Shown here: positions 1 through 64,000 of the stretch, one piece after another
Layout of the letters: each line of letters opens with the position of its first letter
Position numbering within the stretch: the first letter of the stretch is position 1
Assembly: GCA_016217545.1 (NCBI GenBank)
Contig: JACRHT010000016.1
Span: forward strand, 186,001-250,000
Source of the DNA: Opitutia bacterium
GTDB taxonomy: Bacteria > Verrucomicrobiota > Verrucomicrobiia > Opitutales > Opitutaceae
Direction: 5' to 3'
Length of the DNA: 64,000 bases
Made by a program: the position numbers and the translations under genes
Notes under the pieces: model-generated
What the model was told of the DNA's origin: nothing
Databases searched by the model: none
The model's input: only the letters and a program-made list of their open reading frames with translations

Positions 1-51
1 GCCAACCAGATCGACAAGGCCCTCGCCGCCGCGAAGCGCACCGCCGCCTGA
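1..51 (+). CDS. 3' end of an unidentified upstream gene
   Basis: The first 51 bases read in frame 1 as the last 16 codons of a protein ending ...AAAKRTAA followed by TGA. The tail is alanine/lysine-rich and carries no diagnostic motif, so no function is assigned. It lies 7 bases before the GTG of the fabZ-type gene, so it is probably the preceding member of the same operon. The missing part could hold oleC, oleD or a ketoacyl synthase, which would help define the pathway. Confidence 0.5.
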   Translation, partial: ANQIDKALAAAKRTAA

Positions 52-58
52 TTTCCCC

Positions 59-511
59 GTGAACGAAGTCGAGCAACTCATCCCGCACCGTCCGCCGTTT
101 CTGTTCGTCGACGCCATCGTGTCCCACGACGGAGAGACCATCGTCACGCGCCGCACTTGGCGCGCCGAGGAGGATTTCTACAAAGGCCACTATCCGGGCG
201 CACCGATCACACCGGGCGTGCTGCTCAGCGAAGCCGTCTTTCAATCCGGCGCCTGTCTCATGGCCAAACTCATGGCGGGCTCGGCCGGGCAGGGCGGCGG
301 CGTTCCTTTGCTCACCAAGGTTTCGGACATCCGTTTCCGTCTGCCGGTTTACCCGGGCGACACCGTGACGATCGAAGTGAAGCGCAAGGAGACCGCCGGC
401 GAGTTTCATTTCCTCACCGGCCTCATGAAATCTGCGGACGGCAAGAAGATCATGAACGTCGATTTCGCCGTCGCGTGGAAGAAACCCGAAGGCCAGGTCA
501 CCACGGCATGA
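59..511 (+). CDS. fabZ: 3-hydroxyacyl-ACP dehydratase, FabZ-like
   Basis: This 150-residue hotdog-fold protein matches the FabZ family in length. It has the N-terminal IPHRPPFLFVD segment and the active-site stretch GHYPGAPITPGVLLSEA, with the catalytic His at residue 44 and Glu at 58. The family dehydrates 3-hydroxyacyl-ACP to trans-2-enoyl-ACP in the cytosol. The start is a GTG. The 3' end overlaps the start of the FabI-like gene by four bases (ATGA), so the two are translationally coupled. Because OleA- and OleB-like genes follow, it may serve a dedicated lipid pathway instead of bulk fatty-acid synthesis; that is inference. Confidence 0.93.
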   Translation: MNEVEQLIPHRPPFLFVDAIVSHDGETIVTRRTWRAEEDFYKGHYPGAPITPGVLLSEAVFQSGACLMAKLMAGSAGQGGGVPLLTKVSDIRFRLPVYPGDTVTIEVKRKETAGEFHFLTGLMKSADGKKIMNVDFAVAWKKPEGQVTTA

Positions 512-1329
512 GCGATTTCCTCCAAGTCGCGGGCAAAACGTTCCTCGTCCAAGGCGTTGCCAACAAGAAGAGCGTCGCGTGGTTGATCGCGAAATCGCTG
601 GAAGAGCAGGGGGCGCGCGTCGTCTACGCGGTGCGCTCCGAGGCGCGCAGGAAATCCCTCGAAGCCCTGCTCGCCGACCGCCCGGTCTTCGTCTGCGACG
701 TCGAACAGGAGGGCGCGGGCGAGAAACTTGCCGCCGATGTCGCCGCCGCCGGCTTCGCGCCGCTGCACGGCTTGGTTCACTCGATCGCATTCGCGAACTA
801 CAGCGAAGGGTTCAAGACGTTCGCCGAGACGAAGCGCGGCGACTTCCTGCAGGCGACCGCCATCTCCGCCTTCTCGCTCGTCGAGCTGACGCGCGCCTTC
901 AAGCCGCACCTCGCGCGCGACGCCTCCGTCGTGACCATCGGCATTTCCTCGCTGCTCGTGACACCCGACAACTACGGCTACATGGGCCCGATCAAAGCCG
1001 CGCTGGAATCCTGCGCGCGTTTCCTCGCCAAGTCGCTCAGCGCCGACACCGCCATCCGCGTCAACGTCCTTGGCAGCGGTCCGCTTAAAACGAGCGCTTC
1101 GGCTGGCATTCCCGGTTATCTCGAAAGCTATCTCTACGCGGAGAAAATGACCTTCCGCAAACGCGCGCTCGAGACGCAGGAGGTCGCCAACGCCGCGCTC
1201 TTTCTCCTCAGCCCGCGCAGCAGTGGCGTGAACGGCACGACGCTGGTCGTGGACGGCGGCCTTGGCTCGAACTACTTCGACAAGGACATCATCCACCTCG
1301 CCATGCGGCCGGAGGCACCGAAAGCATGA
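508..1329 (+). CDS. fabI: Enoyl-ACP reductase (FabI-type SDR), diverged
   Basis: This 273-residue protein has the FabI-type glycine-rich start QGVANKKSVAW and the Y-X6-K pair at Tyr156/Lys163, the same numbers as in E. coli FabI. The C-terminal VDGG segment is also typical. The family reduces enoyl-ACP with NAD(P)H in the last step of chain elongation. It is odd at position 146: the conserved FabI tyrosine aligns with Ile in TIGISSLL. A complete FabV reductase is encoded near 54.6 kb, so this copy may be specialised for the neighbouring OleA/OleB module. It could also be an SDR that no longer acts on enoyl-ACP. Confidence 0.85.
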   Translation: MSDFLQVAGKTFLVQGVANKKSVAWLIAKSLEEQGARVVYAVRSEARRKSLEALLADRPVFVCDVEQEGAGEKLAADVAAAGFAPLHGLVHSIAFANYSEGFKTFAETKRGDFLQATAISAFSLVELTRAFKPHLARDASVVTIGISSLLVTPDNYGYMGPIKAALESCARFLAKSLSADTAIRVNVLGSGPLKTSASAGIPGYLESYLYAEKMTFRKRALETQEVANAALFLLSPRSSGVNGTTLVVDGGLGSNYFDKDIIHLAMRPEAPKA

Positions 1330-1349
1330 ACCGAGCGCGGCCGCAACAT

Positions 1350-1401
1350 GTAGGAGCCTGCTTGCAGGCGACCACAAATTATCGCCTGCAAGCCGACTCC
1401 T
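1350..1401. repeat. REPIN-like pair of inverted REP elements
   Basis: Two imperfect palindromes face each other. The first begins GTAGGAGCCTGCTTGCAGGC at 1350, and its near-complement ends at 1401 (18 of 21 positions match). Each half forms its own small hairpin (GCCTG/CAGGC in the left half), and the left half begins with GTAG, the head typical of REP sequences mobilised by RAYT transposases. It fills the gap between the FabI-like gene and oleA. No RAYT gene is in the window. Confidence 0.72.
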
Positions 1402-1429
1402 CCGGGCCAAAGGCGCATGCCGCAGCCGC

Positions 1430-2467
1430 ATGAAATTCGCGCACGCCTGCATCGAGTCCATCGCCGCGGTCGAGCCGGGCGAAGTCTGGTCGTCAGCCGC
1501 CATCGAAGCGCAGCTGAAGCCGATGTATGAACGGCTGCGCCTGCCGGAAGGGCGCCTCGAACTCATGTCCGGCATTCGCGAGCGTCGCATGTGGGCCGCC
1601 GGCACGCGGCCTTCCGACGCGAGCGCCGCTGCTGGGCGCAAGCTGCTCGGCATTTCACGAATCCCCGCCGCGAAACTTCAGGTGCTCATGCACAGCGCCG
1701 TGTGCCGCGATATGCTCGAACCGGCGACGGCGACCTTCGTGCACCACAAGATGGGCCTCGGCGGCGGCATGCAGGTTTTCGACGTCTCGAACGCCTGCCT
1801 CGGTTTCCTTAACGGTCTCGTGCTACTCGGCGGCATGATCGACGCCGGCCAGATTCGCGCAGGCATTGTGGTCTCCGGCGAAAACGGACGCCCGCTCGTC
1901 GAGCGCACGATTCAGCACCTGCTCGGCGCCAATCTCGACCGCAACGCGATCAAGCCGTTCTTCGCCAACCTCACCATCGGCTCCGCCGCCGTCGCGGCCG
2001 TCGTGTGCCACGAGGACGAGTTGCCCGCCGGCGCGCCGCGGCACCGTCTCGTCGCCGGCGCTGCGCTGGCCGACACGAGCCACAGCGATCTCTGCCAAGG
2101 CGACAGCGCGGGCGACGGTCTCTCGATGGAAACCGATTCCGAGCAGCTGCTCATCGCCGGCATCGACGTCGCGCGGCGCACCTGGGCGGACTTCAAGGGC
2201 GAGAGCGGCTGGGACGAGGCAACCCCCGACCGCTTCATCTGCCACCAAGTCGGCAGCGCGCATCGCCGCAAGCTCTACGAGACGCTCGGCCTCGATCTCG
2301 CGAAGGATTTCTCCTCGTTCGAAACACTCGGCAACACCGGGTCCGCCGCGCTGCCCACGACGCTTGCCCGCGCCGTGGAGCAAGGCGCCGTGCGCGACGG
2401 GCAAAAAGTCGCGCTGCTCGGCATCGGCAGCGGCATCAACAGCCTCATGCTCGCGCTCGAGTGGTGA
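1430..2467 (+). CDS. oleA: OleA-like thiolase-fold acyl-CoA condensing enzyme
   Basis: This 345-residue FabH/thiolase-fold protein has the triad Cys123 (in SNACLGF), His272 (in CHQVG) and Asn302 (in GNTGSAA). Glu97 in the MLEPAT segment resembles the extra acid of OleA. OleA joins two fatty acyl thioesters head to head to give a beta-keto acid, the first step of long-chain olefin synthesis. The NACLGFLNG motif and the adjoining OleB-like gene favour OleA over FabH. The ATG at 1430 lies just after the REPIN-like repeat with only a weak ribosome site. The stop overlaps the next start (TGATG). A dedicated KAS III remains possible. Confidence 0.82.
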   Translation: MKFAHACIESIAAVEPGEVWSSAAIEAQLKPMYERLRLPEGRLELMSGIRERRMWAAGTRPSDASAAAGRKLLGISRIPAAKLQVLMHSAVCRDMLEPATATFVHHKMGLGGGMQVFDVSNACLGFLNGLVLLGGMIDAGQIRAGIVVSGENGRPLVERTIQHLLGANLDRNAIKPFFANLTIGSAAVAAVVCHEDELPAGAPRHRLVAGAALADTSHSDLCQGDSAGDGLSMETDSEQLLIAGIDVARRTWADFKGESGWDEATPDRFICHQVGSAHRRKLYETLGLDLAKDFSSFETLGNTGSAALPTTLARAVEQGAVRDGQKVALLGIGSGINSLMLALEW

Positions 2468-3372
2468 TGACGCCCGCCGCACAACTCCCGGACTGGCTGC
2501 GGAAACTCTATCCGTTCACGCCGCAACGCTTCGCGACGCCCGCGGGCGAACTGAGCTACGTCGACGAAGGCCCGCGCTCCGACGAAGCGGTCGTGATGGT
2601 GCACGGCAATCCGACCTGGTCGTTTTTCTACCGCGACGTCGTGCTCGCGCTGCGCGGCCGGATGCGCTGCATCGTGCCGGATCACCTCGGTTGCGGCCTG
2701 AGCGACAAACCGCAGCAATGGGACTACACGCTGCCCAACCACGTCGCGAACCTGCGCGCGCTCCTCGATTCGCTGCAGTTCCGCAAAATTCACCTCGTCG
2801 TCCACGACTGGGGCGGGCCGATCGGACTCGGCGCGCTGCTGCCGCAGCCGGAGAAGCTCGGCGGTGTCGCGATTCTCAACACCGCAGCATTCGCCGACAC
2901 GGTCGTGCCGCTGCGCATCCGGCTCTGCCGCGCGCCGTTGCTCGGTGAGCTGATCGTGCGCGGCGGCAACGGCTTTGCGTGGCCCGCGACGTGGATGGCG
3001 GTTTCGCAGCCGCTACCGGGCGACGTGAAGCGCGGTTTTCTTTTCCCCTACGACTCGTGGGCCAACCGCATCGCGACGCACCGTTTCGTCGTCGACATCC
3101 CGAGCGGACGCGGCACTGCATCAGACCGCGCGCTCGCAGAGATCGAGTCGCGCCTGCCGCTGCTGCGCGAGCGCGACGTCGCGGTGTTGTGGGGTGCGGA
3201 TGATTTTTGCTTCAACCGACACTACTTCCGCCGCTGGCGCGAGCTACTGCCCGACGCGCAGCACGAACTGCTCGAAGGCGTCGGCCACTACCTGATCGAG
3301 GACGGCGGGAGCAGGGTCGTGCAAAGCATCGCCGCGCACGTGACCGGGGACGCGGGCAACCGGCGCGTGTGA
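2467..3372 (+). CDS. oleB: Alpha/beta-hydrolase of the haloalkane dehalogenase superfamily, OleB-like
   Basis: This 301-residue protein has the oxyanion segment HGNPTWSF (46-53), the nucleophile elbow VHDWGG with Asp114, and a catalytic His about residue 274 in GVGHY. This is the haloalkane dehalogenase layout with an Asp nucleophile. OleB proteins of this family decarboxylate the beta-lactone formed by OleC to a cis-olefin. Translational coupling to the OleA-like gene supports OleB over a true dehalogenase. No oleC (AMP-forming beta-lactone synthetase) or oleD (reductase) is beside it, so the pathway must be completed elsewhere or differ. Confidence 0.8.
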   Translation: MTPAAQLPDWLRKLYPFTPQRFATPAGELSYVDEGPRSDEAVVMVHGNPTWSFFYRDVVLALRGRMRCIVPDHLGCGLSDKPQQWDYTLPNHVANLRALLDSLQFRKIHLVVHDWGGPIGLGALLPQPEKLGGVAILNTAAFADTVVPLRIRLCRAPLLGELIVRGGNGFAWPATWMAVSQPLPGDVKRGFLFPYDSWANRIATHRFVVDIPSGRGTASDRALAEIESRLPLLRERDVAVLWGADDFCFNRHYFRRWRELLPDAQHELLEGVGHYLIEDGGSRVVQSIAAHVTGDAGNRRV

Positions 3373-3405
3373 CCGCCCCAACTCAACGAACGTCTTAGCC
3401 AACAC

Positions 3406-3969
3406 ATGGCAAACGCAGCGCCCCATCGTCCGACTGGCACGGGTCACGTCTTCTGGCTTTTCGGACTCTCCGGCGCGGGCAAATCCACGCTCGCCCACGC
3501 GCTCGCGAACGACCTGCGACAGGGCGGCCGCAGTGTGCTCGAACTCGACGGAGATCGCTTGCGCTCCGGATTGTGCCGCGGGCTCGGTTTCTCGACCGAA
3601 GAGCGGGCCGAAAATCTCCGTCGCGCAGCCGAGGTCGCGAAGCTCGGACTCGATTCGGGACTGTGCGTCGTTGCCGCCTTCATCACGCCGCTGAACGAGA
3701 ACCGGGCGCTCGTGGCGTCCATCGTCGGGCGGGACGCGCTTTCGTTCGTTTTCGTCGACGCGCCGCTCGACGTCTGCCGGCAACGCGACGTGAAGCACCT
3801 CTACGCCGCCGCCGCTCGCGGCGACGTGCAGAAATTCACCGGCGTGAGCGCCGCCTTCGAGCCGTCACCGGACGCCGACCTCCAGGTGCCAAGCGCGCAG
3901 GAGAGCGTGGCCGAGAGCAGCGCGCGGCTGCGCGCGTTCGCTTGGGACAAGTTGACAGGAGCGCGATAG
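3406..3969 (+). CDS. cysC: Adenylylsulfate kinase
   Basis: This 187-residue P-loop kinase has Walker A GLSGAGKST at 20-28 and the DGDRLR segment typical of APS kinase. It phosphorylates adenosine 5'-phosphosulfate to PAPS, the sulfuryl donor for sulfotransferases or reduction. It sits 33 bases after oleB and 2 bases before cysD, in one strand-wise run with cysD and cysN. It is a stand-alone kinase, not fused to CysN. The order C-D-N is complete for PAPS synthesis, but no PAPS reductase (cysH) or sulfotransferase is in the window. Confidence 0.93.
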   Translation: MANAAPHRPTGTGHVFWLFGLSGAGKSTLAHALANDLRQGGRSVLELDGDRLRSGLCRGLGFSTEERAENLRRAAEVAKLGLDSGLCVVAAFITPLNENRALVASIVGRDALSFVFVDAPLDVCRQRDVKHLYAAAARGDVQKFTGVSAAFEPSPDADLQVPSAQESVAESSARLRAFAWDKLTGAR

Positions 3970-3971
3970 CC

Positions 3972-4871
3972 ATGCGTTCGCTGGATCACCTGGAGCTGCT
4001 CGAGCACGAAGCCATCTACATCGTGCGCGAGGCGGTGGCGCTCTTCCCGCGACTCGCGCTGCTGTTCTCGGGCGGCAAAGATTCCCTCGTGCTCGCGCAC
4101 GTCGCCCGCAAGGCTCTGGCGCCGCTCCAGCCCCAGTTCCCGCTGCTGCACATCGACACCGGCCACAATTTCCCGGAGACGCTGGAGTTTCGCGACGCCT
4201 ACGTGCGCCAGACGGGATGGCGACTGGAAGTCCGGAGCGTCGAGGCCTCGATCGCCGCCGGACGCGTCCAGGCTGACCCCGCGCCGCACGCGAGTCGCAA
4301 TCACCTGCAGTCCGTCACCCTCACGGATGCCATTCGCGAGTTGAATCTCGACGCCTGCCTCGGCGGTGCCCGGCGCGACGAGGAAAAGGCCCGCGCGAAG
4401 GAGCGCGTGTTCTCGCACCGCAATCGCGATGGCCGCTGGGAGCCGCAACATCAGCGCCCGGAGCTCTGGCACCTCGTCAACGGACACAAGGCGCCCGGCG
4501 AGCACTTCCGGGTTTTCCCGCTCAGCAATTGGACCGAGCTCGACGTGTGGAGCTACATCCGGCGCGAGAACTTGGCGCTGCCGAGCCTCTATTTCGCGCA
4601 CGAGCGCCGGGTCGTGAACCGAAGCGGCACGCTGCTGGCGCTGCCGGACGAATCGTGGCTGCAACCGGGCGAAGAGCTGCGCGGCGAGCGCGTGCGTTTC
4701 CGCACCATCGGCGACATGACGTGCACCGGCGCCGTGCGTTCCGCGGCGCAGACACTCGACGAAGTGATGGCCGAGGTTGCGGCCGCTCGCCAAACCGAGC
4801 GCGCTGCCCGTGCAGACGATCAGCGCTCCGACGCCGCGATGGAGGACCGGAAGCGCGAGGGCTACTTCTGA
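3972..4871 (+). CDS. cysD: Sulfate adenylyltransferase subunit 2
   Basis: This 299-residue protein carries the PP-loop SGGKDS at 33-38, the HIDTGHNFPET segment and the GGARRDEEKAR and TGAVRS motifs of CysD. This subunit of ATP sulfurylase makes APS from ATP and sulfate, driven by GTP hydrolysis in the CysN partner. The tail EDRKREGYF is also family-typical. The stop overlaps the cysN start as TGATG, so stoichiometric coupled translation is expected. Confidence 0.95.
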   Translation: MRSLDHLELLEHEAIYIVREAVALFPRLALLFSGGKDSLVLAHVARKALAPLQPQFPLLHIDTGHNFPETLEFRDAYVRQTGWRLEVRSVEASIAAGRVQADPAPHASRNHLQSVTLTDAIRELNLDACLGGARRDEEKARAKERVFSHRNRDGRWEPQHQRPELWHLVNGHKAPGEHFRVFPLSNWTELDVWSYIRRENLALPSLYFAHERRVVNRSGTLLALPDESWLQPGEELRGERVRFRTIGDMTCTGAVRSAAQTLDEVMAEVAAARQTERAARADDQRSDAAMEDRKREGYF

Positions 4872-6106
4872 TGGACATCCTGCGTCTCATCACCTGCGGC
4901 AACGTGGACGACGGCAAGAGCACGCTGCTCGGCCGCCTCCTGCACGACACCAAGTCGATTTTCGAAGACCAGTGGGCGGCTTTGCAGCGCATCTCGAGCG
5001 AGCGCGGCGATAGCGCGGTGAATCTGGCGTTCATCACCGACGGCCTGCGCGCGGAGCGGGCACAAGGCATCACAATCGACGTCGCGCACCGCTATTTTTC
5101 CACGCCGCGAAGGAAGTTCATCCTCGCGGATTGCCCGGGCCATCTGGAATTCACGCGCAACATGGTGACCGGCGCCTCCAGCGCGCAGGTCGCGCTGCTC
5201 CTGGTGGACGCGCAGCGGGGGATAACGGAGCAGACGCGCCGGCACGCGTTCCTGGTGTCGTTGCTCCGCGTGCGGCACCTCGTCGTTTGCGTGAACAAGA
5301 TGGACCTCGTGGGCTTCGCCGAAGCGCGGTTTGACGAGATTCGCGACCAGGTCATGGCTTTCGCAGAGCGGTTGGAAGGCGTGGAAGTGCAGTTCATCCC
5401 GATCGCCGCCTTGCACGGCGACAACGTCGTCGAGCGGTCGGCGCGGATGCCGTGGTATGCCGGCACGCCGTTGCTGTATGCCTTGGAGAATTTCTATGTC
5501 CGCAACGAAGCGAATCTGGTCGATGCGCGGTTCTCGGTGCAGCTCGTGATGGAATCGGCCGGGAAGCGCCTTCTGGCGGGGCGCGTGGCGAGCGGCGTGC
5601 TGCGACCAGGCGAGGAGCTTGTTCACTTGCCGTCCGGGCGGCCGCTGAAGATTTGCCGGATCGACGTTGCGGGCGAGGAGACCGCGGAAGCACGTCATCC
5701 GATGAGCGTAGCGCTCGAAGTCGACGCGACGTTCGCCATCCAACGCGGCGACATGCTCGCGCGACCGCACAATCATCCCACGCCGGCGACGGAGCTGGAC
5801 GCGATGGTTTGCTGGCTGGATGAGCGTCCGCTGGAGCTTGGGCGGACTTACCGGATACGGCAGGCGGAGCGCGAGGTTGGGGGAAGCGTGGCGGAGATTC
5901 TTTACACGATCGACGTGAACACGCTGCGGCGACAGCCCGCGGCTGACGGCCGGTTGCCGATGAACGCGATCGCGCGCGCGGCGCTGAAAGTGGACGCGGT
6001 GATTTTCGCCGACGCCTACCGACGGAACCGGGAGACGGGGAGTCTTCTGATCATCGACCCGGAGACCAACGCCACCGCCGGAGCCGCCATGATCTTGGCA
6101 CCTTAA
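4871..6106 (+). CDS. cysN: Sulfate adenylyltransferase GTPase subunit 1
   Basis: This 411-residue translation-factor-type GTPase has the G1 loop GNVDDGKST at 10-18, the G3 motif DCPGH and G4 NKMD. CysN hydrolyses GTP to drive APS formation by CysD. At 411 residues it is shorter than many CysN proteins and lacks the C-terminal APS kinase domain of CysN/CysC (NodQ) fusions, consistent with the separate cysC upstream. It is the last gene of the forward run. No convincing terminator is seen in the following 350 bases. Confidence 0.94.
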   Translation: MDILRLITCGNVDDGKSTLLGRLLHDTKSIFEDQWAALQRISSERGDSAVNLAFITDGLRAERAQGITIDVAHRYFSTPRRKFILADCPGHLEFTRNMVTGASSAQVALLLVDAQRGITEQTRRHAFLVSLLRVRHLVVCVNKMDLVGFAEARFDEIRDQVMAFAERLEGVEVQFIPIAALHGDNVVERSARMPWYAGTPLLYALENFYVRNEANLVDARFSVQLVMESAGKRLLAGRVASGVLRPGEELVHLPSGRPLKICRIDVAGEETAEARHPMSVALEVDATFAIQRGDMLARPHNHPTPATELDAMVCWLDERPLELGRTYRIRQAEREVGGSVAEILYTIDVNTLRRQPAADGRLPMNAIARAALKVDAVIFADAYRRNRETGSLLIIDPETNATAGAAMILAP

Positions 6107-6462
6107 GGACGTTGCCGAAGGACGGGCGAAAGGGTTGTGCGTCGGGAGGTTTTCCGAACAAGTCTTATTTGGGACATAATGCTTATTGTGCGACTTTCCA
6201 CTGAGAAAACAGCCTGTTCCGAGTAGACGCTGATCCGGTCAAGGAGACTCCACTATCGGCGCGAGCGCGTCCGGACTACATCGTCGTCGGTTCGCGTCGG
6301 GGCACACCAGCTCCTACGAAATACTTATGACCAGCGAGGTCCAGCGGCTGACTCGCGAGGCCCCTGCCCGGTCGTCACCGTTGCGATCGCCGCGCGTGCC
6401 CGCCCGGACAAGTGCGCAAGACCCAAGCGGCTGCGCGTGCCGAAGTCCACTAACCGGCCGAT
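6107..6462. other. Gene-poor gap with a short AT-rich island
   Basis: This 356-base stretch lies between the convergent cysN and lepB 3' ends. No credible gene is seen. At 6160-6200 the otherwise GC-rich sequence becomes AT-rich, with CTTATT at 6164 and again at 6182, the first followed by TGGGACATAATG. The meaning is not established; it might be a decayed mobile-element end or a promoter-like relic. The rest is GC-rich sequence without obvious hairpin-plus-T terminators. Confidence 0.4.
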
Positions 6463-7824
6463 TCAGCGTGCGAGGCCCCAGCGGCGCGTGAGCGGATAAT
6501 AGATGAACAGCGGTTTGCCGACCACGTCCTTGTCCGGGATAAATCCCCAATAGCGACTGTCCGCGCTGTTCGGCGAGTTGTCGCCTAGCGCCATGAACGA
6601 GTTCGCCGGAACCTCAACGACGTTGCCGCTGCCGAGCAGTCCGACGTTCGTGTAGCCCGGATAAAGTCCGCGCTTCTCAGAATTCGCTTTGAATGCATCA
6701 GCGCCCGCGATCGGCGCGCCGTTGCGGAAAAGCTGCGCGGCAGGATCGTTCGAATTTTCACCGCCATCGCGGATGAACTTCGGCTCGCGGACCTCGATCT
6801 TGTCGCCCGGCGTGCCGACGAGACGCTTGATGTAGTATTGGCGCAGTTGTTCGCCGTTTGGCCCCGTCATCGCGTCGCTGTGGATGTTCTCGGTCTTGAA
6901 AACGAAGCCCTGTCCCACTTTCGGCGGGAAGAAGTTGTAGGTGATGCGGTCGACGAAGAGCAGGTCGCCCGTGAGAATGTCGAACGACAGGATCGGTTCG
7001 CCGCGCTTCGCCTGCCTGCCCACGGGAATCCAGTATACGCGCTGATCGAAGGTTCGGCCACCCGCGGAGATCGTGAGAATCGAGGATTCCGGCGTCCGCC
7101 CGCTGCTCGCCTGCTCGCGGAGCACGCGGGTGAACGGACGATTCTTGCCGCCAAATGCTTCGTCGAGCACGCGTTCGAAACCGAAGTCGACGGGCACCTC
7201 GATCTCCGTCGGAGTGCCGTTCACCAGGAACGTGTAGACCCGGTAAGTCGTCGGGAAAAACCCGAGCGCGCGACCGGCGCGCTGCGTCGACACCACGTGG
7301 AACTCGCCATCCTGAAACTTCAGCGCCGGGACGAGGATCTCGCCGTCGGCAGGTGCGATTGCCCGGTAGTTCGTCGCGCCAAAGGCGAGCAACCGGCCAA
7401 CGCGTCCGAGCACGCCGGGCTCCTCGCCCGGTTTAATGAGCTCGTGCGTCATGCCGTAGTAAGTCGGCCACATCGAGTTCGTCGGAATCTTGAACGGCTG
7501 CACGAAATACGCGCGCAAACCGAGAATCACGATCGCGGCAACGAGGAAGAACTCGACGTTCTCGACGAGCGACGAGGTCGGATAAATGCGGCCGCCGGTT
7601 TGGCGCAGGACATCCTCGAGCTTCTCGATCGCCATCTTGAGCTTCGAGGCGTCGGCCTTGTCCTTTAGGCGCAGCTTGAGGTCGCCCGTCGCGGCGACGA
7701 GTTGCTGCACTTGCGCGGGCGGCAACTGGTCGCGGCGGAAGTTGTAGACGCGCTCAGCGACTTCGAGCCAGTTGGCGGCGTGGCGCCGCATCTTTTTTTC
7801 TTCGGAGAGGAGAAAGTCGAACAC
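6463..7824 (-). CDS. lepB: Signal peptidase I, enlarged
   Basis: This 453-residue S26 peptidase has a transmembrane segment around 91-108, the nucleophile Ser117 in IPTNSMWP, the general base Lys333 in YYIKRLVGTPGDK and the late box GDNSPNSADSR. It removes signal peptides of exported proteins at the membrane. It is longer than E. coli LepB (about 324 residues). The extra length is an N-terminal charged region of about 90 residues, predicted coiled coil/cytosolic, and a large insertion between the catalytic boxes. It lies 22 bases downstream of lepA, so fabD-lepA-lepB reads as one unit. Confidence 0.94.
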   Translation of the reverse strand: MFDFLLSEEKKMRRHAANWLEVAERVYNFRRDQLPPAQVQQLVAATGDLKLRLKDKADASKLKMAIEKLEDVLRQTGGRIYPTSSLVENVEFFLVAAIVILGLRAYFVQPFKIPTNSMWPTYYGMTHELIKPGEEPGVLGRVGRLLAFGATNYRAIAPADGEILVPALKFQDGEFHVVSTQRAGRALGFFPTTYRVYTFLVNGTPTEIEVPVDFGFERVLDEAFGGKNRPFTRVLREQASSGRTPESSILTISAGGRTFDQRVYWIPVGRQAKRGEPILSFDILTGDLLFVDRITYNFFPPKVGQGFVFKTENIHSDAMTGPNGEQLRQYYIKRLVGTPGDKIEVREPKFIRDGGENSNDPAAQLFRNGAPIAGADAFKANSEKRGLYPGYTNVGLLGSGNVVEVPANSFMALGDNSPNSADSRYWGFIPDKDVVGKPLFIYYPLTRRWGLAR

Positions 7825-7846
7825 GGCGGAAAGGAAAACGTCTGAC

Positions 7847-9646
7847 TCAGTTGTTGGTTTTTAGAACCTGAATGAAAGCGTCCGGAGGGATCGAGACTTT
7901 GCCGATCTGCTTCATCTTCTTCTTACCCTCCTTCTGTTTCTCGAGGAGCTTGCGCTTGCGGGAGATGTCGCCGCCGTAGCATTTCGCTGTGACGTCCTTG
8001 CGCATCTCGCGAACGTTGTCGCGGGCGATGATCTTGCCGCCGATGGCGGCTTGCACCGCGATCTTGAACATCTGCGGCGGAATGATCTCGGCGAGTTTCT
8101 CGCAGAGCGCGCGGCCCTGCATCTCAGCTTTCGAGCGGTGCACGATGCTCGCGAAGGCGTCGACGGGATCGCCGTTCACGAGGATATCCATCTTCACGAG
8201 GTCGGAGGCGCGGTATTCGCCGAGCTCGTAGTCCATCGAGCCGTAGCCGCGCGTGATGCTCTTCAGGCGATCGTTGAAATCGACGAGGATTTCGTTGAGC
8301 GGCAGCACGCAGGTCAGCATGACGCGCGCGCCGTCGAGCGTGTCGGTGTGATCGAGCGAGCCGCGCTTTTCCATGATGAGGTTCATGATGTCGCCCATGA
8401 ACTCGTTCGGGATATGGATCTGCGCCTTGATGGTCGGCTCGGCGATTTCGAGGATCGAGGCCGGGTCCGGCAAATCGACGGGATTGTCGACTTCGATCGT
8501 CTCCTTGGCGTGATTCGTCACCTTGTAGACGACGCTCGGATACGTAGAGATGATATCGACGTCGTATTCGCGGCGGATGCGCTCCTGGATGACTTCCATG
8601 TGGAGCAGGCCGAGGAAGCCCGCGCGAAAACCGAAGCCGAGCGCGACGGACGATTCCGTTTGGTAGACGAGCGCCGAGTCGTTGAGTCGGAGTTTGCCGA
8701 GCGCGACCTTGAGTTTCTCGTAGTCGTCGGACTCGAGCGGATATAGGCCGCAATAGACCATCGGACGCACTTCCTTGTAGCCGGGCAGCATCTCGGCCGC
8801 GGGCTTGTTGGCATGCGTGACGGTGTCGCCGATCTTGATCTCGTCGGTGCTCTTGATGTTCGAGACGATGTAGCCGACGTCGCCGGGGCCGAGTTCGTTC
8901 ACCTTCTCCATCGCCGGGCGGAACACGCCCACTTCCTTCACTTCGGAGCGCTGGCCGGTGCTCATCAGCATCATCATTTCGCCGGCCTTGACGGTGCCGG
9001 AAAAGACGCGGGCGTAGGAAATGACGCCGCGGTAGGAATCATATTTCGAGTCGAAAACCAGCGCGCGCAACTCCGCGCAATCGGTCCAACGCGGCGGCGG
9101 GATGCGAGTGACGACGGCTTCGAGAATGTCCTGGATGCCGATGCCGGCCTTGCCGCTGGCGAGGATGGCTTCCTCGCCCGGAATCGTGAGGATGTCCTCG
9201 AGCTGCTTGATGCAGAGCTCGAGGTTGGCGCTCGGCAGGTCGATCTTGTTGATGACCGGAATGACCTTGAGGCCTTGGTTGAACGCCAGGTGCGCATTCG
9301 CGACCGTCTGCGCTTCGACGCCTTGGGCAGCGTCGATGAGCAACAGCGCGCCTTCGCACGCCGCGAGGGAGCGCGACACCTCATAGGAGAAGTCGACGTG
9401 TCCGGGCGTGTCCGTGAGGTGCAGCTTGTAGATTTTGCCGTCCTTCGCCGGGTAGTGCATCACGACCGGGTGCATCTTGATCGTGATGCCCCGCTCCTTC
9501 TCGAGATCCATCGCGTCGAGGTGCTGATCGGTCAGCACGCGCTGCGACACGGTGTTGGTGTATTCGAGCAGGCGGTCGGACAGCGTCGTCTTGCCGTGAT
9601 CGACGTGTGCGATGATGCAGAAGTTTCTGGTGAGCAAATCGGGCAT
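7847..9646 (-). CDS. lepA: Elongation factor 4 (LepA)
   Basis: This 599-residue GTPase begins MPDLLTRNF followed by G1 AHVDHGKTT, then DTPGHVDF and NKIDLP. The C-terminal LepA-specific domain contains the GGDISRKRKLL motif. EF4 acts on ribosomes and affects elongation or 30S maturation. The ATG at 9646 is chosen because it aligns with the family start; the reading frame stays open further upstream inside fabD. The start overlaps the fabD stop (TAATG). Co-transcription with lepB is a common bacterial arrangement. Confidence 0.97.
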   Translation of the reverse strand: MPDLLTRNFCIIAHVDHGKTTLSDRLLEYTNTVSQRVLTDQHLDAMDLEKERGITIKMHPVVMHYPAKDGKIYKLHLTDTPGHVDFSYEVSRSLAACEGALLLIDAAQGVEAQTVANAHLAFNQGLKVIPVINKIDLPSANLELCIKQLEDILTIPGEEAILASGKAGIGIQDILEAVVTRIPPPRWTDCAELRALVFDSKYDSYRGVISYARVFSGTVKAGEMMMLMSTGQRSEVKEVGVFRPAMEKVNELGPGDVGYIVSNIKSTDEIKIGDTVTHANKPAAEMLPGYKEVRPMVYCGLYPLESDDYEKLKVALGKLRLNDSALVYQTESSVALGFGFRAGFLGLLHMEVIQERIRREYDVDIISTYPSVVYKVTNHAKETIEVDNPVDLPDPASILEIAEPTIKAQIHIPNEFMGDIMNLIMEKRGSLDHTDTLDGARVMLTCVLPLNEILVDFNDRLKSITRGYGSMDYELGEYRASDLVKMDILVNGDPVDAFASIVHRSKAEMQGRALCEKLAEIIPPQMFKIAVQAAIGGKIIARDNVREMRKDVTAKCYGGDISRKRKLLEKQKEGKKKMKQIGKVSIPPDAFIQVLKTNN

Positions 9647-10551
9647 TAAGCGGGAAGTTCGGAGAGTTCGCTGAACGATTTGACGACCCACGCCTTCTCG
9701 GTGCGGCGCGCGAGTCCGGCGAGGACGCCGCCCGGGCCGCACTCCCAGAATTCCGTGGCGCCGGCAGCGACGGCGCTGCGCATGCAATCTTCCCACAGCA
9801 CGCTCGACACGACCTGTTTGACCAGCGCTTCGCGAATCTGTGCCGGCTCGCTCACGGCCTGGCCGGTGGTGTTGGTGAAGACGGTGAAGGCGGGGCGATT
9901 GAACGTCACGCCTTCGAGGAACTGCGCAAATTCCGCGCGCGCCGGTTCCATCAGGCGACTGTGGTAGGCTCCCGCGACGTTGAGCGGCATGACGCGCTTG
10001 AGGCCCTTATCCTTGGCCGCGGCGACGAGCGCTTCGACTTTGGTCTTCTCGCCGGAAACGATGATCTGGCCGGGCGCGTTGAAATTGGCCGCCTCGATGT
10101 CGAACTCACGGCAAAGCTCGGCGACCTTCGCGCGCTCCTCGCCGATGATCGCAGCCATGCCGCCGACGCTCTTCTCGCACGCCTGCTGCATGAGTTCGCC
10201 GCGGCGCGCCACGACTTTGAGGCCGGTTGCAAAATCGAAAACGCCGGCCGCGGTCAGCGCGGTCACTTCGCCGAGGCTGAGGCCGAGCGCGATGCTCACT
10301 TCCGGCAACTTGCCGCGCTCCTTCAGCGCCGCGACGACCGCGAGACCGTGGACGAACAGCGCGGGCTGGCAGACCTTGGTCTGCGTGAGTTCCGCCTCGG
10401 GTCCCTCGAAGCTGAGTTTCTTCAAATCCCAGCCGAGCACTTGGTTGGCTTGGTCGTAAAGCGCGCGCGCGGCGGCGGAGCCGTCGTAAAGCGACTTGCC
10501 CATGCCGACTTTCTGGGCGCCCTGCCCTGCGAAAAGAAGTGCCAATGACAT
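9646..10551 (-). CDS. fabD: Malonyl-CoA:ACP transacylase
   Basis: This 301-residue protein starts MSLALLFAGQGAQ, the family hallmark. It has nucleophile Ser92 in GLSLGE, Arg117, and the catalytic His197 in GAYHSRLM. It loads malonyl groups on ACP for fatty-acid synthesis. It is the first gene of a unit with lepA and lepB and overlaps the lepA start by one base. A CCGGTT-A-AACCGG palindrome lies about 13 bases upstream of the ATG and could be regulatory. Confidence 0.97.
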   Translation of the reverse strand: MSLALLFAGQGAQKVGMGKSLYDGSAAARALYDQANQVLGWDLKKLSFEGPEAELTQTKVCQPALFVHGLAVVAALKERGKLPEVSIALGLSLGEVTALTAAGVFDFATGLKVVARRGELMQQACEKSVGGMAAIIGEERAKVAELCREFDIEAANFNAPGQIIVSGEKTKVEALVAAAKDKGLKRVMPLNVAGAYHSRLMEPARAEFAQFLEGVTFNRPAFTVFTNTTGQAVSEPAQIREALVKQVVSSVLWEDCMRSAVAAGATEFWECGPGGVLAGLARRTEKAWVVKSFSELSELPA

Positions 10552-10563
10552 AGATGAAAGGGG

Positions 10564-10576
10564 CCGGTTAAACCGG
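10564..10576. promoter_or_regulatory. 13-base palindrome before fabD
   Basis: CCGGTT-A-AACCGG is a perfect inverted repeat between the stop of the exported proline/alanine-rich protein gene (10599) and the fabD ATG (10551). It could be an operator or a short attenuator stem in the fabD leader. Only the symmetry and position support this. Confidence 0.3.
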
Positions 10577-10598
10577 TCCGCCGCGCTGAATCCAAGCC

Positions 10599-11510
10599 CT
10601 AAAATTTTTTCAGCTGCGGGAAGTATTTTTTGTCCTCCGACGGCGGCGGTGGAAGCGCGAGTTTCAGGTCGGGCTTCGCGCGCTCCGGGAGATCGTAAAC
10701 CGTGCTCGGCGCCGTCGCGGCGGGCGATGCCGGCGAGACACCCGATTCGAGGGCACTCGGACGCGCCTCAACCGGCCGCGGTTGGTCGAACGACGGCAAC
10801 CCCAGCGCTTGAACGAACGGGTTGCCCGTTGCGGAATGTCGCGCCGCGCCCGTGTCGATTGCCGGCAAGTTCGCCGACGAGGTGACGCGCGATTCGCCCC
10901 CGTCCGTCGCGCCATTCGGCATGGCTGCGCCGCCGGTCGCCACGTCCGTGGGCATCGAGTCCTTCAACGCGTCGCTCACCGGCGAGTTCGCCAGCCAGTC
11001 CTTCATGAAGGGCGCGAACGGGTCGGCCGCCGCCGAAGGGGTGAGTTTGGTGTCGGGTGCGCCGGCCGCGTCGAGCTGCCGCGTTTCGCTCTGCGCGCGC
11101 TGACGTTCGTAGAGACGGAGGAAATAGTCGGGATCAGAAGGATCGAGCGGCTTCGCCTCCTCCTCGCGCTCCCGGTCCCGATCTTCCTTCGTGGCTCCCC
11201 CGCTGACCGATTTGCGGCTTTCGAGTTTGTTGAAACCCTCGAGCAGCCAGTCGCGGCGTGCCTTGGCCTTCTCTTGCGCGGCGCGATCTTCGCGCTTCGG
11301 AGTCGGTGCAGGCACATTGGTTTCCGGCGTGTTGAGCGATGGGAGGTCGAGTTTCACGCCGCCGGGCGTCGCGGCGTTTTGCGCCGCCTCGTCCTTGCGC
11401 AGCGCCTGGAGCTGCTGCTTGGCCTCCGCGAGCGGCGCGTTGGGGTCATCTGCGGCGGGGGCGAGACACGCGACGCCGAACGCAGCAACCATGGCGATCG
11501 TGTGTCTCAC
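10599..11510 (-). CDS. Exported proline/alanine-rich protein of unknown function, coupled to pilT
   Basis: This 303-residue protein starts with GTG overlapping the pilT stop (GTGA). Its N-terminus is a signal peptide (hydrophobic AMVAAFGVACLAPAA). The rest is low-complexity: charged coiled-coil-like stretches around 25-45 and 75-130, then a Pro/Ala/Ser-rich region, ending in a basic/aromatic tail (KKYFPQLKKF). No domain is recognised. Translational coupling to the pilus ATPase suggests an envelope or pilus-associated role, which is inference. A later ATG at residue 7 is an alternative start. Confidence 0.75.
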   Translation of the reverse strand: MRHTIAMVAAFGVACLAPAADDPNAPLAEAKQQLQALRKDEAAQNAATPGGVKLDLPSLNTPETNVPAPTPKREDRAAQEKAKARRDWLLEGFNKLESRKSVSGGATKEDRDREREEEAKPLDPSDPDYFLRLYERQRAQSETRQLDAAGAPDTKLTPSAAADPFAPFMKDWLANSPVSDALKDSMPTDVATGGAAMPNGATDGGESRVTSSANLPAIDTGAARHSATGNPFVQALGLPSFDQPRPVEARPSALESGVSPASPAATAPSTVYDLPERAKPDLKLALPPPPSEDKKYFPQLKKF

Positions 11511-12601
11511 GTCGGGGCGCCGATTCCCTTCATCGTCATTTCCAGCGCGCGAGGATTCGGCGAGAAGCGAAGGGCCTCGGCTTTGCTGATTTTGCCCTCG
11601 CGGAACAACCGGTGCAGATCGCGATTGAACGATCGCGACATACCGTCGGCACCGGAATCGAGCAGCTGTTGGATCTTATCGTTCTGTCCTTCGAGGATCA
11701 GGTTCCTGATCGTGGTGTCGGCGACCATGATTTCGTGGGCGGCGAAGCGGCCGCCGCCTTCCATCGCGGGAATGAGTTTCTGGCAGATGAAACCGCGCAG
11801 CGAGCCCGCGATCTGGCGGCGCGCCTGCGCGATTTGCTCGGGCGGGAAAAATTCGAAAAGGCGCGTCAGCGATTGCGCGACGGTGGCGGCGTGCATCGTC
11901 GAGAACACCAAGTGGCCAGTCTCGGCGGCGGAGATGGCGGTCTCGAACGTCTCCTTGTCGCGCATTTCGCCGATCAGGATGATATCCGGGTTTTGGCGGA
12001 GCACGGATTTGATCGCCATTTCGAAGTTCGGCACGTCGATGCCGATCTCGCGCTGCTGGAAGACGGACTTGTCGTCGCTGAACGTGTATTCGATCGGGTC
12101 CTCGATGGTGACGATGTGCTTGTCGAGATTCTGGTTAATCCAGTTCATCATCGCCGCCATCGTCGAGCTCTTGCCGGAGCCGGTTGCGCCGCAGACGAGC
12201 AGGATGCCGTCTTTGGCCTGCGCGAGTTTCACGAGCACGTCGGATTCGATCTTCAACTCCTCGAAAGTCGGCGGGCGGCTCTTGATATGACGCAACACGA
12301 TCGAGACCGTGCCGCGCTGGTGAAAACCGTTCACGCGAAAGCGCCCGACGTCCGCCGCCGCATACGCGAAGTCCACCTGGCCGTCCTTTTCCCAATTCGG
12401 CCGGAACACCGACGGCACATGCTCGCTGACCCAAGCGTCGGCCTGCTCGTGGGTAATCGGGTCCATCTCGACGGCCCGCAGCCGGCCACCGATGCGCAGA
12501 TAGCCCGGCTTGTTTGATTTGATCACGACGTCACTCGCGCCGCTCTCGACGGCGAGTTTCAACAGATCGTTCATGATCTCGGTGTGAACCGTTGTGCTCA
12601 T
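11507..12601 (-). CDS. pilT: Type IV pilus twitching ATPase PilT/PilU
   Basis: This 364-residue secretion ATPase has Walker A GATGSGKSST, the Asp box, Walker B region LIGEMRD and the His box STMHAATVAQ. PilT-type ATPases power pilus retraction at the inner membrane. Length and the short N-terminal domain fit PilT or PilU, and the sequence alone does not separate them. The ATG at 12601 is preferred to an upstream in-frame start. It is divergent from dapA with about 75 bases between. No other pilus genes are in the window. Confidence 0.92.
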   Translation of the reverse strand: MSTTVHTEIMNDLLKLAVESGASDVVIKSNKPGYLRIGGRLRAVEMDPITHEQADAWVSEHVPSVFRPNWEKDGQVDFAYAAADVGRFRVNGFHQRGTVSIVLRHIKSRPPTFEELKIESDVLVKLAQAKDGILLVCGATGSGKSSTMAAMMNWINQNLDKHIVTIEDPIEYTFSDDKSVFQQREIGIDVPNFEMAIKSVLRQNPDIILIGEMRDKETFETAISAAETGHLVFSTMHAATVAQSLTRLFEFFPPEQIAQARRQIAGSLRGFICQKLIPAMEGGGRFAAHEIMVADTTIRNLILEGQNDKIQQLLDSGADGMSRSFNRDLHRLFREGKISKAEALRFSPNPRALEMTMKGIGAPT

Positions 12602-12675
12602 GGGGAATTTTGGGCGTGAACCGGCAGCCAAGCTTGTTTTGCCTACGAACTTCGCAATCGTTGAGACAACTCTCC

Positions 12676-13572
12676 ATGAAGTCCAGCCGCCCGTTCACCG
12701 GGACCATCACTGCCCTCGTCACGCCGTTCAAGAATGGCGCGGTCGCCTACGACGACCTGCGCGCGCTCGTGAATTTCCAGATAAAATCCGGCATCGACGG
12801 CATCGTCTCGGTCGGCACGACGGGCGAGTCCCCCACTCTCGACCACGAAGAGCATCTGGAGGTGATTCGCGCGACGATCGCGGCCGCGCGCGGCCGCACG
12901 CCGGTCATCGCGGGCACCGGCTCCAACTCCACGAAGGAAGCGATCCACCTCACGAAGGAGTCCGACCGCGCCGGCGCCGACGCGATGCTCGTCGTCGCGC
13001 CCTACTACAACAAGCCGACGCAACAGGGTATCTTCGAATATTTCTGCGCCATCGCCGATGCGACGGACAAGCCGATCATCCTCTACTCGATCCCCGGCCG
13101 TTGCGGCATCGAGATTAGCGTCGGCGTGATCGAGAAACTCCGCGCGCGCTACAAGCACGTCGCCTGGGTCAAGGAGGCCGGCGGCTCCGTTGATCGCGTC
13201 GACCAGATTCTCCAGGCGTGCGGCGACTCCGTGACGGTGCTCAGCGGCGATGACTCTCTCACGTTGCCGTTCATGTCCGTCGGCGCGCAGGGCGTGATCT
13301 CGGTCGCATCGAACCTCTATCCGAAGGAAACCGGCAAGATGGTGCGCCTCGCGCTAGACGGCGACTTTGCCAAGGCCCGCGCGCTGCACCGGAAGCTCTA
13401 CCCGATGTTCAAGACGATCTTCATCGAGGCCAACCCGGTGCCGATCAAGGCCGCCCTCGCGCGCGCCGGATACATCGCTTCGGAGGAAGTCCGCTCGCCG
13501 CTCTGCCCGCTGCTCGACGCCAATCGCAAAACCCTTTTCGGCGTGCTCGACGCACTTGCCGCCAAGAAGTGA
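12676..13572 (+). CDS. dapA: 4-hydroxy-tetrahydrodipicolinate synthase
   Basis: This 298-residue TIM-barrel aldolase has Schiff-base Lys166 (VKEAGG), Tyr137, the GTTGE motif (48-51) and Arg142. It condenses pyruvate with aspartate semialdehyde, the committed step to diaminopimelate and lysine. The ATG at 12676 gives the usual family N-terminus (FTGTITALVTPF). The dapB start overlaps its stop by GTGA, so the two steps are coupled. Confidence 0.97.
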   Translation: MKSSRPFTGTITALVTPFKNGAVAYDDLRALVNFQIKSGIDGIVSVGTTGESPTLDHEEHLEVIRATIAAARGRTPVIAGTGSNSTKEAIHLTKESDRAGADAMLVVAPYYNKPTQQGIFEYFCAIADATDKPIILYSIPGRCGIEISVGVIEKLRARYKHVAWVKEAGGSVDRVDQILQACGDSVTVLSGDDSLTLPFMSVGAQGVISVASNLYPKETGKMVRLALDGDFAKARALHRKLYPMFKTIFIEANPVPIKAALARAGYIASEEVRSPLCPLLDANRKTLFGVLDALAAKK

Positions 13573-14309
13573 GCGCGCCCCGCCTCATCATTAACGGTGC
13601 CAAGGGCCGCATGGGCCGCGCGCTGCTCGCCGCCGCCGCGGATCTGAAGCTGCCGGTCGCTGCGTCGGTCGACGCAGGCGACGATCTCGCCGCCGCCCTC
13701 ACGCTCGGCGACGTGCTTGTCGACTTCAGCGCGCACAGCGCGACGCACCGCGTGATCGAACTCGCTGTCGCGCAAAAAAAGGCGCTGGTCATCGGCACCA
13801 CCGGTCATGCGGCGGACGAGAAGAAGAAACTCGCCGCGCTCGCCGCGCAGGTGCCGACCGTCTGGGCCGGCAATTTTTCCGTCGGCGTGAATCTCCTGTT
13901 CGCGCTCACGCGCCGGGCGACGCGCATCCTTGGTGCCGATTACGACACCGAGGTCGTCGAGATGCATCATCGCTTCAAGAAAGACGCTCCGAGCGGCACG
14001 GCCGCGCGCTTGCTCGAGATCATCCTTGAGGAGCGCAAGCTCGCCGCAGCCGACGCGCTGCGCCACGGCCGCTCCGGCATCACGGGCGAGCGTTCCACGA
14101 ACGAGGTCGGCGTGCACGCGCTCCGCGGCGGCGACGTGGTCGGCGATCACACGGTCATCTACGCGGCGCTCGGCGAGCGCGTGGAGCTCACGCACAAGGC
14201 GAGCGACCGACAGATCTTCGCGCGCGGTGCGCTGCGTGCGGCGCAGTGGGTCGTGAGCCAGAAACCCGGCGTTTACGACATGCAGGACGTCCTCGGCTTG
14301 AAGGAGTGA
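13569..14309 (+). CDS. dapB: 4-hydroxy-tetrahydrodipicolinate reductase
   Basis: This 246-residue reductase has the NAD(P) loop NGAKGRMG near the start and the catalytic/substrate motif EMHHRFKKDAPSGTA, the DapB signature. It reduces the product of DapA. The GTG start overlaps the dapA stop by four bases. ruvA begins one base after its stop, giving a dapA-dapB-ruvA unit. Confidence 0.97.
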   Translation: MSAPRLIINGAKGRMGRALLAAAADLKLPVAASVDAGDDLAAALTLGDVLVDFSAHSATHRVIELAVAQKKALVIGTTGHAADEKKKLAALAAQVPTVWAGNFSVGVNLLFALTRRATRILGADYDTEVVEMHHRFKKDAPSGTAARLLEIILEERKLAAADALRHGRSGITGERSTNEVGVHALRGGDVVGDHTVIYAALGERVELTHKASDRQIFARGALRAAQWVVSQKPGVYDMQDVLGLKE

Positions 14310-14310
14310 A

Positions 14311-14910
14311 ATGATCACCCGAATCACCGGCACGCTCGTCAGCGCCACTCCGCTCCACGCCGTCATCGAGACCGGCGGCCTCGCTTACGAGGTGCACATC
14401 CCGGTGACGACCGCCGAACGGCTGCCCCAGCCCGGCCAGCAGGCGCGACTGCACACGCTCGTCGTCTATCGCGAGGACTCGCAGACGATGTATGGCTTCG
14501 CGAGCGAGGATGAACGCGATTTCTTCCGCCTCCTCGTGGAAAAAGTCTCCGGCATCGGTCCGAAGACGGCGCTGAGCATTTTCAGCAAACTCTCGCTGCC
14601 GGTGTTGCAGGGCGCGATTGCGGCAGGCGATGTCGGGTTGCTCGCGAAATGCCCGGGCATCGGCAAGAAGACCGCCGAGCGCCTCGTCATGGAATTGCGC
14701 GACAAGCTCAGCGCCGCGCCAGTGGCAGTCCCCGCCTCCGCCGGCGGAGACGCAACCGCGCCAGCGGACAACAAGGTCCGCGATGCTGTCATGGCTCTGG
14801 TTGCGCTCGGCTACAAGGCGGCCGACGCCGACAAGTCCGTGCGTCAGGCTTGGGTCGCGCTCGGGGCGTCGGCGACGACCGAAGCGCTGATCAAGAAAGC
14901 ACTGGGCTAA
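14311..14910 (+). CDS. ruvA: Holliday junction helicase subunit RuvA
   Basis: This 199-residue protein has an OB-fold start (MITRITGTL), the helix-hairpin-helix pair VSGIGPKTAL and CPGIGKKTAERLV, and a C-terminal domain that contacts RuvB. It binds four-way junctions and recruits RuvB for branch migration. ruvB and ruvC are not adjacent. It is the last gene of the dapA-dapB run and converges on the anti-sigma gene across a shared stem-loop. Confidence 0.96.
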   Translation: MITRITGTLVSATPLHAVIETGGLAYEVHIPVTTAERLPQPGQQARLHTLVVYREDSQTMYGFASEDERDFFRLLVEKVSGIGPKTALSIFSKLSLPVLQGAIAAGDVGLLAKCPGIGKKTAERLVMELRDKLSAAPVAVPASAGGDATAPADNKVRDAVMALVALGYKAADADKSVRQAWVALGASATTEALIKKALG

Positions 14911-14911
14911 G

Positions 14912-14938
14912 AAAAAGCCCGCGTCGGTGGACGCGGGC
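14912..14938 (-). terminator. Rho-independent terminator after the anti-sigma gene
   Basis: A 9-pair stem GCCCGCGTC/GACGCGGGC with loop GGTG is followed, on the minus strand, by five T residues. It lies 25 bases beyond the anti-sigma stop. The same stem immediately follows ruvA on the plus strand but without a T run there. Confidence 0.85.
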
Positions 14939-14963
14939 CGGGCAACGAAGGACTTTCGGGCGC

Positions 14964-15656
14964 TCAGCGCTGGAATTGGAAGGCGGTGAACTCCGTCTGC
15001 ACGCGCGGATTCTTGCTCTTCTGGAGCAGGTTCGCGCGGCGTTGGAGTGCATTGCGTTCGTCGAAGACACCGTCGTCGAACAGCGAGTCGAGGCGCGGCG
15101 CGGTGCCGTTGGGCAGCGCGAGCAGGCGATCGTCTTCCTGCCGCAGGGACGCGAGGAGCGTCGCGTAGTCGGCGGCGATAGCCTGACGCTGCGGAAGCTC
15201 GGCGCGGGCCGGTTGCGGCGCGGCGGCCACGGCCACCGGTGCGGGTTGCTGGACTGCCGCCACCACCGGAGCGGCGGCGGTCGGCTTGGCCGCGGCCAGA
15301 TCCGTCGACGCGAGCGCGGCGTCGGAAAAATTGGAGCGCATCACCACAAAGGCGACGCAGGCTGCGGCGGCAAGGCCGCTGGCGGCGTAGGCCCAACGCA
15401 GGCGACGCTGGCGAATGCGCCCTTGGATGTGGGCGATGGTCGCGGGCTGGCGGGCGGGCTGGCCGGTCTGCTCGGAGTGGGCGCGGAAGCTCTCATAGAC
15501 GAGCTTCGTGGCGCGGTGCATCCGGCAGTATTGCAGGTAAACCTGGCGGCGACGCGGGTTGGACTGAATCTCCAACTCGAGTTCGGCGGCCTCGTCCGGC
15601 GAAATTTGCCGGTCGATGTAGAGGTTCACCAGTTCGGTGAAACGTGTGTCCTTCAT
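14964..15656 (-). CDS. Membrane anti-sigma factor paired with the adjacent ECF sigma factor
   Basis: This 230-residue protein has an N-terminal cytosolic helical region (MKDTRFTELVNLYIDRQI to about residue 75) resembling anti-sigma domains, one transmembrane helix around 80-100 (AYAASGLAAAACVAFVV), then an Ala/Pro-rich periplasmic part. No canonical HxxxCxxC zinc motif is seen, only YCRMH. Its ATG overlaps the sigma stop (ATGA), the usual layout for a sigma factor and its membrane-bound inhibitor. The function is inferred from this context and topology. Confidence 0.78.
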   Translation of the reverse strand: MKDTRFTELVNLYIDRQISPDEAAELELEIQSNPRRRQVYLQYCRMHRATKLVYESFRAHSEQTGQPARQPATIAHIQGRIRQRRLRWAYAASGLAAAACVAFVVMRSNFSDAALASTDLAAAKPTAAAPVVAAVQQPAPVAVAAAPQPARAELPQRQAIAADYATLLASLRQEDDRLLALPNGTAPRLDSLFDDGVFDERNALQRRANLLQKSKNPRVQTEFTAFQFQR

Positions 15657-16258
15657 TGCTGAAATTCCTCCCCTAGTCTCTCGCGCAGGCTCTCGCGGGC
15701 GCGGGCGATGCGGCTTTTGACGGTGCCGACGCTGATGCCGAGAATCTCGGCGATTTCCTCGTAAGAAAGGTTCTGCACATTGCGGAGAATGAGAATCTCC
15801 CGGTGCTTCTCGTTGAGCTCCTCCATGCACTCGGCCACGCGATTGACGAATTCCTGCGTGACGGTGGCGTCTTCGGGAGTCTCCTGCTCGGACGGGATGA
15901 GTTCGGCGATCGTGGTATCGTTGTCGGCGCCGAGGGGCGCGTCGAACGAGATCGATTGGTCGCGCTTGCGCCGCCACCAATACCAGTAGCGGTTCCGCGC
16001 GAGGTTCGTGGCGATCTGGTAAAGCCACGTGGAGAACGCGGACTCGCCGCGGAAATTGGTGAGTCCGCGATGCGCGCGGATGAACGCGTCCTGCGTGACC
16101 TCCTCGGCATCCTGCTGGTTGCGCAGGAGCTGGTTGACCATCGCGTAGATGCGATCCCAATAACGGGTGACGAGCTGGTCGAACGCGGCGGAGTCCCCGC
16201 CTTTGAAGCGTTCCACCAGCATGCGATCCAATGCGACTTCCTGGGCCTTGGCTGTCAT
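15653..16258 (-). CDS. ECF RNA polymerase sigma factor
   Basis: This 201-residue sigma factor has region 2 (DAEEVTQDAFIRAHRGL and FSTWLYQIATNLARNRYW) and region 4 (LSYEEIAEILGISVGTVKSRIARARESL). It redirects RNA polymerase to a small regulon. The ATG at 16258 is chosen because conserved region 2 begins soon after it; upstream in-frame codons would extend into the tRNA-side spacer. It is divergent from tRNA-Lys and coupled to its anti-sigma gene. The inducing signal is unknown. Confidence 0.92.
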   Translation of the reverse strand: MTAKAQEVALDRMLVERFKGGDSAAFDQLVTRYWDRIYAMVNQLLRNQQDAEEVTQDAFIRAHRGLTNFRGESAFSTWLYQIATNLARNRYWYWWRRKRDQSISFDAPLGADNDTTIAELIPSEQETPEDATVTQEFVNRVAECMEELNEKHREILILRNVQNLSYEEIAEILGISVGTVKSRIARARESLRERLGEEFQQ

Positions 16259-16445
16259 GTGCTCAGGGTCGTTTGGATTTGGAAATTCGTGAATTGTTCC
16301 CACAGAAAATTCTCCGGGCCGGTTTATTGGTTTGATGGCAGACCGACCTGACGGGTCGGACGTTGAGCGTTGGGCGGCGAAGTGCCAAATAATTCTTGCT
16401 TTGCCCGCCATCTGAAAAAATAAACTGCCCGCTTACTTGGGTTTG

Positions 16446-16520
16446 GGGTCGATAGCTCAATGGTAGAGCAGCGTCCTTTTAAGTCGTTGGTTCTGGGTTC
16501 GAATCCCAGTCGACCCACCA
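16446..16520 (+). tRNA. tRNA-Lys (anticodon UUU) with encoded CCA
   Basis: The sequence folds as a complete cloverleaf: acceptor GGGTCGA/TCGACCC perfectly paired, D stem GCTC/GAGC, anticodon loop CTTTTAA, T stem CTGGG/CCCAG with TTCGAAT loop, discriminator A and genomic CCA. The UUU anticodon reads AAA and AAG. The anticodon stem GCGTC/GTCGT contains one U.U mismatch at 30-40 and a G.U pair at 27-43. It decodes lysine in the cytosol and stands alone between the ECF sigma gene and the response regulator. Confidence 0.97.
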
Positions 16521-16644
16521 CCCCTTCCAAGTGCGTGCGGCCACTTCGGTTGCACAAACATCCGGGTTGTGTTTTCCAGGCCGCTTGTCTTACCTGCGGA
16601 CACCAAGTCTCTCACTCGCGCTCGCGCATTTTTCCCAACACCAC

Positions 16645-17316
16645 GTGGCTACGCCTCCCCAAATCAAACGCATCGTAATCGTCGAAGATCAGACTGCCAT
16701 CCGGGAGATGCTCGCGGAGATTCTCCGAATCGATCCCAGCTACAAGATCGTCGGCGAGACCGGCGATGGCCAGGCGGCCTGCAATCTCTGCCTCGAACTG
16801 AAGCCCGACGTCATCGTCCTCGATGCGCGCCTGCCGGGACTCAGCGGCGTGGACATCCTGCGTCGCATCGCGAAGCAGTTGAAGACGACTCGCATCATGG
16901 TTTTCTCGGGCTACGAAAGCCCCGCGCTCGTGCGCGAAATGCTCGAGGCTGGCGCGCACGGTTTCGTGGAAAAGACGGCCGGCCTGACGGAGTTCAAGAA
17001 GGGCCTCGAAACCGTCGCGAATGGCGGCACCTATTTCGGCCCCGGCGTCGCCGCGCTCCTGCGCAACGTCGTCGCGAACAACTCCCCCACTTCCGGCGCC
17101 GATCTCCTCACCGACCGCGAGCGCGAAATCCTCAAGCTCGTGGCAGAAAGCCACAGCACGAAGGAGATCGCCCAGAAGCTCGGCATCAGCGTCAAGACGG
17201 TCGATAATCACCGCACCAACCTCATGCGGAAACTCAACCTGCACGACGTCGCGAGCCTCACCCGCTACGCTCTCGAAATAGGTCTCATCGATCATCGCTC
17301 CCAGGCGTGGGCGTGA
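16645..17316 (+). CDS. LuxR/NarL-type response regulator, orphan
   Basis: This 223-residue protein has a receiver domain (acidic pocket IVEDQ, phospho-acceptor Asp in [10 protein letters not shown], conserved Lys in VEKTAG) and a C-terminal LuxR helix-turn-helix ([14 protein letters not shown] to [14 protein letters not shown]). It should bind DNA when phosphorylated by a histidine kinase. No kinase is nearby. The start is taken as GTG at 16645 because it gives the shortest N-terminus before the receiver; a longer upstream frame exists but overlaps the post-tRNA spacer. A Pal lipoprotein gene follows. Confidence 0.88.
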
Positions 17317-17394
17317 TGACAGCTGCGGCAGGGTTTTCGTTCTTGCCGCGCCCGGATGATTACCGATAACTCGCGCCATTCTCGTCTCTTTTCC

Positions 17395-17931
17395 ATGAAG
17401 CATCTTAAGAAGTTCCTCAGCGTCGCGCTCGCCGGCTCCGTGCTGCTGCTCGCGGCCTGCTCCAAGAAACCCGTGCGCGATCCGAACGCCGGTGCGAACC
17501 AAATGGCGCCGACGGAAACGATCGATCCCACTAAGGTGGCGACACTCGATCCGGACAGCACGCTCGCTCAACGCCCGGAAGGCACTCCCTTCGGCAAGAG
17601 CGTCGTGGAGCCCGTTTATTTCGATTTCGATCGCGCCGCCGTTCCGGAGCGCGAGCGTCCAAAACTCGAAGCCGCCGTCAAGTGGCTCAAGGACAACGCC
17701 GACAAGCGCATGGTCCTCGAAGGCCACTGCGACTGGCGCGGCACTGCTGAATACAACCTCGGCCTCGGCGACCGACGCGCGAACGCCGTGCGTCGTTTCC
17801 TTGAGCACCTCGGTGTCGATTCGAAGCGTCTCGAGATCCTCTCGAAGGGTTCCACCGAGGCCAAGCAGGGCGGCTCCGACGCCGAGTGGGCCAAGGACCG
17901 TCGCGTCGACTTCATCGAGCTGACCAAGTAA
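17395..17931 (+). CDS. pal: Peptidoglycan-associated lipoprotein (Pal/OmpA domain)
   Basis: This 178-residue lipoprotein has a signal peptide ending in the lipobox LLAAC (Cys22). The C-terminal OmpA-like domain has the motifs YFDFDRAAVP, LEGHCDWRGTAEYN and LGDRRANAVRRFL. Pal tethers the outer membrane to peptidoglycan and works with Tol proteins. The ATG at 17395 places the lipobox correctly. A strong terminator follows. ExbB/ExbD-type (TolQR-like) genes occur separately near 61 kb. Confidence 0.93.
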   Translation: MKHLKKFLSVALAGSVLLLAACSKKPVRDPNAGANQMAPTETIDPTKVATLDPDSTLAQRPEGTPFGKSVVEPVYFDFDRAAVPERERPKLEAAVKWLKDNADKRMVLEGHCDWRGTAEYNLGLGDRRANAVRRFLEHLGVDSKRLEILSKGSTEAKQGGSDAEWAKDRRVDFIELTK

Positions 17932-17957
17932 GGCGTCTCTCGCCTTCCGAGTTTTCC

Positions 17958-17984
17958 AAGCCGCGGTTCGCCGCGGCTTTTTTG
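17958..17984 (+). terminator. Rho-independent terminator after pal
   Basis: A 9-pair stem AAGCCGCGG/CCGCGGCTT with a TTCG tetraloop is followed by TTTTTG on the plus strand, 26 bases after the pal stop. Confidence 0.93.
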
Positions 17985-18013
17985 TTTTCGAATTTCCCGG
18001 GGCGCGCTCGTGG

Positions 18014-18044
18014 AAAAAGAAAAGCGGCGCCGTCGGGCGCCGCT
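18014..18044 (-). terminator. Rho-independent terminator after the M20 peptidase gene
   Basis: The stem AGCGGCGCC/GGCGCCGCT with a 4-base loop is followed on the minus strand by TTTCTTTTTC. It lies about 38 bases beyond the peptidase stop and faces the pal terminator. Confidence 0.88.
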
Positions 18045-18081
18045 CGGGGTTTAAACGATGTTTCGCCTGCGCTTCAGCGCG

Positions 18082-19452
18082 TCAGCTCTTCGCCAGTTGC
18101 GCGAGCACGCTCTTGCTGGTGGCGATACCCTTCTTCATCACGCGCAGATCGAAGCCCTCATTCGGCGCGTGCAGGTTGTCCTCGGGGAGGAACAGGCCCA
18201 TCATCACCGCGTCGAGGCCGAGCACTTCCTTGATGTCGGCGATGAGACCGACGCTGCCGCCCTCGCGGAGATACAGCGGCTCCTTGCCCCAGACATCCTT
18301 GGCCGCCTTGTCGAGCGCACGGAAGCACGCGGCGAGTTTCGGTGACTGGTTCTTCGGCGTGTTGGAGCGATCGGGCGGAATCACGACGTAGGGCGTGGCG
18401 ACGTGCTGCTCGGTGATCTTGATCGAAACACCCTTCGGGCAACGCTTCTTCACGGTGTCGAAGATGAGCTTCTTCACGTTCTCGGGCGTCTGGTTCGGCA
18501 CGAGGCGGCACGTGACCTTCGCCGAGGCCTTGCTCGGGATGACGGTCTTCGTGCCCTCGCCCTGGTAACCGCCGGAGAAGCCGTTGAACTCGAGCGTCGG
18601 CAAAAAGCGGATCGCCTCGAACGGATTGTAGCCGGGCGGCGTGTGGAATTTCGAGATGCCGAGGAATTTCTGGTAAGCGTCTTTCTTCAGGCCGGCCTTC
18701 TTCAGTTGCGCGCGTTCCCATTGCTCCGGCTCGATGACCTTCTTGTAGAAGCCCGGGATGTTCACGCGACCATCCGGCGTGTGCAGCGAGGCGCACAGCT
18801 CGGCGAGCGCTTGCAACGGATTCATCAGCACGCCGCCGTTCATACCGGAGTGCAGATCCGTCTTTGGGCCGGTGAGCTCGATCTCGAACGCGAGCATGCC
18901 GCGCAGGCCGACCGTGATCACCATCTGGTCGGGCGACGGAATGCCGGTGTCCGACATGAAAATGAAGTCGCCATCGAAGCGATGGCGGTTCGCCTTCAGG
19001 AAGTCCTTGAAATTCTTCGAGCCGATCTCCTCCTCGCCCTCGACGACGAAGGTGATGTTGAGCGGCAGATCGGGCTGCTCCTCGAGCAACTGGCCGACGG
19101 CGGCGACGTGCACGAGCAGCGGGCCCTTGTTGTCGGCGGTGCCGCGACCGTAGATGCGGTTGCCCTTCACCGTCGCCTCGAACGGCGGCGTTTCCCAGAG
19201 ATTGAGCGGGTCCGGCGGCTGCACGTCGTAGTGGCCGTAGATGATCACGTGCGGCGACGTCTGGTTGACGATGCGCTTCGCGACGATGACCGGGTGCAAT
19301 TGCGTCGGCACGACGTCGACGCTGAAACCGAGTTCCTTGAACAATGAGGTCAGGAACTGCTGCGCGCCCACCATGCCGTCCTTGAACTTCGGATCGGCGG
19401 AGACGCTGGCGTGACGGACGTATTCCTTCAGTTTCTCAACGGGGTCGAACAT
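18082..19452 (-). CDS. M20-family dipeptidase/metallopeptidase
   Basis: This 456-residue protein has the M20 di-zinc motifs: YGHYDVQPP, GTADNKGP, EGEEEIGS and a late His in NLHAPNE. Its length and segments such as GRGTADNKG match the M20 dipeptidase (ArgE/DapE/CPG2) family. It should hydrolyse dipeptides or acylated amino acids in the cytosol; the substrate cannot be told. The ATG at 19452 is preferred to an upstream in-frame start. Upstream lies an inverted repeat, CTAGTCGAA/TTCGACTAG, that may control it. Confidence 0.9.
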   Translation of the reverse strand: MFDPVEKLKEYVRHASVSADPKFKDGMVGAQQFLTSLFKELGFSVDVVPTQLHPVIVAKRIVNQTSPHVIIYGHYDVQPPDPLNLWETPPFEATVKGNRIYGRGTADNKGPLLVHVAAVGQLLEEQPDLPLNITFVVEGEEEIGSKNFKDFLKANRHRFDGDFIFMSDTGIPSPDQMVITVGLRGMLAFEIELTGPKTDLHSGMNGGVLMNPLQALAELCASLHTPDGRVNIPGFYKKVIEPEQWERAQLKKAGLKKDAYQKFLGISKFHTPPGYNPFEAIRFLPTLEFNGFSGGYQGEGTKTVIPSKASAKVTCRLVPNQTPENVKKLIFDTVKKRCPKGVSIKITEQHVATPYVVIPPDRSNTPKNQSPKLAACFRALDKAAKDVWGKEPLYLREGGSVGLIADIKEVLGLDAVMMGLFLPEDNLHAPNEGFDLRVMKKGIATSKSVLAQLAKS

Positions 19453-19484
19453 GCGGGCAGGTTGCCCCCACTCGCTCGCGGCGG

Positions 19485-19514
19485 CTAGTCGAAATCGACG
19501 GGCCGTTCGACTAG
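19485..19514. promoter_or_regulatory. Inverted repeat CTAGTCGAA - N12 - TTCGACTAG
   Basis: Perfect 9-base arms sit 33 bases upstream of the M20 peptidase start on the minus strand and about 120 bases beyond the purH stop. It does not have a following T run, so an operator is more likely than a terminator. The regulator is unknown. Confidence 0.5.
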
Positions 19515-19631
19515 TAGCGACTTCGCCTTGCGCAGTAGCGTCCGTCTCGCCCCGCGCATCCATTCAGCCGCGGACCGCGCGAGGCGCGCCGCCGTTCGCG
19601 GGCACATCGCGCGTGCACGGACTGCGCTTGC

Positions 19632-21188
19632 TCAGTGTTTGAAGTGGCGAACGCCGGTGAAAACCATCGCCATGCCGCGTTCGTCGGCGGCTTTGATGAC
19701 TTCCTCGTCGCGGATCGCACCGCCCGGCTGGATCGCGGCGGTCGCGCCAGCATCGGCGGCGGCGAGCAAGCCGTCCGGGAACGGGAACAGCGCTTCGCTC
19801 GCGACGACGGAGCCCTTCAGGTCGAGCTTGGCCTCGCCGGCTTTCCACACGGCAATGCGCGAACTGTCGACGCGCGCCATCTGGCCGGCGCCGACGCCGA
19901 GGGTTTGTTCGCCGCGGCAATAGACGATGGCGTTCGACTTGACGTGCTTGCAGACCTTCCAGCCGAAGAGCAGCGAGTCCCACTCTTCGGGCGTGGGCTG
20001 GCGCTTGGTCACGACTTTGCAACCGGCCATCTTCTCCATCGAGCGGTCGCGGTCCTGCACGAGCACGCCGCCGACGACCGAGCGCACCTCCTGCAGCGCG
20101 TCGGCGCCGATGCCGCCCTTGGCGATCATGAGGCGGAGGTTCTTTTTCTTGGCGAAGATCGCCAGCGCCTCGTCGCTGAAACGCGGCGCGATGATCACCT
20201 CCGTGAAGATGTCTTTGATCTGCTCCGCTACGTCCTGGCCAAGCGTCTGGTTCACGACGATGATGCCGCCGAACGGTGCCTGGCGGTCGGTCGCGTAGGC
20301 TTTTTCCCACGCGGCGAGCAGCGTGTCGGCGCTGCCGACGCCGCAGGGATTCGTGTGCTTGAGGATCGCGACGGTGGGCTTCTCGAACTCGCCGATCAGG
20401 TAGGTCGCGGACGTGATATCGAGAATGTTGTTATACGAGAGTTCCTTGCCCTGCAGTTGCTGGAAGTGCTCGTGAAACGTGCCGTAGAGCGCGGCCTTTT
20501 GGTGGGGATTCTCGCCGTAGCGGAGGCTCTGGGCCTTCTTGAGCGAGAGCGAGTAGGTCGCGGGAAAACCGCTCAGCGCCTCGAGGTCGGGTTCGTCCTG
20601 TTGGGTTTCGAGATACTTCGCGATCGCCGTGTCGTAAGCGCCGGTGCGTTGGAAGACCTTCAGCGCGAGCTTGCGGCGCAGCGCCTTCAACTCCGCGCTC
20701 CCCTCGCCCGCCGTCAACGCCGCGAGCACACCAGTGTAGTCGGCGGGGTCGCACACGACGGTCACGCTCTCGTGGTTCTTGGCGGCGCTGCGCAGCATCG
20801 ACGGGCCGCCGATGTCGATGTTTTCGATGGCTTCCTCGAATTCGACGTGCGGCTTCGCGACGGTCTGCTCGAACGGGTAAAGGTTCACGACGACGAGATC
20901 GATCAGGTCGATACCGTGCTGCTTCGCGGCGGCGAGATGGTCGGGCTTGTCGCGCCGGCAGAGCAGCCCACCGTGGATCTTCGGATGCAGCGTTTTCACG
21001 CGCCCCTCCATCATCTCCGGGAAACCCGTGTGCGCGCTCACCTCGGTGACGGGCAGGCCCGCCTCCGCGAGCAGTTTAGCCGTGCCGCCGGTCGACAGCA
21101 GCTTGTAGCCGTGTTGGCGGACGAGGGCGGTGGCGAAGTCCACCAGGCCGCGTTTGTCGGAGACGGAAAGGAGCGCGTGCTTAGCCAT
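19632..21188 (-). CDS. purH: Bifunctional AICAR formyltransferase/IMP cyclohydrolase
   Basis: This 518-residue protein begins [15 protein letters not shown]. It carries the MGS-like IMP cyclohydrolase domain ([21 protein letters not shown]) and the formyltransferase domain ([23 protein letters not shown]). It catalyses the last two steps of purine synthesis, using 10-formyl-THF. The fhs gene that makes this cofactor lies just upstream on the same strand, separated by a terminator. The ATG at 21188 matches the family start. Confidence 0.97.
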
Positions 21189-21254
21189 TAATCTAAGGAC
21201 GTGACGGCCGCGTAGGCTGGCAAGCGGGAAAACTTCCGTGACACGCGCACCTCG

Positions 21255-21289
21255 AAAAAAACGAGCGACCGACTCGCGCCGGCCGCTCG
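21255..21289 (-). terminator. Rho-independent terminator after fhs
   Basis: On the minus strand CGAGCGGCC and GGTCGCTCG form a stem around a GC-rich loop, followed by seven T residues. It lies between the fhs stop (21313) and the purH start. Confidence 0.83.
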
Positions 21290-21312
21290 CCTGCTCGGGG
21301 TTAGGGTCCGGC

Positions 21313-22938
21313 TCAGGTGCCGGAAATTCCAATGATGTCGCCGCTCGCGTCCACGTCGATGTGCTCGGCGGCCGGCACCTTGGGCAACGCGGGCATCCGC
21401 ATCATCTGCCCGGTCAAAGCGACGACGAAGCCGGCGCCCGCCGCGAGTTCGAAGTCGCGCACGGTGACGCGGAAGCCGCGCGGGCGGCCGACCTTCTCGG
21501 GATCGTCCGTCAGCGAATTCTGCGTCTTGGCCATGCAGACCGGCAGTTTGCCGAATCCCGAAATCTCGAGCAGCCCGAGCTTGATCTCGGCTTCGGGCAG
21601 GATGTCCACGCCGTCGGCGCCGTAGAACCGATGCGCGATCGCCTCCATTTTTTCGCGGATGGGCTGTTCGTCGCGGTAGGTGAATTGCAGCGGAGGCGTG
21701 CTGGAATAGATCGAGTGGAGCACGGTCTCAGCGAGCGCGAGTGCGCCCTCCCCGCCCTTGGCGAAAACCTCGGAGACTTCGCACTCCACGCCCAGCGCAC
21801 GGCAGAACGCGCGCACGCGCACGAGCTCGTCAGGCGTGTCGCTCGGGAATTTGTTCAACGCCACCGTAACCGGCCGGTTGAAGTTCCGCGCCGCCGTGAC
21901 GTGCGCCTCGAGGTTGGCGAGGCCACGCTCGAGGGCGGCGAAATCAGGTCGCGCGAGCGCATCGGCCGGAGCGCCGCCGTGCAACTTCAGCGCGCGCACC
22001 GTCGCGACGAGCACGATCGCGTCCGGGTTCAGGCCGGTCTGGCGGCACTTGATGTCGATGAACTTCTCGCCGCCGAGATCGAACGCGAAACCCGCCTCCG
22101 TGACGACGAAGTCCGCGTGCGCGAGCGCCATGCGGGTTGCGAGCACCGAGTTGCAGCCGTGCGCGATGTTGGCGAACGGCCCGCCGTGCACGAACGCCGG
22201 CACGCCTTCGCAGGTCTGCACGAGGTTCGGCTTCAGCGCGTCGCGCAGGAGCGCCAGCAGCGCGCCGGTCGCCTTGAACTCCGAAGCGCGCACCGGCACA
22301 CCTTCCGTCGTGAATCCGATCACGATGCGGTCGAGGCGTGCGCGCAAATCGCTCATCGATTCGCTCAGGCAGAGGATCGCCATGATCTCGGACGCCGCCG
22401 TGATGTCGAAGCCGCTGCGGCGCTCGCCGGACTTGCCGCCGGCATTGAGCACGACGTTGCGCAGCGCGCGATCGTTCACGTCGAGGACGCGCTTCCACAG
22501 CACCTGCGTCGGCGTCAGGCGCGTCTGCTTGAGGTGAAGTTGATTGTCGATGATCGACGCGAGGAGGTTGTGCGCCGAAGTGATCGCGTGAAAGTCGCCG
22601 TTGAAGTGGAGATTGATGTCCACGGCCGGCTGCACCGTGCTGCGGCCGCCGCCCGTCGCGCCGCCCTTGCGGCCGAAGACTGGGCCCATTGACGGCTGGC
22701 GCAGCGCCAGCGCCGCCCGCTTGCCGAGCTTGGCGATGCCCTGTGCGAGGCCGATCGACGTCACCGTCTTGCCCTCGCCGGCGGGCGTCGGCGTGATTGC
22801 TGATACGAGTATCAGCTTCCCTCGCGATGGCTTGTTCTCGAGCGCCTCGAGCGAAACCTTCGCCTTGTCTTGGCCGAAAAGCACCAGATGCTTTTCCGCG
22901 ATTCCAATCTCCCTCGCGACATCCGCGATTTTCTTCAT
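21313..22938 (-). CDS. fhs: Formate-tetrahydrofolate ligase
   Basis: This 541-residue enzyme has the P-loop [17 protein letters not shown] and the family stretches [19 protein letters not shown] and [12 protein letters not shown]. It forms 10-formyl-THF from formate, ATP and THF. A strong GGAGG ribosome site precedes the ATG at 22938. It is slightly shorter than many FTHFS proteins (about 555-560 residues) but intact. Placement upstream of purH links one-carbon supply to purine synthesis. Confidence 0.97.
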
Positions 22939-22992
22939 GGGGTCCTCCGGTAAAGCTACTTAATCAATCAGCGAAAATTCGCTCAACGTCTA

Positions 22993-23379
22993 ATGCCCTC
23001 AGCTCCATTGGAATTACGCGGACTTCGCGTTGAATTAGATAAACTCGTCTACCGCCATGGAGGAGACGAGCTGCCGCCGGACCGGCCGCACGCGTTCATC
23101 TACTACCTCACAATCCACCACGACGCCGACCGCACGGTGACGCTGCTCGGTCGCAAGTGGGTCGTCGTGCACGACGACGGCACGCACCTCGTCATCGAAG
23201 GCGACCGCATCGTGGGCGAGACGCCCCGCCTCGCGCCCGGCGAGCACTTTTCCTACAACAGCTACCACGTCACTGCGACCGACGCGCGCGTGCACGGCAG
23301 CTTTCACGGCGTGGACGAGTTCGGCGCGCACATCTTCGTGCGCATCCCGGAGTTCGCGCTCGAGGTCCCGCCGGCGTGA
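22993..23379 (+). CDS. apaG: ApaG domain protein
   Basis: This 128-residue protein consists of one ApaG (DUF525) beta-sandwich: YYLTIHHDADRTVTLLGRKWVV, then GETPRLAPGEHFSYNS and GSFHGVDEFG. The molecular role is not settled; E. coli ApaG is linked to diadenosine tetraphosphate and cobalt/magnesium phenotypes, and the domain also occurs in F-box proteins. It is divergent from fhs and 84 bases upstream of the beta-CASP gene on the same strand. Confidence 0.9.
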   Translation: MPSAPLELRGLRVELDKLVYRHGGDELPPDRPHAFIYYLTIHHDADRTVTLLGRKWVVVHDDGTHLVIEGDRIVGETPRLAPGEHFSYNSYHVTATDARVHGSFHGVDEFGAHIFVRIPEFALEVPPA

Positions 23380-23463
23380 GGCGCGCCTGATGAGCGGGCC
23401 GGAATACGCCCAGCGCTTTAACTTGCGCTCGCCGGACGCGTGCGCCTCCTTGGCTGCCCCGCA

Positions 23464-24822
23464 ATGAAGCTCATCGATCTCAATCGCGACGGCGGCATCG
23501 GCGCGAACTCCACCTACTGCCAGCTGGGCGATTTTCATTTCGTCATCGATAGCGGCCTGCACCCGAAGCAGGTCGGCCGCCAAGCCGCACCGGACATCAC
23601 CCCGCTGCGCGACGTTGAGCTCGACCTGATCATCATCACGCACTGCCACCTCGATCACATCGGCTCCCTGCCGATCCTGATGCGTGAACACCCTAACACG
23701 CCGGTGATCATGACGCAGCCGAGCCGCATGATCATCGATCGCATGCTGCACAACTCCGCCAACGTGATGGTGCGCGAGCGGGCCGAGAAGAACGTGATGG
23801 ATTACCCGCTCTTCACGCACGAGGAGATCGACCGCATCATGCCGCGCCTGCACGCGCACGGCTTCAACAATCCCAAGAAATTCACCGGCCAGCACGAGGA
23901 GATCGAGTTCACCTTCTTCCCCGCCGGCCACATCGTCGGCGCCGCCGGCGTCGAGATCGTCCACAAGCACCGCCGCATCTTCTTCACCGGCGACGTCCTC
24001 TTTGAAGCTCAGCGCACGATCAACCCCGCGAAATTTCCCCGCGCCCGCTACGACACGCTGGTGATGGAAACGACGCGCGGCGCCACCGAGCGCCCGGCGG
24101 ACCACTCACGCCTCCGCGAGGTCACGCGCCTCGTCGACACCATCAACGAGACGCTCCAACGCGACGGTTCGGTGCTGATCCCGGTCTTCGCGCTCGGTCG
24201 CATGCAGGAAATCCTCGCCGTGCTCCACGACGCGAAGAAGTTCGGCAAGCTCGTCGAGTCGCCGATCTTCGCCTCGGGCCTCGGCATGGATCTGTGCGAC
24301 TACTTCGACGAGATCGCCCGGAAGACCGGCCAGGTGCACTTCACCCGCACGATCCTGAAGGACCTCGGCGTGCGCAAGACACCGCGCGATCTCCAACCCG
24401 GCAAGCAGCCGCCGCAGCAAGGCATCTACGTCGTCAGCTCCGGCATGGTCGTGGACAACACGCCGTCCTACACGCTGGCCTCGGCGCTCGTCGGCAACGC
24501 CAAGAATTCGATCTGCTTCGTCGGCTACTGCGACCCCGACACGGCGGGCGGCCGCCTGCTCGCCGCGCGCCAGGGCGAGGAATTCCTGTTCGATGCCGCG
24601 CACGTGAAGACCAAGATCCGCTGCCACATCGAGCGCTTCGATCTTTCCGGCCATGCCGATCGCGAGGAGCTGCTTCAATTCGCGGTCGACTGCCAGCCAC
24701 GCTCACTTGTCGTCACGCACGGCGACCCGCCGGCGCGCGCATGGTTCATGCAACAGCTCGCCGAGAAGCTCCCGCATACCAAGCTGCTCGATCCCGTGCC
24801 GCTGCGGGAATATCAGGTCTGA
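23464..24822 (+). CDS. Metallo-beta-lactamase/beta-CASP nuclease (RNase, CPSF-like)
   Basis: This 452-residue protein has the MBL metal motif THCHLDHIGS (His60, His62, Asp64, His65), a second His in PAGHIVGAAG, FTGDVLFE, the beta-CASP region and late His motifs (LSGHADREEL, VVTHGD). Such proteins are mostly RNA endonucleases or exonucleases related to RNase J and CPSF-73. No ribosome-binding or KH domain is seen. The stop directly abuts the convergent suhB stop with no spacer, so the two transcripts must overlap. Confidence 0.88.
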   Translation: MKLIDLNRDGGIGANSTYCQLGDFHFVIDSGLHPKQVGRQAAPDITPLRDVELDLIIITHCHLDHIGSLPILMREHPNTPVIMTQPSRMIIDRMLHNSANVMVRERAEKNVMDYPLFTHEEIDRIMPRLHAHGFNNPKKFTGQHEEIEFTFFPAGHIVGAAGVEIVHKHRRIFFTGDVLFEAQRTINPAKFPRARYDTLVMETTRGATERPADHSRLREVTRLVDTINETLQRDGSVLIPVFALGRMQEILAVLHDAKKFGKLVESPIFASGLGMDLCDYFDEIARKTGQVHFTRTILKDLGVRKTPRDLQPGKQPPQQGIYVVSSGMVVDNTPSYTLASALVGNAKNSICFVGYCDPDTAGGRLLAARQGEEFLFDAAHVKTKIRCHIERFDLSGHADREELLQFAVDCQPRSLVVTHGDPPARAWFMQQLAEKLPHTKLLDPVPLREYQV

Positions 24823-25617
24823 TCAGCGCCCGACGATTTCGTGCAGCTTCGCCACCATCGCGGCGTTGCCGGCGAGGTATTGGACGCGCGGGCTCTTGAG
24901 CCAAAATTCCTTGAGCGGGAATGGCGTCGGCGTGAGGTAGTCGATCGTGCCGCCGCCCTCCTCGATCATCGCGGCGGCCGCAGCGATGTCCCAGAGCTTG
25001 TTGTTGTGTTCCACGACTCCGTCGAGGTGGCCGGTGGCGCAATATGCCAGATGCAACGCGCTGCTGCCGAGGCCGCGAATCTTGAACGCTTCGATGATGC
25101 GCTTTCCTTCGGCGGCGTAGCTTTTTTCCACCGGCGAGTGAAAGCCGATGAGGCTGTGCCCGTGCGGCGCTTCGGGCGCCACGCGCGCGGGTTTGCCGTC
25201 GTCCCACACACCGCGGCCACGACCACCGTGCATCAGGGTGCGGCGCGCCATGTCGTAGATCACGCCGTAGACCGGCACGCCGTTCTCGAGGAGCGCGAGC
25301 GAGATGGAGACGTAGATGATGCCGTTCGCGTAATTGTTGGTCCCGTCGATAGGATCGAGAATCCAGCAGAAGCGCGACGTCACGGGCACGGGCTGGTCGG
25401 TGACGGCGAGTTCCTCGCTGAAAAACTGGTCCTCCGGAAACTGCTTCGTGATCGCGGCCTGGATCGACTCGGAAATCGCGATGTCGACCGGCGTCACGCG
25501 CGTGCCGTCGTATTTGATGTGCGCCTTCGTGCGTCCGAACTCGGCGTGGAGACGCCCGGTTTCGGCGAGCACAGCGACCTTGGCGGCTTCGATGCGTGAA
25601 TCGACGGCGGAAGACAT
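24823..25617 (-). CDS. suhB: Inositol monophosphatase family protein
   Basis: This 264-residue phosphatase has the two metal motifs FFSEEL and WILDPIDGTNNYANG, and the late WDIAAAAAMIEEGGG box. The family hydrolyses inositol phosphate or related sugar phosphates with Mg2+; some members act on fructose-1,6-bisphosphate or PAP. PAP hydrolysis (CysQ-like) would fit with PAPS synthesis in the window, but the sequence does not decide this. The ATG at 25617 is preferred to an upstream frame that runs into the neighbouring gene. Confidence 0.9.
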   Translation of the reverse strand: MSSAVDSRIEAAKVAVLAETGRLHAEFGRTKAHIKYDGTRVTPVDIAISESIQAAITKQFPEDQFFSEELAVTDQPVPVTSRFCWILDPIDGTNNYANGIIYVSISLALLENGVPVYGVIYDMARRTLMHGGRGRGVWDDGKPARVAPEAPHGHSLIGFHSPVEKSYAAEGKRIIEAFKIRGLGSSALHLAYCATGHLDGVVEHNNKLWDIAAAAAMIEEGGGTIDYLTPTPFPLKEFWLKSPRVQYLAGNAAMVAKLHEIVGR

Positions 25618-25724
25618 TTCGCGCAAAGGAACACGAGAACGCCCAAGAACCAAGCGCAGAGTGCGTGGCACGGGCCTCGCGCCGGGGAACCCGCCAACGC
25701 CCCTCCGTTCCGCGCCCGTCGCGG

Positions 25725-26288
25725 TCACTCGTAATCGTAGAGCTTCGGGTCGCGCGTGGGCGGCGGGCGCCGGACCTTGAACTTCGCCCTGCCCTCCTTC
25801 GGTTCCGACGGCTTCACGCCACCCGGGGGCATGCCGTCGCCATACGGATCGGCACTGTCGCCAGCCTCATCACCGAAAGCCCCGCCCAGCTCCGCCTCGA
25901 GCGAGTCCGGATCGGCGCCTTCCTCCAACTTGCGCACGGCCTCCTCCATCGGTTCATCGAGCTTCTCGCCGCTGAGCTCCGCCATGCGGCGCATCATGCG
26001 CGCCATCGCGCGGGGATCGTTTTCGTCGACGCTGGAAAACTCGCGCTCCATCGCGCCCATCGCCGCTTCCATCCGTGCGTCTTCGGCAGCGTCGCCCGCG
26101 CCCGGCGCCGCGGCAGACGCAGGTTCTTCCTTGCGCGTGCCGCCCACGGCGAAGCTCGAAACGAGTTTCACCATGCGCGCCTTCGGGTTGTCGGGGCAGC
26201 GAGGCGTGAGCTTCCCTTGCGCGAGGGTCTTCGCGAAGAACGAGTAGATGCGATTCGTGTCGGGGCTGTAATACTCGTAGATTGGCAT
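25725..26288 (-). CDS. FmdB-like protein lacking the zinc-ribbon cysteines
   Basis: This 187-residue protein starts MPIYEYYSPDTNRIYSFF, which follows the FmdB zinc-ribbon pattern. The CxxC pair expected after MPIYEY is replaced by SPDT, and only one Cys remains (PRCPDNP). The middle is acidic and helical with repeated Met/Arg (MARMMRRMAELSGEKLDEP), and the tail is Pro/Arg-rich. Zinc binding is therefore unlikely. It sits 50 bases after dinB and 107 before suhB. No function is assigned. Confidence 0.75.
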   Translation of the reverse strand: MPIYEYYSPDTNRIYSFFAKTLAQGKLTPRCPDNPKARMVKLVSSFAVGGTRKEEPASAAAPGAGDAAEDARMEAAMGAMEREFSSVDENDPRAMARMMRRMAELSGEKLDEPMEEAVRKLEEGADPDSLEAELGGAFGDEAGDSADPYGDGMPPGGVKPSEPKEGRAKFKVRRPPPTRDPKLYDYE

Positions 26289-26338
26289 GGCGTGACGCCT
26301 CCACGGATTGCGCGCTTCCGCGCAGTTTCAAATCGAAA

Positions 26339-27538
26339 CTAGCCGCGCTCGCCGCCGAGCTGGTGGCCGCGCTGCACGGTGGGCTTTTTGCCGGTGTTCA
26401 TCTTGTCCAGCACCGCGGCGAGCCGGCGCTTCTTTTCGTCGGCTTGGGCGAACATCTCGAGTTGCGTCGCCGGCTCCTCGATGCCGGAAAAGCGCACGCT
26501 CACCAGTCGCAGCGGGCGTCGCTTGGTCCACGCCGCTTTGAGCAACGGGCCGACGAGCGGATAAAACGGCGCCTCGAGATCCGTGGCGTCGGGCAAACTG
26601 CGGCCGCAGGAACTGTCCTCCATTCCCGGATAGCGGACCTTCACCGTGAGCGTGCGCGCGCGCTTCCCGTCGCTGCGCACGGACGGCATGAGGTCGTCGA
26701 TCATGCGCTTGGCGATGCGTTCGATCTCGGCGAAATCCCAGATGTCCTCGCCGAAGGTCTCCTGCTGCGAATACGACTTCGCGTCCTCGTGGTCGACGTG
26801 CACGACACGGTCGTCCTCGCCGCGGGCCATGCGCGCCACCTCATCCGCGAAGTTCCCGAAGGCTTCCTCCCTCCCCCGCTCGTCCAACGCCACGATGTCG
26901 CGCACGAGCTTGATCCCGGCGGCCTTCAAGCGCTCCTCCGTCTTCTTGCCGATGCCCGGCAGCACGCCCACCGAGAGCGGCGCGAGGAACTCCGCCTCCT
27001 GCCCCGGCGGCACGACGGTGAAGCCGCGTGGCTTGCGCGCCTTGCTGGCGATGGCGGCGACGAGCTTGTTCGACGCGATGCCGAATGAGGTCGGAATCTG
27101 CAAATCGTCACCGATGCGCTTTTGCAGCGCGCGGACGCGCGTCTCGATTTCGGCGGCGGTCTTGAACCCGCACATGGCCAGGTCGAGGTAGCCCTCGTCG
27201 ATCGAGTTGCGTTGCACTACCGGCGTGAGCGTCTCGCAGAGGTCGAACATCTGCCGCGACACCTTGCCGTAGAGCCCCGCGGTGTGGGGCAGCATGATGA
27301 GGTCGGGGCAGACCCGCAGCGCGAGCTTGGTCGGCATCGGCGTGTAGACGCCGGCCGCCCGCGCCTCGTAGCTCGCCGAGGAAATGATGCCGCGCTCGCG
27401 TCCGCCCACCGCCGTCTTCTTGCCGCGCAACTCCGGACGCAGCGCGAGCTCGCACGACACGAAGAACGCATCGGCATCGAGGTGCACGATCATCGGCAGG
27501 GCCGGCTTCGTCGGGCGGTTCGGCGGGTCACTGGGCAC
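26339..27538 (-). CDS. dinB: DNA polymerase IV (Y-family)
   Basis: This 399-residue polymerase has the catalytic motifs HLDADAFFVSCE and SIDEGYLDL, the helix-hairpin-helix VLPGIGKKTEERL, and a little-finger domain. It performs error-prone translesion synthesis. A GTG start at 27538 gives a 15-residue extension (MPSDPPNRP...); the ATG at 27493 (MIVHLDADAFF) is an equally plausible start by family comparison. No clear SOS box was found upstream. A beta-clamp motif LEMF is near the C-terminus. Confidence 0.94.
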   Translation of the reverse strand: MPSDPPNRPTKPALPMIVHLDADAFFVSCELALRPELRGKKTAVGGRERGIISSASYEARAAGVYTPMPTKLALRVCPDLIMLPHTAGLYGKVSRQMFDLCETLTPVVQRNSIDEGYLDLAMCGFKTAAEIETRVRALQKRIGDDLQIPTSFGIASNKLVAAIASKARKPRGFTVVPPGQEAEFLAPLSVGVLPGIGKKTEERLKAAGIKLVRDIVALDERGREEAFGNFADEVARMARGEDDRVVHVDHEDAKSYSQQETFGEDIWDFAEIERIAKRMIDDLMPSVRSDGKRARTLTVKVRYPGMEDSSCGRSLPDATDLEAPFYPLVGPLLKAAWTKRRPLRLVSVRFSGIEEPATQLEMFAQADEKKRRLAAVLDKMNTGKKPTVQRGHQLGGERG

Positions 27539-27585
27539 GGCGCCAGTCTTCGCGGGAATTTGCTCCGCGCAACTCCGCGTCGTGC

Positions 27586-27616
27586 AAAAAAACGCCCGCG
27601 TCGAAAAACGCGGGCG
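27586..27616 (-). terminator. Rho-independent terminator after the DUF4252-type pair
   Basis: The stem CGCCCGCGT/ACGCGGGCG with a 6-base loop is followed on the minus strand by seven T residues. A second stem, GGCGGGG/CCCCGCC at 27638-27653, precedes it. It lies between the 27658 stop and the dinB start. Confidence 0.88.
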
Positions 27617-27657
27617 GGAATCAGTTCACTCATCCGTGGCGGGGCACCCCGCCGCGC

Positions 27658-28287
27658 TCAGAGGAGCTTCTGGTGCCGGGACGCAATCTTTTTGACCTGC
27701 TCCGGGGTGTGGCGCTCCACCAATTCGCCCAGAGTCTCCGGGTCGACCGTCGTGGAAACGACGACCAGTTCGCGGCGGTTGACGACTGCGATGCAGATGT
27801 CGATCGGCTCGTCCTCATCGAGATCATCGGGCGTGTAGACGAGGACCGCCTCGGCTTCGCCGCGGTCAGAGACGCCCACCAAGCGGGTCCAGCCGCGCTT
27901 TTTCATCGCGAGGTCGGTGTCCACGAAAAGCTTCTCGCGCGACCACTCGCCGTTCTGATCCCGGCGTTCGTAGACGCCGACGCTGGCGTGCTTGACCGCG
28001 GCGAGCGCGAGGCGCGCGTCGACGATCTCGGGCTTTTGCACGAAGAGCAGCCCGCCGCGCACGGCGCCGAGCGTGAGACGCCCGACGCTGCACTGGACTT
28101 TCGTGTGCCAGTCCGCGTTGGTGGACTTCATCACTTGGCGGCGCAGGGCCGCGGCGTCGCTGTCGAGGGTGATGTAACTCGCCACCGCGACCGCCATGAT
28201 CACGAACGGCGCGAGGCAGATGCCGAGCACCCAAGGCCAGATGCGGCGGCGGGGTGCGGCGGGAGTTTGCGGAGTCGTCGGATTCAT
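27658..28287 (-). CDS. Membrane-anchored DUF4252-like protein
   Basis: This 209-residue protein has a short Pro-rich cytosolic start, a transmembrane helix around 16-40 (IWPWVLGICLAPFVIMAVAVAS) and an exported domain. The domain resembles that of the adjacent DUF4252 protein: a KRGWTRLV segment, an AVLVYT strand, then ELVVVSTTVDPETLGEL, paralleling KAGWHRMI, VAIFAK and AVFVNIVGSINADKIG next door. The homology is my inference from this pattern. It lies 43 bases downstream of its neighbour. No function is known. Confidence 0.72.
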   Translation of the reverse strand: MNPTTPQTPAAPRRRIWPWVLGICLAPFVIMAVAVASYITLDSDAAALRRQVMKSTNADWHTKVQCSVGRLTLGAVRGGLLFVQKPEIVDARLALAAVKHASVGVYERRDQNGEWSREKLFVDTDLAMKKRGWTRLVGVSDRGEAEAVLVYTPDDLDEDEPIDICIAVVNRRELVVVSTTVDPETLGELVERHTPEQVKKIASRHQKLL

Positions 28288-28330
28288 GGGCGGAGAGTCA
28301 ACGGTGGCGTGGTTGCGGGACCGCGGGCGA

Positions 28331-28906
28331 TCAGGCCTTCGCCTTCAGCTTCGCGTTCATCTTCACGTGACGAAGGGGCTCGATGTCGTATTTCTCCGCC
28401 AGCGCGCCGATCTTGTCGGCGTTGATGCTGCCGACGATGTTCACGAAGACGGCTTCGCCCTTGTGATCGATCACGGTGACGACGAGGCCTTCGATGACGT
28501 CCTCGCCCTTCATCTTGGCGAAGATGGCGACGTCGTCGCCCTTGTTCTGCTCGCGCACGGTGATCATGCGGTGCCAGCCGGCTTTCTCGAGCTTGGCGCG
28601 AACCGCCTCGATCTTCTCGACGTTGGCGGCGCGGTTCGCGTCGTCGAGACCGACGACATTGACGCGGATGCGTTGGATGTCGCCGACAATGTCGGCGGCG
28701 TCGGCATCCTGGTGCTTGGCGATGCGGGCGGCGAACTTGAGCATCGCGGGAGAGAGGTTGACCTCGACGAACTGTCCCTTGGCGGACGGGAGGAGTTGGC
28801 CGATGTCGACGAAACCGGATTCTTCATCCGCCGCGAAAGCAGCGGTGGCAGTGAGCGCCAGAGAAACAGTGGCGGCAGTGAGGAGGGAGCGGAGCGAGGA
28901 TTTCAT
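28331..28906 (-). CDS. Exported DUF4252 protein
   Basis: This 191-residue protein has a Sec signal peptide (MKSSLRSLLTAATVSLALTA, cleavage near AFA) and a single DUF4252-type domain with EVNLSPAMLKFAA, LEKAGWHRMITVRE and VFVNIVGSINADKIG. The family is found in Bacteroidetes, Acidobacteria and Verrucomicrobia, without a defined role. The ATG after the signal-peptide-compatible start is preferred to an upstream TTG. It is first in a two-gene unit with the membrane-anchored relative downstream. Confidence 0.82.
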   Translation of the reverse strand: MKSSLRSLLTAATVSLALTATAAFAADEESGFVDIGQLLPSAKGQFVEVNLSPAMLKFAARIAKHQDADAADIVGDIQRIRVNVVGLDDANRAANVEKIEAVRAKLEKAGWHRMITVREQNKGDDVAIFAKMKGEDVIEGLVVTVIDHKGEAVFVNIVGSINADKIGALAEKYDIEPLRHVKMNAKLKAKA

Positions 28907-29153
28907 GGGAGGTTCTTTGGGAGGGTTGGTGGCCGGATGGTTCCAACACCCCGCAGTCCGCGCGGAAGTTGCGGAAAGATTTCTCGGAAGCAAAAACGCG
29001 GCTCCGCACGAGAGGCGCCTGCCGACTCGGGCGGCGAAACGCGCAGCGTCGTAGGCGACGATCTTGGCCGCACACTCGCGGCCCGAGGCGGCACACCTGG
29101 CGCGGTGTTGCGCCCCGTTGCGAATGAGAAGCCGCGCGGCCGTCAGAGCGCGG

Positions 29154-32012
29154 CTACTTCGCCGCCCGCCAGGTGCGCAGCGCCTCGCCGGTGAGCGAGC
29201 GCGGCTCCTTTTCGATGCCGCCGCGCGCGCCGGCGTAGACGATTTCGCCGCCCTCAGGACCGCCGCCGGGGCCGAGATCGATGAGCCAGTCCGCGAGGTG
29301 AATCACGTCGAGGTTGTGCTCGATGATGACGATGGTGTTGCCGGCGTCGCGCAGCTTGAAGAGCAAGTCCATCAGCCGCTGGATGTCGGTCCAGTGCAGG
29401 CCGGTCGTGGGCTCGTCGAGGATGTAGAGCGTGCGGCCCTGCTCGCGTTTGCTCAGCTCGAGGGAGAGTTTGATGCGCTGCGCTTCGCCACCGCTGAGCG
29501 TCGTGGCGGACTGCCCGAGCTGGAGGTAGCCGAGGCCGACGGCGTCGAGCGTCGCGAGCTTTTCGGAGATGCGCGGAATCGCGCGGAACAGCTCCATCGC
29601 CTCGCGCACGGTGAGATCGAGGACGTCGGCGATGTTCTTGCCGTGATAGCGCACTTCGAGCGTCTCGCGGTTGAAGCGCCGGCCGTCGCAACTCGGGCAC
29701 GGCGCAAACGCATCCGCCATGAATTGCATGTCGAGACGGATAACGCCGTCGCCCTGGCAGCGTTCGCAGCGGCCGCCGCGGACGTTGAACGAAAAACGGC
29801 TGGCCTTGTAGCCGCGGACCTTGGCGAGCGGGATCTGCGCGAAGAGATCGCGCAACAAATCGAGCAGGCCGACGTAGCTGGCGGGATTGGAGCGCGGGCT
29901 GCGACCGATCGGTTCTTGGTCAACCTGCACGGTCTTCTCGAAGTGCTCGAGGCCGGCGAGGCCCTTGTGTTTACCGGGCAGTGTCTTCGCGCCGTTCAGC
30001 TTGCGCGCGGTCACGGCGGCGAGGATGTCGTTCACGAGCGAGCTCTTGCCGGAACCGGAAACGCCCGTGACGCACGTGAGCAAGCCGACCGGGAACGCGG
30101 CATCGACGTTCTTCAGGTTGTGCTCCGACGCGCCGCGCACGGTGAGCCAGCGGCCGTCGGGCGCGAGCGTCTTGGCATCCTTCGCGACGCCCATCTTGCG
30201 TGCGAGATACGGGCCGGTGCGCGAGGCCGACGCGGGCAGCCGCGCGCATTCGGCGGGCGTGCCTTGAAAAAGAATTTCGCCGCCTTCGCGGCCCGCGCCG
30301 GGTCCGAGTTCGATGAGCTGGTCGGCGATGCGCATCGTGTCTTCGTCGTGCTCGACGACGACGACCGTGTTGCCGCGATCGCGAAGGTCGCGCAGCGTGG
30401 CGAGGAGTTTCTGGTTGTCGCGCGCGTGCAGCCCGATGCTCGGCTCGTCGAGGACGTAGATGACGCCAACGAGGCCCATGCCGAGCTGCGTGGCGAGGCG
30501 CACGCGCTGGGATTCGCCGCCGGAGAGCGTGCTGTATTCGCGATCGAGCGTGAGATAGCCGAGGCCGGTTTCCTGGAGGAAATGCAGACGCTGCTCGACG
30601 CCCTCAATGACTTCGGCGACGGCGCCCGCCTCGGTCGCGCCGAGTTGCGCTGGCACGGCGCGCAGGAAGGCGAGCGCGTGATTGATGTCCATCGCGCTGA
30701 ACTCCGGATACGCCACGCCCGCCAGTCGCACGGCGGCACTGCGCGGGTTGAGTCGGGCGCCGTGGCACATCGGACACTCGCCGCTGACCATGAACGTCGT
30801 GAGCCGCGCGCGGAAGCCGTCGCTGTCCGTCTCGCGAAAGCTTTCCATCAGGTCCGCGACGACGCCGGGAAACGGCATCGCCTTCGCCTCGCGCATGCGC
30901 CGGAGCTTGAAGCTGAAGAGCCGCTCCCCCGCCCCGTGCAAAATCAGGTCGCGCGTCTCCTCATGGAGTTTTTTCCACGGCACGTCCGGATCGAACGGCA
31001 ACTGCTCGGCGAGCTGCTTCAGCAGGGCGTTGTGTTTGATGATGAGATTTTTTCCGCCGATGCGCCACGGCTTGATCGCGCCTTCGCGCACGGACTTCTC
31101 CGGGTCGGGAATGACGAGCTCGTCGCTGAACGTGAGCTGGCGGCCGATGCCGCCGCAATCGGGGCACGCGCCTTCCTTGTTGTTGAACGAGAAATGGCGC
31201 GGCGTGAGCGGCTCGAAGACGTCGCCGCAGACTTCGCACGCGAGATTCTGGCTGAGCGGAATTTCGCGCCACGGCGCGTCGGCGGATTTCTGCACGAGCA
31301 CGAGCGCGCGGCTTTGGCCCTCACGGAAGGCGAGTTCGAGCGAGTCGGCGACGCGGCTGCGCTGGTCGGCGTTGAGCACGATGCGATCGAGGACGACCTC
31401 GACCGTGATTTCGGCGGCGCCCGTCGGAATGAGCTTCGTTTCCTCGAGCGACTTGACCTCGCCGCCGATGCGCACGCGCTGGAAACCGCGCTGGCGGAGA
31501 CGGGGCAGTTCGTCGCGCAACACGGCCGGCTTCGCCTTCATGAACGGCGCGAGGATGAGCGCGCGTTCGGCAGGGGCGTCGCGAAACAGCTGGTCGATGC
31601 AGTCGTCGAGCGAGCGCTTCACGACGCGGCCGCCGTCCTTCGGGCAGCGTTGCTCGCCGCAGAGCGACCAGAGCAGGCGCGCGTAGTCGGCGACTTCGGT
31701 CACCGTGGCCACCGTGCTGCGCGGTGAGCCGGTGCCGGTGCGCTGCTCGATCGCGAGCACCGGCGAAAGGCCGTGGATGAAGTCGACGTCGGGTTTCTTG
31801 AGTTGCTCGAGAATCTGCCGCGCCTGCGCCGAGAGGCTCTCCATGTATTTCCGGTAGCCCTCGGCGTAGAGCGTATCGAACGCCAGCGAGCTCTTCCCGG
31901 AACCGCTCGGGCCGGTCACGACCACCAACTTGCCGCGCGGGATGCGCAGCTCGAGATTCCGGAGATTGTGTTCCCGGGCTCCCTTGATGTGAATATGCGC
32001 AGCGGCGTCCAT
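29154..32012 (-). CDS. uvrA: Excinuclease ABC subunit A
   Basis: This 952-residue tandem ABC ATPase has two Walker A loops (GPSGSGKSS at 34-42 and GVSGSGKSS near 654), two signature motifs ([24 protein letters not shown]) and zinc-finger cysteine pairs (CEVCG...CPDCG, CERCQ...CPSC). UvrA recognises lesions and loads UvrB in nucleotide excision repair. A stem AGCCGCGC/GCGCGGCT straddles the stop codon. Upstream, about 200 bases separate it from the divergent DUF1302 gene. Confidence 0.98.
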
Positions 32013-32210
32013 GGCGATGGCTCACCGTTGCCGATTCGGACGGGAGGTCAAAACGCTTATGGCGAAACCAACCCCCTGCACCATCGTGGATTAAGTCTTG
32101 AAGTCATAAACGAAACGCCGCTTCATCCGCGCCAATGAGCCCGGTCTCCGGCTCCTCGTTTCACCCTAACCACCCCGCCCGCTCCGCTTGAGCGGCAGTG
32201 TTTACCCGCT

Positions 32211-34205
32211 ATGAACCCAAGCAAACCCATGCATCGTCGTCTGCGCACGCAGGCGATCGCCGCGTTAACCGCCGCCCTCTGCCTGACGCCCGCCGTGCGC
32301 GCCGTCGTGCTGCAGTTCGGCGAAGTCAAAGGCCACTTCGATACGACGTTGTCGTTTGGCGGCCTCTATCGACTCAACGCGCCCAGCCCCGAACTCTACG
32401 GCCTCACCAACTCCTTCAACGGCGTCGCCGGCAAGCAGCGCTCCGTCAACGCCGATGACGGCAACCTCAACTACGACCAAGGTTTCGCCTCGGCCCTCCT
32501 CAAGGCCAGCCACGATCTCGAACTGAACTACAAGAACTCGGGCCTCTTCGTCCGTGGCTTCTACTTCAACGATTTCGTCAACTCCAACGGCACGCGCAAG
32601 AAGGCGGCGCTCTCCGACGAGGCCCAGCGCATCGTCGGCAAAGGCGGCGAACTCCTCGACGCCTATGTCTATTTCAAGCCCACACTCGGCAACATGCCGG
32701 CGCGCTTCGCCATCGGCAAACAGGTCCTCAGCTGGGGTGAAAGCACGTTCATCCCGAACGGCATCAACTCGGTCAACCCGATCGACGTCGCCAAGCTGCG
32801 CACTCCCGGCTCCGAGCTGAAGGAAGCGCTCCGCCCGCTCAACATGGTGTCTGCCTCCCTCGGCATCACCGACAAGCTCACCGCCGAAGCGTTCTACCTC
32901 CTCGACTGGGAACGCACCCGCGTCGATCCCCCGGGCACCTATTTCTCGACCAACGACTTCGTCGCCAAGGGCGGCAAGAAGGTCTACCTCGGCTTCGGCG
33001 GCATCAATGACGGCTCCGCCCTCGGCGCCATCATGCGCGGCACCGACAACGAACCGGGCAACTCCGGTCAGTGGGGCATCGCGTTCCGCTACCTCGCCGA
33101 GAACCTCAACAACACCGAGTTCGGCGTCTACTACATGAACTACCACAGCCGTCTCCCGGTCATCTCGGCGCGCACGCCGCTGGTTCCCGTGAACGGCGCC
33201 AAGGCCGCCGCCGACTCCGGCGCGCTCCTGCAAGCCAACACCGCGTTCATGACCGGCCTCGCCACCGCGCTCGGCACCGCCGACCCCGCGGTCATCGGCA
33301 ACGCGCTGACCACGCTCATCGGCGCCACGCTCACCGGCGTGCCTGCCGCCGCTCTCCCCGCGCCGCTCCAGCCGTTCTACGCCACGGTCGGCGGCGTCAC
33401 CAGCCAGCTCGCCACGCGCGAACTCCTCACCGCCGCCGCCACGGGCAACTACGTCATCGAGTTCCCCGAGGACATCCATCTGTGGGGTGCCAGCTTCAAC
33501 ACCAACATCGCCGGCGTCGCGCTCCAGGGTGAAATCAGCTACCGCAACAACCAGCCGTTCCAAGTGGACGACGTCGAACTGCTGTTCGCCTCGCTCTCGC
33601 CGCTCAGCTCTCGTTTCGCAGCCAACAACCAGATCGGCACCTTCGGCCTCAACACCTACGTCCCCGGCTATCGCCGCCACAAGGTCTGGACCGGCCAGAT
33701 GACCGCCACGAAAGTCGCGCGCGGCATCTTCGGCGCCGACCAGACGACACTCATCGCCGAAGTCGGCTACGTGAACGCCGACATCCCGAATCCCGGCAAG
33801 CTCCGCTACGACGGCCCCGGCACCTTCGTCGGCGGCGACGTCATCTACATGACCGCCTCCGGCAACAACACCTCGGGCGCGCAACCCGCCTCCGAGCCCG
33901 CCAGCGCCTTCGCCACCAAGTTCTCGTGGGGCTACCAGCTGGTCGGCCGCCTCGACTACAACAACGCGTTCAATGGCGTGAACGTCTCCCCGCTCGTGCT
34001 CTTCTCGCACGACGTCACCGGCAACACGCCGCTTCCGATGGGCAACTTCCGCGAAGGCCGCAAGACCGTCACCGCCGGAGCCGACTTCAGCTTCCAGAAC
34101 GCCTGGGCGCTCGAGCTCCGCTACGTGAACTTCTTCGGCGCCGGCCGCTACAACCTCCTCGGCGACCGCGACTACGTCTCCGCCACCCTCAAGTATTCGT
34201 TCTAA
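32211..34205 (+). CDS. DUF1302 outer-membrane barrel protein
   Basis: This 664-residue protein has a signal peptide (RRLRTQAIAALTAALCLTPAVRA) and a beta-strand-rich body typical of DUF1302: FDTTLSFGGLYRL, FVRGFYFNDF, AIGKQVLSWGE, a C-terminal strand ending in Phe (SATLKYSF). This indicates an outer-membrane barrel. DUF1302 proteins are co-encoded with DUF1329 proteins, often near lipid or steroid metabolism genes in Proteobacteria. It starts a four-gene cassette and ends 19 bases before the DUF1329 gene. The transported compound is unknown. Confidence 0.88.
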   Translation: MNPSKPMHRRLRTQAIAALTAALCLTPAVRAVVLQFGEVKGHFDTTLSFGGLYRLNAPSPELYGLTNSFNGVAGKQRSVNADDGNLNYDQGFASALLKASHDLELNYKNSGLFVRGFYFNDFVNSNGTRKKAALSDEAQRIVGKGGELLDAYVYFKPTLGNMPARFAIGKQVLSWGESTFIPNGINSVNPIDVAKLRTPGSELKEALRPLNMVSASLGITDKLTAEAFYLLDWERTRVDPPGTYFSTNDFVAKGGKKVYLGFGGINDGSALGAIMRGTDNEPGNSGQWGIAFRYLAENLNNTEFGVYYMNYHSRLPVISARTPLVPVNGAKAAADSGALLQANTAFMTGLATALGTADPAVIGNALTTLIGATLTGVPAAALPAPLQPFYATVGGVTSQLATRELLTAAATGNYVIEFPEDIHLWGASFNTNIAGVALQGEISYRNNQPFQVDDVELLFASLSPLSSRFAANNQIGTFGLNTYVPGYRRHKVWTGQMTATKVARGIFGADQTTLIAEVGYVNADIPNPGKLRYDGPGTFVGGDVIYMTASGNNTSGAQPASEPASAFATKFSWGYQLVGRLDYNNAFNGVNVSPLVLFSHDVTGNTPLPMGNFREGRKTVTAGADFSFQNAWALELRYVNFFGAGRYNLLGDRDYVSATLKYSF

Positions 34206-34224
34206 CCCCGCGCCCCACGTCACC

Positions 34225-35592
34225 ATGAAGACCAAGATCACACTCTCTGTCCTCACCTGTCTGGGCGCCATTGCCGCCCAAGCAGCCCTCTCCCAAGCCG
34301 ACGCCGATCGCCTCGGCGCCGACCTGACGCCGCTCGGCGGCGAGAAGGCCGGCAATGCCGATGGCTCGATCCCCGCTTGGGACGGCGGCATCACCGCCGG
34401 CCCCGCAGGCTACAAGCCCGGCATGCATCACCCGGATCCGTTCGCGAGCGAGCAACCGCTCTTCACGATCACCGCGGCGAACGCCGACCAATACGCCGGC
34501 AAGCTCAGCGCCGGTCACCTCGCGCTCCTCAAGGCCTACTCGACCTACAAGATGCCGGTCTACGCCTCGCATCGCACGGCCTCGAATCCGCAGCGCATCT
34601 ACGACGCCACGAAGAAGCACGCCACCACCGCCGCGCTCACCGAGGGCGGCAACGGCATCAGCGGCTCGGTCGTCGGCATTCCCTTCCCGATTCCGCAGAA
34701 CGGCCTCGAGGTGATCTGGAATCACCTCACCCGCTACCGCGGCATCGCCGCCACGCGCTCGATCAGCCAAGCCGCCCCGCAGCGCAACGGCAGCTACACG
34801 CTGGTCGATTTCGACGACGAGTTCTTCTTCAACTACGTCCGCGACGACATCTCCGAGGCCGAACTCGCCAAGCAGCTCACCTCCGACAACGTCCTGATCT
34901 ACTTCAAGCAGGCCGTCACCGCGCCCGCCCGTCTCGCCGGCTCCATTCTGCTCGTGCACGAGACGATGGACCAGGTGAAGGAGAAGCGCCGCGCCTGGCT
35001 CTACAACGCCGGCCAGCGCCGCGTGCGCCTCGCCCCGTCGATCGAATACGACAACCCCGGCACCGCCGCCGACGGCATGCGCACCTCGGACCAGTTCGAC
35101 ATGTTCAACGGCGCTCCCGACCGCTACGAATGGAAGCTCGTCGGCAAAAAGGAAATGTATGTCCCCTACAACTCCTACAAGCTGCACAGCGACTCCGTGA
35201 AGTATGACGAGATCCTGAAGCCCCTGCACATCAACCAGGACCTCACCCGCTACGAACTCCACCGCGTCTGGGTCGTTGACGCGACGCTCAAGGCCGGCAC
35301 CAGCCACGTCTATTCCCGCCGCACGTTCTACGTCGACGAAGACAGCTGGCAGGTCCTCGCCGTCGACCAATACGACGGCCGCGGCCAGCTCTGGCGCGTC
35401 TCCGAGGCGCACTGCATCAACTACTACGATGCCCTCACCTTCTGGAGCACGCTCGAAGTCCACACCGACCTGATCGCCGGCCGCTACCTCGCGATCGGCC
35501 TCGATAATCAGGGCAAGATGTATGACTTCACCCTGAAGCGCACGCCGCAGGACTACACGCCCGCGCGTCTCCGCCAGGAAGGCGTCCGCTAA
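34225..35592 (+). CDS. DUF1329 periplasmic lipid-binding-like protein
   Basis: This 455-residue protein has a signal peptide (MKTKITLSVLTCLGAIAAQA) followed by the DUF1329 hallmarks: LGADLTPLGGEKAGNADGSIPAWDGG, PFPIPQNGLEVIWNHLTRY and the YDQYDGRGQLWR-like strand. DUF1329 proteins are predicted LolA/LolB-like half-barrels that may carry hydrophobic molecules to or from the DUF1302 barrel. It is probably co-transcribed with DUF1302. A terminator stem follows before the YCF48 gene. Confidence 0.9.
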   Translation: MKTKITLSVLTCLGAIAAQAALSQADADRLGADLTPLGGEKAGNADGSIPAWDGGITAGPAGYKPGMHHPDPFASEQPLFTITAANADQYAGKLSAGHLALLKAYSTYKMPVYASHRTASNPQRIYDATKKHATTAALTEGGNGISGSVVGIPFPIPQNGLEVIWNHLTRYRGIAATRSISQAAPQRNGSYTLVDFDDEFFFNYVRDDISEAELAKQLTSDNVLIYFKQAVTAPARLAGSILLVHETMDQVKEKRRAWLYNAGQRRVRLAPSIEYDNPGTAADGMRTSDQFDMFNGAPDRYEWKLVGKKEMYVPYNSYKLHSDSVKYDEILKPLHINQDLTRYELHRVWVVDATLKAGTSHVYSRRTFYVDEDSWQVLAVDQYDGRGQLWRVSEAHCINYYDALTFWSTLEVHTDLIAGRYLAIGLDNQGKMYDFTLKRTPQDYTPARLRQEGVR

Positions 35593-35607
35593 CGCCAAGA
35601 ATTGCGC

Positions 35608-35637
35608 AAGGGCGGCCACGATCCGGGCCGCCCTTTT
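35608..35637 (+). terminator. Stem-loop terminator inside the DUF1302/RND cassette
   Basis: A 10-pair stem AAGGGCGGCC/GGCCGCCCTT with an 8-base loop ends in TTTT. It lies 16 bases after the DUF1329 stop and 37 before the YCF48 start, so it could act as a full terminator or as an attenuator setting lower expression of the YCF48 and RND genes. Confidence 0.85.
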
Positions 35638-35673
35638 GCTTGCCCGCCCCGCCCCACGCAAAATCATCCCCCC

Positions 35674-36645
35674 ATGCCCTCGCCGTTCGCTGTAGCAGCG
35701 GCCGTCTGTGACCGCCGTCCCTTGCGCCTCCTCGTCGCATCGTTGGCACTTCTTGTTGGTCTGCGCGCGAGCGCCCAGGTGACCTCCGAGCCCGCGGCGC
35801 TCGCCGCAAAATCGCTCCTGCTCGACATCACTCGCGCCGGCGACCGCGTGATCGCAGTCGGTGACCGCGGACACGTGCTCCTGTCCGCCGACGACGGCAA
35901 GACCTGGCAACAGAGCATCACTCCGACCCTCGCGATGCTCACCTGCGTCTCCTTCCCCGACGCCGACCACGGCTGGGCCGCAGGCCACGACGGCGTCATC
36001 ATCGCCACCAGCGACGGCGGCAAGACCTGGACGCGTCAGGATCGCGGCCAGGACCTCGAGACCGTGTTCCTCGACATTCTCTTCCTCGACGCCCAACACG
36101 GCTTCGTGGTCGGAGCCTACGGGAAATTTCTCGAAACGATCGATGGCGGCAAAACTTGGACCGCGCGCAAGATTTCGGAGGAAGACGTCCACTTCAACCG
36201 CCTCGCACACGACGGCACCGCAGCGCTCTACCTTGCTGGCGAACAGGGCACCGTCTTGATCTCGCGCGATCTCGGCCAGACTTGGCAGCGTTCGCCGCTC
36301 GACTACGAGGGCTCGCTCTTCGGCGTCCGCCCGCTCACCGGCGGCCTCCTCGTCGCTTACGGACTGCGCGGCCGCATCTTCGTTTCCGCCGACGACGGCG
36401 CCGCCTGGCAGCCGCGCGACAACGATATCAAGACTCTCATCACATGCGGCGCCCGCCTGCGCGAGGGCGTCGTCGTTCTCGCTGGCCAAGGCGGAAACTT
36501 TTTCATCAGCCGTGACGGCTGCCGCTCTTTTCACCACTGGAAACCCGACGATTTCGGGACCAGCGTCGCAGACATCGCGGTCGCGCGCGACGGAGCGCTC
36601 ATCACCGTCGGCGAAGCCGGCGCCATCCGCGTCAACATCCCCTGA
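35674..36645 (+). CDS. YCF48/BNR-repeat exported protein
   Basis: This 323-residue protein has a signal peptide (LLVASLALLVGLRASAQ) and a beta-propeller with recurrent Asp-box motifs: SADDGKTW, SDGGKTW, DGGKTW, RDLGQTW, ADDGAAW. This matches the YCF48/BNR family; the plastid homologue assists photosystem II assembly, but here a periplasmic partner of the RND protein is more likely from context. Its stop is 2 bases before the RND start, so the two are coupled. Confidence 0.9.
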   Translation: MPSPFAVAAAVCDRRPLRLLVASLALLVGLRASAQVTSEPAALAAKSLLLDITRAGDRVIAVGDRGHVLLSADDGKTWQQSITPTLAMLTCVSFPDADHGWAAGHDGVIIATSDGGKTWTRQDRGQDLETVFLDILFLDAQHGFVVGAYGKFLETIDGGKTWTARKISEEDVHFNRLAHDGTAALYLAGEQGTVLISRDLGQTWQRSPLDYEGSLFGVRPLTGGLLVAYGLRGRIFVSADDGAAWQPRDNDIKTLITCGARLREGVVVLAGQGGNFFISRDGCRSFHHWKPDDFGTSVADIAVARDGALITVGEAGAIRVNIP

Positions 36646-36647
36646 CC

Positions 36648-39002
36648 ATGCTCGCGCGCGTTGAAGAACTCGTTTTCCGCTTCCGCCATGCCACCGTGGC
36701 GCTGTTCGCCGCTGCGACCATTGTTCTCGGTTTCTTCGCGAGCAGGACCCACGTCGACGCCAGCTTCAACAAGCAGCTGCCGAGCGACCACGAATACATC
36801 CAGAACTTCAAGAAATACCAGGAGCAGTTCGGCGGCGCGAATCGCCTCGTGATCGCGCTCGTCGCCAAGAAGGGCGACATCTTCACTCCGGAGTTCTTCC
36901 AGACGCTCAAGGCCGCGACAAACGAGGCCTACTACCTCCCGGGCGTCGACCGCGCGCAGGTCACCTCAATCTTCACGCCCAACGTCCGCTACATCGAGGT
37001 GGTCGAGGAAGGCCTCAGCGGTGGCAACGTCATCCCCGCCGACTTCGTGCCGACCGCCGCGGGCCTGGAACGCGTCCGCCAGAACATCATCAAATCCGGC
37101 CGCGTCGGCATGCTCGTCTCCAACGACTTCACCGGCGCCGCGATCATCGTGCAGCTCCTCGACGTCGACCCGCAGACGGGCAAGAAGCTCGTCTACGCCG
37201 AGGTCGCCGACGCGCTTGAGCAAAAGATCCGGCAGAAGTTCGAGTCCGACACCGTCGGCGTGCACATCATCGGCTTCGCCAAGGTCATTGGCGACATCAC
37301 CGACGGCGCGCGCGGCGTGCTGGTGTTCTTCGGCGTGGCCATCGTCATCTCGGCGTTCCTGCTCTACTATTTCTCGCAGTCGCTCGCGCTCACGATCCTG
37401 CCGCTCATCACGTCCTTCTGCGCCGTCATCTGGCAACTCGGCATCCTCAACCTGCTCGGCTTCGGCATCGACCCGCTCTCGATTCTGGTGCCATTCCTCG
37501 TCTTCGCGATCGCGCTGAGCCACGCCACGCAGATGCTCCGTTCGTTCCGCTACGAATACAACGTCGGCGGCACGGAGATGCACGCGGCGCGGGCGTCATT
37601 CGCCAATCTCTTCATCCCCGGCACCGTCGCGATCCTGACCGACACCGTCGGCTTCCTCACGATCTGGCTGGTCAAGGTCCCGATCATTCAGGAGCTCGCC
37701 ATCACCGCATCGATTGGCGTCACGCTCATCATCCTCACCGACCGCTTCATGCTGCCGGTGCTCCTGAGCTACACGAAGATGTCGCCCGACTTCCGCCGTC
37801 GCGTGAACTTCCGGCGCTTTGCCCTCCAGCCGACGTGGCGGCGCCTCGTCAACTTCACCACCGGACCGAAGTCGTCGCTCGTCATCATCGCGGTCGGCGC
37901 GGCGCTGTGGGGCTTCGGCCTCTACAAGGCGAAGCACATCCGCATCGGCGACATGCACGCCGGCGTGCCGGAGCTGCGCCAGAGCTCGCGCTACAATCAG
38001 GACACCGCCGCCATCACCAAGAAGTTCAGCATCGGCGTCGACGTCATCACGATCATCGTCGAGACGGTGCCCAACGGCGTCATCGACCACGACGTCATGT
38101 CGCTCGTCGACCACTTCGCCTGGCACATGCGCAACATCGACGGCGTGCAGTCCACGATGGCGATCACCGACCTCGCGCGCACGATCAACGCCGGCTGGAA
38201 CGAAGGCTCGCTCAAATGGCGCGTCATTCCCCGCAACAAGGACGCACTCGCCCAAGCCGTTTCTCCGGTCGAGACCTCCACCGGCCTGCTCAACAACGAC
38301 GGCAGCGTCATCCCCGTGATGATCTACCTCAAGGATCACAAGGCCGAGACGATCCAACGCGTGATCGCCGCCGTGAAGGACTTCCGCGCCGCGCACCAAA
38401 ACGACAGCGTGCATTTCCAACTCGCCACCGGCAACGTCGGCGTCATGGCCGCCACCAACGAGGTCGTCGTCGCCGCCCAGTTCCCCATGGTGATGTGGCT
38501 CTACGTCGCCATCGTCGTGCTCTGCCTGATCTCATTCCGCTCGTGGCGCGCCACGCTCTGCGTCGTTCTGCCGCTCATCATCGTCTCCGACCTCGCCTAT
38601 GCGCTCATGGTCTTCCTCGAGATCGGCCTGAAAACCTCGACCCTGCCGGTCGTCGCGCTCGGCGTCGGCATCGGTGTCGACTACGGCATTTATCTCTGCT
38701 CCGCGTTGATGGAGCGCATGCACGAAAAGGGCGATTCGCTCGAGGACGCCATCTGCTTCGCCTACGCCACGATGGGCACGTCGGTCGTCTTTACCGGTCT
38801 CGCACTGTCGATCGGCGTCGGCACCTGGGCGGTCTCGGCGCTCAAGTTCCAAGCCGACATGGGCGTGCTGCTCGCGTTCATGTTCCTCGTCAACATGCTC
38901 GGCGCGATGCTCCTCATGCCCGCGCTGGCGACCTGGCTCTTCCGCCACAAGCGCGGCACGATCCACGACGCGACACGCCCGCCGTTCCCGATGACGAAGT
39001 GA
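36648..39002 (+). CDS. RND-superfamily transporter (MMPL/SSD type)
   Basis: This 784-residue protein has the RND layout: one transmembrane helix near 15-30, a large periplasmic loop, five helices about 220-390 (VLVFFGVAIVISAFLLYYF onward), a second loop and five more helices (about 620-770). The second helix set contains the GVGIGVDYGIYL motif with the proton-relay Asp. It resembles MMPL/hopanoid-type exporters that move lipids, not drug pumps with an adaptor. With YCF48, DUF1329 and DUF1302 it could form a trans-envelope lipid route; the cargo and direction are unknown. Confidence 0.9.
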   Translation: MLARVEELVFRFRHATVALFAAATIVLGFFASRTHVDASFNKQLPSDHEYIQNFKKYQEQFGGANRLVIALVAKKGDIFTPEFFQTLKAATNEAYYLPGVDRAQVTSIFTPNVRYIEVVEEGLSGGNVIPADFVPTAAGLERVRQNIIKSGRVGMLVSNDFTGAAIIVQLLDVDPQTGKKLVYAEVADALEQKIRQKFESDTVGVHIIGFAKVIGDITDGARGVLVFFGVAIVISAFLLYYFSQSLALTILPLITSFCAVIWQLGILNLLGFGIDPLSILVPFLVFAIALSHATQMLRSFRYEYNVGGTEMHAARASFANLFIPGTVAILTDTVGFLTIWLVKVPIIQELAITASIGVTLIILTDRFMLPVLLSYTKMSPDFRRRVNFRRFALQPTWRRLVNFTTGPKSSLVIIAVGAALWGFGLYKAKHIRIGDMHAGVPELRQSSRYNQDTAAITKKFSIGVDVITIIVETVPNGVIDHDVMSLVDHFAWHMRNIDGVQSTMAITDLARTINAGWNEGSLKWRVIPRNKDALAQAVSPVETSTGLLNNDGSVIPVMIYLKDHKAETIQRVIAAVKDFRAAHQNDSVHFQLATGNVGVMAATNEVVVAAQFPMVMWLYVAIVVLCLISFRSWRATLCVVLPLIIVSDLAYALMVFLEIGLKTSTLPVVALGVGIGVDYGIYLCSALMERMHEKGDSLEDAICFAYATMGTSVVFTGLALSIGVGTWAVSALKFQADMGVLLAFMFLVNMLGAMLLMPALATWLFRHKRGTIHDATRPPFPMTK

Positions 39003-39042
39003 CGCGCGCCGCCGGCCCATTCGGCGCGCCCTTGGTTTCCGC

Positions 39043-41721
39043 TCACTCGCTCCGCAACGTCACCGCCGGATCGACGCGCGCCGCCCGCCGGGCCGGAGCC
39101 CAGCAGGCCAGCGCGGTCGTTCCCAACAGGAGCCCGATGACGCTCCCGAAAACCAGTGGCTCCACCGGCGCGAGACCGTAGAGCAATTTCGAAAGCGCCA
39201 AGCCGAAGAGCACGGCGACAGCCGCTCCCGCCGCCACGCCGATGAGCGACAGTTTCATGCCCTCGCGGACGAGGAGACGCACGACCCGCCGCGCATCGGC
39301 CCCGAGCGCCATGCGGATGCCGATCTCACGCGACCGCTGCGCGACCCCGAAGGCCACCACCGCATACAGCCCCATCACCGACAGCACGAGGGTGATGCCA
39401 CCCTGCGCCGCCGCCGCCGTCATGCCCATGCGCATCGGCAGCAACGCGAACACACTGCCCCCCATCAAGTCCTCCATCGTCCTGACATCGTAGATCGGCA
39501 GCTGCGAATCCACTGCGAGCAGCTCGGCGCGCACGCGCTTCGCGTCGAGCGCTGGATCTCCGCTCGTGCGCAACATGAGCGTGACCGGCAACATCGATTC
39601 CTGATTCAAGGAGGTGAAGAACGCCGGCGCCGGCTGCTCGGCCAGCATCATGTATTTCGAAGTTTCAACAAGGCCCACGACCTCGATCCACGGCCCGTCT
39701 TTCCAAGGTTGAAACCGCTTCCCGATCGGGTCCTGTCCCGGCCAGCACAAGTCGGCCATCGCGACGTTTATCACCGCGACACGCGGCGTGTTCGGCTGGT
39801 CGGCCTCGCTCAAGGTCCGGCCGCGCCGCAAACGGATGCCTATCGCCTCGGTGAATCCCGGGGAAACGATCGAAAGCTTGGCCGACGCGACGCCATCCTT
39901 GAGCTGGGGCGGCGGATTCTCGGGGCGAACCTCCCGGGCGTTGATTTGATTGTCGAACGGCATGTGGCTGGTCAGCCCCGCCGCCTCGACGCCATGCATG
40001 GCGCGCAAACGCTCGAGCAACTCGCGGTTGAAATTCCGGCTGCGCTCTTCGCTGTATCCCTGCAGCGCCAGATCGTATGAGGCCATCAGCAAGCGCTCGG
40101 GCCTGAACCCCAACTCCACCGATTGCACGCGCTGGAGACTGCGCATGAACAGACCGCCGCAAACGAGCACGATGAGTGACATCGCCACCTGACCGATCAC
40201 CAGCATGTCGCGCAAACGATGCCGGCCCTGACCGCCCAACGCCTCGCCCGTGCCGCGCTTGAGTTGATCCGCCAAATCGATGCGTGACGCCCGCAAGGCC
40301 GGCAACAGTCCGCTCGCCAGCCCCGCCACCAGGGTCACCACCACCACGAATACGTAGCCCTCCCAGCCGGGCCGGCCGTCGACGGTGACAGGCATGTCGC
40401 TCTGCGGCGTGAAGCGTTGCATCGCGGCCCCCATCGCGTTCGCGAGAAACCATCCGGCCAGGCCAGCCAGCGCCGCCAACACCATGCTTTCAACCAACAG
40501 TTGGCGCACCAATCGCGCCCTGCTCGCTCCGAGCGCAGTTCGCACGGTCAGCTCCCGCTGCCGCGTCACCGCGCGCGCGATCATGAGATTGGCCACATTC
40601 GCGCAGGCGGTGAAGAGCACGAGCAGCACTATGCCGAGGAACAAAGCCAGGAACACCGGCAGGAATTCCGCCACGCTCGGGTCCGGTCGCGCGCGGCTCT
40701 CGAGCATCGCCATCGAACGATAGGCGCGATGGTCGCTGGGATACTCCTTCGTCAATTGATCCAAGACCACCGCCGCTTCCGCGCGCAGATCGTCCAACCT
40801 TGCTCCGGGTCTCAACCGACCCGTCACTCGCCAACCTCCAGCGCCACGCCAGTCGATCATGCCCGCCATGCTTGGCCTAAAACTGTCGATCGCTCCCGCC
40901 GGCACCCACGCACTCATGGCCAGCATCGAATGGAATCCATGAAACCCCGCCTGCGCGACGCCCACGACCGTGAAAGGCTGTCCATTGAGCCGGATCGTGC
41001 GCCCGACTATTCCGGCGTCCCCGCCGAAGCGCGTCTGCCAAAAATCGTGGGAGAGCACCGCCACCGGAGCGCCGCCATGCTTCTCTCCATCCGACGGCAG
41101 CAGCGTCCGCCCGACCGCGGGCGCGATCTCCAGTCCCGTGAACGCGTTCGGCGACACCACTTCGACCCAAGTCCGCTGCGGAGCCCCTTGATCAGCACTG
41201 AAATTGGCCGGCGACGGCATCGACGCCACGAGTGCGTCCACGCTCCGGAGCCGCTCGCGGTAGTCGCGATAATCGGAATAAGACAGCCCGATCGGTATCT
41301 GCACCGCATCGGTGCGGTGCAACAGCACGACCAGCCGCTCCGCCGCCGGGAGCGACGACGGGCGGAAGAAAAAAAGGTTCACCATCCCAAACAGCACGTT
41401 GTTCACCGCGATGCCGAACGCCAACGTCAGCACCACCACGACCGCGAAGCCCGGAGACTTCGCGAGCTGGCGCAGCGCCGAGCGGAAGTCCTGCCGCAAT
41501 TCATCGAGCCAGCGCCAACCGCGCGCGTCGCGCGCCCGCTCCTGGACACTGGCCACGTTGCCGAAATCGCGGAGCGCCGCGAAACGCGCCTCCTCCGCGG
41601 TCATGCCGGCGGCGCGATGCCGCTCAGCCTGCATGTCGAGGTGCGCCTGCATCTCGGCCGCCATCTCCCGTTCGCGCTGCGTCCTCCGCAGCAAGCCCCA
41701 GAATTTCCGCACGATTTTCAT
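39043..41721 (-). CDS. ADOP-type ABC permease (second of pair)
   Basis: This 892-residue protein has the N-terminal ADOP domain (FWGLLRRTQREREMAAEMQAHL, GMTAEEARFAALRDFGNV) joined to a MacB-like permease with duplicated FtsX domains and a large periplasmic MacB-PCD region. The last segment (EIGIRMALGADARRVVRLLV) is FtsX-typical. Acidobacterial duplicated orphan permeases usually lack their own ATPase. It follows the other ADOP by 16 bases and converges on the RND gene. The substrate is unknown. Confidence 0.92.
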   Translation of the reverse strand: MKIVRKFWGLLRRTQREREMAAEMQAHLDMQAERHRAAGMTAEEARFAALRDFGNVASVQERARDARGWRWLDELRQDFRSALRQLAKSPGFAVVVVLTLAFGIAVNNVLFGMVNLFFFRPSSLPAAERLVVLLHRTDAVQIPIGLSYSDYRDYRERLRSVDALVASMPSPANFSADQGAPQRTWVEVVSPNAFTGLEIAPAVGRTLLPSDGEKHGGAPVAVLSHDFWQTRFGGDAGIVGRTIRLNGQPFTVVGVAQAGFHGFHSMLAMSAWVPAGAIDSFRPSMAGMIDWRGAGGWRVTGRLRPGARLDDLRAEAAVVLDQLTKEYPSDHRAYRSMAMLESRARPDPSVAEFLPVFLALFLGIVLLVLFTACANVANLMIARAVTRQRELTVRTALGASRARLVRQLLVESMVLAALAGLAGWFLANAMGAAMQRFTPQSDMPVTVDGRPGWEGYVFVVVVTLVAGLASGLLPALRASRIDLADQLKRGTGEALGGQGRHRLRDMLVIGQVAMSLIVLVCGGLFMRSLQRVQSVELGFRPERLLMASYDLALQGYSEERSRNFNRELLERLRAMHGVEAAGLTSHMPFDNQINAREVRPENPPPQLKDGVASAKLSIVSPGFTEAIGIRLRRGRTLSEADQPNTPRVAVINVAMADLCWPGQDPIGKRFQPWKDGPWIEVVGLVETSKYMMLAEQPAPAFFTSLNQESMLPVTLMLRTSGDPALDAKRVRAELLAVDSQLPIYDVRTMEDLMGGSVFALLPMRMGMTAAAAQGGITLVLSVMGLYAVVAFGVAQRSREIGIRMALGADARRVVRLLVREGMKLSLIGVAAGAAVAVLFGLALSKLLYGLAPVEPLVFGSVIGLLLGTTALACWAPARRAARVDPAVTLRSE

Positions 41722-41737
41722 GATTTCTCCTCTCTGA

Positions 41738-44329
41738 CTACTCCGTCCGCAACGCCACGAGTGGATCGACGCGCAACGCCCGCCGCACCGGCCAATATCC
41801 CGCGACCAGCGCGACGAAAACGAGCACGCCCGCCGCGGCCAAAAGCGAGACCGGATCGAACGGCGACACGCCCTCGAGGCTGCCGCGAAATAGCTGCCCC
41901 GTCAGCGCGGCGCCGATCATACCTGCGGTCAGCCCGATTCCGGTGACACGCAACGTATCACGGAGCAACGGCACGACCACGTCGCGCGGCGTCGCGCCCA
42001 GTGCCAGGCGAATGCCCACCTCGCGGGTCCGCTGTGAAACGGCCTGCGCCACCAACGCAAAGAGCCCGGTCGTCGTCAGCAGCACCGCAAGCGCGGCGAA
42101 ACCGGCGAGCAATTGCGTCGAGATTCGGCGAGGCGCCAGCGCAAGACCGACACCTTCGTCCAATGTCTGCACTTCGAACAGCGGCATCGCTGGATCGAGC
42201 GCGCGCAACGCGGTCCGCAAGGCCGGAGCGAGTTCCTCTCCCGGTCGGTCGCTGCGCACGACGAGCGTCATCGTGTTCCACACCCAGCGATGCGCCGACA
42301 GATAGAACTGCGGCGCGGGCGGCTGCCCGGGATCCCGGCTGCGCACGTCGCCCACGACGCCCACCACCGTCGAATACGTCTTGCCACCGCCTGGATTGAT
42401 CTGCCGCCCGATCGGGTCCTCGTCGCCCCAAAGCTGACGCGCGAGTGACTGGCTCACGATCGCCACGCGCGGCGCCTGCTCGTTGTCGGCTCGGGTGAAC
42501 GATCTTCCTCGCAACACGGGAATCTGCATCGCGCGAAAATAGTCCTCCGACACCACGCGCCATTCGCACTGGATCGACTCGTTGGCTGGAATCCGCGCCG
42601 CCCCGACCGGGAAGATGTTGTTGCTGGTGTTCTGCGGCGCCATTGGCGCGCTGTTCGTGACCGCGACCGCTTCCACGCCCGGCAGCGCACCGACACGTTC
42701 GATCAACTGCTCGACCAACGCCCGGCCTTCATCGCCGGGCGCGAGACGCGCGGTGAGAACCTTATCCGCGCGAAACCCCAGCTCCGCGCCCTGCAACCGC
42801 GTGAACGACCGGAACAACAGCGCCGCACTCGACAACAGGATGAACGCCAGCGCCAGCTGTCCGGCCATAAGGAGTTGGCGTCCCCGCGCGCGCCCCCCAC
42901 CCGTCGCGGCGCCGTCCTTCAGTCCGTTTTGCACATTCACGCGCGCCGCCGCCAGCGCCGGCGCCAGAGCGGCCGCCACGCCGGTGACGATCGTGGCGAG
43001 CACTGCAAAGGCCAGCACGCGTCCATCGAGGGAAATCTCATTCGCGCGCGGCAAACCCAGGGCGCCGAGCCCACGCAGCAGCTGCACGCTGCTCGCCGCC
43101 AGCCAACCACCGAGCGCACCGCCAAGCGCGACTATCACCATCGTCTCGGCGATCATTTGCCGGATCAACCGACCGCGCCCGCCGCCCAGCGCGACGCGCA
43201 CCGCAAACTCGCGCGTCCGCGCGCTCGCGCGCGCCAGCAACAGTCCGGCGAGGTTCGCGCACGCGATGGTCAGTAAAATTGCCACCGCGCCGAGAAGGAA
43301 CCAAAGGCCGCGCCGCACGCCCAGCGGCACCATCGTGTCGAACACCGATTCCAAGTGGACGCCCCAACCCGTGTTCGTCTGCGGAAACTCCCGCGCCAGC
43401 TGCACAGCCACCGCCGCCAACTCCGCTTCGGCCGCCGCACGATCCACGCCGCGCTGCAACCGGCCATAAACATCGACATCATGCTCGCCGCGGTCCGCGC
43501 TCCGCGTGCCGCCACGCAGCGGCACAAAAAGATCGAATCCTTCCATGACGCCGAGCTCCGGTCCCGCGACGCCGATGATCGTGTGACTGACGCCATTCAC
43601 CGCCAGCGCCCGACCCACCACGGACGTATCAGCGGCAAACCGCGTCCGCCACAACCGATCGGATATCACCACCACGCCGCCCGCGCCTTCCGTGAATTCC
43701 TTCTCGTTCGCCGCCCGTCCGCGCGCGATGCGCAGGCCGAAGAGCGGGAACCAATCGGACGTATGGGCAACCGTGCGCAGGCGTTCCGGCTCTTCGCCGA
43801 GCAGGACGTTGCTCGCGGGATACGCCGCGGCGGCGAGTTGCGCCCAAGCCGTGCTGCGCCGTTGCCAATCGGCAAAATTCAGGAGCGAAACCGAGAACCT
43901 CGCGATGCCGCGCCCCGGATTCGCTTCCCACACCCGCACCACCCGCCCGGACTCCGGCAGAGGCAGCGGCCGCAGCGCGATGGAGTTCACGACACTGAAA
44001 AGAGTCGTCGTCGCGCCGATGCTCCCGGCCATCGCCACGATCGCGAGCAGCGAGAACAGCGGTTCCTTCGTCAGCAATCGAACCCCGAGACGAACATCCT
44101 GCCACGCGTCCTCGATCCAGCGCCACGAGCGCTGCTCTCTCGAGCGCTCCTGCACGCTCGCCACATTGCCGAACGCCCGCAGCGCGGCGAACCTCGCCTC
44201 GCGCGCGTCCATGCCGGCCACGCGATTTCGCTCCGCCTGCATCTCAAGGTGGTGCTCCATCTCCGCCTTCATCTCGGCATCGAGACGGCGGCGCTGGAAA
44301 TACCCGAGCAGGCGGCGCAACGCTTTCAT
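41738..44329 (-). CDS. ADOP-type ABC permease (first of pair)
   Basis: This 863-residue protein has the same architecture as its neighbour: an N-terminal ADOP segment (MKAEMEHHLEMQAERNRVAGM, ARFAALRAFGNVASVQERSRE), MacB-PCD and duplicated FtsX permease domains (REFAVRVALGGGRGRLI, REVGIRLALGATPRDVV). It begins 3 bases after the padR stop, consistent with one padR-ADOP-ADOP transcript. No ABC ATPase is encoded beside it, so a partner must come from elsewhere or function without one. Divergence from the second copy suggests an old duplication. Confidence 0.92.
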   Translation of the reverse strand: MKALRRLLGYFQRRRLDAEMKAEMEHHLEMQAERNRVAGMDAREARFAALRAFGNVASVQERSREQRSWRWIEDAWQDVRLGVRLLTKEPLFSLLAIVAMAGSIGATTTLFSVVNSIALRPLPLPESGRVVRVWEANPGRGIARFSVSLLNFADWQRRSTAWAQLAAAAYPASNVLLGEEPERLRTVAHTSDWFPLFGLRIARGRAANEKEFTEGAGGVVVISDRLWRTRFAADTSVVGRALAVNGVSHTIIGVAGPELGVMEGFDLFVPLRGGTRSADRGEHDVDVYGRLQRGVDRAAAEAELAAVAVQLAREFPQTNTGWGVHLESVFDTMVPLGVRRGLWFLLGAVAILLTIACANLAGLLLARASARTREFAVRVALGGGRGRLIRQMIAETMVIVALGGALGGWLAASSVQLLRGLGALGLPRANEISLDGRVLAFAVLATIVTGVAAALAPALAAARVNVQNGLKDGAATGGGRARGRQLLMAGQLALAFILLSSAALLFRSFTRLQGAELGFRADKVLTARLAPGDEGRALVEQLIERVGALPGVEAVAVTNSAPMAPQNTSNNIFPVGAARIPANESIQCEWRVVSEDYFRAMQIPVLRGRSFTRADNEQAPRVAIVSQSLARQLWGDEDPIGRQINPGGGKTYSTVVGVVGDVRSRDPGQPPAPQFYLSAHRWVWNTMTLVVRSDRPGEELAPALRTALRALDPAMPLFEVQTLDEGVGLALAPRRISTQLLAGFAALAVLLTTTGLFALVAQAVSQRTREVGIRLALGATPRDVVVPLLRDTLRVTGIGLTAGMIGAALTGQLFRGSLEGVSPFDPVSLLAAAGVLVFVALVAGYWPVRRALRVDPLVALRTE

Positions 44330-44332
44330 CGC

Positions 44333-44668
44333 TCAGGTCGCCTTCAACACGAGATTGATGGCCGCCGAGACCCGCTCCCAATTCTCCGTCTCCTCCACGA
44401 GCTGCTTCCGGCCCGTCGCAGTCAGCGAATAGAACTTCGCCTTACGGTTGTTCTCCGAGACGCCCCACTCCGAGCGGATCCATCCCTGCTCCTCCAACCG
44501 GTAGAGCGCCGGATACAGCGAGCCCTGCTCCACGAGCAAGACGTCCTTCGACATCTGCGCAATGCGCAGCGAAATTCCGAAGCCGTGCATCGGTTCGAGC
44601 TGCAGCGATTTCAGGATCAGCATGTCGAGCGTCCCCTGCAGCAATTCCTGTTTTTCGTCCTTGGGCAT
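44333..44668 (-). CDS. PadR-family transcriptional regulator
   Basis: This 111-residue winged-helix protein has the PadR pattern: LLQGTLDMLILKSLQLEPMHGFGIS, VEQGSLYPALYRLEEQGWI and FYSLTATGRKQL. PadR proteins are usually dimeric repressors. It heads the ADOP gene pair and its start lies 6 bases past a perfect palindrome that overlaps its ribosome site. Autorepression relieved by an envelope signal is the natural model; the ligand is unknown. Confidence 0.93.
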   Translation of the reverse strand: MPKDEKQELLQGTLDMLILKSLQLEPMHGFGISLRIAQMSKDVLLVEQGSLYPALYRLEEQGWIRSEWGVSENNRKAKFYSLTATGRKQLVEETENWERVSAAINLVLKAT

Positions 44669-44674
44669 GATGGT

Positions 44675-44715
44675 CTCTCCTAGATTATCTAGGAGAGGAA
44701 CAGCTCTCCCCTAGA
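44675..44715 (-). promoter_or_regulatory. Candidate PadR operator with a third half-site
   Basis: A perfect inverted repeat CTCTCCTAGA - TTA - TCTAGGAGAG (44675-44697) lies immediately upstream of the padR start, its AGGAG forming the ribosome site. A further half-site, CTCTCCCCTAGA, is at 44704-44715. On the minus strand the palindrome reads through TAGATAAT, close to a -10 box. A TTGACG -35-like box upstream is not at ideal spacing. Confidence 0.68.
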
Positions 44716-44812
44716 CCGTCAAGAGGAAAGGCCGTTGCGGCGAATCTCCCGGTGAATTTCCAGCGCGGCGCTTTGCTCTGGCCAGCGCGCAGCGGGTCGC
44801 TTTCCTCGCAGC

Positions 44813-45976
44813 ATGGCCGCGGCCGAAGATACTCCGCTTCTCTCTCCCTCGCAGCGCCGGCTCGTTGGGGCGGCGCTCGCGTTCGCCGCGGTCGTGGGGA
44901 TTTTCGCCCTGATCGTCTACAGCGTGCGCATGGTCGGGCTCGTCGTGCACGAGTTCGCCGGTGTCATCTGGCCGATCGCAACCGCGGGCATCCTCGCGTT
45001 GATCCTGCATCCATTCGTGGACTTTCTGCAGCGGCGCCTGCGGCTGCGTCCGCTCGCCTCCGTGATCATTCTCTATGGCGTCGTCGTCCTGGCGATCGCC
45101 GGTGTGCTGCTCGCGGTCGCGCCCGCCGTCATCGGACAGGTCATCGACTTCTTCAACTACCTGCCGACGCTGTGGCAGCACGTCGTCACCTGGAGCGAAT
45201 CTCATTTCCCGGAATGGCTCGCGGTGTTCCGCAAATATTCCGACGTGCCGGCCGTGAAGAACGCGATCGCGGCGCTCACGACGCAGGCGCAGGACCTCGC
45301 GACGCACATCCTGCCGTCGCTGAAACAGGCCGGCGCAGGCCTCTTCGGTATTTTTGGCGTGATCGCTTCCCTCGCGATCATTCCCGTCTACCTGTTCTTC
45401 TTCCTGATGGCCGACGGCCGCGACCCGACCAAGCGGCTCGCGGAGCACCTCGTGTTTCTCCGGCCGCACGTGCGGGACGACATCGTTTTCCTCGCTCGCG
45501 AGTTCGTCGGTATTGTCGTCGCGTTTTTCCGCGGCCAGCTGCTCATCGGCCTGATCATGGGAGCGCTGCTCGCCACGGGCTTCTCGCTCGCCGGGCTGAA
45601 GTTCGGCTTGGCGCTCGGCGTTGCGATCGGGTTCCTGAACATCGTGCCCTATCTCGGATCGATCCTCGGCCTCAGCATCGTGCTGCCGCTGGCATTGCTC
45701 CAGCCCGACGGCGGTGCGTGGCTCTTTCTCACGTGCATCGGGATCTTCGTCGGCGTGCAGATCATCGAGGGCTGGTTCCTCACACCGCGCATCATGGGTC
45801 AGCAGACCGGGCTGCATCCCGTCGCGATCATCTTCGCGGTGTTTTTCTGGGGCGAGGCGCTCGGCGGTATCCTCGGCATGCTGCTGGCCGTGCCGCTCAC
45901 GGCGTTCTTCGTGACGGCATGGCGTCTCGTCCGTCGGAAATATTTCCAATCGCCCCAGGCCGCCCCGCCCGCCTGA
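44813..45976 (+). CDS. AI-2E/PerM-family membrane permease
   Basis: This 387-residue protein has about eight predicted transmembrane helices, with the family segments FFLMADGRDPTKRLAEHL, AFFRGQLLIGLIMG and NIVPYLGSILGLSIV, and the closing EGWFLTPRIMGQQTGLHPVAIIF. PF01594 members include AI-2 exporters and Na+/H+ antiporters, so the substrate is open. It is divergent from padR and 31 bases upstream of the exonuclease gene. Confidence 0.93.
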   Translation: MAAAEDTPLLSPSQRRLVGAALAFAAVVGIFALIVYSVRMVGLVVHEFAGVIWPIATAGILALILHPFVDFLQRRLRLRPLASVIILYGVVVLAIAGVLLAVAPAVIGQVIDFFNYLPTLWQHVVTWSESHFPEWLAVFRKYSDVPAVKNAIAALTTQAQDLATHILPSLKQAGAGLFGIFGVIASLAIIPVYLFFFLMADGRDPTKRLAEHLVFLRPHVRDDIVFLAREFVGIVVAFFRGQLLIGLIMGALLATGFSLAGLKFGLALGVAIGFLNIVPYLGSILGLSIVLPLALLQPDGGAWLFLTCIGIFVGVQIIEGWFLTPRIMGQQTGLHPVAIIFAVFFWGEALGGILGMLLAVPLTAFFVTAWRLVRRKYFQSPQAAPPA

Positions 45977-46007
45977 GGAGCGCGGCACGTTTCCTACTGC
46001 TCCGCAC

Positions 46008-46982
46008 ATGCCTTGGGAGGTGCGATTCGATCACGGAATTTCGCTGCCGCAAATCGGCTGGTGGCTGGACGCGCAGAAATCGACGCCGCGCGCGATCGTC
46101 ACGCACGGCCACTCGGATCACATCGCGCGCCATCGCGAGGTGGTGTGCACGCGCCCGACCGCTCGCTTCATGCAAGAGCGGCTGCCCGGACGCCGCGAGT
46201 GTCACGTGCTCGCATTTGGCCAGACCGAGCAACTGACGCTCGACTGCACCGTCACTCTCCTGCCCGCCGGCCACATCTTCGGCTCCGCCCTCGTGCGGCT
46301 CGAACACGCGGAGCACGGCACGCTCCTCTACACGGGCGACTTCAAGCTCCGTGGCGGACGCGCCGCCGAAACCTGCGCCACGCCGCGCGCCGACGTGCTG
46401 ATCACCGAGAGCACTTTTGGCCTGCCGCGCTACGTGATGCCTCCAGCTGAACAGACGGAGTCGGCCATTCTCGATTTCTGTCGCGGCGCCCTCGCCGAAG
46501 GCATCACGCCGGTGCTCTACGCCTACGCGCTGGGCAAGTCGCAGGAATTGCTGCGCTTGCTCGACAGTGCCGGCTTGCCCGTCTCGCTCCACCCGCGCGC
46601 CGCGCGTTTCGCGCGTCTCTACGCCGAGCTGGGAGCCGCGATGCCGGCGCATCGCACGCTCGACACGCAGGGTCACCGCGGGAGCGTCGTCATCGCGCCG
46701 GCGGGAGACAAACTGCTCGACCACGTGCACCCGAAACGCACCGCCGCCGTCACCGGTTGGGCGCTCGACACCCGCACGCGCTACCAGATGGGCTGCGACG
46801 CGGCTTTCCCGCTCTCGGATCACTCCGATTTCAACGAGCTCCTCGCGTTCGTCGAGGCCGTGCAGCCGCGCACGATCTACACCGTGCACGGCTTCGCCCG
46901 CGAGTTCGCGGCCACGCTCCGACAGCGCGGACTCGACGCGTGGGCACTGGGCCGCGGCAACCAGCTGGAACTTTCCTTGTAG
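46008..46982 (+). CDS. MBL-fold exonuclease of the DNA-ligase-associated type
   Basis: This 324-residue MBL/beta-CASP protein has the metal motif HGHSDHI at 33-39, PAGHIFGSA, YTGDFKLRGG, LSDHSDFNEL and the TVHGFAREFA tail. This pattern matches the putative exonuclease normally next to an ATP-dependent DNA ligase and an Lhr-type helicase in a repair module. Neither partner is adjacent. It should be a Zn-dependent nuclease. The start at 46008 is the first ATG after the permease stop. Confidence 0.86.
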   Translation: MPWEVRFDHGISLPQIGWWLDAQKSTPRAIVTHGHSDHIARHREVVCTRPTARFMQERLPGRRECHVLAFGQTEQLTLDCTVTLLPAGHIFGSALVRLEHAEHGTLLYTGDFKLRGGRAAETCATPRADVLITESTFGLPRYVMPPAEQTESAILDFCRGALAEGITPVLYAYALGKSQELLRLLDSAGLPVSLHPRAARFARLYAELGAAMPAHRTLDTQGHRGSVVIAPAGDKLLDHVHPKRTAAVTGWALDTRTRYQMGCDAAFPLSDHSDFNELLAFVEAVQPRTIYTVHGFAREFAATLRQRGLDAWALGRGNQLELSL

Positions 46983-47012
46983 CAACCGGACTCAACATCC
47001 ACTTTCGCCGCC

Positions 47013-47780
47013 GTGTCCCGCCGCCTGCGCCCCCTTCTCTTCTTTAGTCTCTTTGCCCTCGTGAAACTCAATGCCGCTCCCTTCACCGGCATGGCCGACG
47101 GCGAACGCTTCATCTACAAGGTCGGCTTCGCCGTCTTCCCGCACGCGGGCGACATCACGATTTCCGCGAAGGCCGAGAAATCCACCGACGGACGCGCGTT
47201 GATGCGCGTCACGACCGAGACCGCGTCGCGCGGGATCGTCCGGGGGCTCTACGAATTCGACAATCTTGCCCACGTGCTCATCGACGTCGCATCGGGACGC
47301 GCGCTCGCGATCCGCGAGACCGGCGAAGACCCGAAGCGAAAATCCGACTCCGAAACCAACTTCGACTACGAGAAACACGTAGCGCACCACGTCGACCGCA
47401 GCCGCCCCGAGCGCAGCGTCGACCTAGCCATTCCCGAGGGCGATCCGATCGATCTGATCAGCGCGCTCGTGCAAACGCGCGACTGGAACCTCAAGCCCGG
47501 CGAGAAGCGCGATGTGCTCATGTTTTTCGGCCGCGATCTCTACCCGCTCTCGATCTACGCGGAGAACTACGAGGAAGTCCGCACCCCGATCGGCAAATTC
47601 AAGACGCTCGTGCTCGTGCCGCGCATGGACAAGGACCCGAAAGGCCTCTTCAAGCGCGGCGGCGAAATCAAAGTCTGGATCGCGCAGGACGGCTCGCGCC
47701 TGCCTGTGAAGATGCAGCTGAAATTGAAATTTGGCACCGCTTCCCTGCTGATGACGAAATACGAGGCGGCCGCGAAATAG
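47013..47780 (+). CDS. DUF3108 exported protein
   Basis: This 255-residue protein has a GTG start and a signal peptide (MSRRLRPLLFFSLFALVKLNA). The mature part follows DUF3108: GERFIYKVGFAVFPHAGDITISA near the start and RGGEIKVWIAQDGSRLPVKMQLKLKFGTA near the end. DUF3108 proteins are predicted periplasmic beta-sheet proteins of unknown role. It is 30 bases after the exonuclease gene and convergent with the glycosylase gene. Confidence 0.87.
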   Translation: MSRRLRPLLFFSLFALVKLNAAPFTGMADGERFIYKVGFAVFPHAGDITISAKAEKSTDGRALMRVTTETASRGIVRGLYEFDNLAHVLIDVASGRALAIRETGEDPKRKSDSETNFDYEKHVAHHVDRSRPERSVDLAIPEGDPIDLISALVQTRDWNLKPGEKRDVLMFFGRDLYPLSIYAENYEEVRTPIGKFKTLVLVPRMDKDPKGLFKRGGEIKVWIAQDGSRLPVKMQLKLKFGTASLLMTKYEAAAK

Positions 47781-47795
47781 CTCGCCGCATCGCGA

Positions 47796-48350
47796 TCAGG
47801 CGCGCGGCGCCGGCCGACGAAGATCTTCCGGCGCGATGCGAAAGCGCCACGGCTTCGCCGCCCAGATCGGTCCCGCGTAGTCGACGCCCACGCGCGGCCC
47901 GCACAGGATTTTCCGCGCTGGCGCGGTGATGCCGTGGTCCTCAAGATGCAGCCCGCTCGGCGGCGCCGCCGGCTCGCCGTTGAGTGCGCGACCGATGGAA
48001 AGTTGTTTCGTCACCCGCCCCGGACCGATCGCACCTTCGACGCCGCGAATAAGGATCGCTGCAGGAAATCCTACCGGACCGGTCACCAAATTGAGCATCT
48101 CGTGAATTCCGTAGCACAGGTAAACATACCAAACGCCGCCCGGTCCAAACATCACCTGGGTGCGCGGCGTGCAGCCCTTGCTCGCATGGCAGGCCAGGTC
48201 TCGCGCTCCCACATAAGCCTCCGTCTCAACGATTACCCGTTCCTCGCGGCCCGACGCGGTTGTCCGCACCAAGATCTTTCCGAGCAGCGCGCGCCCCATG
48301 CCCACAGTCCCTCGGCCCTGCCAATTTTCGGAAGAAATCACGCGCTCCAT
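47796..48350 (-). CDS. DNA-3-methyladenine glycosylase
   Basis: This 184-residue protein is of the AAG/MPG family: LLGKILVRT, VETEAYVG, DLACHASKGCTPRTQVMFGPGGVWYVYLCYGIHEMLNLV and GPGRVTKQL. It excises 3-methyladenine and related alkylated bases in base-excision repair. The ATG at 48350 is chosen because it gives the normal N-terminus; the frame stays open upstream but overlaps rplU. It is divergent from rplU. Confidence 0.94.
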   Translation of the reverse strand: MERVISSENWQGRGTVGMGRALLGKILVRTTASGREERVIVETEAYVGARDLACHASKGCTPRTQVMFGPGGVWYVYLCYGIHEMLNLVTGPVGFPAAILIRGVEGAIGPGRVTKQLSIGRALNGEPAAPPSGLHLEDHGITAPARKILCGPRVGVDYAGPIWAAKPWRFRIAPEDLRRPAPRA

Positions 48351-48447
48351 CTTCGTGATTTGACGCGCCTCGGGGCCTTCCGCAAGCTGCGCCTCGTCAG
48401 CGCGAAGCCCATTTTCACTCGGGAAATCGCGAACTGAAAATAAATCC

Positions 48448-48476
48448 TTGCACACCCTCCGGGCGCTCCCCTTATT
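48448..48476 (+). promoter_or_regulatory. Candidate promoter for rplU-rpmA
   Basis: TTGCAC at 48448, a 17-base spacer and CTTATT at 48471 form a sigma-70-like pair 17 bases before the rplU ATG. The -10 box is weak. The short leader has no obvious L21-binding structure. Confidence 0.4.
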
Positions 48477-48492
48477 TCGGCCCTTTGAATTT

Positions 48493-48807
48493 ATGAAAGC
48501 CACTATCAAGACACAGGGCAAACAGTTCTCCGTGAGCGAAGGCGACATCCTCATCGTGAACCGCTACCCGAAGACCGAAGCCGGCTCCACGGTGGAAATC
48601 ACCGAGGTCCTCGCCGCCGGCGAAGGCGAAAACTTCAAGGTCGGCACGCCGTTCCTTTCGGGCGCGTCCGTCAAGGCCAAGGTCCTTGAGAACAAGCGCG
48701 GCAAGAAGGTCGTCGTCTTCAAGAAGAAGAAGCGCAAGGGCTACGAAAAGAAGCGTGGCCACCGCCAAGAGCTTTCCGTCATCAAAATCGAATCCATCAG
48801 CGCCTAA
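48493..48807 (+). CDS. rplU: Ribosomal protein bL21
   Basis: This 104-residue protein is complete L21: [19 protein letters not shown], then the basic [18 protein letters not shown], and the C-terminal strand. It binds 23S rRNA in the large subunit. Only the internal ATG at 48493 gives the family N-terminus. rpmA follows by 12 bases, the universal rplU-rpmA pair; obgE, common downstream, is absent. Confidence 0.97.
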
Positions 48808-48819
48808 GGAACCACTGCC

Positions 48820-49059
48820 ATGGCTCACAAGAAAGGTCAGGGAACATCCAGCAACGGCCGCGACAGCCACTCCAAGCGTCTTGGTGTGAAGGTCTTCGGC
48901 GGCCAGAAGATCCTCGCCGGCGGCATCATCGTCCGTCAGCGCGGCTCCAAGCACCACGCCGGCGAAGGCGTCGGCACCGGTCGCGACTGGACGCTGTTCG
49001 CGCTCCGCGACGGCACGGTCGAGTTCGACAAGGCTCACCGCAAGGTGAACGTCGTCTGA
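48820..49059 (+). CDS. rpmA: Ribosomal protein bL27
   Basis: This 79-residue protein begins [22 protein letters not shown] and contains [19 protein letters not shown], full-length L27 without a cleaved N-terminal extension. L27 sits near the peptidyl-transferase centre. A strong stem-loop terminator ends the unit 23 bases later. Confidence 0.97.
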
Positions 49060-49082
49060 GTCGACTTCGCTAATTAACTTTC

Positions 49083-49108
49083 AAGGCGCACCCTCGGGTG
49101 CGCCTTTT
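49083..49108 (+). terminator. Rho-independent terminator after rpmA
   Basis: An 11-pair stem AAGGCGCACCC/GGGTGCGCCTT closes around a very small loop and runs into TTTTG. It is placed 23 bases past the rpmA stop. Confidence 0.9.
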
Positions 49109-49156
49109 GTTTGGCCGGGCTTGCCGCGCCAGAAGCTCTCGCCCACTTTTGCCCGC

Positions 49157-49516
49157 GTGTCCGATCGGCTCGACGAACTCCGCCGCCAGCGCGCGCTGCT
49201 CCAGCAGCACCTCGAGTGGCTCGACGCCGAGATCGCCGCGACGGAGCAATCGCCCGAGACCTCGCTCGCCGTCTCCGGCAGGATACGGCCGCCCGATTCG
49301 CATTCGCGCGCCACTCCGATGGGCCAAGGAGTTCTCTCGCCCGCGACAGCACCCGTCGACACCGAGATCGCCGCAGTTCTTGCCGCGCAGAAAGACGCGC
49401 CGAAGGACTCCGCGCAGGAAGCCAAACGAGGCTGCCTTGCCGCATTCGCGCTGATGCTGCTCGTCCTCGGACTGGTGATTTTCGGTTGGTATCTTCTCGT
49501 CCGGGCGAGGCACTGA
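49157..49516 (+). CDS. Small coiled-coil, tail-anchored membrane protein
   Basis: This 119-residue protein of unknown function begins with a heptad-rich helix (VSDRLDELRRQRALLQQHLEWLDAEIAATEQS), continues with a low-complexity linker and ends in one transmembrane helix (AAFALMLLVLGLVIFGWYLLV) followed by a few basic residues. This is a tail-anchored layout. The start is taken as GTG at 49157; a TTG 36 bases upstream is also in frame. It lies between the rpmA terminator and dapF with no shared operon signals. Confidence 0.6.
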   Translation: MSDRLDELRRQRALLQQHLEWLDAEIAATEQSPETSLAVSGRIRPPDSHSRATPMGQGVLSPATAPVDTEIAAVLAAQKDAPKDSAQEAKRGCLAAFALMLLVLGLVIFGWYLLVRARH

Positions 49517-49586
49517 CGGCTGGAACTCACGTGCCACACTGCGGCGTTGCCCTCGGACCGGTCCGAGCGATACCCCTTCTCCTCGG

Positions 49587-50438
49587 ATGCGCTTCCACAA
49601 ATATCACGCCTTGGGCAATGACTACCTCGTCATGGATCCGGCCGACTACCCGAGTTGGACCGCGCCGACTTACGACCAGATTCGCGCGATCTGCCACCGG
49701 AACTTTGGCGCTGGCTCCGATGGAATCTTGTGGGGCCCCGTCCGCTCCGAACGCGCGCCGTTCGGCCTGCGCATCTTCAACCCTGACGGTTCCGAAGCCG
49801 AGAAATCCGGCAACGGCCTCCGCATCTTTGCCCGCTATTTGTTCGACCAGAAAAAAGTCGGCGACGCTCCGTTCACCATCGAAACCGCGGGCGGCGTAGT
49901 GGAGGCAGTCGTGCGCGACGGCGGCAAATCGATCACCATCGCGATGGGCAAAGTGTCGTTCAGCAGCGACCGCATCCCGGTCGCCGGCCCGCTGCGCGAC
50001 GTCGTGAACGAGAAGTTGGTGATTCAGGAACGGGAGTTCACCTTCACCGCCGCCACTATAGGCAACCCGCACTGCGTGATTCCGCTCGCCGAAATCTCGG
50101 AGCCGATTGCCCGCTGCTATGGGCCGGAGATCGAGACCCACGCCAATTTTCCGAAGCGCACCAACGTGCAATTCCTCAAGGTTCGGGATCGCGCCAACAT
50201 TCAGATCGAAATTTGGGAGCGCGGCGCCGGCTACACGCTGGCGTCGGGCAGCAGCTCAAGCGCAGCCGCCGCGGTGGCGCATCGACTGGAACTCGTGGAT
50301 CGCGATGTCACTGTCCATATGCCCGGCGGCCAGATTCGCATCGAGATCGGCGACGGGTTCGCGATCAAGATGACAGGCCCCGTCACCCGAGTGGCCGAGG
50401 GATCGCTCCACGACGAACTGTTCACGACTCGCGTCTAG
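49587..50438 (+). CDS. dapF: DapF-family epimerase with both catalytic cysteines replaced by serine
   Basis: This 283-residue protein has the DapF fold and length. It keeps the substrate-binding residues: Asn11 in ALGNDY, Asn65 in NPDGS, Asn160 in GNPHCV, Asn193 in TNVQF, and Glu211/Arg212 in ERGAG. The two positions that carry the proton-transferring cysteines in DapF (Cys73 and Cys217 in H. influenzae) are Ser74 (KSGNGLR) and Ser220 (ASGSSSS). Standard two-base LL/meso-DAP epimerisation should be impaired. It may be a changed-function paralogue or may act by another mechanism. dapA and dapB lie elsewhere in the window. Confidence 0.88.
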   Translation: MRFHKYHALGNDYLVMDPADYPSWTAPTYDQIRAICHRNFGAGSDGILWGPVRSERAPFGLRIFNPDGSEAEKSGNGLRIFARYLFDQKKVGDAPFTIETAGGVVEAVVRDGGKSITIAMGKVSFSSDRIPVAGPLRDVVNEKLVIQEREFTFTAATIGNPHCVIPLAEISEPIARCYGPEIETHANFPKRTNVQFLKVRDRANIQIEIWERGAGYTLASGSSSSAAAAVAHRLELVDRDVTVHMPGGQIRIEIGDGFAIKMTGPVTRVAEGSLHDELFTTRV

Positions 50439-50456
50439 GCGAGATCGGAGCGCGCA

Positions 50457-50485
50457 ACAAAAAGCCGGAGCCAACGCTCCGGCTT
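50457..50485 (-). terminator. Rho-independent terminator after the redoxin gene
   Basis: A 10-pair stem AAGCCGGAGC/GCTCCGGCTT with loop CAAC is followed on the minus strand by a T run (TTTTTG). It lies between the dapF stop and the convergent redoxin stop. Confidence 0.87.
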
Positions 50486-50509
50486 CGTGTAAACGGATTT
50501 CGCGGCGCC

Positions 50510-51118
50510 TCAGTATTTCACCGAGCAGCCGTATTCCTTCGTCGAGGAGTGCGTGATCGGTTTGCCCGCCTTTAGCTCGGCGAGCGCGGCCTTCACGTAA
50601 TTGATCGCATTTGGGATGTCGGACTCCTTCGACGAGCGGATGCTGTCGATGCCGCCGAGGTAAACCAATGTGCCGTCCCCTGAGATGATGAACATGTGCG
50701 GCGTCGTGCGCGCGTCGTAGAGCTTGCCGACCTTGCCGTCCTGATCGCGGAAGTAGGCCGTCGCGACCACGCCAACGTCCTTCTGCCAGGTCTTCGCCTT
50801 GGCCACGTCGTAGTCACCCTCCTTGCCCGGCGCGGCCGAGTTGATCTGCAGCCAGACGACGCCGTCCGCCGCCGCGGCCTTCTGCGTGTCCTGCATGTTC
50901 GTGGATTTGTTGTAGTGTTTCCGGACGAACGGGCAGTCGGGGTTCACCCATTCGAGCACGACCGTCTTGCCCTTGAACGACGACAGGGCGTGCGTCTGGC
51001 CGTTCAGGTCGGTGAGCGTGAAATCGGGGGCCGGCTTGCCAACCTCGAGCGAGGCGTGGGCGATGGCGGCAGCGGAAAGCGCGGCCGCGAGACTGAGGAG
51101 TGACGTGATGCGGTTCAT
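50510..51118 (-). CDS. Exported thioredoxin-fold redoxin (AhpC/TSA type)
   Basis: This 202-residue protein has a signal peptide (MNRITSLLSLAAALSAAAIA) and a redoxin domain: PAPDFTLTDLNGQ, FKGKTVVLEWVNPDCPFVRKHY, a TPHMF cis-proline loop. One cysteine is in NPDCPF; the thioredoxin CxxC is absent, as in peroxiredoxin-like members. A peroxide or thiol role in the periplasm is likely. The ATG at 51118 puts the signal peptide at the N-terminus. It is divergent from the exosortase gene. Confidence 0.88.
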   Translation of the reverse strand: MNRITSLLSLAAALSAAAIAHASLEVGKPAPDFTLTDLNGQTHALSSFKGKTVVLEWVNPDCPFVRKHYNKSTNMQDTQKAAAADGVVWLQINSAAPGKEGDYDVAKAKTWQKDVGVVATAYFRDQDGKVGKLYDARTTPHMFIISGDGTLVYLGGIDSIRSSKESDIPNAINYVKAALAELKAGKPITHSSTKEYGCSVKY

Positions 51119-51258
51119 GGGAAGCGCGCCTAACAAACCCAACTTCATCGCGTCGTCAAAGCCCACGTCGTTGGAAGAACCCGCTCCCGTTTCCACGGCG
51201 GGCGGGGAGAATGCGCCTTGCCCGTCGCGCGCGCCAATCTAGGTTCCGCAGCGCAACG

Positions 51259-52875
51259 ATGTCCGCTGCGCCCGCCCCCTCACGCCCTTTCCGCGACTGG
51301 TTTTCCTCCCCTGTCGGATGGGTTACCGTGCCGCTTGCGGGATTCACGGTGGCTTTCATCGCGATGGTCGGCGACGAGTGGCACCGAAACCCGGACCTCT
51401 CCCACGGGTTGTTCGCTCCCGTCGTCTTCGCGCTCCTGCTCTGGGAAGGCGCGCGTCGCGGCACGCAGCGTTGGCTCGCCCCGGCAGGTTGGCGACAAGC
51501 CGCCGCCGCCCTCCTGGCGCTGCTCGGACTCGTGCTGTTCGCTGCCGCCGGACTTCTCGCGGCAACCGTCGGCTGGGGACACGCGCTGGTCAATTGCGTG
51601 CTCGCTCTCGCTCTCGTCGCCGCGTGGCTGGGTGCGTGGCTGGTGCTGGCGGACGAACGCGTCCGCGTGCTGCCGTTCAACTGGATAATTTTCACCGCCA
51701 TCGTCCTTTGGGTGCTCGCCTCTCCCATTCCGGACGGCACCTATCGGCGCGTGACGATGACGCTGCAACACGGCGTCACGACCGGCGTCCTCGACGCGCT
51801 GCACCTCCTCGGCATACCCGCGCGGCAGATGGGCAACGTCATCGAACTCGCCACGGCAAGCGTCGGCGTGGAGGAAGCGTGCAGCGGCATCCGCTCGCTG
51901 ATTTCCTGTCTCTACGCCGGTTTCTTTTTCGCCGCGTGGCTCGTGCGCGGTGCGGGGCGCAGGCTCTTCCTGATCCTCGCCGCGCCCGTCTTGGCGATCG
52001 TGATGAACTTCATCCGCTCGCTGGCCCTCACGCTCTTGGCGAACAACGGCATCGACATCGCCGGCTTTTGGCACGACGCCACCGGCTACGCGATTCTGGG
52101 CGTGACGTCGCTCGCCCTCGCCGGCCTCGCGGCGCTGATGAGCGCGCCGCCCGCCCCGCCGGCACCGGTGGACGACGTTGGCCGCGCCGCCACTATACCT
52201 CGCGCGCCGTTTGCGCTGCTCGCCAGCGTGTGCGGACTCGGACTCGCGCTCGGGATCTTCTTCGCGTCGTTCAATCACACCACCCCAACGCCGTCTGCGA
52301 CGTCGAGGATTTCCGCTGCGTCGCTGATTCCCGAGTCCGCTCCCGGTTGGGAGGTGCGTAGCTCCGACGATCTCTACCAATTCTCCGACATTTTGCGCAC
52401 GCGCGACCTCGCCGAGCGAACTTACCTCCGGCGCGGGCCCAACGGCGTCGTCCAAGTGACCCTCTACATCGCCCACTGGTTGCCGGGCGAAGCTTCCGTG
52501 AGCGTCGTCGCCTCGCACACCCCCGATGCGTGCTGGCCCGGCGGCGGCTGGAACGTCGGCCCCGTCGCGTCGCCGCAGGAACGTCTTACCGTCGGCGATC
52601 GCCAACTGCCCACCGCGGAGCATCGCTTCTTCGTCAAAGGTGCGCTGCCACAACACGTCTGGTTCTGGCACGTCTACCATGATCGCCCGATCAACTACCG
52701 CGATCCGTATTCGGTCCCCGCGTTGTTCGAGATCGCGTGGCGCTACGGCTTCCGTCGCGAAGGCAGCCAGTATTTCATCCGTTTCTCCAGCAACCAACCA
52801 TGGGAAACCCTCAAGCAGGAGCCCCTCGTGCAGGAGATCTTCCGCCGCCTCGCCACCGTGGGTCTCACGCCATGA
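51259..52875 (+). CDS. Exosortase fused to a C-terminal EpsI (DUF3485) domain
   Basis: This 538-residue protein is an exosortase with several transmembrane helices and the catalytic trio Cys208 (EEACSG), Arg253 (NFIRS) and His272 (FWHDATGY). After a Pro-rich linker near 295-310 and another helix, residues about 350-538 form an EpsI-like domain (SHTPDACWPGGGW). Exosortases cleave and anchor proteins bearing C-terminal sorting tails, in concert with exopolysaccharide genes. Neither EPS genes nor a recognisable sorting-tail substrate lie in the window. It couples to a 30-residue gene by ATGA. Confidence 0.92.
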   Translation: MSAAPAPSRPFRDWFSSPVGWVTVPLAGFTVAFIAMVGDEWHRNPDLSHGLFAPVVFALLLWEGARRGTQRWLAPAGWRQAAAALLALLGLVLFAAAGLLAATVGWGHALVNCVLALALVAAWLGAWLVLADERVRVLPFNWIIFTAIVLWVLASPIPDGTYRRVTMTLQHGVTTGVLDALHLLGIPARQMGNVIELATASVGVEEACSGIRSLISCLYAGFFFAAWLVRGAGRRLFLILAAPVLAIVMNFIRSLALTLLANNGIDIAGFWHDATGYAILGVTSLALAGLAALMSAPPAPPAPVDDVGRAATIPRAPFALLASVCGLGLALGIFFASFNHTTPTPSATSRISAASLIPESAPGWEVRSSDDLYQFSDILRTRDLAERTYLRRGPNGVVQVTLYIAHWLPGEASVSVVASHTPDACWPGGGWNVGPVASPQERLTVGDRQLPTAEHRFFVKGALPQHVWFWHVYHDRPINYRDPYSVPALFEIAWRYGFRREGSQYFIRFSSNQPWETLKQEPLVQEIFRRLATVGLTP

Positions 52876-52964
52876 TCTTCTCCACCACCCGCCAGGAACG
52901 CAAAATCCTCGCCTGCGTCGCTGCCTTGCTGGCCCTCGGCCTCATTGGCTTGCTCGTTCTCTGA
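52872..52964 (+). CDS. 30-residue membrane microprotein coupled to exosortase
   Basis: An ATG at 52872 overlaps the exosortase stop (ATGA) and opens a 30-codon frame. A short basic start (TTRQERK) is followed by one hydrophobic helix (ILACVAALLALGLIGLLVL) and a stop. The positive-inside start followed by a single helix is a credible single-pass membrane peptide. Its position suggests a subunit or regulator of the exosortase. It could also be the remnant of a longer gene, for example a helix-hairpin-helix protein of ComEA type; no continuation was found. Confidence 0.6.
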   Translation: MIFSTTRQERKILACVAALLALGLIGLLVL

Positions 52965-53118
52965 GTCAGGGAAGAACCGAGTTGCCAAGCCCCACCCCCA
53001 CCGAAAGCCTGCATCCCCCCGCCCGCTCTGCACGTATTCCGATGAAATGCTCACGGCAATCGTCTCACCGCTTCCCTCCGCCGGCTGGCTCAGCCGCCGG
53101 GAGCCGGTGCGCCCACGC

Positions 53119-53709
53119 ATGACCCCGGTTTCCGCCAACGAATCGACACCGGACCCGGCCGAGGAGCACCGCCGCCTCGCCGCCGCCCTCGCTCGCGGCG
53201 ACAAACAGGCTCTCGCACGCCTCTACGACCTGCTGGCCAAACCGCTCTACTCCCTCGCGCTGCGCATCACCAACGACGCCGCCGAAGCGCAGGACGTCAT
53301 CCAGGACGTCTTCCTCCAACTCTGGAACAAGGCGGTCGACTACGAGCCGGCACGCGGCAGCTACTTCTCCTGGGCCGCCACCCTGACCCGCAACCGCGCC
53401 CTCGACCGCGTCCGGATGCGCACTCGCCGCGCCGAGATCGTCCAGGAATCCGCGGGCGACCTTCTCCCCGCCAGCAACGACGACCTCGACTCCAGCGACA
53501 GCCTCTGGCTCCGGGAAAAAGCCAGCGCGGTCCGCGCCGCCCTCACCGCGCTCCCGCCGGAGCAAAAGGGCGCCATCGAACTCGCCTTCTTCCGCGGCCT
53601 CACTCAGCAGCAAATCGCGGAGCAACTCGGCGAACCTCTCGGCACGGTCAAAGCCCGCATCCGCCGCGGCCTCCTGCGGCTGCGCGAACACCTCACGTCC
53701 CGGCTATGA
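53119..53709 (+). CDS. ECF RNA polymerase sigma factor (RskA-paired)
   Basis: This 196-residue sigma factor has region 2 (LYDLLAKPLYSLALRI, DVIQDVFLQLWNKA) and region 4 (LTQQQIAEQLGEPLGTVKARIRRGLLRL). It matches SigK-like ECF factors. The ATG at 53119 gives a normal N-terminus; an upstream ATG at 53047 would add about 24 residues. Its stop overlaps the anti-sigma start (ATGA). It may control the preceding exosortase locus, which is inference. Confidence 0.9.
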   Translation: MTPVSANESTPDPAEEHRRLAAALARGDKQALARLYDLLAKPLYSLALRITNDAAEAQDVIQDVFLQLWNKAVDYEPARGSYFSWAATLTRNRALDRVRMRTRRAEIVQESAGDLLPASNDDLDSSDSLWLREKASAVRAALTALPPEQKGAIELAFFRGLTQQQIAEQLGEPLGTVKARIRRGLLRLREHLTSRL

Positions 53710-54536
53710 CCACGGAACGCCACGAAGAACTCGCTGCGCTCTACGCCCTCGGTCTGCTCGACGGCGCGGAGAAGCGGTCGTTCGAAGCGGACCTCGCCGG
53801 CAACCCCGCGCTGCGCGCCATCGTCGACGACCTGAGCGAATCCTCCGCGGCGCTCGCCCTCGCCGTCCCGCAGGTCGAGCCGCCGCAGGAGCTGCGCGAC
53901 CGCATCCTCTCGGCGGCCGTCGCGCCCCCCTCGTCCGATCGCCCCGTCGCTTCCGTGCTCCCTTTTCCGCTTGCGCGCGCGCTGCCTTGGGCCGCCGCCG
54001 CGTGTCTGGCGATCAGCACCGTTTTCTTTGCCACGCGCGCGATCTCCCTCCGCTCGGAGAACGACACGCTGCGCACCGAGCGCCAGCTCGCCGAAGTCGC
54101 CTACCAAATGGCGCAAAACAAACTCAGCGAGCGCACGCTCCTCGCCGAGCGCATGATCGCCGATCTCGGCGCGAAACTGAAGCACACCGAGGATCTCAGC
54201 CGGTTGAAGATCACCGCGCTCGCCTCCCTCGCCGGCAACTCGCCCGAGGCAAAGGCCGTCGCAGTCTGGGATCCCGAGCAACAAAGCGGCCTGCTCACCG
54301 TGGAGAAACTGCCCGCCATCGCCGCCGAGCAGGATTACCAGATCTGGGTCATCGATCCGCAGTATCCGATTCCCGTCGACGGCGGCGTGTTCAAGCCCGA
54401 CGCCAGCGGCAAGGCGGTCCTCACCTTCAAGGGCGACAAACCCGTGAAACAGGCCTCCGCCTTCGCCATCAGTCTCGAGAAAAAAGGCGGCGTGCCGAAA
54501 GCCGAAGGCCCACTCGTGCTGCTCGGCAAATTCTGA
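53706..54536 (+). CDS. RskA-type anti-sigma factor
   Basis: This 276-residue protein has an N-terminal anti-sigma segment (EELAALYALGLLDGAEKRSFE), a transmembrane helix near 93-112 (LPWAAAACLAISTVFF), a coiled-coil stretch, and the C-terminal RskA domain with AVAVWDPEQQSGLL and the DYQIWVIDPQ motif. It should sequester the adjacent sigma factor at the membrane and release it on an envelope signal, as RskA does with SigK. Confidence 0.9.
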   Translation: MTTERHEELAALYALGLLDGAEKRSFEADLAGNPALRAIVDDLSESSAALALAVPQVEPPQELRDRILSAAVAPPSSDRPVASVLPFPLARALPWAAAACLAISTVFFATRAISLRSENDTLRTERQLAEVAYQMAQNKLSERTLLAERMIADLGAKLKHTEDLSRLKITALASLAGNSPEAKAVAVWDPEQQSGLLTVEKLPAIAAEQDYQIWVIDPQYPIPVDGGVFKPDASGKAVLTFKGDKPVKQASAFAISLEKKGGVPKAEGPLVLLGKF

Positions 54537-54632
54537 GCCGTTGCGCGCCGCTGCGCAGGCTGGCGAGCATAATTTTCCCGGGTGGAAGTTGACTCTTGTC
54601 ACTCGGCGGACCGCCGAAAGACTCGCGCGCGT

Positions 54633-55820
54633 ATGATCATCAAACCGAAGGTCCGCGGCTTCGTCTGCGTGACCGCCCATCCCACGGGTTGTGCCGCGCA
54701 CATCCAGGAGCAGATCGACTACGTTAAGTCCAAGGGCCCGATCACGAACGGCCCGCGCAACGCGCTCATCATCGGCGCGTCGACCGGCTACGGTCTGGGC
54801 TCGCGCATCGCCGCTGCGTTCGGTTCCGGCGCGAAGACGCTCGGTGTGTTTTTCGAGCGTCCTTCGGAGGACGGCCGTCCCGCCACCCCCGGCTGGTATA
54901 ACACCATCGCCTTCACCAACGCCGCCCGCGCCGGCGGCCTCTACGCCGCCAACATCAACGGCGACGCCTTCTCCGACGACATCAAGAAGCAGGCGCTCGA
55001 AGTCATCGCGCGCGACATGGGCCCGATCGACCTCGTCGTCTATTCCCTCGCCTCGCCGCGCCGCACGCACCCGCGCACCGGCGTCGTTCACAAGTCCACT
55101 CTCCAACCGCTCGGCGCCCCCTACACCAACAAGACCGTCGACACCGACAAGGGCATCGTCAGCGAAGTCACCATCCCGCCAGCCGACGACACCGGTGTCG
55201 CCGACACCATCGCCGTCATGGGCGGCGAAGACTGGGAAATGTGGATGCAAGCGCTCGCCGACGCGAAGCTCCTCGCGCCCGGCGCCACCGCGATGGCCTA
55301 CTCCTACATCGGGCCCCACCACACTTGGCCGATCTACAAGGACGGCACCATCGGTCGCGCGAAGATCGACCTCGAGCGGGCCGCCCGCGCCATCGACGCG
55401 CAGCTGAAGGCCCACGGCAACGGCCGCGCGTTCATCTCCGTCAACAAGGCCCTCGTCACGCAGGCCAGCTCCGCGATCCCCGTGGTGCCGCTCTACATTT
55501 CCATCCTCTACAAGGTCATGAAGGAAATGGGCCTTCACGAAGGTTGCGTGGAGCAGATGCAGCGCCTCTTCGCCACGCAGCTCTACAACGGAAACCAGCC
55601 GAAGCTCGACAGCGACGGTCGCGTCCGCGTCGACGACTGGGAAATGCGCCCCGACGTGCAGGCGAAGGTCGCCGAGATCTGGCCGCACGTCACCACCGAG
55701 AACCTCGCGCAACTGACCGACATCGCCGGCTATCGCGCGGAGTTCCTGAAACTCTTCGGCTTCGGCCTTGCGGGAATCGACTACGACGCCGAGGTCGAGC
55801 CGCACATCCCGATGAGCTGA
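54633..55820 (+). CDS. fabV: Trans-2-enoyl-CoA/ACP reductase FabV
   Basis: This 395-residue protein is FabV-type: MIIKPKVRGFVCVTAHPTGC, NALIIGASTGYGLGSRI, and the Y-X8-K active site at Tyr235/Lys244 (PIYKDGTIGRAK). FabV reduces enoyl thioesters with NADH and is usually resistant to triclosan. A FabI-like reductase is encoded at 508-1329, so the genome has two enoyl reductases of different families. The ATG at 54633 is the family start. It stands alone, 96 bases after rskA. Confidence 0.96.
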   Translation: MIIKPKVRGFVCVTAHPTGCAAHIQEQIDYVKSKGPITNGPRNALIIGASTGYGLGSRIAAAFGSGAKTLGVFFERPSEDGRPATPGWYNTIAFTNAARAGGLYAANINGDAFSDDIKKQALEVIARDMGPIDLVVYSLASPRRTHPRTGVVHKSTLQPLGAPYTNKTVDTDKGIVSEVTIPPADDTGVADTIAVMGGEDWEMWMQALADAKLLAPGATAMAYSYIGPHHTWPIYKDGTIGRAKIDLERAARAIDAQLKAHGNGRAFISVNKALVTQASSAIPVVPLYISILYKVMKEMGLHEGCVEQMQRLFATQLYNGNQPKLDSDGRVRVDDWEMRPDVQAKVAEIWPHVTTENLAQLTDIAGYRAEFLKLFGFGLAGIDYDAEVEPHIPMS

Positions 55821-55923
55821 CGCTCAGCGGCACCGAGCAAAGATCGGTGACAAGTATCAAGACCTCCGCTCGCTTGCGGTCCTCTTGGCACTTGCCCCTT
55901 GATCCTTGTTCCTTCGCAAACGC

Positions 55924-56376
55924 ATGCGAGTTGTCGTCCAACGCGTCGCGAACGCCAAAGTCACGGTCGAAGGCCGCGTCACCGGAGAGATCGGTCGCGG
56001 CCTTCTCGTTTTGCAGGGCATCGTGCCCAGCGACACGCCCGCCGACGGCGACTGGCTCGCCCAGAAACTCACCAAGCTCCGCATCTTCGAAGACACCGAC
56101 GGAAAGATGAACCTCTCCGTCGCCGACATCGGCGGCGGCATCCTGCTCGTCAGCCAGTTCACGCTTCACGCGAGCACCGCCAAGGGCACGCGCCCGTCCT
56201 TCAACGCCGCCGCGCGCCCGGAAATCGCCCGCCCCCTCTACGAACTGTTCCAACAGCAACTGGCATCCGCACTCGGCCGTCCGGTCGCGACCGGCGAATT
56301 CGGCGCCATGATGCAGGTTTCCCTCGTGAACGACGGCCCCGTCACGCTCGTGATCGACTCGCAGCAACGCGAGTAA
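55924..56376 (+). CDS. dtd: D-aminoacyl-tRNA deacylase
   Basis: This 150-residue protein is of the DTD family: [17 protein letters not shown], the cross-subunit SQFTLHAST motif, and [18 protein letters not shown]. It hydrolyses D-aminoacyl-tRNA, protecting translation from D-amino acids. The ATG at 55924 is favoured over an upstream in-frame ATG at 55906 by family alignment. It converges on the PEP-mutase-family gene with a 3-base gap. Confidence 0.95.
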
Positions 56377-56379
56377 GCC

Positions 56380-57207
56380 TCACTCCCGCAGCCACGGCTT
56401 CACGTCGCTGCCCTTGAGGATCCGGTCGCAGTAGCCGAACGTTCCGGACTCGAGGATTTCCCGCGCCGCCGCATCCACGCCGCTCAACGCCGCACGGTAG
56501 AGCGACGCCGCCAAGCTCACGCGTTTCACTCCCGCCGCCTCGAGTTCGCGCAAACCCAGGCCCATCCCCGCGATGCTCGCCATGACGTTGACCGGCTTCC
56601 CGACCGCCGCGCACACGCGCCGGATATCGTCGATCTTCCTCAATCCCGGCGCGAACAGCACGTCGGCGCCCGCCGCCTCGTAGGCCTGCAGACGCCGGAT
56701 CGCCTCGTCGATGCTGTCGTGGCCGTCGTGCAACAGATTCTCCGCCCGCGCGGTGACCACGAAAGGAAATCCGAGCGAACGCGCCGCCGCCACCGCAGCC
56801 GCCACGCGCTCCGCGGCGAACCCGATTTCAAATAACGGTGCCGACGGATCGCCCGTGAAATCCTCGATCGAGCCGCCGGCCAAACCTGCCTCCGCCGCGA
56901 GCCGGATCGTCTCCGCCACGATGGCCGGCGCGGTGCCGAATCCGTTCTCGAGATCGGCCGACACCGGAATCTCCACCGCCTCCGCGATCAAGCGCGCGTG
57001 CGCCAGCGCTTCGTCCCGCGTGATGCGGTTGTCCGCCTTGCCGAGCAACGCCGCCGCCGCCGCGCTCGACGTGGCGAGCGCCGTGAAGCCGCGTGCTTCG
57101 AGCAAACGAGCCGAGACCGCATCCCAAGGATTCGGAATAACAAAGACGCCGGGCGCCGCGTGCAGCTCCCGCAGACGTTGGGCCTTCGCCGCCTGATTCG
57201 TGCTCAT
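56380..57207 (-). CDS. Isocitrate lyase/PEP mutase family enzyme
   Basis: This 275-residue TIM-barrel protein has the PEPM/ICL pattern: VIPNPWDAVSARLLEARGF, the metal segment SADLENGFG, and IEDFTGD. It lacks the isocitrate-lyase KKCGH loop, so it probably cleaves a C-C or C-P bond in a small acid such as 2-methylisocitrate or oxaloacetate. The ATG at 57207 is preferred to longer upstream frames. It is divergent from the DPP-IV-type gene. Confidence 0.88.
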   Translation of the reverse strand: MSTNQAAKAQRLRELHAAPGVFVIPNPWDAVSARLLEARGFTALATSSAAAAALLGKADNRITRDEALAHARLIAEAVEIPVSADLENGFGTAPAIVAETIRLAAEAGLAGGSIEDFTGDPSAPLFEIGFAAERVAAAVAAARSLGFPFVVTARAENLLHDGHDSIDEAIRRLQAYEAAGADVLFAPGLRKIDDIRRVCAAVGKPVNVMASIAGMGLGLRELEAAGVKRVSLAASLYRAALSGVDAAAREILESGTFGYCDRILKGSDVKPWLRE

Positions 57208-57331
57208 GCCTTCATGGCAGCGACCCGAGCTGCGGCTGACGAGGGCGAAGCCAGCCGCCACCAGCACAGCCGGCGAGAATTCCCGGCGAAAGCTCCATGG
57301 ACATTTCGGTGCGACTGGTTTCGCTTTCGCC

Positions 57332-59527
57332 ATGCGCTTCCTGCTGCCCCACGCATTGGCCGTCGCATTGCTCGCGACCTCCATCCGCGCCGAAGAAGAC
57401 CCCAGTCTCGCCTACTTCCGCGATCTCGCCGAGACACGGAACTACACGCTCGGTCGCCCCGTCTCGCCCAAGCTGACTCCGGATGGTGAACACGTCGTCT
57501 TCCTCCGCGCCCAATCGCGCAATCCCACGCTGCGCCTTTACGAGTTCACCGTCGCCACCGGCGAAGAACGCGAGCTGCTTTCGCCGGAGCAGATTCTCGC
57601 CGGCGGCGAAGAGAAGCTCACCGCCGAGGAGAAAGCGCGACGCGAGCGCCAGCGGCAAAGCCTGCGCGGCTTCACGTCCTTCGAGATGTCGCGCGACGGC
57701 GCGCAACTGCTCGTCGTCCTCTCCGGCAAGCTCTACGTCGTGAACCGCGCCACCCAGAAGTTCACCGAGTTGCCGGGCAAGAACTGGATCGATCCGCGCT
57801 TCTCGCCCGATGGCAAATCCGTCGCCGCCGCCAAAGAGCGCGAGCTCTTCGTCATCGACCTCGCAACCAACCGCGAGCGCCAGCTCACGGCCGGCGCGAC
57901 CGACCTCATCAGCCACGGCGTCTCCGAATTTGTCGCGCAGGAAGAAATGAAACGCGACGAGGGTTACTGGTGGTCGCCCGATTCCGCGACGTTGCTCTAT
58001 CAGGAAACCGACGAGAGCGCCGTTGAAACGCGCTACATCGCCAACGCGCTTCACCCCGAGGAGAAACCGACGAGCTTCGCTTACCCGAAAGCCGGTTCGC
58101 CCAACGCCAAGGTTCGCCTCGGTCTCATGCCCGTCGCCGGCGGCGCCACGACGTGGGTGCGATGGGACGCCGAACGCTATCCCTACCTGGCGCGCGTCAA
58201 TTGGTCGAATCCCCGCGCGCCGCTCACGATCCTCGTGCAGAACCGCGAGCAGACCGAGCAGGTTCTCCTCGCGGTCGATCCGCACACGGGCGCGACAAAC
58301 GAACTGCTGAAGGAAACCGACACGGCCTGGCTGAATCTCGACTACGACAGCGATGTTCCCCTCTGGGCGAAGGACGGCTCGCGCTTCCTCTGGACGACCG
58401 AGCGACGTGGCGCGTGGCAAGTCGAGTTGCGCGACGCCTCTGGCAAACTCGTGCGCGAGCTCACGCCTGCGAGCTTCACCTTCCGCGGCCTCGTGGGCCT
58501 CGACGAGGCCGCCGGCCACGTGTTCGTGAAGGGCAGCCTCGACGCGCGTGAGGTTCACCTCTGGCGTTTCCCGCTCGCCGGTGGACCAGGCTCGCAGCTG
58601 ACCCGCGAAGCCGGACACCACAATGCCGTGATCGGCACCGGCGGCACGCGGCTCGTGCATACTTACGACCGCTTCAACGGCGCCTACGGCGCGCAGGTCA
58701 TCGACGCCAATGGCCAGCCGCTCGCGATGCTCCGCAGCGTCGCCGAAGCGCTGCCCCGCCGGCCCACGACCGAACTCACGAAAGCCAAAAGTGCGCCCGA
58801 GTTCGACGCCGCCATTACGCGGCCCCGGAACTACGAGGCTGGAAAGAAATACCCGGTCATCCTTTCCGTTTACGCGGGCCCGACCGCCAAGCGCGTCAAC
58901 GCCGTCGTGCGCGACTACCTTCCCGATCAGTGGACGGCCGACCAAGGCTACATCGTCGTGCGCCTCGACGGTCGCGGCACGCCGTGGAAAGGCCGGGACT
59001 GGGAACGCGTGATCAAGGGCAACTTCATCGACACTGCCCTCAACGACCAAATCGCCGGCCTCACCGCCCTCGCCGGCCAATATCCGGAGCTCGATCTCGC
59101 CCGCGTCGGCGTGACCGGTTGGTCGTTCGGCGGCTATTTCAGCGCGATGGCGACGATCCGCCGGCCGGATTTCTTTCGCGCTGGCGTCGCCGGTGCGCCC
59201 GTCATCACGTGGGAAAACTACGACACGCACTACACAGAGCGTTACCTCGGTCTGCCGCAGTCCGCCCCTGACGCCTATCGCGTCAGCAACGTCACGACCT
59301 ACGCCAACGAGCTGCGTCGTCCGCTGATGCTCATCCACGGCCTCACGGACGATAACGTGTATTTCCAGCACACGCTGCAACTCGCCGATGCGCTCTTCAT
59401 GGCTGGCAAATCCTACGAACTGCTCCCGATGCTCGGCACGCACATGGTCAGCGACCCGGTGGTGAAGCTCCGCCAGCAGCAACGCATCATCGAGTTCTTC
59501 AACCTGAACCTGAAGGGCGCACCCTGA
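57332..59527 (+). CDS. DPP-IV-type serine peptidase (S9B), secreted
   Basis: This 731-residue protein has a signal peptide (RFLLPHALAVALLATSIRA), an N-terminal beta-propeller with the EEMKRDEGYWWSPD motif containing the paired glutamates that hold substrate N-termini, and an alpha/beta-hydrolase domain. The nucleophile is Ser598 in GWSFGG, with Asp in GLTDDNV and His704 in LGTHM. It releases N-terminal dipeptides, typically after proline. The signal peptide indicates a periplasmic or envelope location. The ATG at 57332 places it correctly. Confidence 0.93.
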   Translation: MRFLLPHALAVALLATSIRAEEDPSLAYFRDLAETRNYTLGRPVSPKLTPDGEHVVFLRAQSRNPTLRLYEFTVATGEERELLSPEQILAGGEEKLTAEEKARRERQRQSLRGFTSFEMSRDGAQLLVVLSGKLYVVNRATQKFTELPGKNWIDPRFSPDGKSVAAAKERELFVIDLATNRERQLTAGATDLISHGVSEFVAQEEMKRDEGYWWSPDSATLLYQETDESAVETRYIANALHPEEKPTSFAYPKAGSPNAKVRLGLMPVAGGATTWVRWDAERYPYLARVNWSNPRAPLTILVQNREQTEQVLLAVDPHTGATNELLKETDTAWLNLDYDSDVPLWAKDGSRFLWTTERRGAWQVELRDASGKLVRELTPASFTFRGLVGLDEAAGHVFVKGSLDAREVHLWRFPLAGGPGSQLTREAGHHNAVIGTGGTRLVHTYDRFNGAYGAQVIDANGQPLAMLRSVAEALPRRPTTELTKAKSAPEFDAAITRPRNYEAGKKYPVILSVYAGPTAKRVNAVVRDYLPDQWTADQGYIVVRLDGRGTPWKGRDWERVIKGNFIDTALNDQIAGLTALAGQYPELDLARVGVTGWSFGGYFSAMATIRRPDFFRAGVAGAPVITWENYDTHYTERYLGLPQSAPDAYRVSNVTTYANELRRPLMLIHGLTDDNVYFQHTLQLADALFMAGKSYELLPMLGTHMVSDPVVKLRQQQRIIEFFNLNLKGAP

Positions 59528-59551
59528 GCGCGCCGGCGTCGATGGCGCCGC

Positions 59552-60244
59552 TCACTCGTGCGCGTAGCGCGGGACGGTGGCGGGACGGCCGTTGTCCTTG
59601 GGGCCGAGTTGCAGAATGAACGGTGCGGCGGTCTTCGCCCACTCGTCGGGCTTCACGTAGCTGCTTGCGCCGTCAGCCCACGCCTGCCGGAGCATGTCCG
59701 TGTCGATCACGCCCGGATTCAGCGGCACGGCGGCCATGCCTTTCGGCAACTCCTGCGCGAGCGCTTGCGTGAGTCCTTCGATCGCGAACTTGGACGCGCA
59801 ATACGGCGCGACGTCGGGCGAAGTGCTGCGGCCCCAGCCGGAGCTAAGCGTCACGATCGTGCCGCTGCCGCGCGCGATCATCGGCGGCGCAAAGTGGCGG
59901 ATCACCGTGGCCACGCCTTTGACGTTGATGTCGATGAGTCGGTTGAACTCCTGCGCCGGCACCTTCCAAAGGGGCGCAGGCTGGTTCATCACGGCGGCAT
60001 TGCAGATGAGAACGTCGGGCGCGACGTCGGGCCCGCAAAGCTTGGCCGCCCAAATCGAGACCTTGGTTTCATCGGCGACATCGACGACCGAGAAATCGTG
60101 CGGCGCGGGGTGCGTGAAGCGCAGGTCGAGAATCTCCGCGCTGCGACCGCAGCCGGCGACGGTGTGGCCATTGGCGATATACCACTCGGCGAGCGCGCGC
60201 CCGAGTCCCTTCGTGACCCCGGTGATGACGATGAATTTCCCCAT
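59552..60244 (-). CDS. Short-chain dehydrogenase/reductase
   Basis: This 230-residue classical SDR has the cofactor loop TGVTKGLG, the NAG-equivalent CNAAV, catalytic Ser in LSSGWG and YCASK (Tyr/Lys). The substrate cannot be inferred. The tail is short, without an oligomerisation extension. It converges on the DPP-IV-type gene and is divergent from the DUF3995 gene across about 140 bases. Confidence 0.9.
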   Translation of the reverse strand: MGKFIVITGVTKGLGRALAEWYIANGHTVAGCGRSAEILDLRFTHPAPHDFSVVDVADETKVSIWAAKLCGPDVAPDVLICNAAVMNQPAPLWKVPAQEFNRLIDINVKGVATVIRHFAPPMIARGSGTIVTLSSGWGRSTSPDVAPYCASKFAIEGLTQALAQELPKGMAAVPLNPGVIDTDMLRQAWADGASSYVKPDEWAKTAAPFILQLGPKDNGRPATVPRYAHE

Positions 60245-60384
60245 GCCGCCACCGTGTCACCGACGCGGCGTGGCGCAACCGTGATTCATCACCGCAACCT
60301 TATCAGAGCGTGAGCGCTGGCTTCTAGAGTCGCCTCGGCGCGGTTCGATCTTCTGCGATCCGCGTCGTCTACCATTGTGCGGTC

Positions 60385-60804
60385 ATGCAATTCGTCGCCA
60401 TATTGCTAGCCACTGTGTTCGCGCTCATCGCCGGACTCCACATTTTCTGGGGCTTGGGCGGTCGCTGGGGCGGCAGCGCGGCCGTGCCTAAACTCGCGGA
60501 CGGCCAGCCTCTCTTTGTCCCCGGCATCGCCGCGTGCTTCGTGGTGGCGTCAGGCCTGGGTGCGTTCGCCTTCGTCTGTCTTTCTCACGCCGGCCTCACC
60601 AGTTGGCCGTTCTCCCGACTCTCAAGTGGCCACGCGCTATGGGTGATGGCCGCAATCTTTCTCGCCCGCACCGTAGGCGATTTCCGCTACTTCGGGCTGG
60701 CGCGCCGGGTGACAGGGACGGATTTCGCCCGGCTCGATCGGATTTTCTACACACCGCTCTGCGCGGGACTTTCGCTGATGTTGGCGTGGCTCGCAGCGCG
60801 CTGA
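60385..60804 (+). CDS. DUF3995 membrane protein
   Basis: This 139-residue protein has four predicted transmembrane helices and the DUF3995 landmarks HIFWGLGGRWG, a FVPG turn, VGDFRYFG and DRIFYTPLC. The role is unknown. It overlaps no neighbour and ends 6 bases before the convergent exbD stop. Confidence 0.85.
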   Translation: MQFVAILLATVFALIAGLHIFWGLGGRWGGSAAVPKLADGQPLFVPGIAACFVVASGLGAFAFVCLSHAGLTSWPFSRLSSGHALWVMAAIFLARTVGDFRYFGLARRVTGTDFARLDRIFYTPLCAGLSLMLAWLAAR

Positions 60805-60810
60805 GAGACC

Positions 60811-61221
60811 TCAGCGCGACTGCAGCCGGATCTTGTTCAGGCCGTTCTTGCGGCAGATGTCCATCGCGCCGGTGATGTGGCGCAGCGGCGTGTTTTCGTC
60901 GGAGCGAATCAAGACGGTCACGTCCTTGCTGATGCCGCCGAGTTCGTTCACGAGTTTCTCGAGTTCCTCGATCGAAACCTTCCGGCTGCGGGCGCCGGTC
61001 TGAAAGGTGAATTCGCCCTCTTTGGTGATTGCGATGGTAATCGAGTCCTTGAGCTCGCTCTTGCCGGCGGTTTCCACCTTGGGGAGTGTCAGGTTCATCG
61101 TCGCCACCGAGCGAAACTGCATCGTGACGAACGCGAAGAAGATCAACATGACGAGCACGTCGATCAACGGCACGAGGTTCATCTCGGGCCGCTTGCGCCG
61201 GCGCTGGTAGAGGCCGCTCAT
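60811..61221 (-). CDS. exbD: ExbD/TolR-family biopolymer transport protein
   Basis: This 136-residue protein has a basic cytosolic start, one transmembrane helix with the proton-pathway Asp (PLIDVLVMLIFFAFV) and a periplasmic domain. It partners with the ExbB/TolQ-type gene just upstream, whose stop overlaps its start (ATGA). The pair forms a proton-driven motor for TonB or Tol-Pal. No tonB, tolA or tolB is beside it; the Pal gene is near 17.4 kb. Confidence 0.9.
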   Translation of the reverse strand: MSGLYQRRRKRPEMNLVPLIDVLVMLIFFAFVTMQFRSVATMNLTLPKVETAGKSELKDSITIAITKEGEFTFQTGARSRKVSIEELEKLVNELGGISKDVTVLIRSDENTPLRHITGAMDICRKNGLNKIRLQSR

Positions 61222-61781
61222 GACTGACGATTGCGGCTGAGCACGCGCTCGAGAATCACGTCGATCTGCACGGCGTAATTTTCCACCTTGCGCTGCAAGT
61301 AACCCGCGCCGACGAGCGACGGGATCGCGATGGAGAGACCGATGACCGTGGCGGAGAGCGCGAGCGCAACGCCCTTCGTGAAGGCGACCGGGTCAGGCAG
61401 GCCGGTTTCGGGGGAGATTTGCGAGAAGACCTGGAGCAGGCCGGTCACCGTGCCGGTGAGGCCGATGAGCGGCGCGGCGGCGTAGATGACGTCGAGATAC
61501 GGGATGCCCCGCTCCATGCGGTTGATCTCGAGGCGGGCGAAGGCCTTCACCGCGTCCGGGTCGTCCTTATGCTGGCTGGCGTAGTCGAGCACGCGGGCGA
61601 GCACCGAGTGTTTGCCTCCGGCGTAAGCCTTATTCTGGAAGACGGCGTCGACCAAGTCGTCCGGGAGAACAGCCGCCTTGCGGAGGGAGTAGATGCGTTC
61701 GCAGATGATGAACACTGCGGCGATCGAGCAAAGAGCCAGTGGATAGATCAGGAGGCCTGCGCCCCGGAAGACGTCAAACAT
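61218..61781 (-). CDS. exbB: ExbB/TolQ/MotA-family proton channel protein
   Basis: This 187-residue protein has three transmembrane helices and the family motif AAAPLIGLTGTVTGLLQVF with GVALALSATVIGLSIAIPS. It forms the channel ring that, with ExbD/TolR, converts the proton gradient into force at the outer membrane. It is upstream of and coupled to exbD. Short length fits the TolQ/ExbB core. Confidence 0.92.
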   Translation of the reverse strand: MFDVFRGAGLLIYPLALCSIAAVFIICERIYSLRKAAVLPDDLVDAVFQNKAYAGGKHSVLARVLDYASQHKDDPDAVKAFARLEINRMERGIPYLDVIYAAAPLIGLTGTVTGLLQVFSQISPETGLPDPVAFTKGVALALSATVIGLSIAIPSLVGAGYLQRKVENYAVQIDVILERVLSRNRQS

Positions 61782-61888
61782 GGGAAGAGAGTGAGTGAAC
61801 CGGGCAGTCAGACTCCGACAAGCCGGAAAAGGTTCATCTTTTTGCCCGGGAATCTTCCTATGACGCTCCTGAGCGCCAGCCGGTTGCG

Positions 61889-63688
61889 TCAGCGCGGGCG
61901 ACGCAAGTCCGTCGCCATCTGGTTCAACTCAGTCTCGAGCTGGCTGCCTTTCGCGATGCGCAGCGTTCGGCGGGCCCGGTCAACGGCGTTCAACGCGTGT
62001 GCCACCTCACCGCGCCGACGGAGGTTCTCCACGAACGGTCGAACCACCTTGTCGAAGAAATCGATGTTCGCGCCGCTGCCGTAGGTTTCCAGCAGGCGTT
62101 GGTAAGTGCGGAACTGCGTCGCGATGTCGTCTCTCCGCAGGCTGCGCTGCAGGATGTCGCCGGCCTGTTGATAGCTCAGATCCGAGCGGGTGGCCTCATA
62201 CTTCTTTGCGAGCCGCTGTTCTTCGACGTTGGCGAGACTGGCTTCGCCGCGCTCTCGCAGACTCGCGACGAGCTGCCGTCCGAAGTTGCTCTCCAGATCC
62301 GGATAGCCCGCAAACGCTCGCATCGCCTCGCGCAAGGTGCCTTCGCGCTCGCGGGCGTCGGTCCCGGCTATCTTTTGCGCGGACAAGAGCACCTGCCAGC
62401 CGCGGAGATTCCGGCTCTCGCGATTCACCGCCTCGCGCGCGGCGTGCAAAGCTGCGGCGGGGTCGTCCGCGCGAAGAAACTCGAGGGCAAATGACGCGTG
62501 CAGCTCCGACAGTTGGGAAAGTGGCAGCTGCCGGGAGCGTTTCGAAATGAAGGATAGCTCGTGGTCGGTGAGTTCGCGCCACGTCTGCGGGTCGCGCACG
62601 AAGCCGGCGACGAGTTTCTGCTCGGCGTAGCGCCCCGCGTCCATCACCCACCCCGTCGGCGAGAGAAAGCCGAACCACGCGTGCCGCCCGTCGAGTCCGG
62701 CGCCGCGAAACAGCAGCGTGGGCACGCCGCGCGCCTTGCCGACGTTGGCGGCGAAATACGCCTGATCGACGCAAATGCCGCCGTCGCGCAGGATCGATTG
62801 CAGCGCGTAGTCGCGTCCGGGCCACGTGAACTGGTTGTTCGCGACGCGCTCCTTCCGGTAGCGAATCATGTCGTAGGCCTTGGCCAGTTCGGAAAGCGGT
62901 GGCGTGACATTCTGCCGCGCCCAGACGAGTTCGGGAAACGGCGTGCTCGTATCGACGACGAACTTCAGCTCGCTCGCAGGGAGCCGCTTGAGTTTGTGCG
63001 CGGCGACATTCGCCCGGTCCAGCTTGGTCCAGTAGTCGAAGGCGGCCACCGGATCAGGCAACCGGCGCGGGAGAAGCGCTGCGCTCACCTGCCCGTGCGG
63101 CCAATCGGGCGGAGGCGGGACGTCGTAGACGACGGCGATCGCCAGCGCGAGCGACGCGTAGTCGGCAAAGACACTGGGATTCGCCGCCGCGATCTTCTGG
63201 AGGATTGCGAGCACCTCGACCGGATTGTCCTGCTCGACGAGAGTCGCGAAGAACTCCTGCGAGAACGCCACGTTGCCCACGAGCCAACGCTGCAATTCGG
63301 GTTTCAACTCTCCACTGAGCGAGCCTGGCGGCAGGGCGTAGTTGTGCGGCATGTTCGCGTGGCCGCCGCCGCCGGCCTCGATGGCTTTGATCCAAGTCTC
63401 GAGCGCCTGTCGCCGCGTCGTGCCGAAAAGCTGTCCCCAACGATACAGCAGCAGCCACGGCCCAGCGCTGGCGGGCTCACGCTCGTAGGCGCCCAGTGCG
63501 GCCGCACCCAAGCCCGGCTCCCACCGGCCCCACCCGTCGCGCGCGGCCGATGCCACCAACGCATCGAGGCGCGCGGCGGTGGGAGCGCGCGTCAATTCCT
63601 CTGCGGGAATCGTCAGGTCCTGCGCGCACAGCGGCGCCAGGAGGAGAACGAAGATCGGGAGCGCTCGCACGCGGGGACCAAAGCGCAC
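61889..63688 (-). CDS. Exported transglutaminase-like protein with C-terminal repeat helices
   Basis: This 599-residue protein has a signal peptide (RALPIFVLLLAPLCA). Near residue 305 it has a transglutaminase-like core, GGICVDQAYFAANVGKARGVP, with Cys followed by DGRHAWFG (His) and WVMDAG (Asp), a complete Cys-His-Asp triad. The rest is helical and TPR-like, including HAAREAVNRESRNLRGW. Such proteins often act as envelope peptidases or crosslinkers; no substrate is evident. It is 107 bases upstream of exbB on the same strand and may be co-transcribed. Confidence 0.83.
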   Translation of the reverse strand: MRFGPRVRALPIFVLLLAPLCAQDLTIPAEELTRAPTAARLDALVASAARDGWGRWEPGLGAAALGAYEREPASAGPWLLLYRWGQLFGTTRRQALETWIKAIEAGGGGHANMPHNYALPPGSLSGELKPELQRWLVGNVAFSQEFFATLVEQDNPVEVLAILQKIAAANPSVFADYASLALAIAVVYDVPPPPDWPHGQVSAALLPRRLPDPVAAFDYWTKLDRANVAAHKLKRLPASELKFVVDTSTPFPELVWARQNVTPPLSELAKAYDMIRYRKERVANNQFTWPGRDYALQSILRDGGICVDQAYFAANVGKARGVPTLLFRGAGLDGRHAWFGFLSPTGWVMDAGRYAEQKLVAGFVRDPQTWRELTDHELSFISKRSRQLPLSQLSELHASFALEFLRADDPAAALHAAREAVNRESRNLRGWQVLLSAQKIAGTDAREREGTLREAMRAFAGYPDLESNFGRQLVASLRERGEASLANVEEQRLAKKYEATRSDLSYQQAGDILQRSLRRDDIATQFRTYQRLLETYGSGANIDFFDKVVRPFVENLRRRGEVAHALNAVDRARRTLRIAKGSQLETELNQMATDLRRPR

Positions 63689-63704
63689 GGCGCGAACGGC
63701 GACA

Positions 63705-63733
63705 ACAAAAAGCCCGCCGGAGTGCGGCGGGCT
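63705..63733 (-). terminator. Rho-independent terminator after the Clp gene
   Basis: The stem AGCCCGCCG/CGGCGGGCT with a 5-base loop is followed on the minus strand by TTTTTGTTG. It lies between the Clp stop and the transglutaminase-like gene start. Confidence 0.87.
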
Positions 63734-63761
63734 GAATTGTTTGCGGAGACGGACTCGCGGC

Positions 63762-64000
63762 TTAGGACGAGACGCCGGTATCGGCCGTGGGCGTCTTCTG
63801 TTTGAACTCGAGCTTGTCGCCGTTGCGCACGACGAGGATCGGGTCGCCTTCCTTCACGTCCCCGCGGAGCAGGGCCTCGGCGAGAGGATCCTCGAGGTAG
63901 TGTTCGACCGCGCGGCGCAGCGGACGCGCGCCGTATTTCTCGTCGTAGCCCTTCTCGATGAGCAGGAGCTTCGACTCGGGCGAGAACTCGAGCAGGATGT
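63762..64000 (-). CDS. clpC: Clp-family AAA+ ATPase, C-terminal part
   Basis: The minus strand reads the end of a ClpC/ClpB-type ATPase: [30 protein letters not shown], and a strand [11 protein letters not shown], then a short polar tail and TAA at 63762. This is the small C-terminal subdomain of the second AAA+ module. Only about 78 codons lie in the window, and the start is beyond 64000. ClpC is favoured over ClpB from the spacing of these motifs, with moderate certainty. Confidence 0.88.

Follow-up and report, generated by a model that had tools for sequence, protein, structure and literature searches.

DapF, a racemase that textbooks describe as working through a thiol/thiolate pair, is regarded as a target for antibacterials; the question raised by the gene at 49587..50438 on the forward strand of the window (the whole 64,000-nucleotide stretch of DNA analyzed) is whether a protein of this kind could supply the cell with meso-diaminopimelate (meso-DAP) when serine stands in place of both catalytic cysteines. 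The gene is an intact open reading frame encoding 283 residues plus a stop, and in profile searches its product matches the DapF model TIGR00652 at 227.6 bits (cut-off 114.65) and PF01678 (DAP_epimerase) at 175 bits (cut-off 34.7). In alignments with three solved DapF enzymes (9mro, 3ejx and 8qzy), SGNG lies on CGNG and ASGSS on ACGTG, in each case free of gaps, with Ser74 (codon TCC, 49806..49808, forward strand) at the first and Ser220 (codon TCG, 50244..50246, forward strand) at the second catalytic cysteine position; we take these positions to be Cys73 and Cys217 in the H. influenzae numbering. An earlier note on this DNA had proposed exactly this placement and had asked for an alignment to DapF, which bears it out; the binding residues that it listed as kept (Asn11, Asn65, Asn160, Asn193, Glu211 and Arg212) are all present, together with His162.

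An AlphaFold2 model of the protein (mean pLDDT 96.2, pTM 0.92) has the two-domain fold of DapF, with Z-scores of 28.1 to 36.5 across the DapF structures listed and of 34.5–36.5 for the enzymes of a cyanobacterium, Pseudomonas and H. influenzae (9mro, 36.5; 8qzy, 36.1; H. influenzae 1gqz, 34.5 over 272 residues). Ser74 directly precedes helix 75–87 in this model, and Ser220 directly precedes helix 221–233; in the histidine racemase HisR, too, the cysteines sit at helix N-termini (PMC11602996). PhzF structures have the fold in common with the model (Z about 25, identity 13–14%), and the PhzF profile gave no match to the protein in a Pfam search at E 0.001, in which DAP_epimerase was the sole family reported. 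The model for bifunctional DapF/glutamate racemases (NF038284) scored 53.8 bits, below its cut-off of 350. Because the protein would by comparison work like DapF and yet lacks the two catalytic cysteines by which DapF is defined, we file it as a Ser/Ser variant of the DapF kind. A search for repeats near the gene gave nothing notable.

The serine pair is strictly conserved under purifying selection. It is present at all 112 loci of the first sets (three of which repeat the window gene, and some of the rest of which duplicate one another) and in all 80 further Opitutales members, and another set of 20 loci yielded 15 Ser/Ser and 4 Cys/Cys proteins plus one, L132, covering the first serine only. 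The rows pooled before the last 80 comprise 144 Ser/Ser (the query, those three repeats and a few duplicates among them) and 97 Cys/Cys, with L132 and L161 each lacking one position; once duplicates are removed, rows of 240–330 residues give 183 distinct Ser/Ser proteins, that of the window included, and 100 distinct Cys/Cys proteins. No mixed Ser/Cys form occurs among the rows read at both positions. Of the 80 further Opitutales members, 52 use TCN and 28 AGY at codon 74, and 77 use TCN and 3 AGY at codon 220; as TCN and AGY are not a single step apart and both boxes are used, it is serine as such that is being kept. The window gene has a dN/dS of 0.11–0.17 against seven congeneric relatives. 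Sequencing error at the TCC and TCG codons, which the earlier note had named as fatal to its proposal, is ruled out for the window gene, as is a pseudogene, by the occurrence of Ser/Ser throughout the 183 distinct proteins and by purifying selection. An in-frame stop is present in the Ser/Ser-type gene of two Opitutales members, G194 and G195.

The window genome (5.09 Mb), whose order we call Opitutales because its named relatives belong to Opitutaceae or Opitutia, holds a single PF01678 gene, the one described here. Its other genes for DAP synthesis and use lie elsewhere, away from the window gene: DapD (NF008808, 291.4 bits, cut-off 204), LysA (445 bits, cut-off 297.9) and a MurE with the motif DNPR, which was found in 30 of the 30 MurE sequences read, that of the window genome among them. 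A gene for an M20 peptidase adjoins dapD and matched the DapE and ArgE models below their cut-offs. LysA and DNPR-type MurE are taken as users of meso-DAP, and the DNPR motif may not discriminate the LL from the meso isomer. The three genes that the earlier note wanted checked were searched for, and none was found in the window genome: there is no second DapF by PF01678 search, no meso-DAP dehydrogenase (Ddh) and no DapL match over the TIGR03542 cut-off; seven of the eight aminotransferase matches were also scanned (all but L137), and none passes a DapL model within the 25 top-ranking models listed for it. The note's suggestion that meso-DAP is made another way is accordingly disfavored for this genome. 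A Ddh bypass is rejected, Ddh not having been found; a DapL route is not supported, and DapD was found instead; a wall built on LL-DAP or ornithine in place of meso-DAP is disfavored by the DNPR motif of MurE and the presence of LysA. With DapD, LysA and MurE present, one PF01678 gene, no Ddh found and no DapL over the cut-off, the search turned up no candidate other than the Ser/Ser protein for the conversion of LL- to meso-DAP.

The neighborhood of the window gene is uninformative. Homologs of rplU, rpmA and the open reading frame at 49121 occur in the fetched flanks of just 1 of 80 named loci, and homologs of the redoxin, exosortase, sigma-like, fabV and dtd genes in those of 21 to 39 of the 80, where presence rather than adjacency was scored. 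At 51211–53709 the window contains an exosortase gene (EpsH family, DUF3485) followed by a gene that resembles a sigma factor by eye; homologs of each are present in the fetched flanks of 39 of the 80 dapF loci of named relatives.

A broader comparison covered 203 Opitutales genomes at least 95% complete, which were searched for DapF (query P0001) and Ddh. DapF matches were found in 192, made up of 170 with a strong (Ser/Ser-type) match and 22 with a weak match only, and 11 had none; a recheck of six of these 11 with the family model (G256, G211, G314, G033, G051 and G327) again gave none. Among the strong matches, 80 and further ones were read, and all are Ser/Ser where both positions are covered; 12 of the 22 weak-match genomes were read, and all 12 are Cys/Cys. 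Ddh scored over the cut-off in 8 of the 11 genomes without DapF versus 5 of the 192 with it (Fisher p 3e-9, uncorrected for kinship; the eight genomes fall in three lineages). Those lineages are genus g145, G051 in g40 and G256 in g3, the Ddh matches reaching 438–462 bits in G051 and G327–G332 and 321 bits in G256. The exchange is also seen within g40, where G051 has Ddh and no DapF, and G210, G212 and G213 have a Ser/Ser protein and no Ddh over the cut-off. DapF and Ddh occur together in G014, G257, G265, G015 and G072, all five with a strong DapF match and with Ddh at 309–321 bits. Neither gene was found over the cut-off in G211 (one contig, 95% complete), G033 and G314; assembly gaps may account for the latter two, and G211 is unexplained. 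The Ser/Ser gene is thus missing mainly where Ddh is present or a Cys/Cys DapF stands in. The earlier note had left the choice between a new mechanism and a new substrate; these comparative data favor a new mechanism on the same substrate.

The same data bear on the proposal that epimerization has been lost, the protein having taken on another job (supplying D-glutamate, for instance, or acting in binding or regulation), with meso-DAP made by a different enzyme. Both cysteines are, after all, gone, and a glutamate racemase MurI was not found in the window genome, so that a role in D-glutamate supply is conceivable; in Chlamydia, DapF also acts on glutamate as a racemase (PMC5885031), and by the titles of records E. 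coli DapF has a partner role with RppH (PMC4227774 and PDB titles). However, another function would predict neither the tracking of gene absence with Ddh nor the 22 genomes that have only a divergent DapF instead, Cys/Cys in the 12 read. All DAP-binding residues checked are kept, and the activity of the Chlamydia enzyme is described as requiring both cysteines (PMC5885031). We therefore regard such a loss as unlikely, and consider it very likely, from comparison of genomes and sequences, that the window protein would have the epimerase role in the cell.

The Ser/Ser proteins form one clade in both of the trees built, each by a quick method (SH-aLRT 100 in the first and 99 in the second). A survey of the phylum matched 134 places, 13 of which were not fetched; it gave 97 readings from outside Opitutales, among which L177, L178 and L249 are Ser/Ser, L161 is incomplete, and the rest are Cys/Cys. 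In the first tree, the 13 Cys/Cys enzymes found in Opitutales group together (98), close to the Cys/Cys enzymes of other members of the class. On one reading, a Ser/Ser gene came in and displaced the native Cys/Cys gene across most of Opitutales; an ancestor with both genes, one or the other of which was later lost, would fit as well. G325 carries both types; G324, of the same genus, has the Cys/Cys type alone. G160 has a Ser/Ser DapF (L177) and a second DapF (L250) that keeps both cysteines, in which the ERG motif has become EFG and which is perhaps decaying.

Beyond the phylum survey, three further Ser/Ser relatives came to light: L389 on a plasmid of Agrobacterium vitis, L392 on one from Streptomyces, and L391 on a contig of IMG/VR. 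With these included, the second tree requires only a single change between Ser/Ser and Cys/Cys. Three plasmid relatives had been picked from 118 records, of which one (L389) is Ser/Ser and two are Cys/Cys, and L392 came from a further search. A first scan of viral contigs found no relative, an alignment scan found one (L391), and a third scan led to the same contig; 27 phage records with DapF were found. On an IMG/VR contig (L393, 180–1879), a gene for a site-specific recombinase runs into the end of an open reading frame on the opposite strand; this frame is truncated and resembles a sporulation sigma factor by eye, as if an element had inserted into it.

The plasmids of Agrobacterium vitis (pRvVAT039a; L389/L394) and Streptomyces sp. 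NBC_01216 (L392), hosts from two phyla, have a cluster in common that comprises genes for an iron-containing redox enzyme, a 2OG-Fe dioxygenase, the DapF-like protein, a molybdopterin oxidoreductase and an aldo/keto reductase. This cluster looks like a small-molecule pathway. Given this different gene setting, DAP need not be the substrate of all Ser/Ser proteins, and the plasmid relatives may use another. Extended to the window protein, the idea would be that a different small amino acid is the substrate and the link to DAP indirect; apart from these plasmid neighbors, the top structural match of the model could be cited in its favor, which is the O-ureidoserine racemase 7vdy (Z 37.5), tied with DapF. 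The plasmid relatives, however, differ from the window protein at residue 160, the window gene is the sole PF01678 gene found in a genome holding DapD, LysA and MurE, and the pattern of exchange points to meso-DAP, which leaves another substrate highly improbable for the window protein.

We infer from these comparisons that the window gene would encode the LL/meso-DAP epimerase of the cell. DAP would be bound as in ordinary DapF, with Ser74 and Ser220 replacing the thiol/thiolate pair: one serine would remove the alpha proton, and the other would deliver one back from the opposite face. Polar residues particular to the clade, Tyr13 foremost among them, might help to activate the serines. Residue counts in Ser/Ser and Cys/Cys rows single out Tyr13 (codon 13, 49623..49625, forward strand), which occurs in all 144 Ser/Ser rows (duplicates included, here and below) and all 80 further ones but in 4 of 100 Cys/Cys rows, the other 96 having Phe; Lys73, adjoining Ser74 (codon 73, 49803..49805, forward strand), in 142 of 144, 80 of 80 and none of 100; and Tyr216 (codon 216, 50232..50234, forward strand), in 144 of 144, 79 of 80 and none of the phylum's 100.

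Such a distribution would also be expected if DAP were epimerized with Tyr13, Tyr216 or Lys73, rather than Ser74 and Ser220, transferring the protons, and Tyr13, along with Tyr6, is kept in all three Ser/Ser relatives outside the phylum survey (L389, L391 and L392). These three nonetheless have both serines throughout, whereas Lys73 and Ser223 are found in none of them and Tyr216 in L391 alone; moreover, a Cys/Cys enzyme from Ilyobacter has both Tyr6 and Tyr216. Proton transfer by these residues is thus a doubtful alternative, to which we give little weight. Only Tyr6 and Tyr13 persist in all three outside relatives, and Tyr13 would be the best candidate for a helper of the serines. Given the epimerase role, Ser74 and Ser220 are likely to be the acid and base; for the reading as a whole, that of an active LL/meso-DAP epimerase with a pair of serines where thiol and thiolate would stand, the comparative data make a reasonably good case.

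Several observations count against this two-serine reading. As an acid, the hydroxyl of serine is far weaker than a thiol. In HisR, a Cys/Cys histidine racemase, the C67S and C209S forms are described as greatly reduced in turnover (PMC11602996). Low DAP has been reported for Opitutaceae: Lacunisphaera and Opitutus terrae contain 3–7 nmol versus 63 nmol in E. coli, about tenfold less, with ornithine also present, and three Lacunisphaera strains are said to give no DL-DAP by thin-layer chromatography, strain IG16b being nonetheless listed with DapF and DapL (PMC5303756). To these are added the genomes with neither DapF nor Ddh, those with both, and the stops in G194 and G195.

As to how a base might be activated, the report on Anabaena DapF puts the catalytic sulfurs within hydrogen-bonding distance of backbone amides and describes no basic residue within 4 Å (PMC12039745), and helix dipoles are said to stabilize the thiolates of HisR (PMC11602996). 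One natural serine base has a precedent in the proline racemase superfamily, which includes a Ser/Thr dehydratase and a Ser/Cys enzyme, the latter an active 4-hydroxyproline epimerase in which Ser93 faces a cysteine (PMC4113996). For two natural serine bases, no precedent was found in the literature searched. The earlier note would have yielded to cysteine-independent epimerization already on record; among the literature matches listed, a set with subscription papers mostly outside its scope, no title or opening of an abstract named a natural Ser/Ser DapF or a cysteine-independent DAP epimerase, and that objection falls away. With both cysteines replaced so widely and the gene missing mostly where another route exists, the chemistry of this putative enzyme is very probably not yet described.

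Cys-to-Ser changes are a common means of hindering enzymes of this fold for crystallography (PMC11602996 and PMC12039745); Cys-to-Ser mutants of H. influenzae DapF have reportedly been studied as well (PDB titles 2q9h and 2q9j). A natural clade working without either cysteine would, if confirmed, mean that the chemistry does not need thiols, raise the question of how an alkoxide-type base forms at neutral pH, and represent an enzyme closed to cysteine-bonding inhibitors. It also matters for annotation: database entries named DapF by profile can fail the two-cysteine definition, and the Ser/Ser clade flags them. In Corynebacterium DapF, H2O2 is reported to cause a loss of activity through a disulfide between the catalytic cysteines (PMC5296763), and we speculate that the Ser/Ser pair is kept because this disulfide cannot form. 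More broadly, there is perhaps an even chance that these proteins constitute a thiol-free, cofactor-independent class of racemase, in which two serines at helix N-termini, with Tyr13 and clade-specific polar residues, carry out 1,1-proton transfer, and which had a single origin, passed between phyla, took the place of the native two-cysteine DapF across most of Opitutales and would be immune to inactivation by a catalytic disulfide.

Among known systems, the Chlamydia DapF (a bifunctional epimerase/glutamate racemase, NF038284) has its superfamily in common with the window protein and comes from a host group that, like the window genome, is also often without MurI; unlike the window protein, it keeps and needs both cysteines (PMC5885031). 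The histidine racemases HisR and CntK have the fold in common and have been crystallized as engineered single Cys-to-Ser forms (PMC11602996; 6jiw, 9cr1 and 9cr6), but HisR uses two cysteines and is much slower with either serine. The proline racemase superfamily offers, as in the window protein, a natural serine at the first position of an active enzyme of the same fold, in Ser/Cys 4-hydroxyproline epimerase and Ser/Thr trans-3-hydroxyproline dehydratase (PMC4113996), and the structural matches of the model include 4lb0 (Z 25.1) and 4k7g (Z 26.0), assigned by title to these two hydroxyproline functions, at 14–15% identity. There, according to the same report, serine occupies the first position only and is set by an Asn three residues on (Ser90/Asn93), whereas both positions are serine in the window protein and the residue three on from Ser74 is Gly77. 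The closest likeness is to the two-cysteine DapF of H. influenzae, P. aeruginosa, Anabaena and Arabidopsis, which agrees with the window protein in family model, fold, binding residues and the location of the catalytic positions at helix N-termini, and differs from it in having cysteine where the window protein has serine at both; from the Cys/Cys DapF rows of its own phylum, the Ser/Ser clade is further set apart by Gln195, Glu208 and Ser223 in addition to Tyr13, Lys73 and Tyr216.
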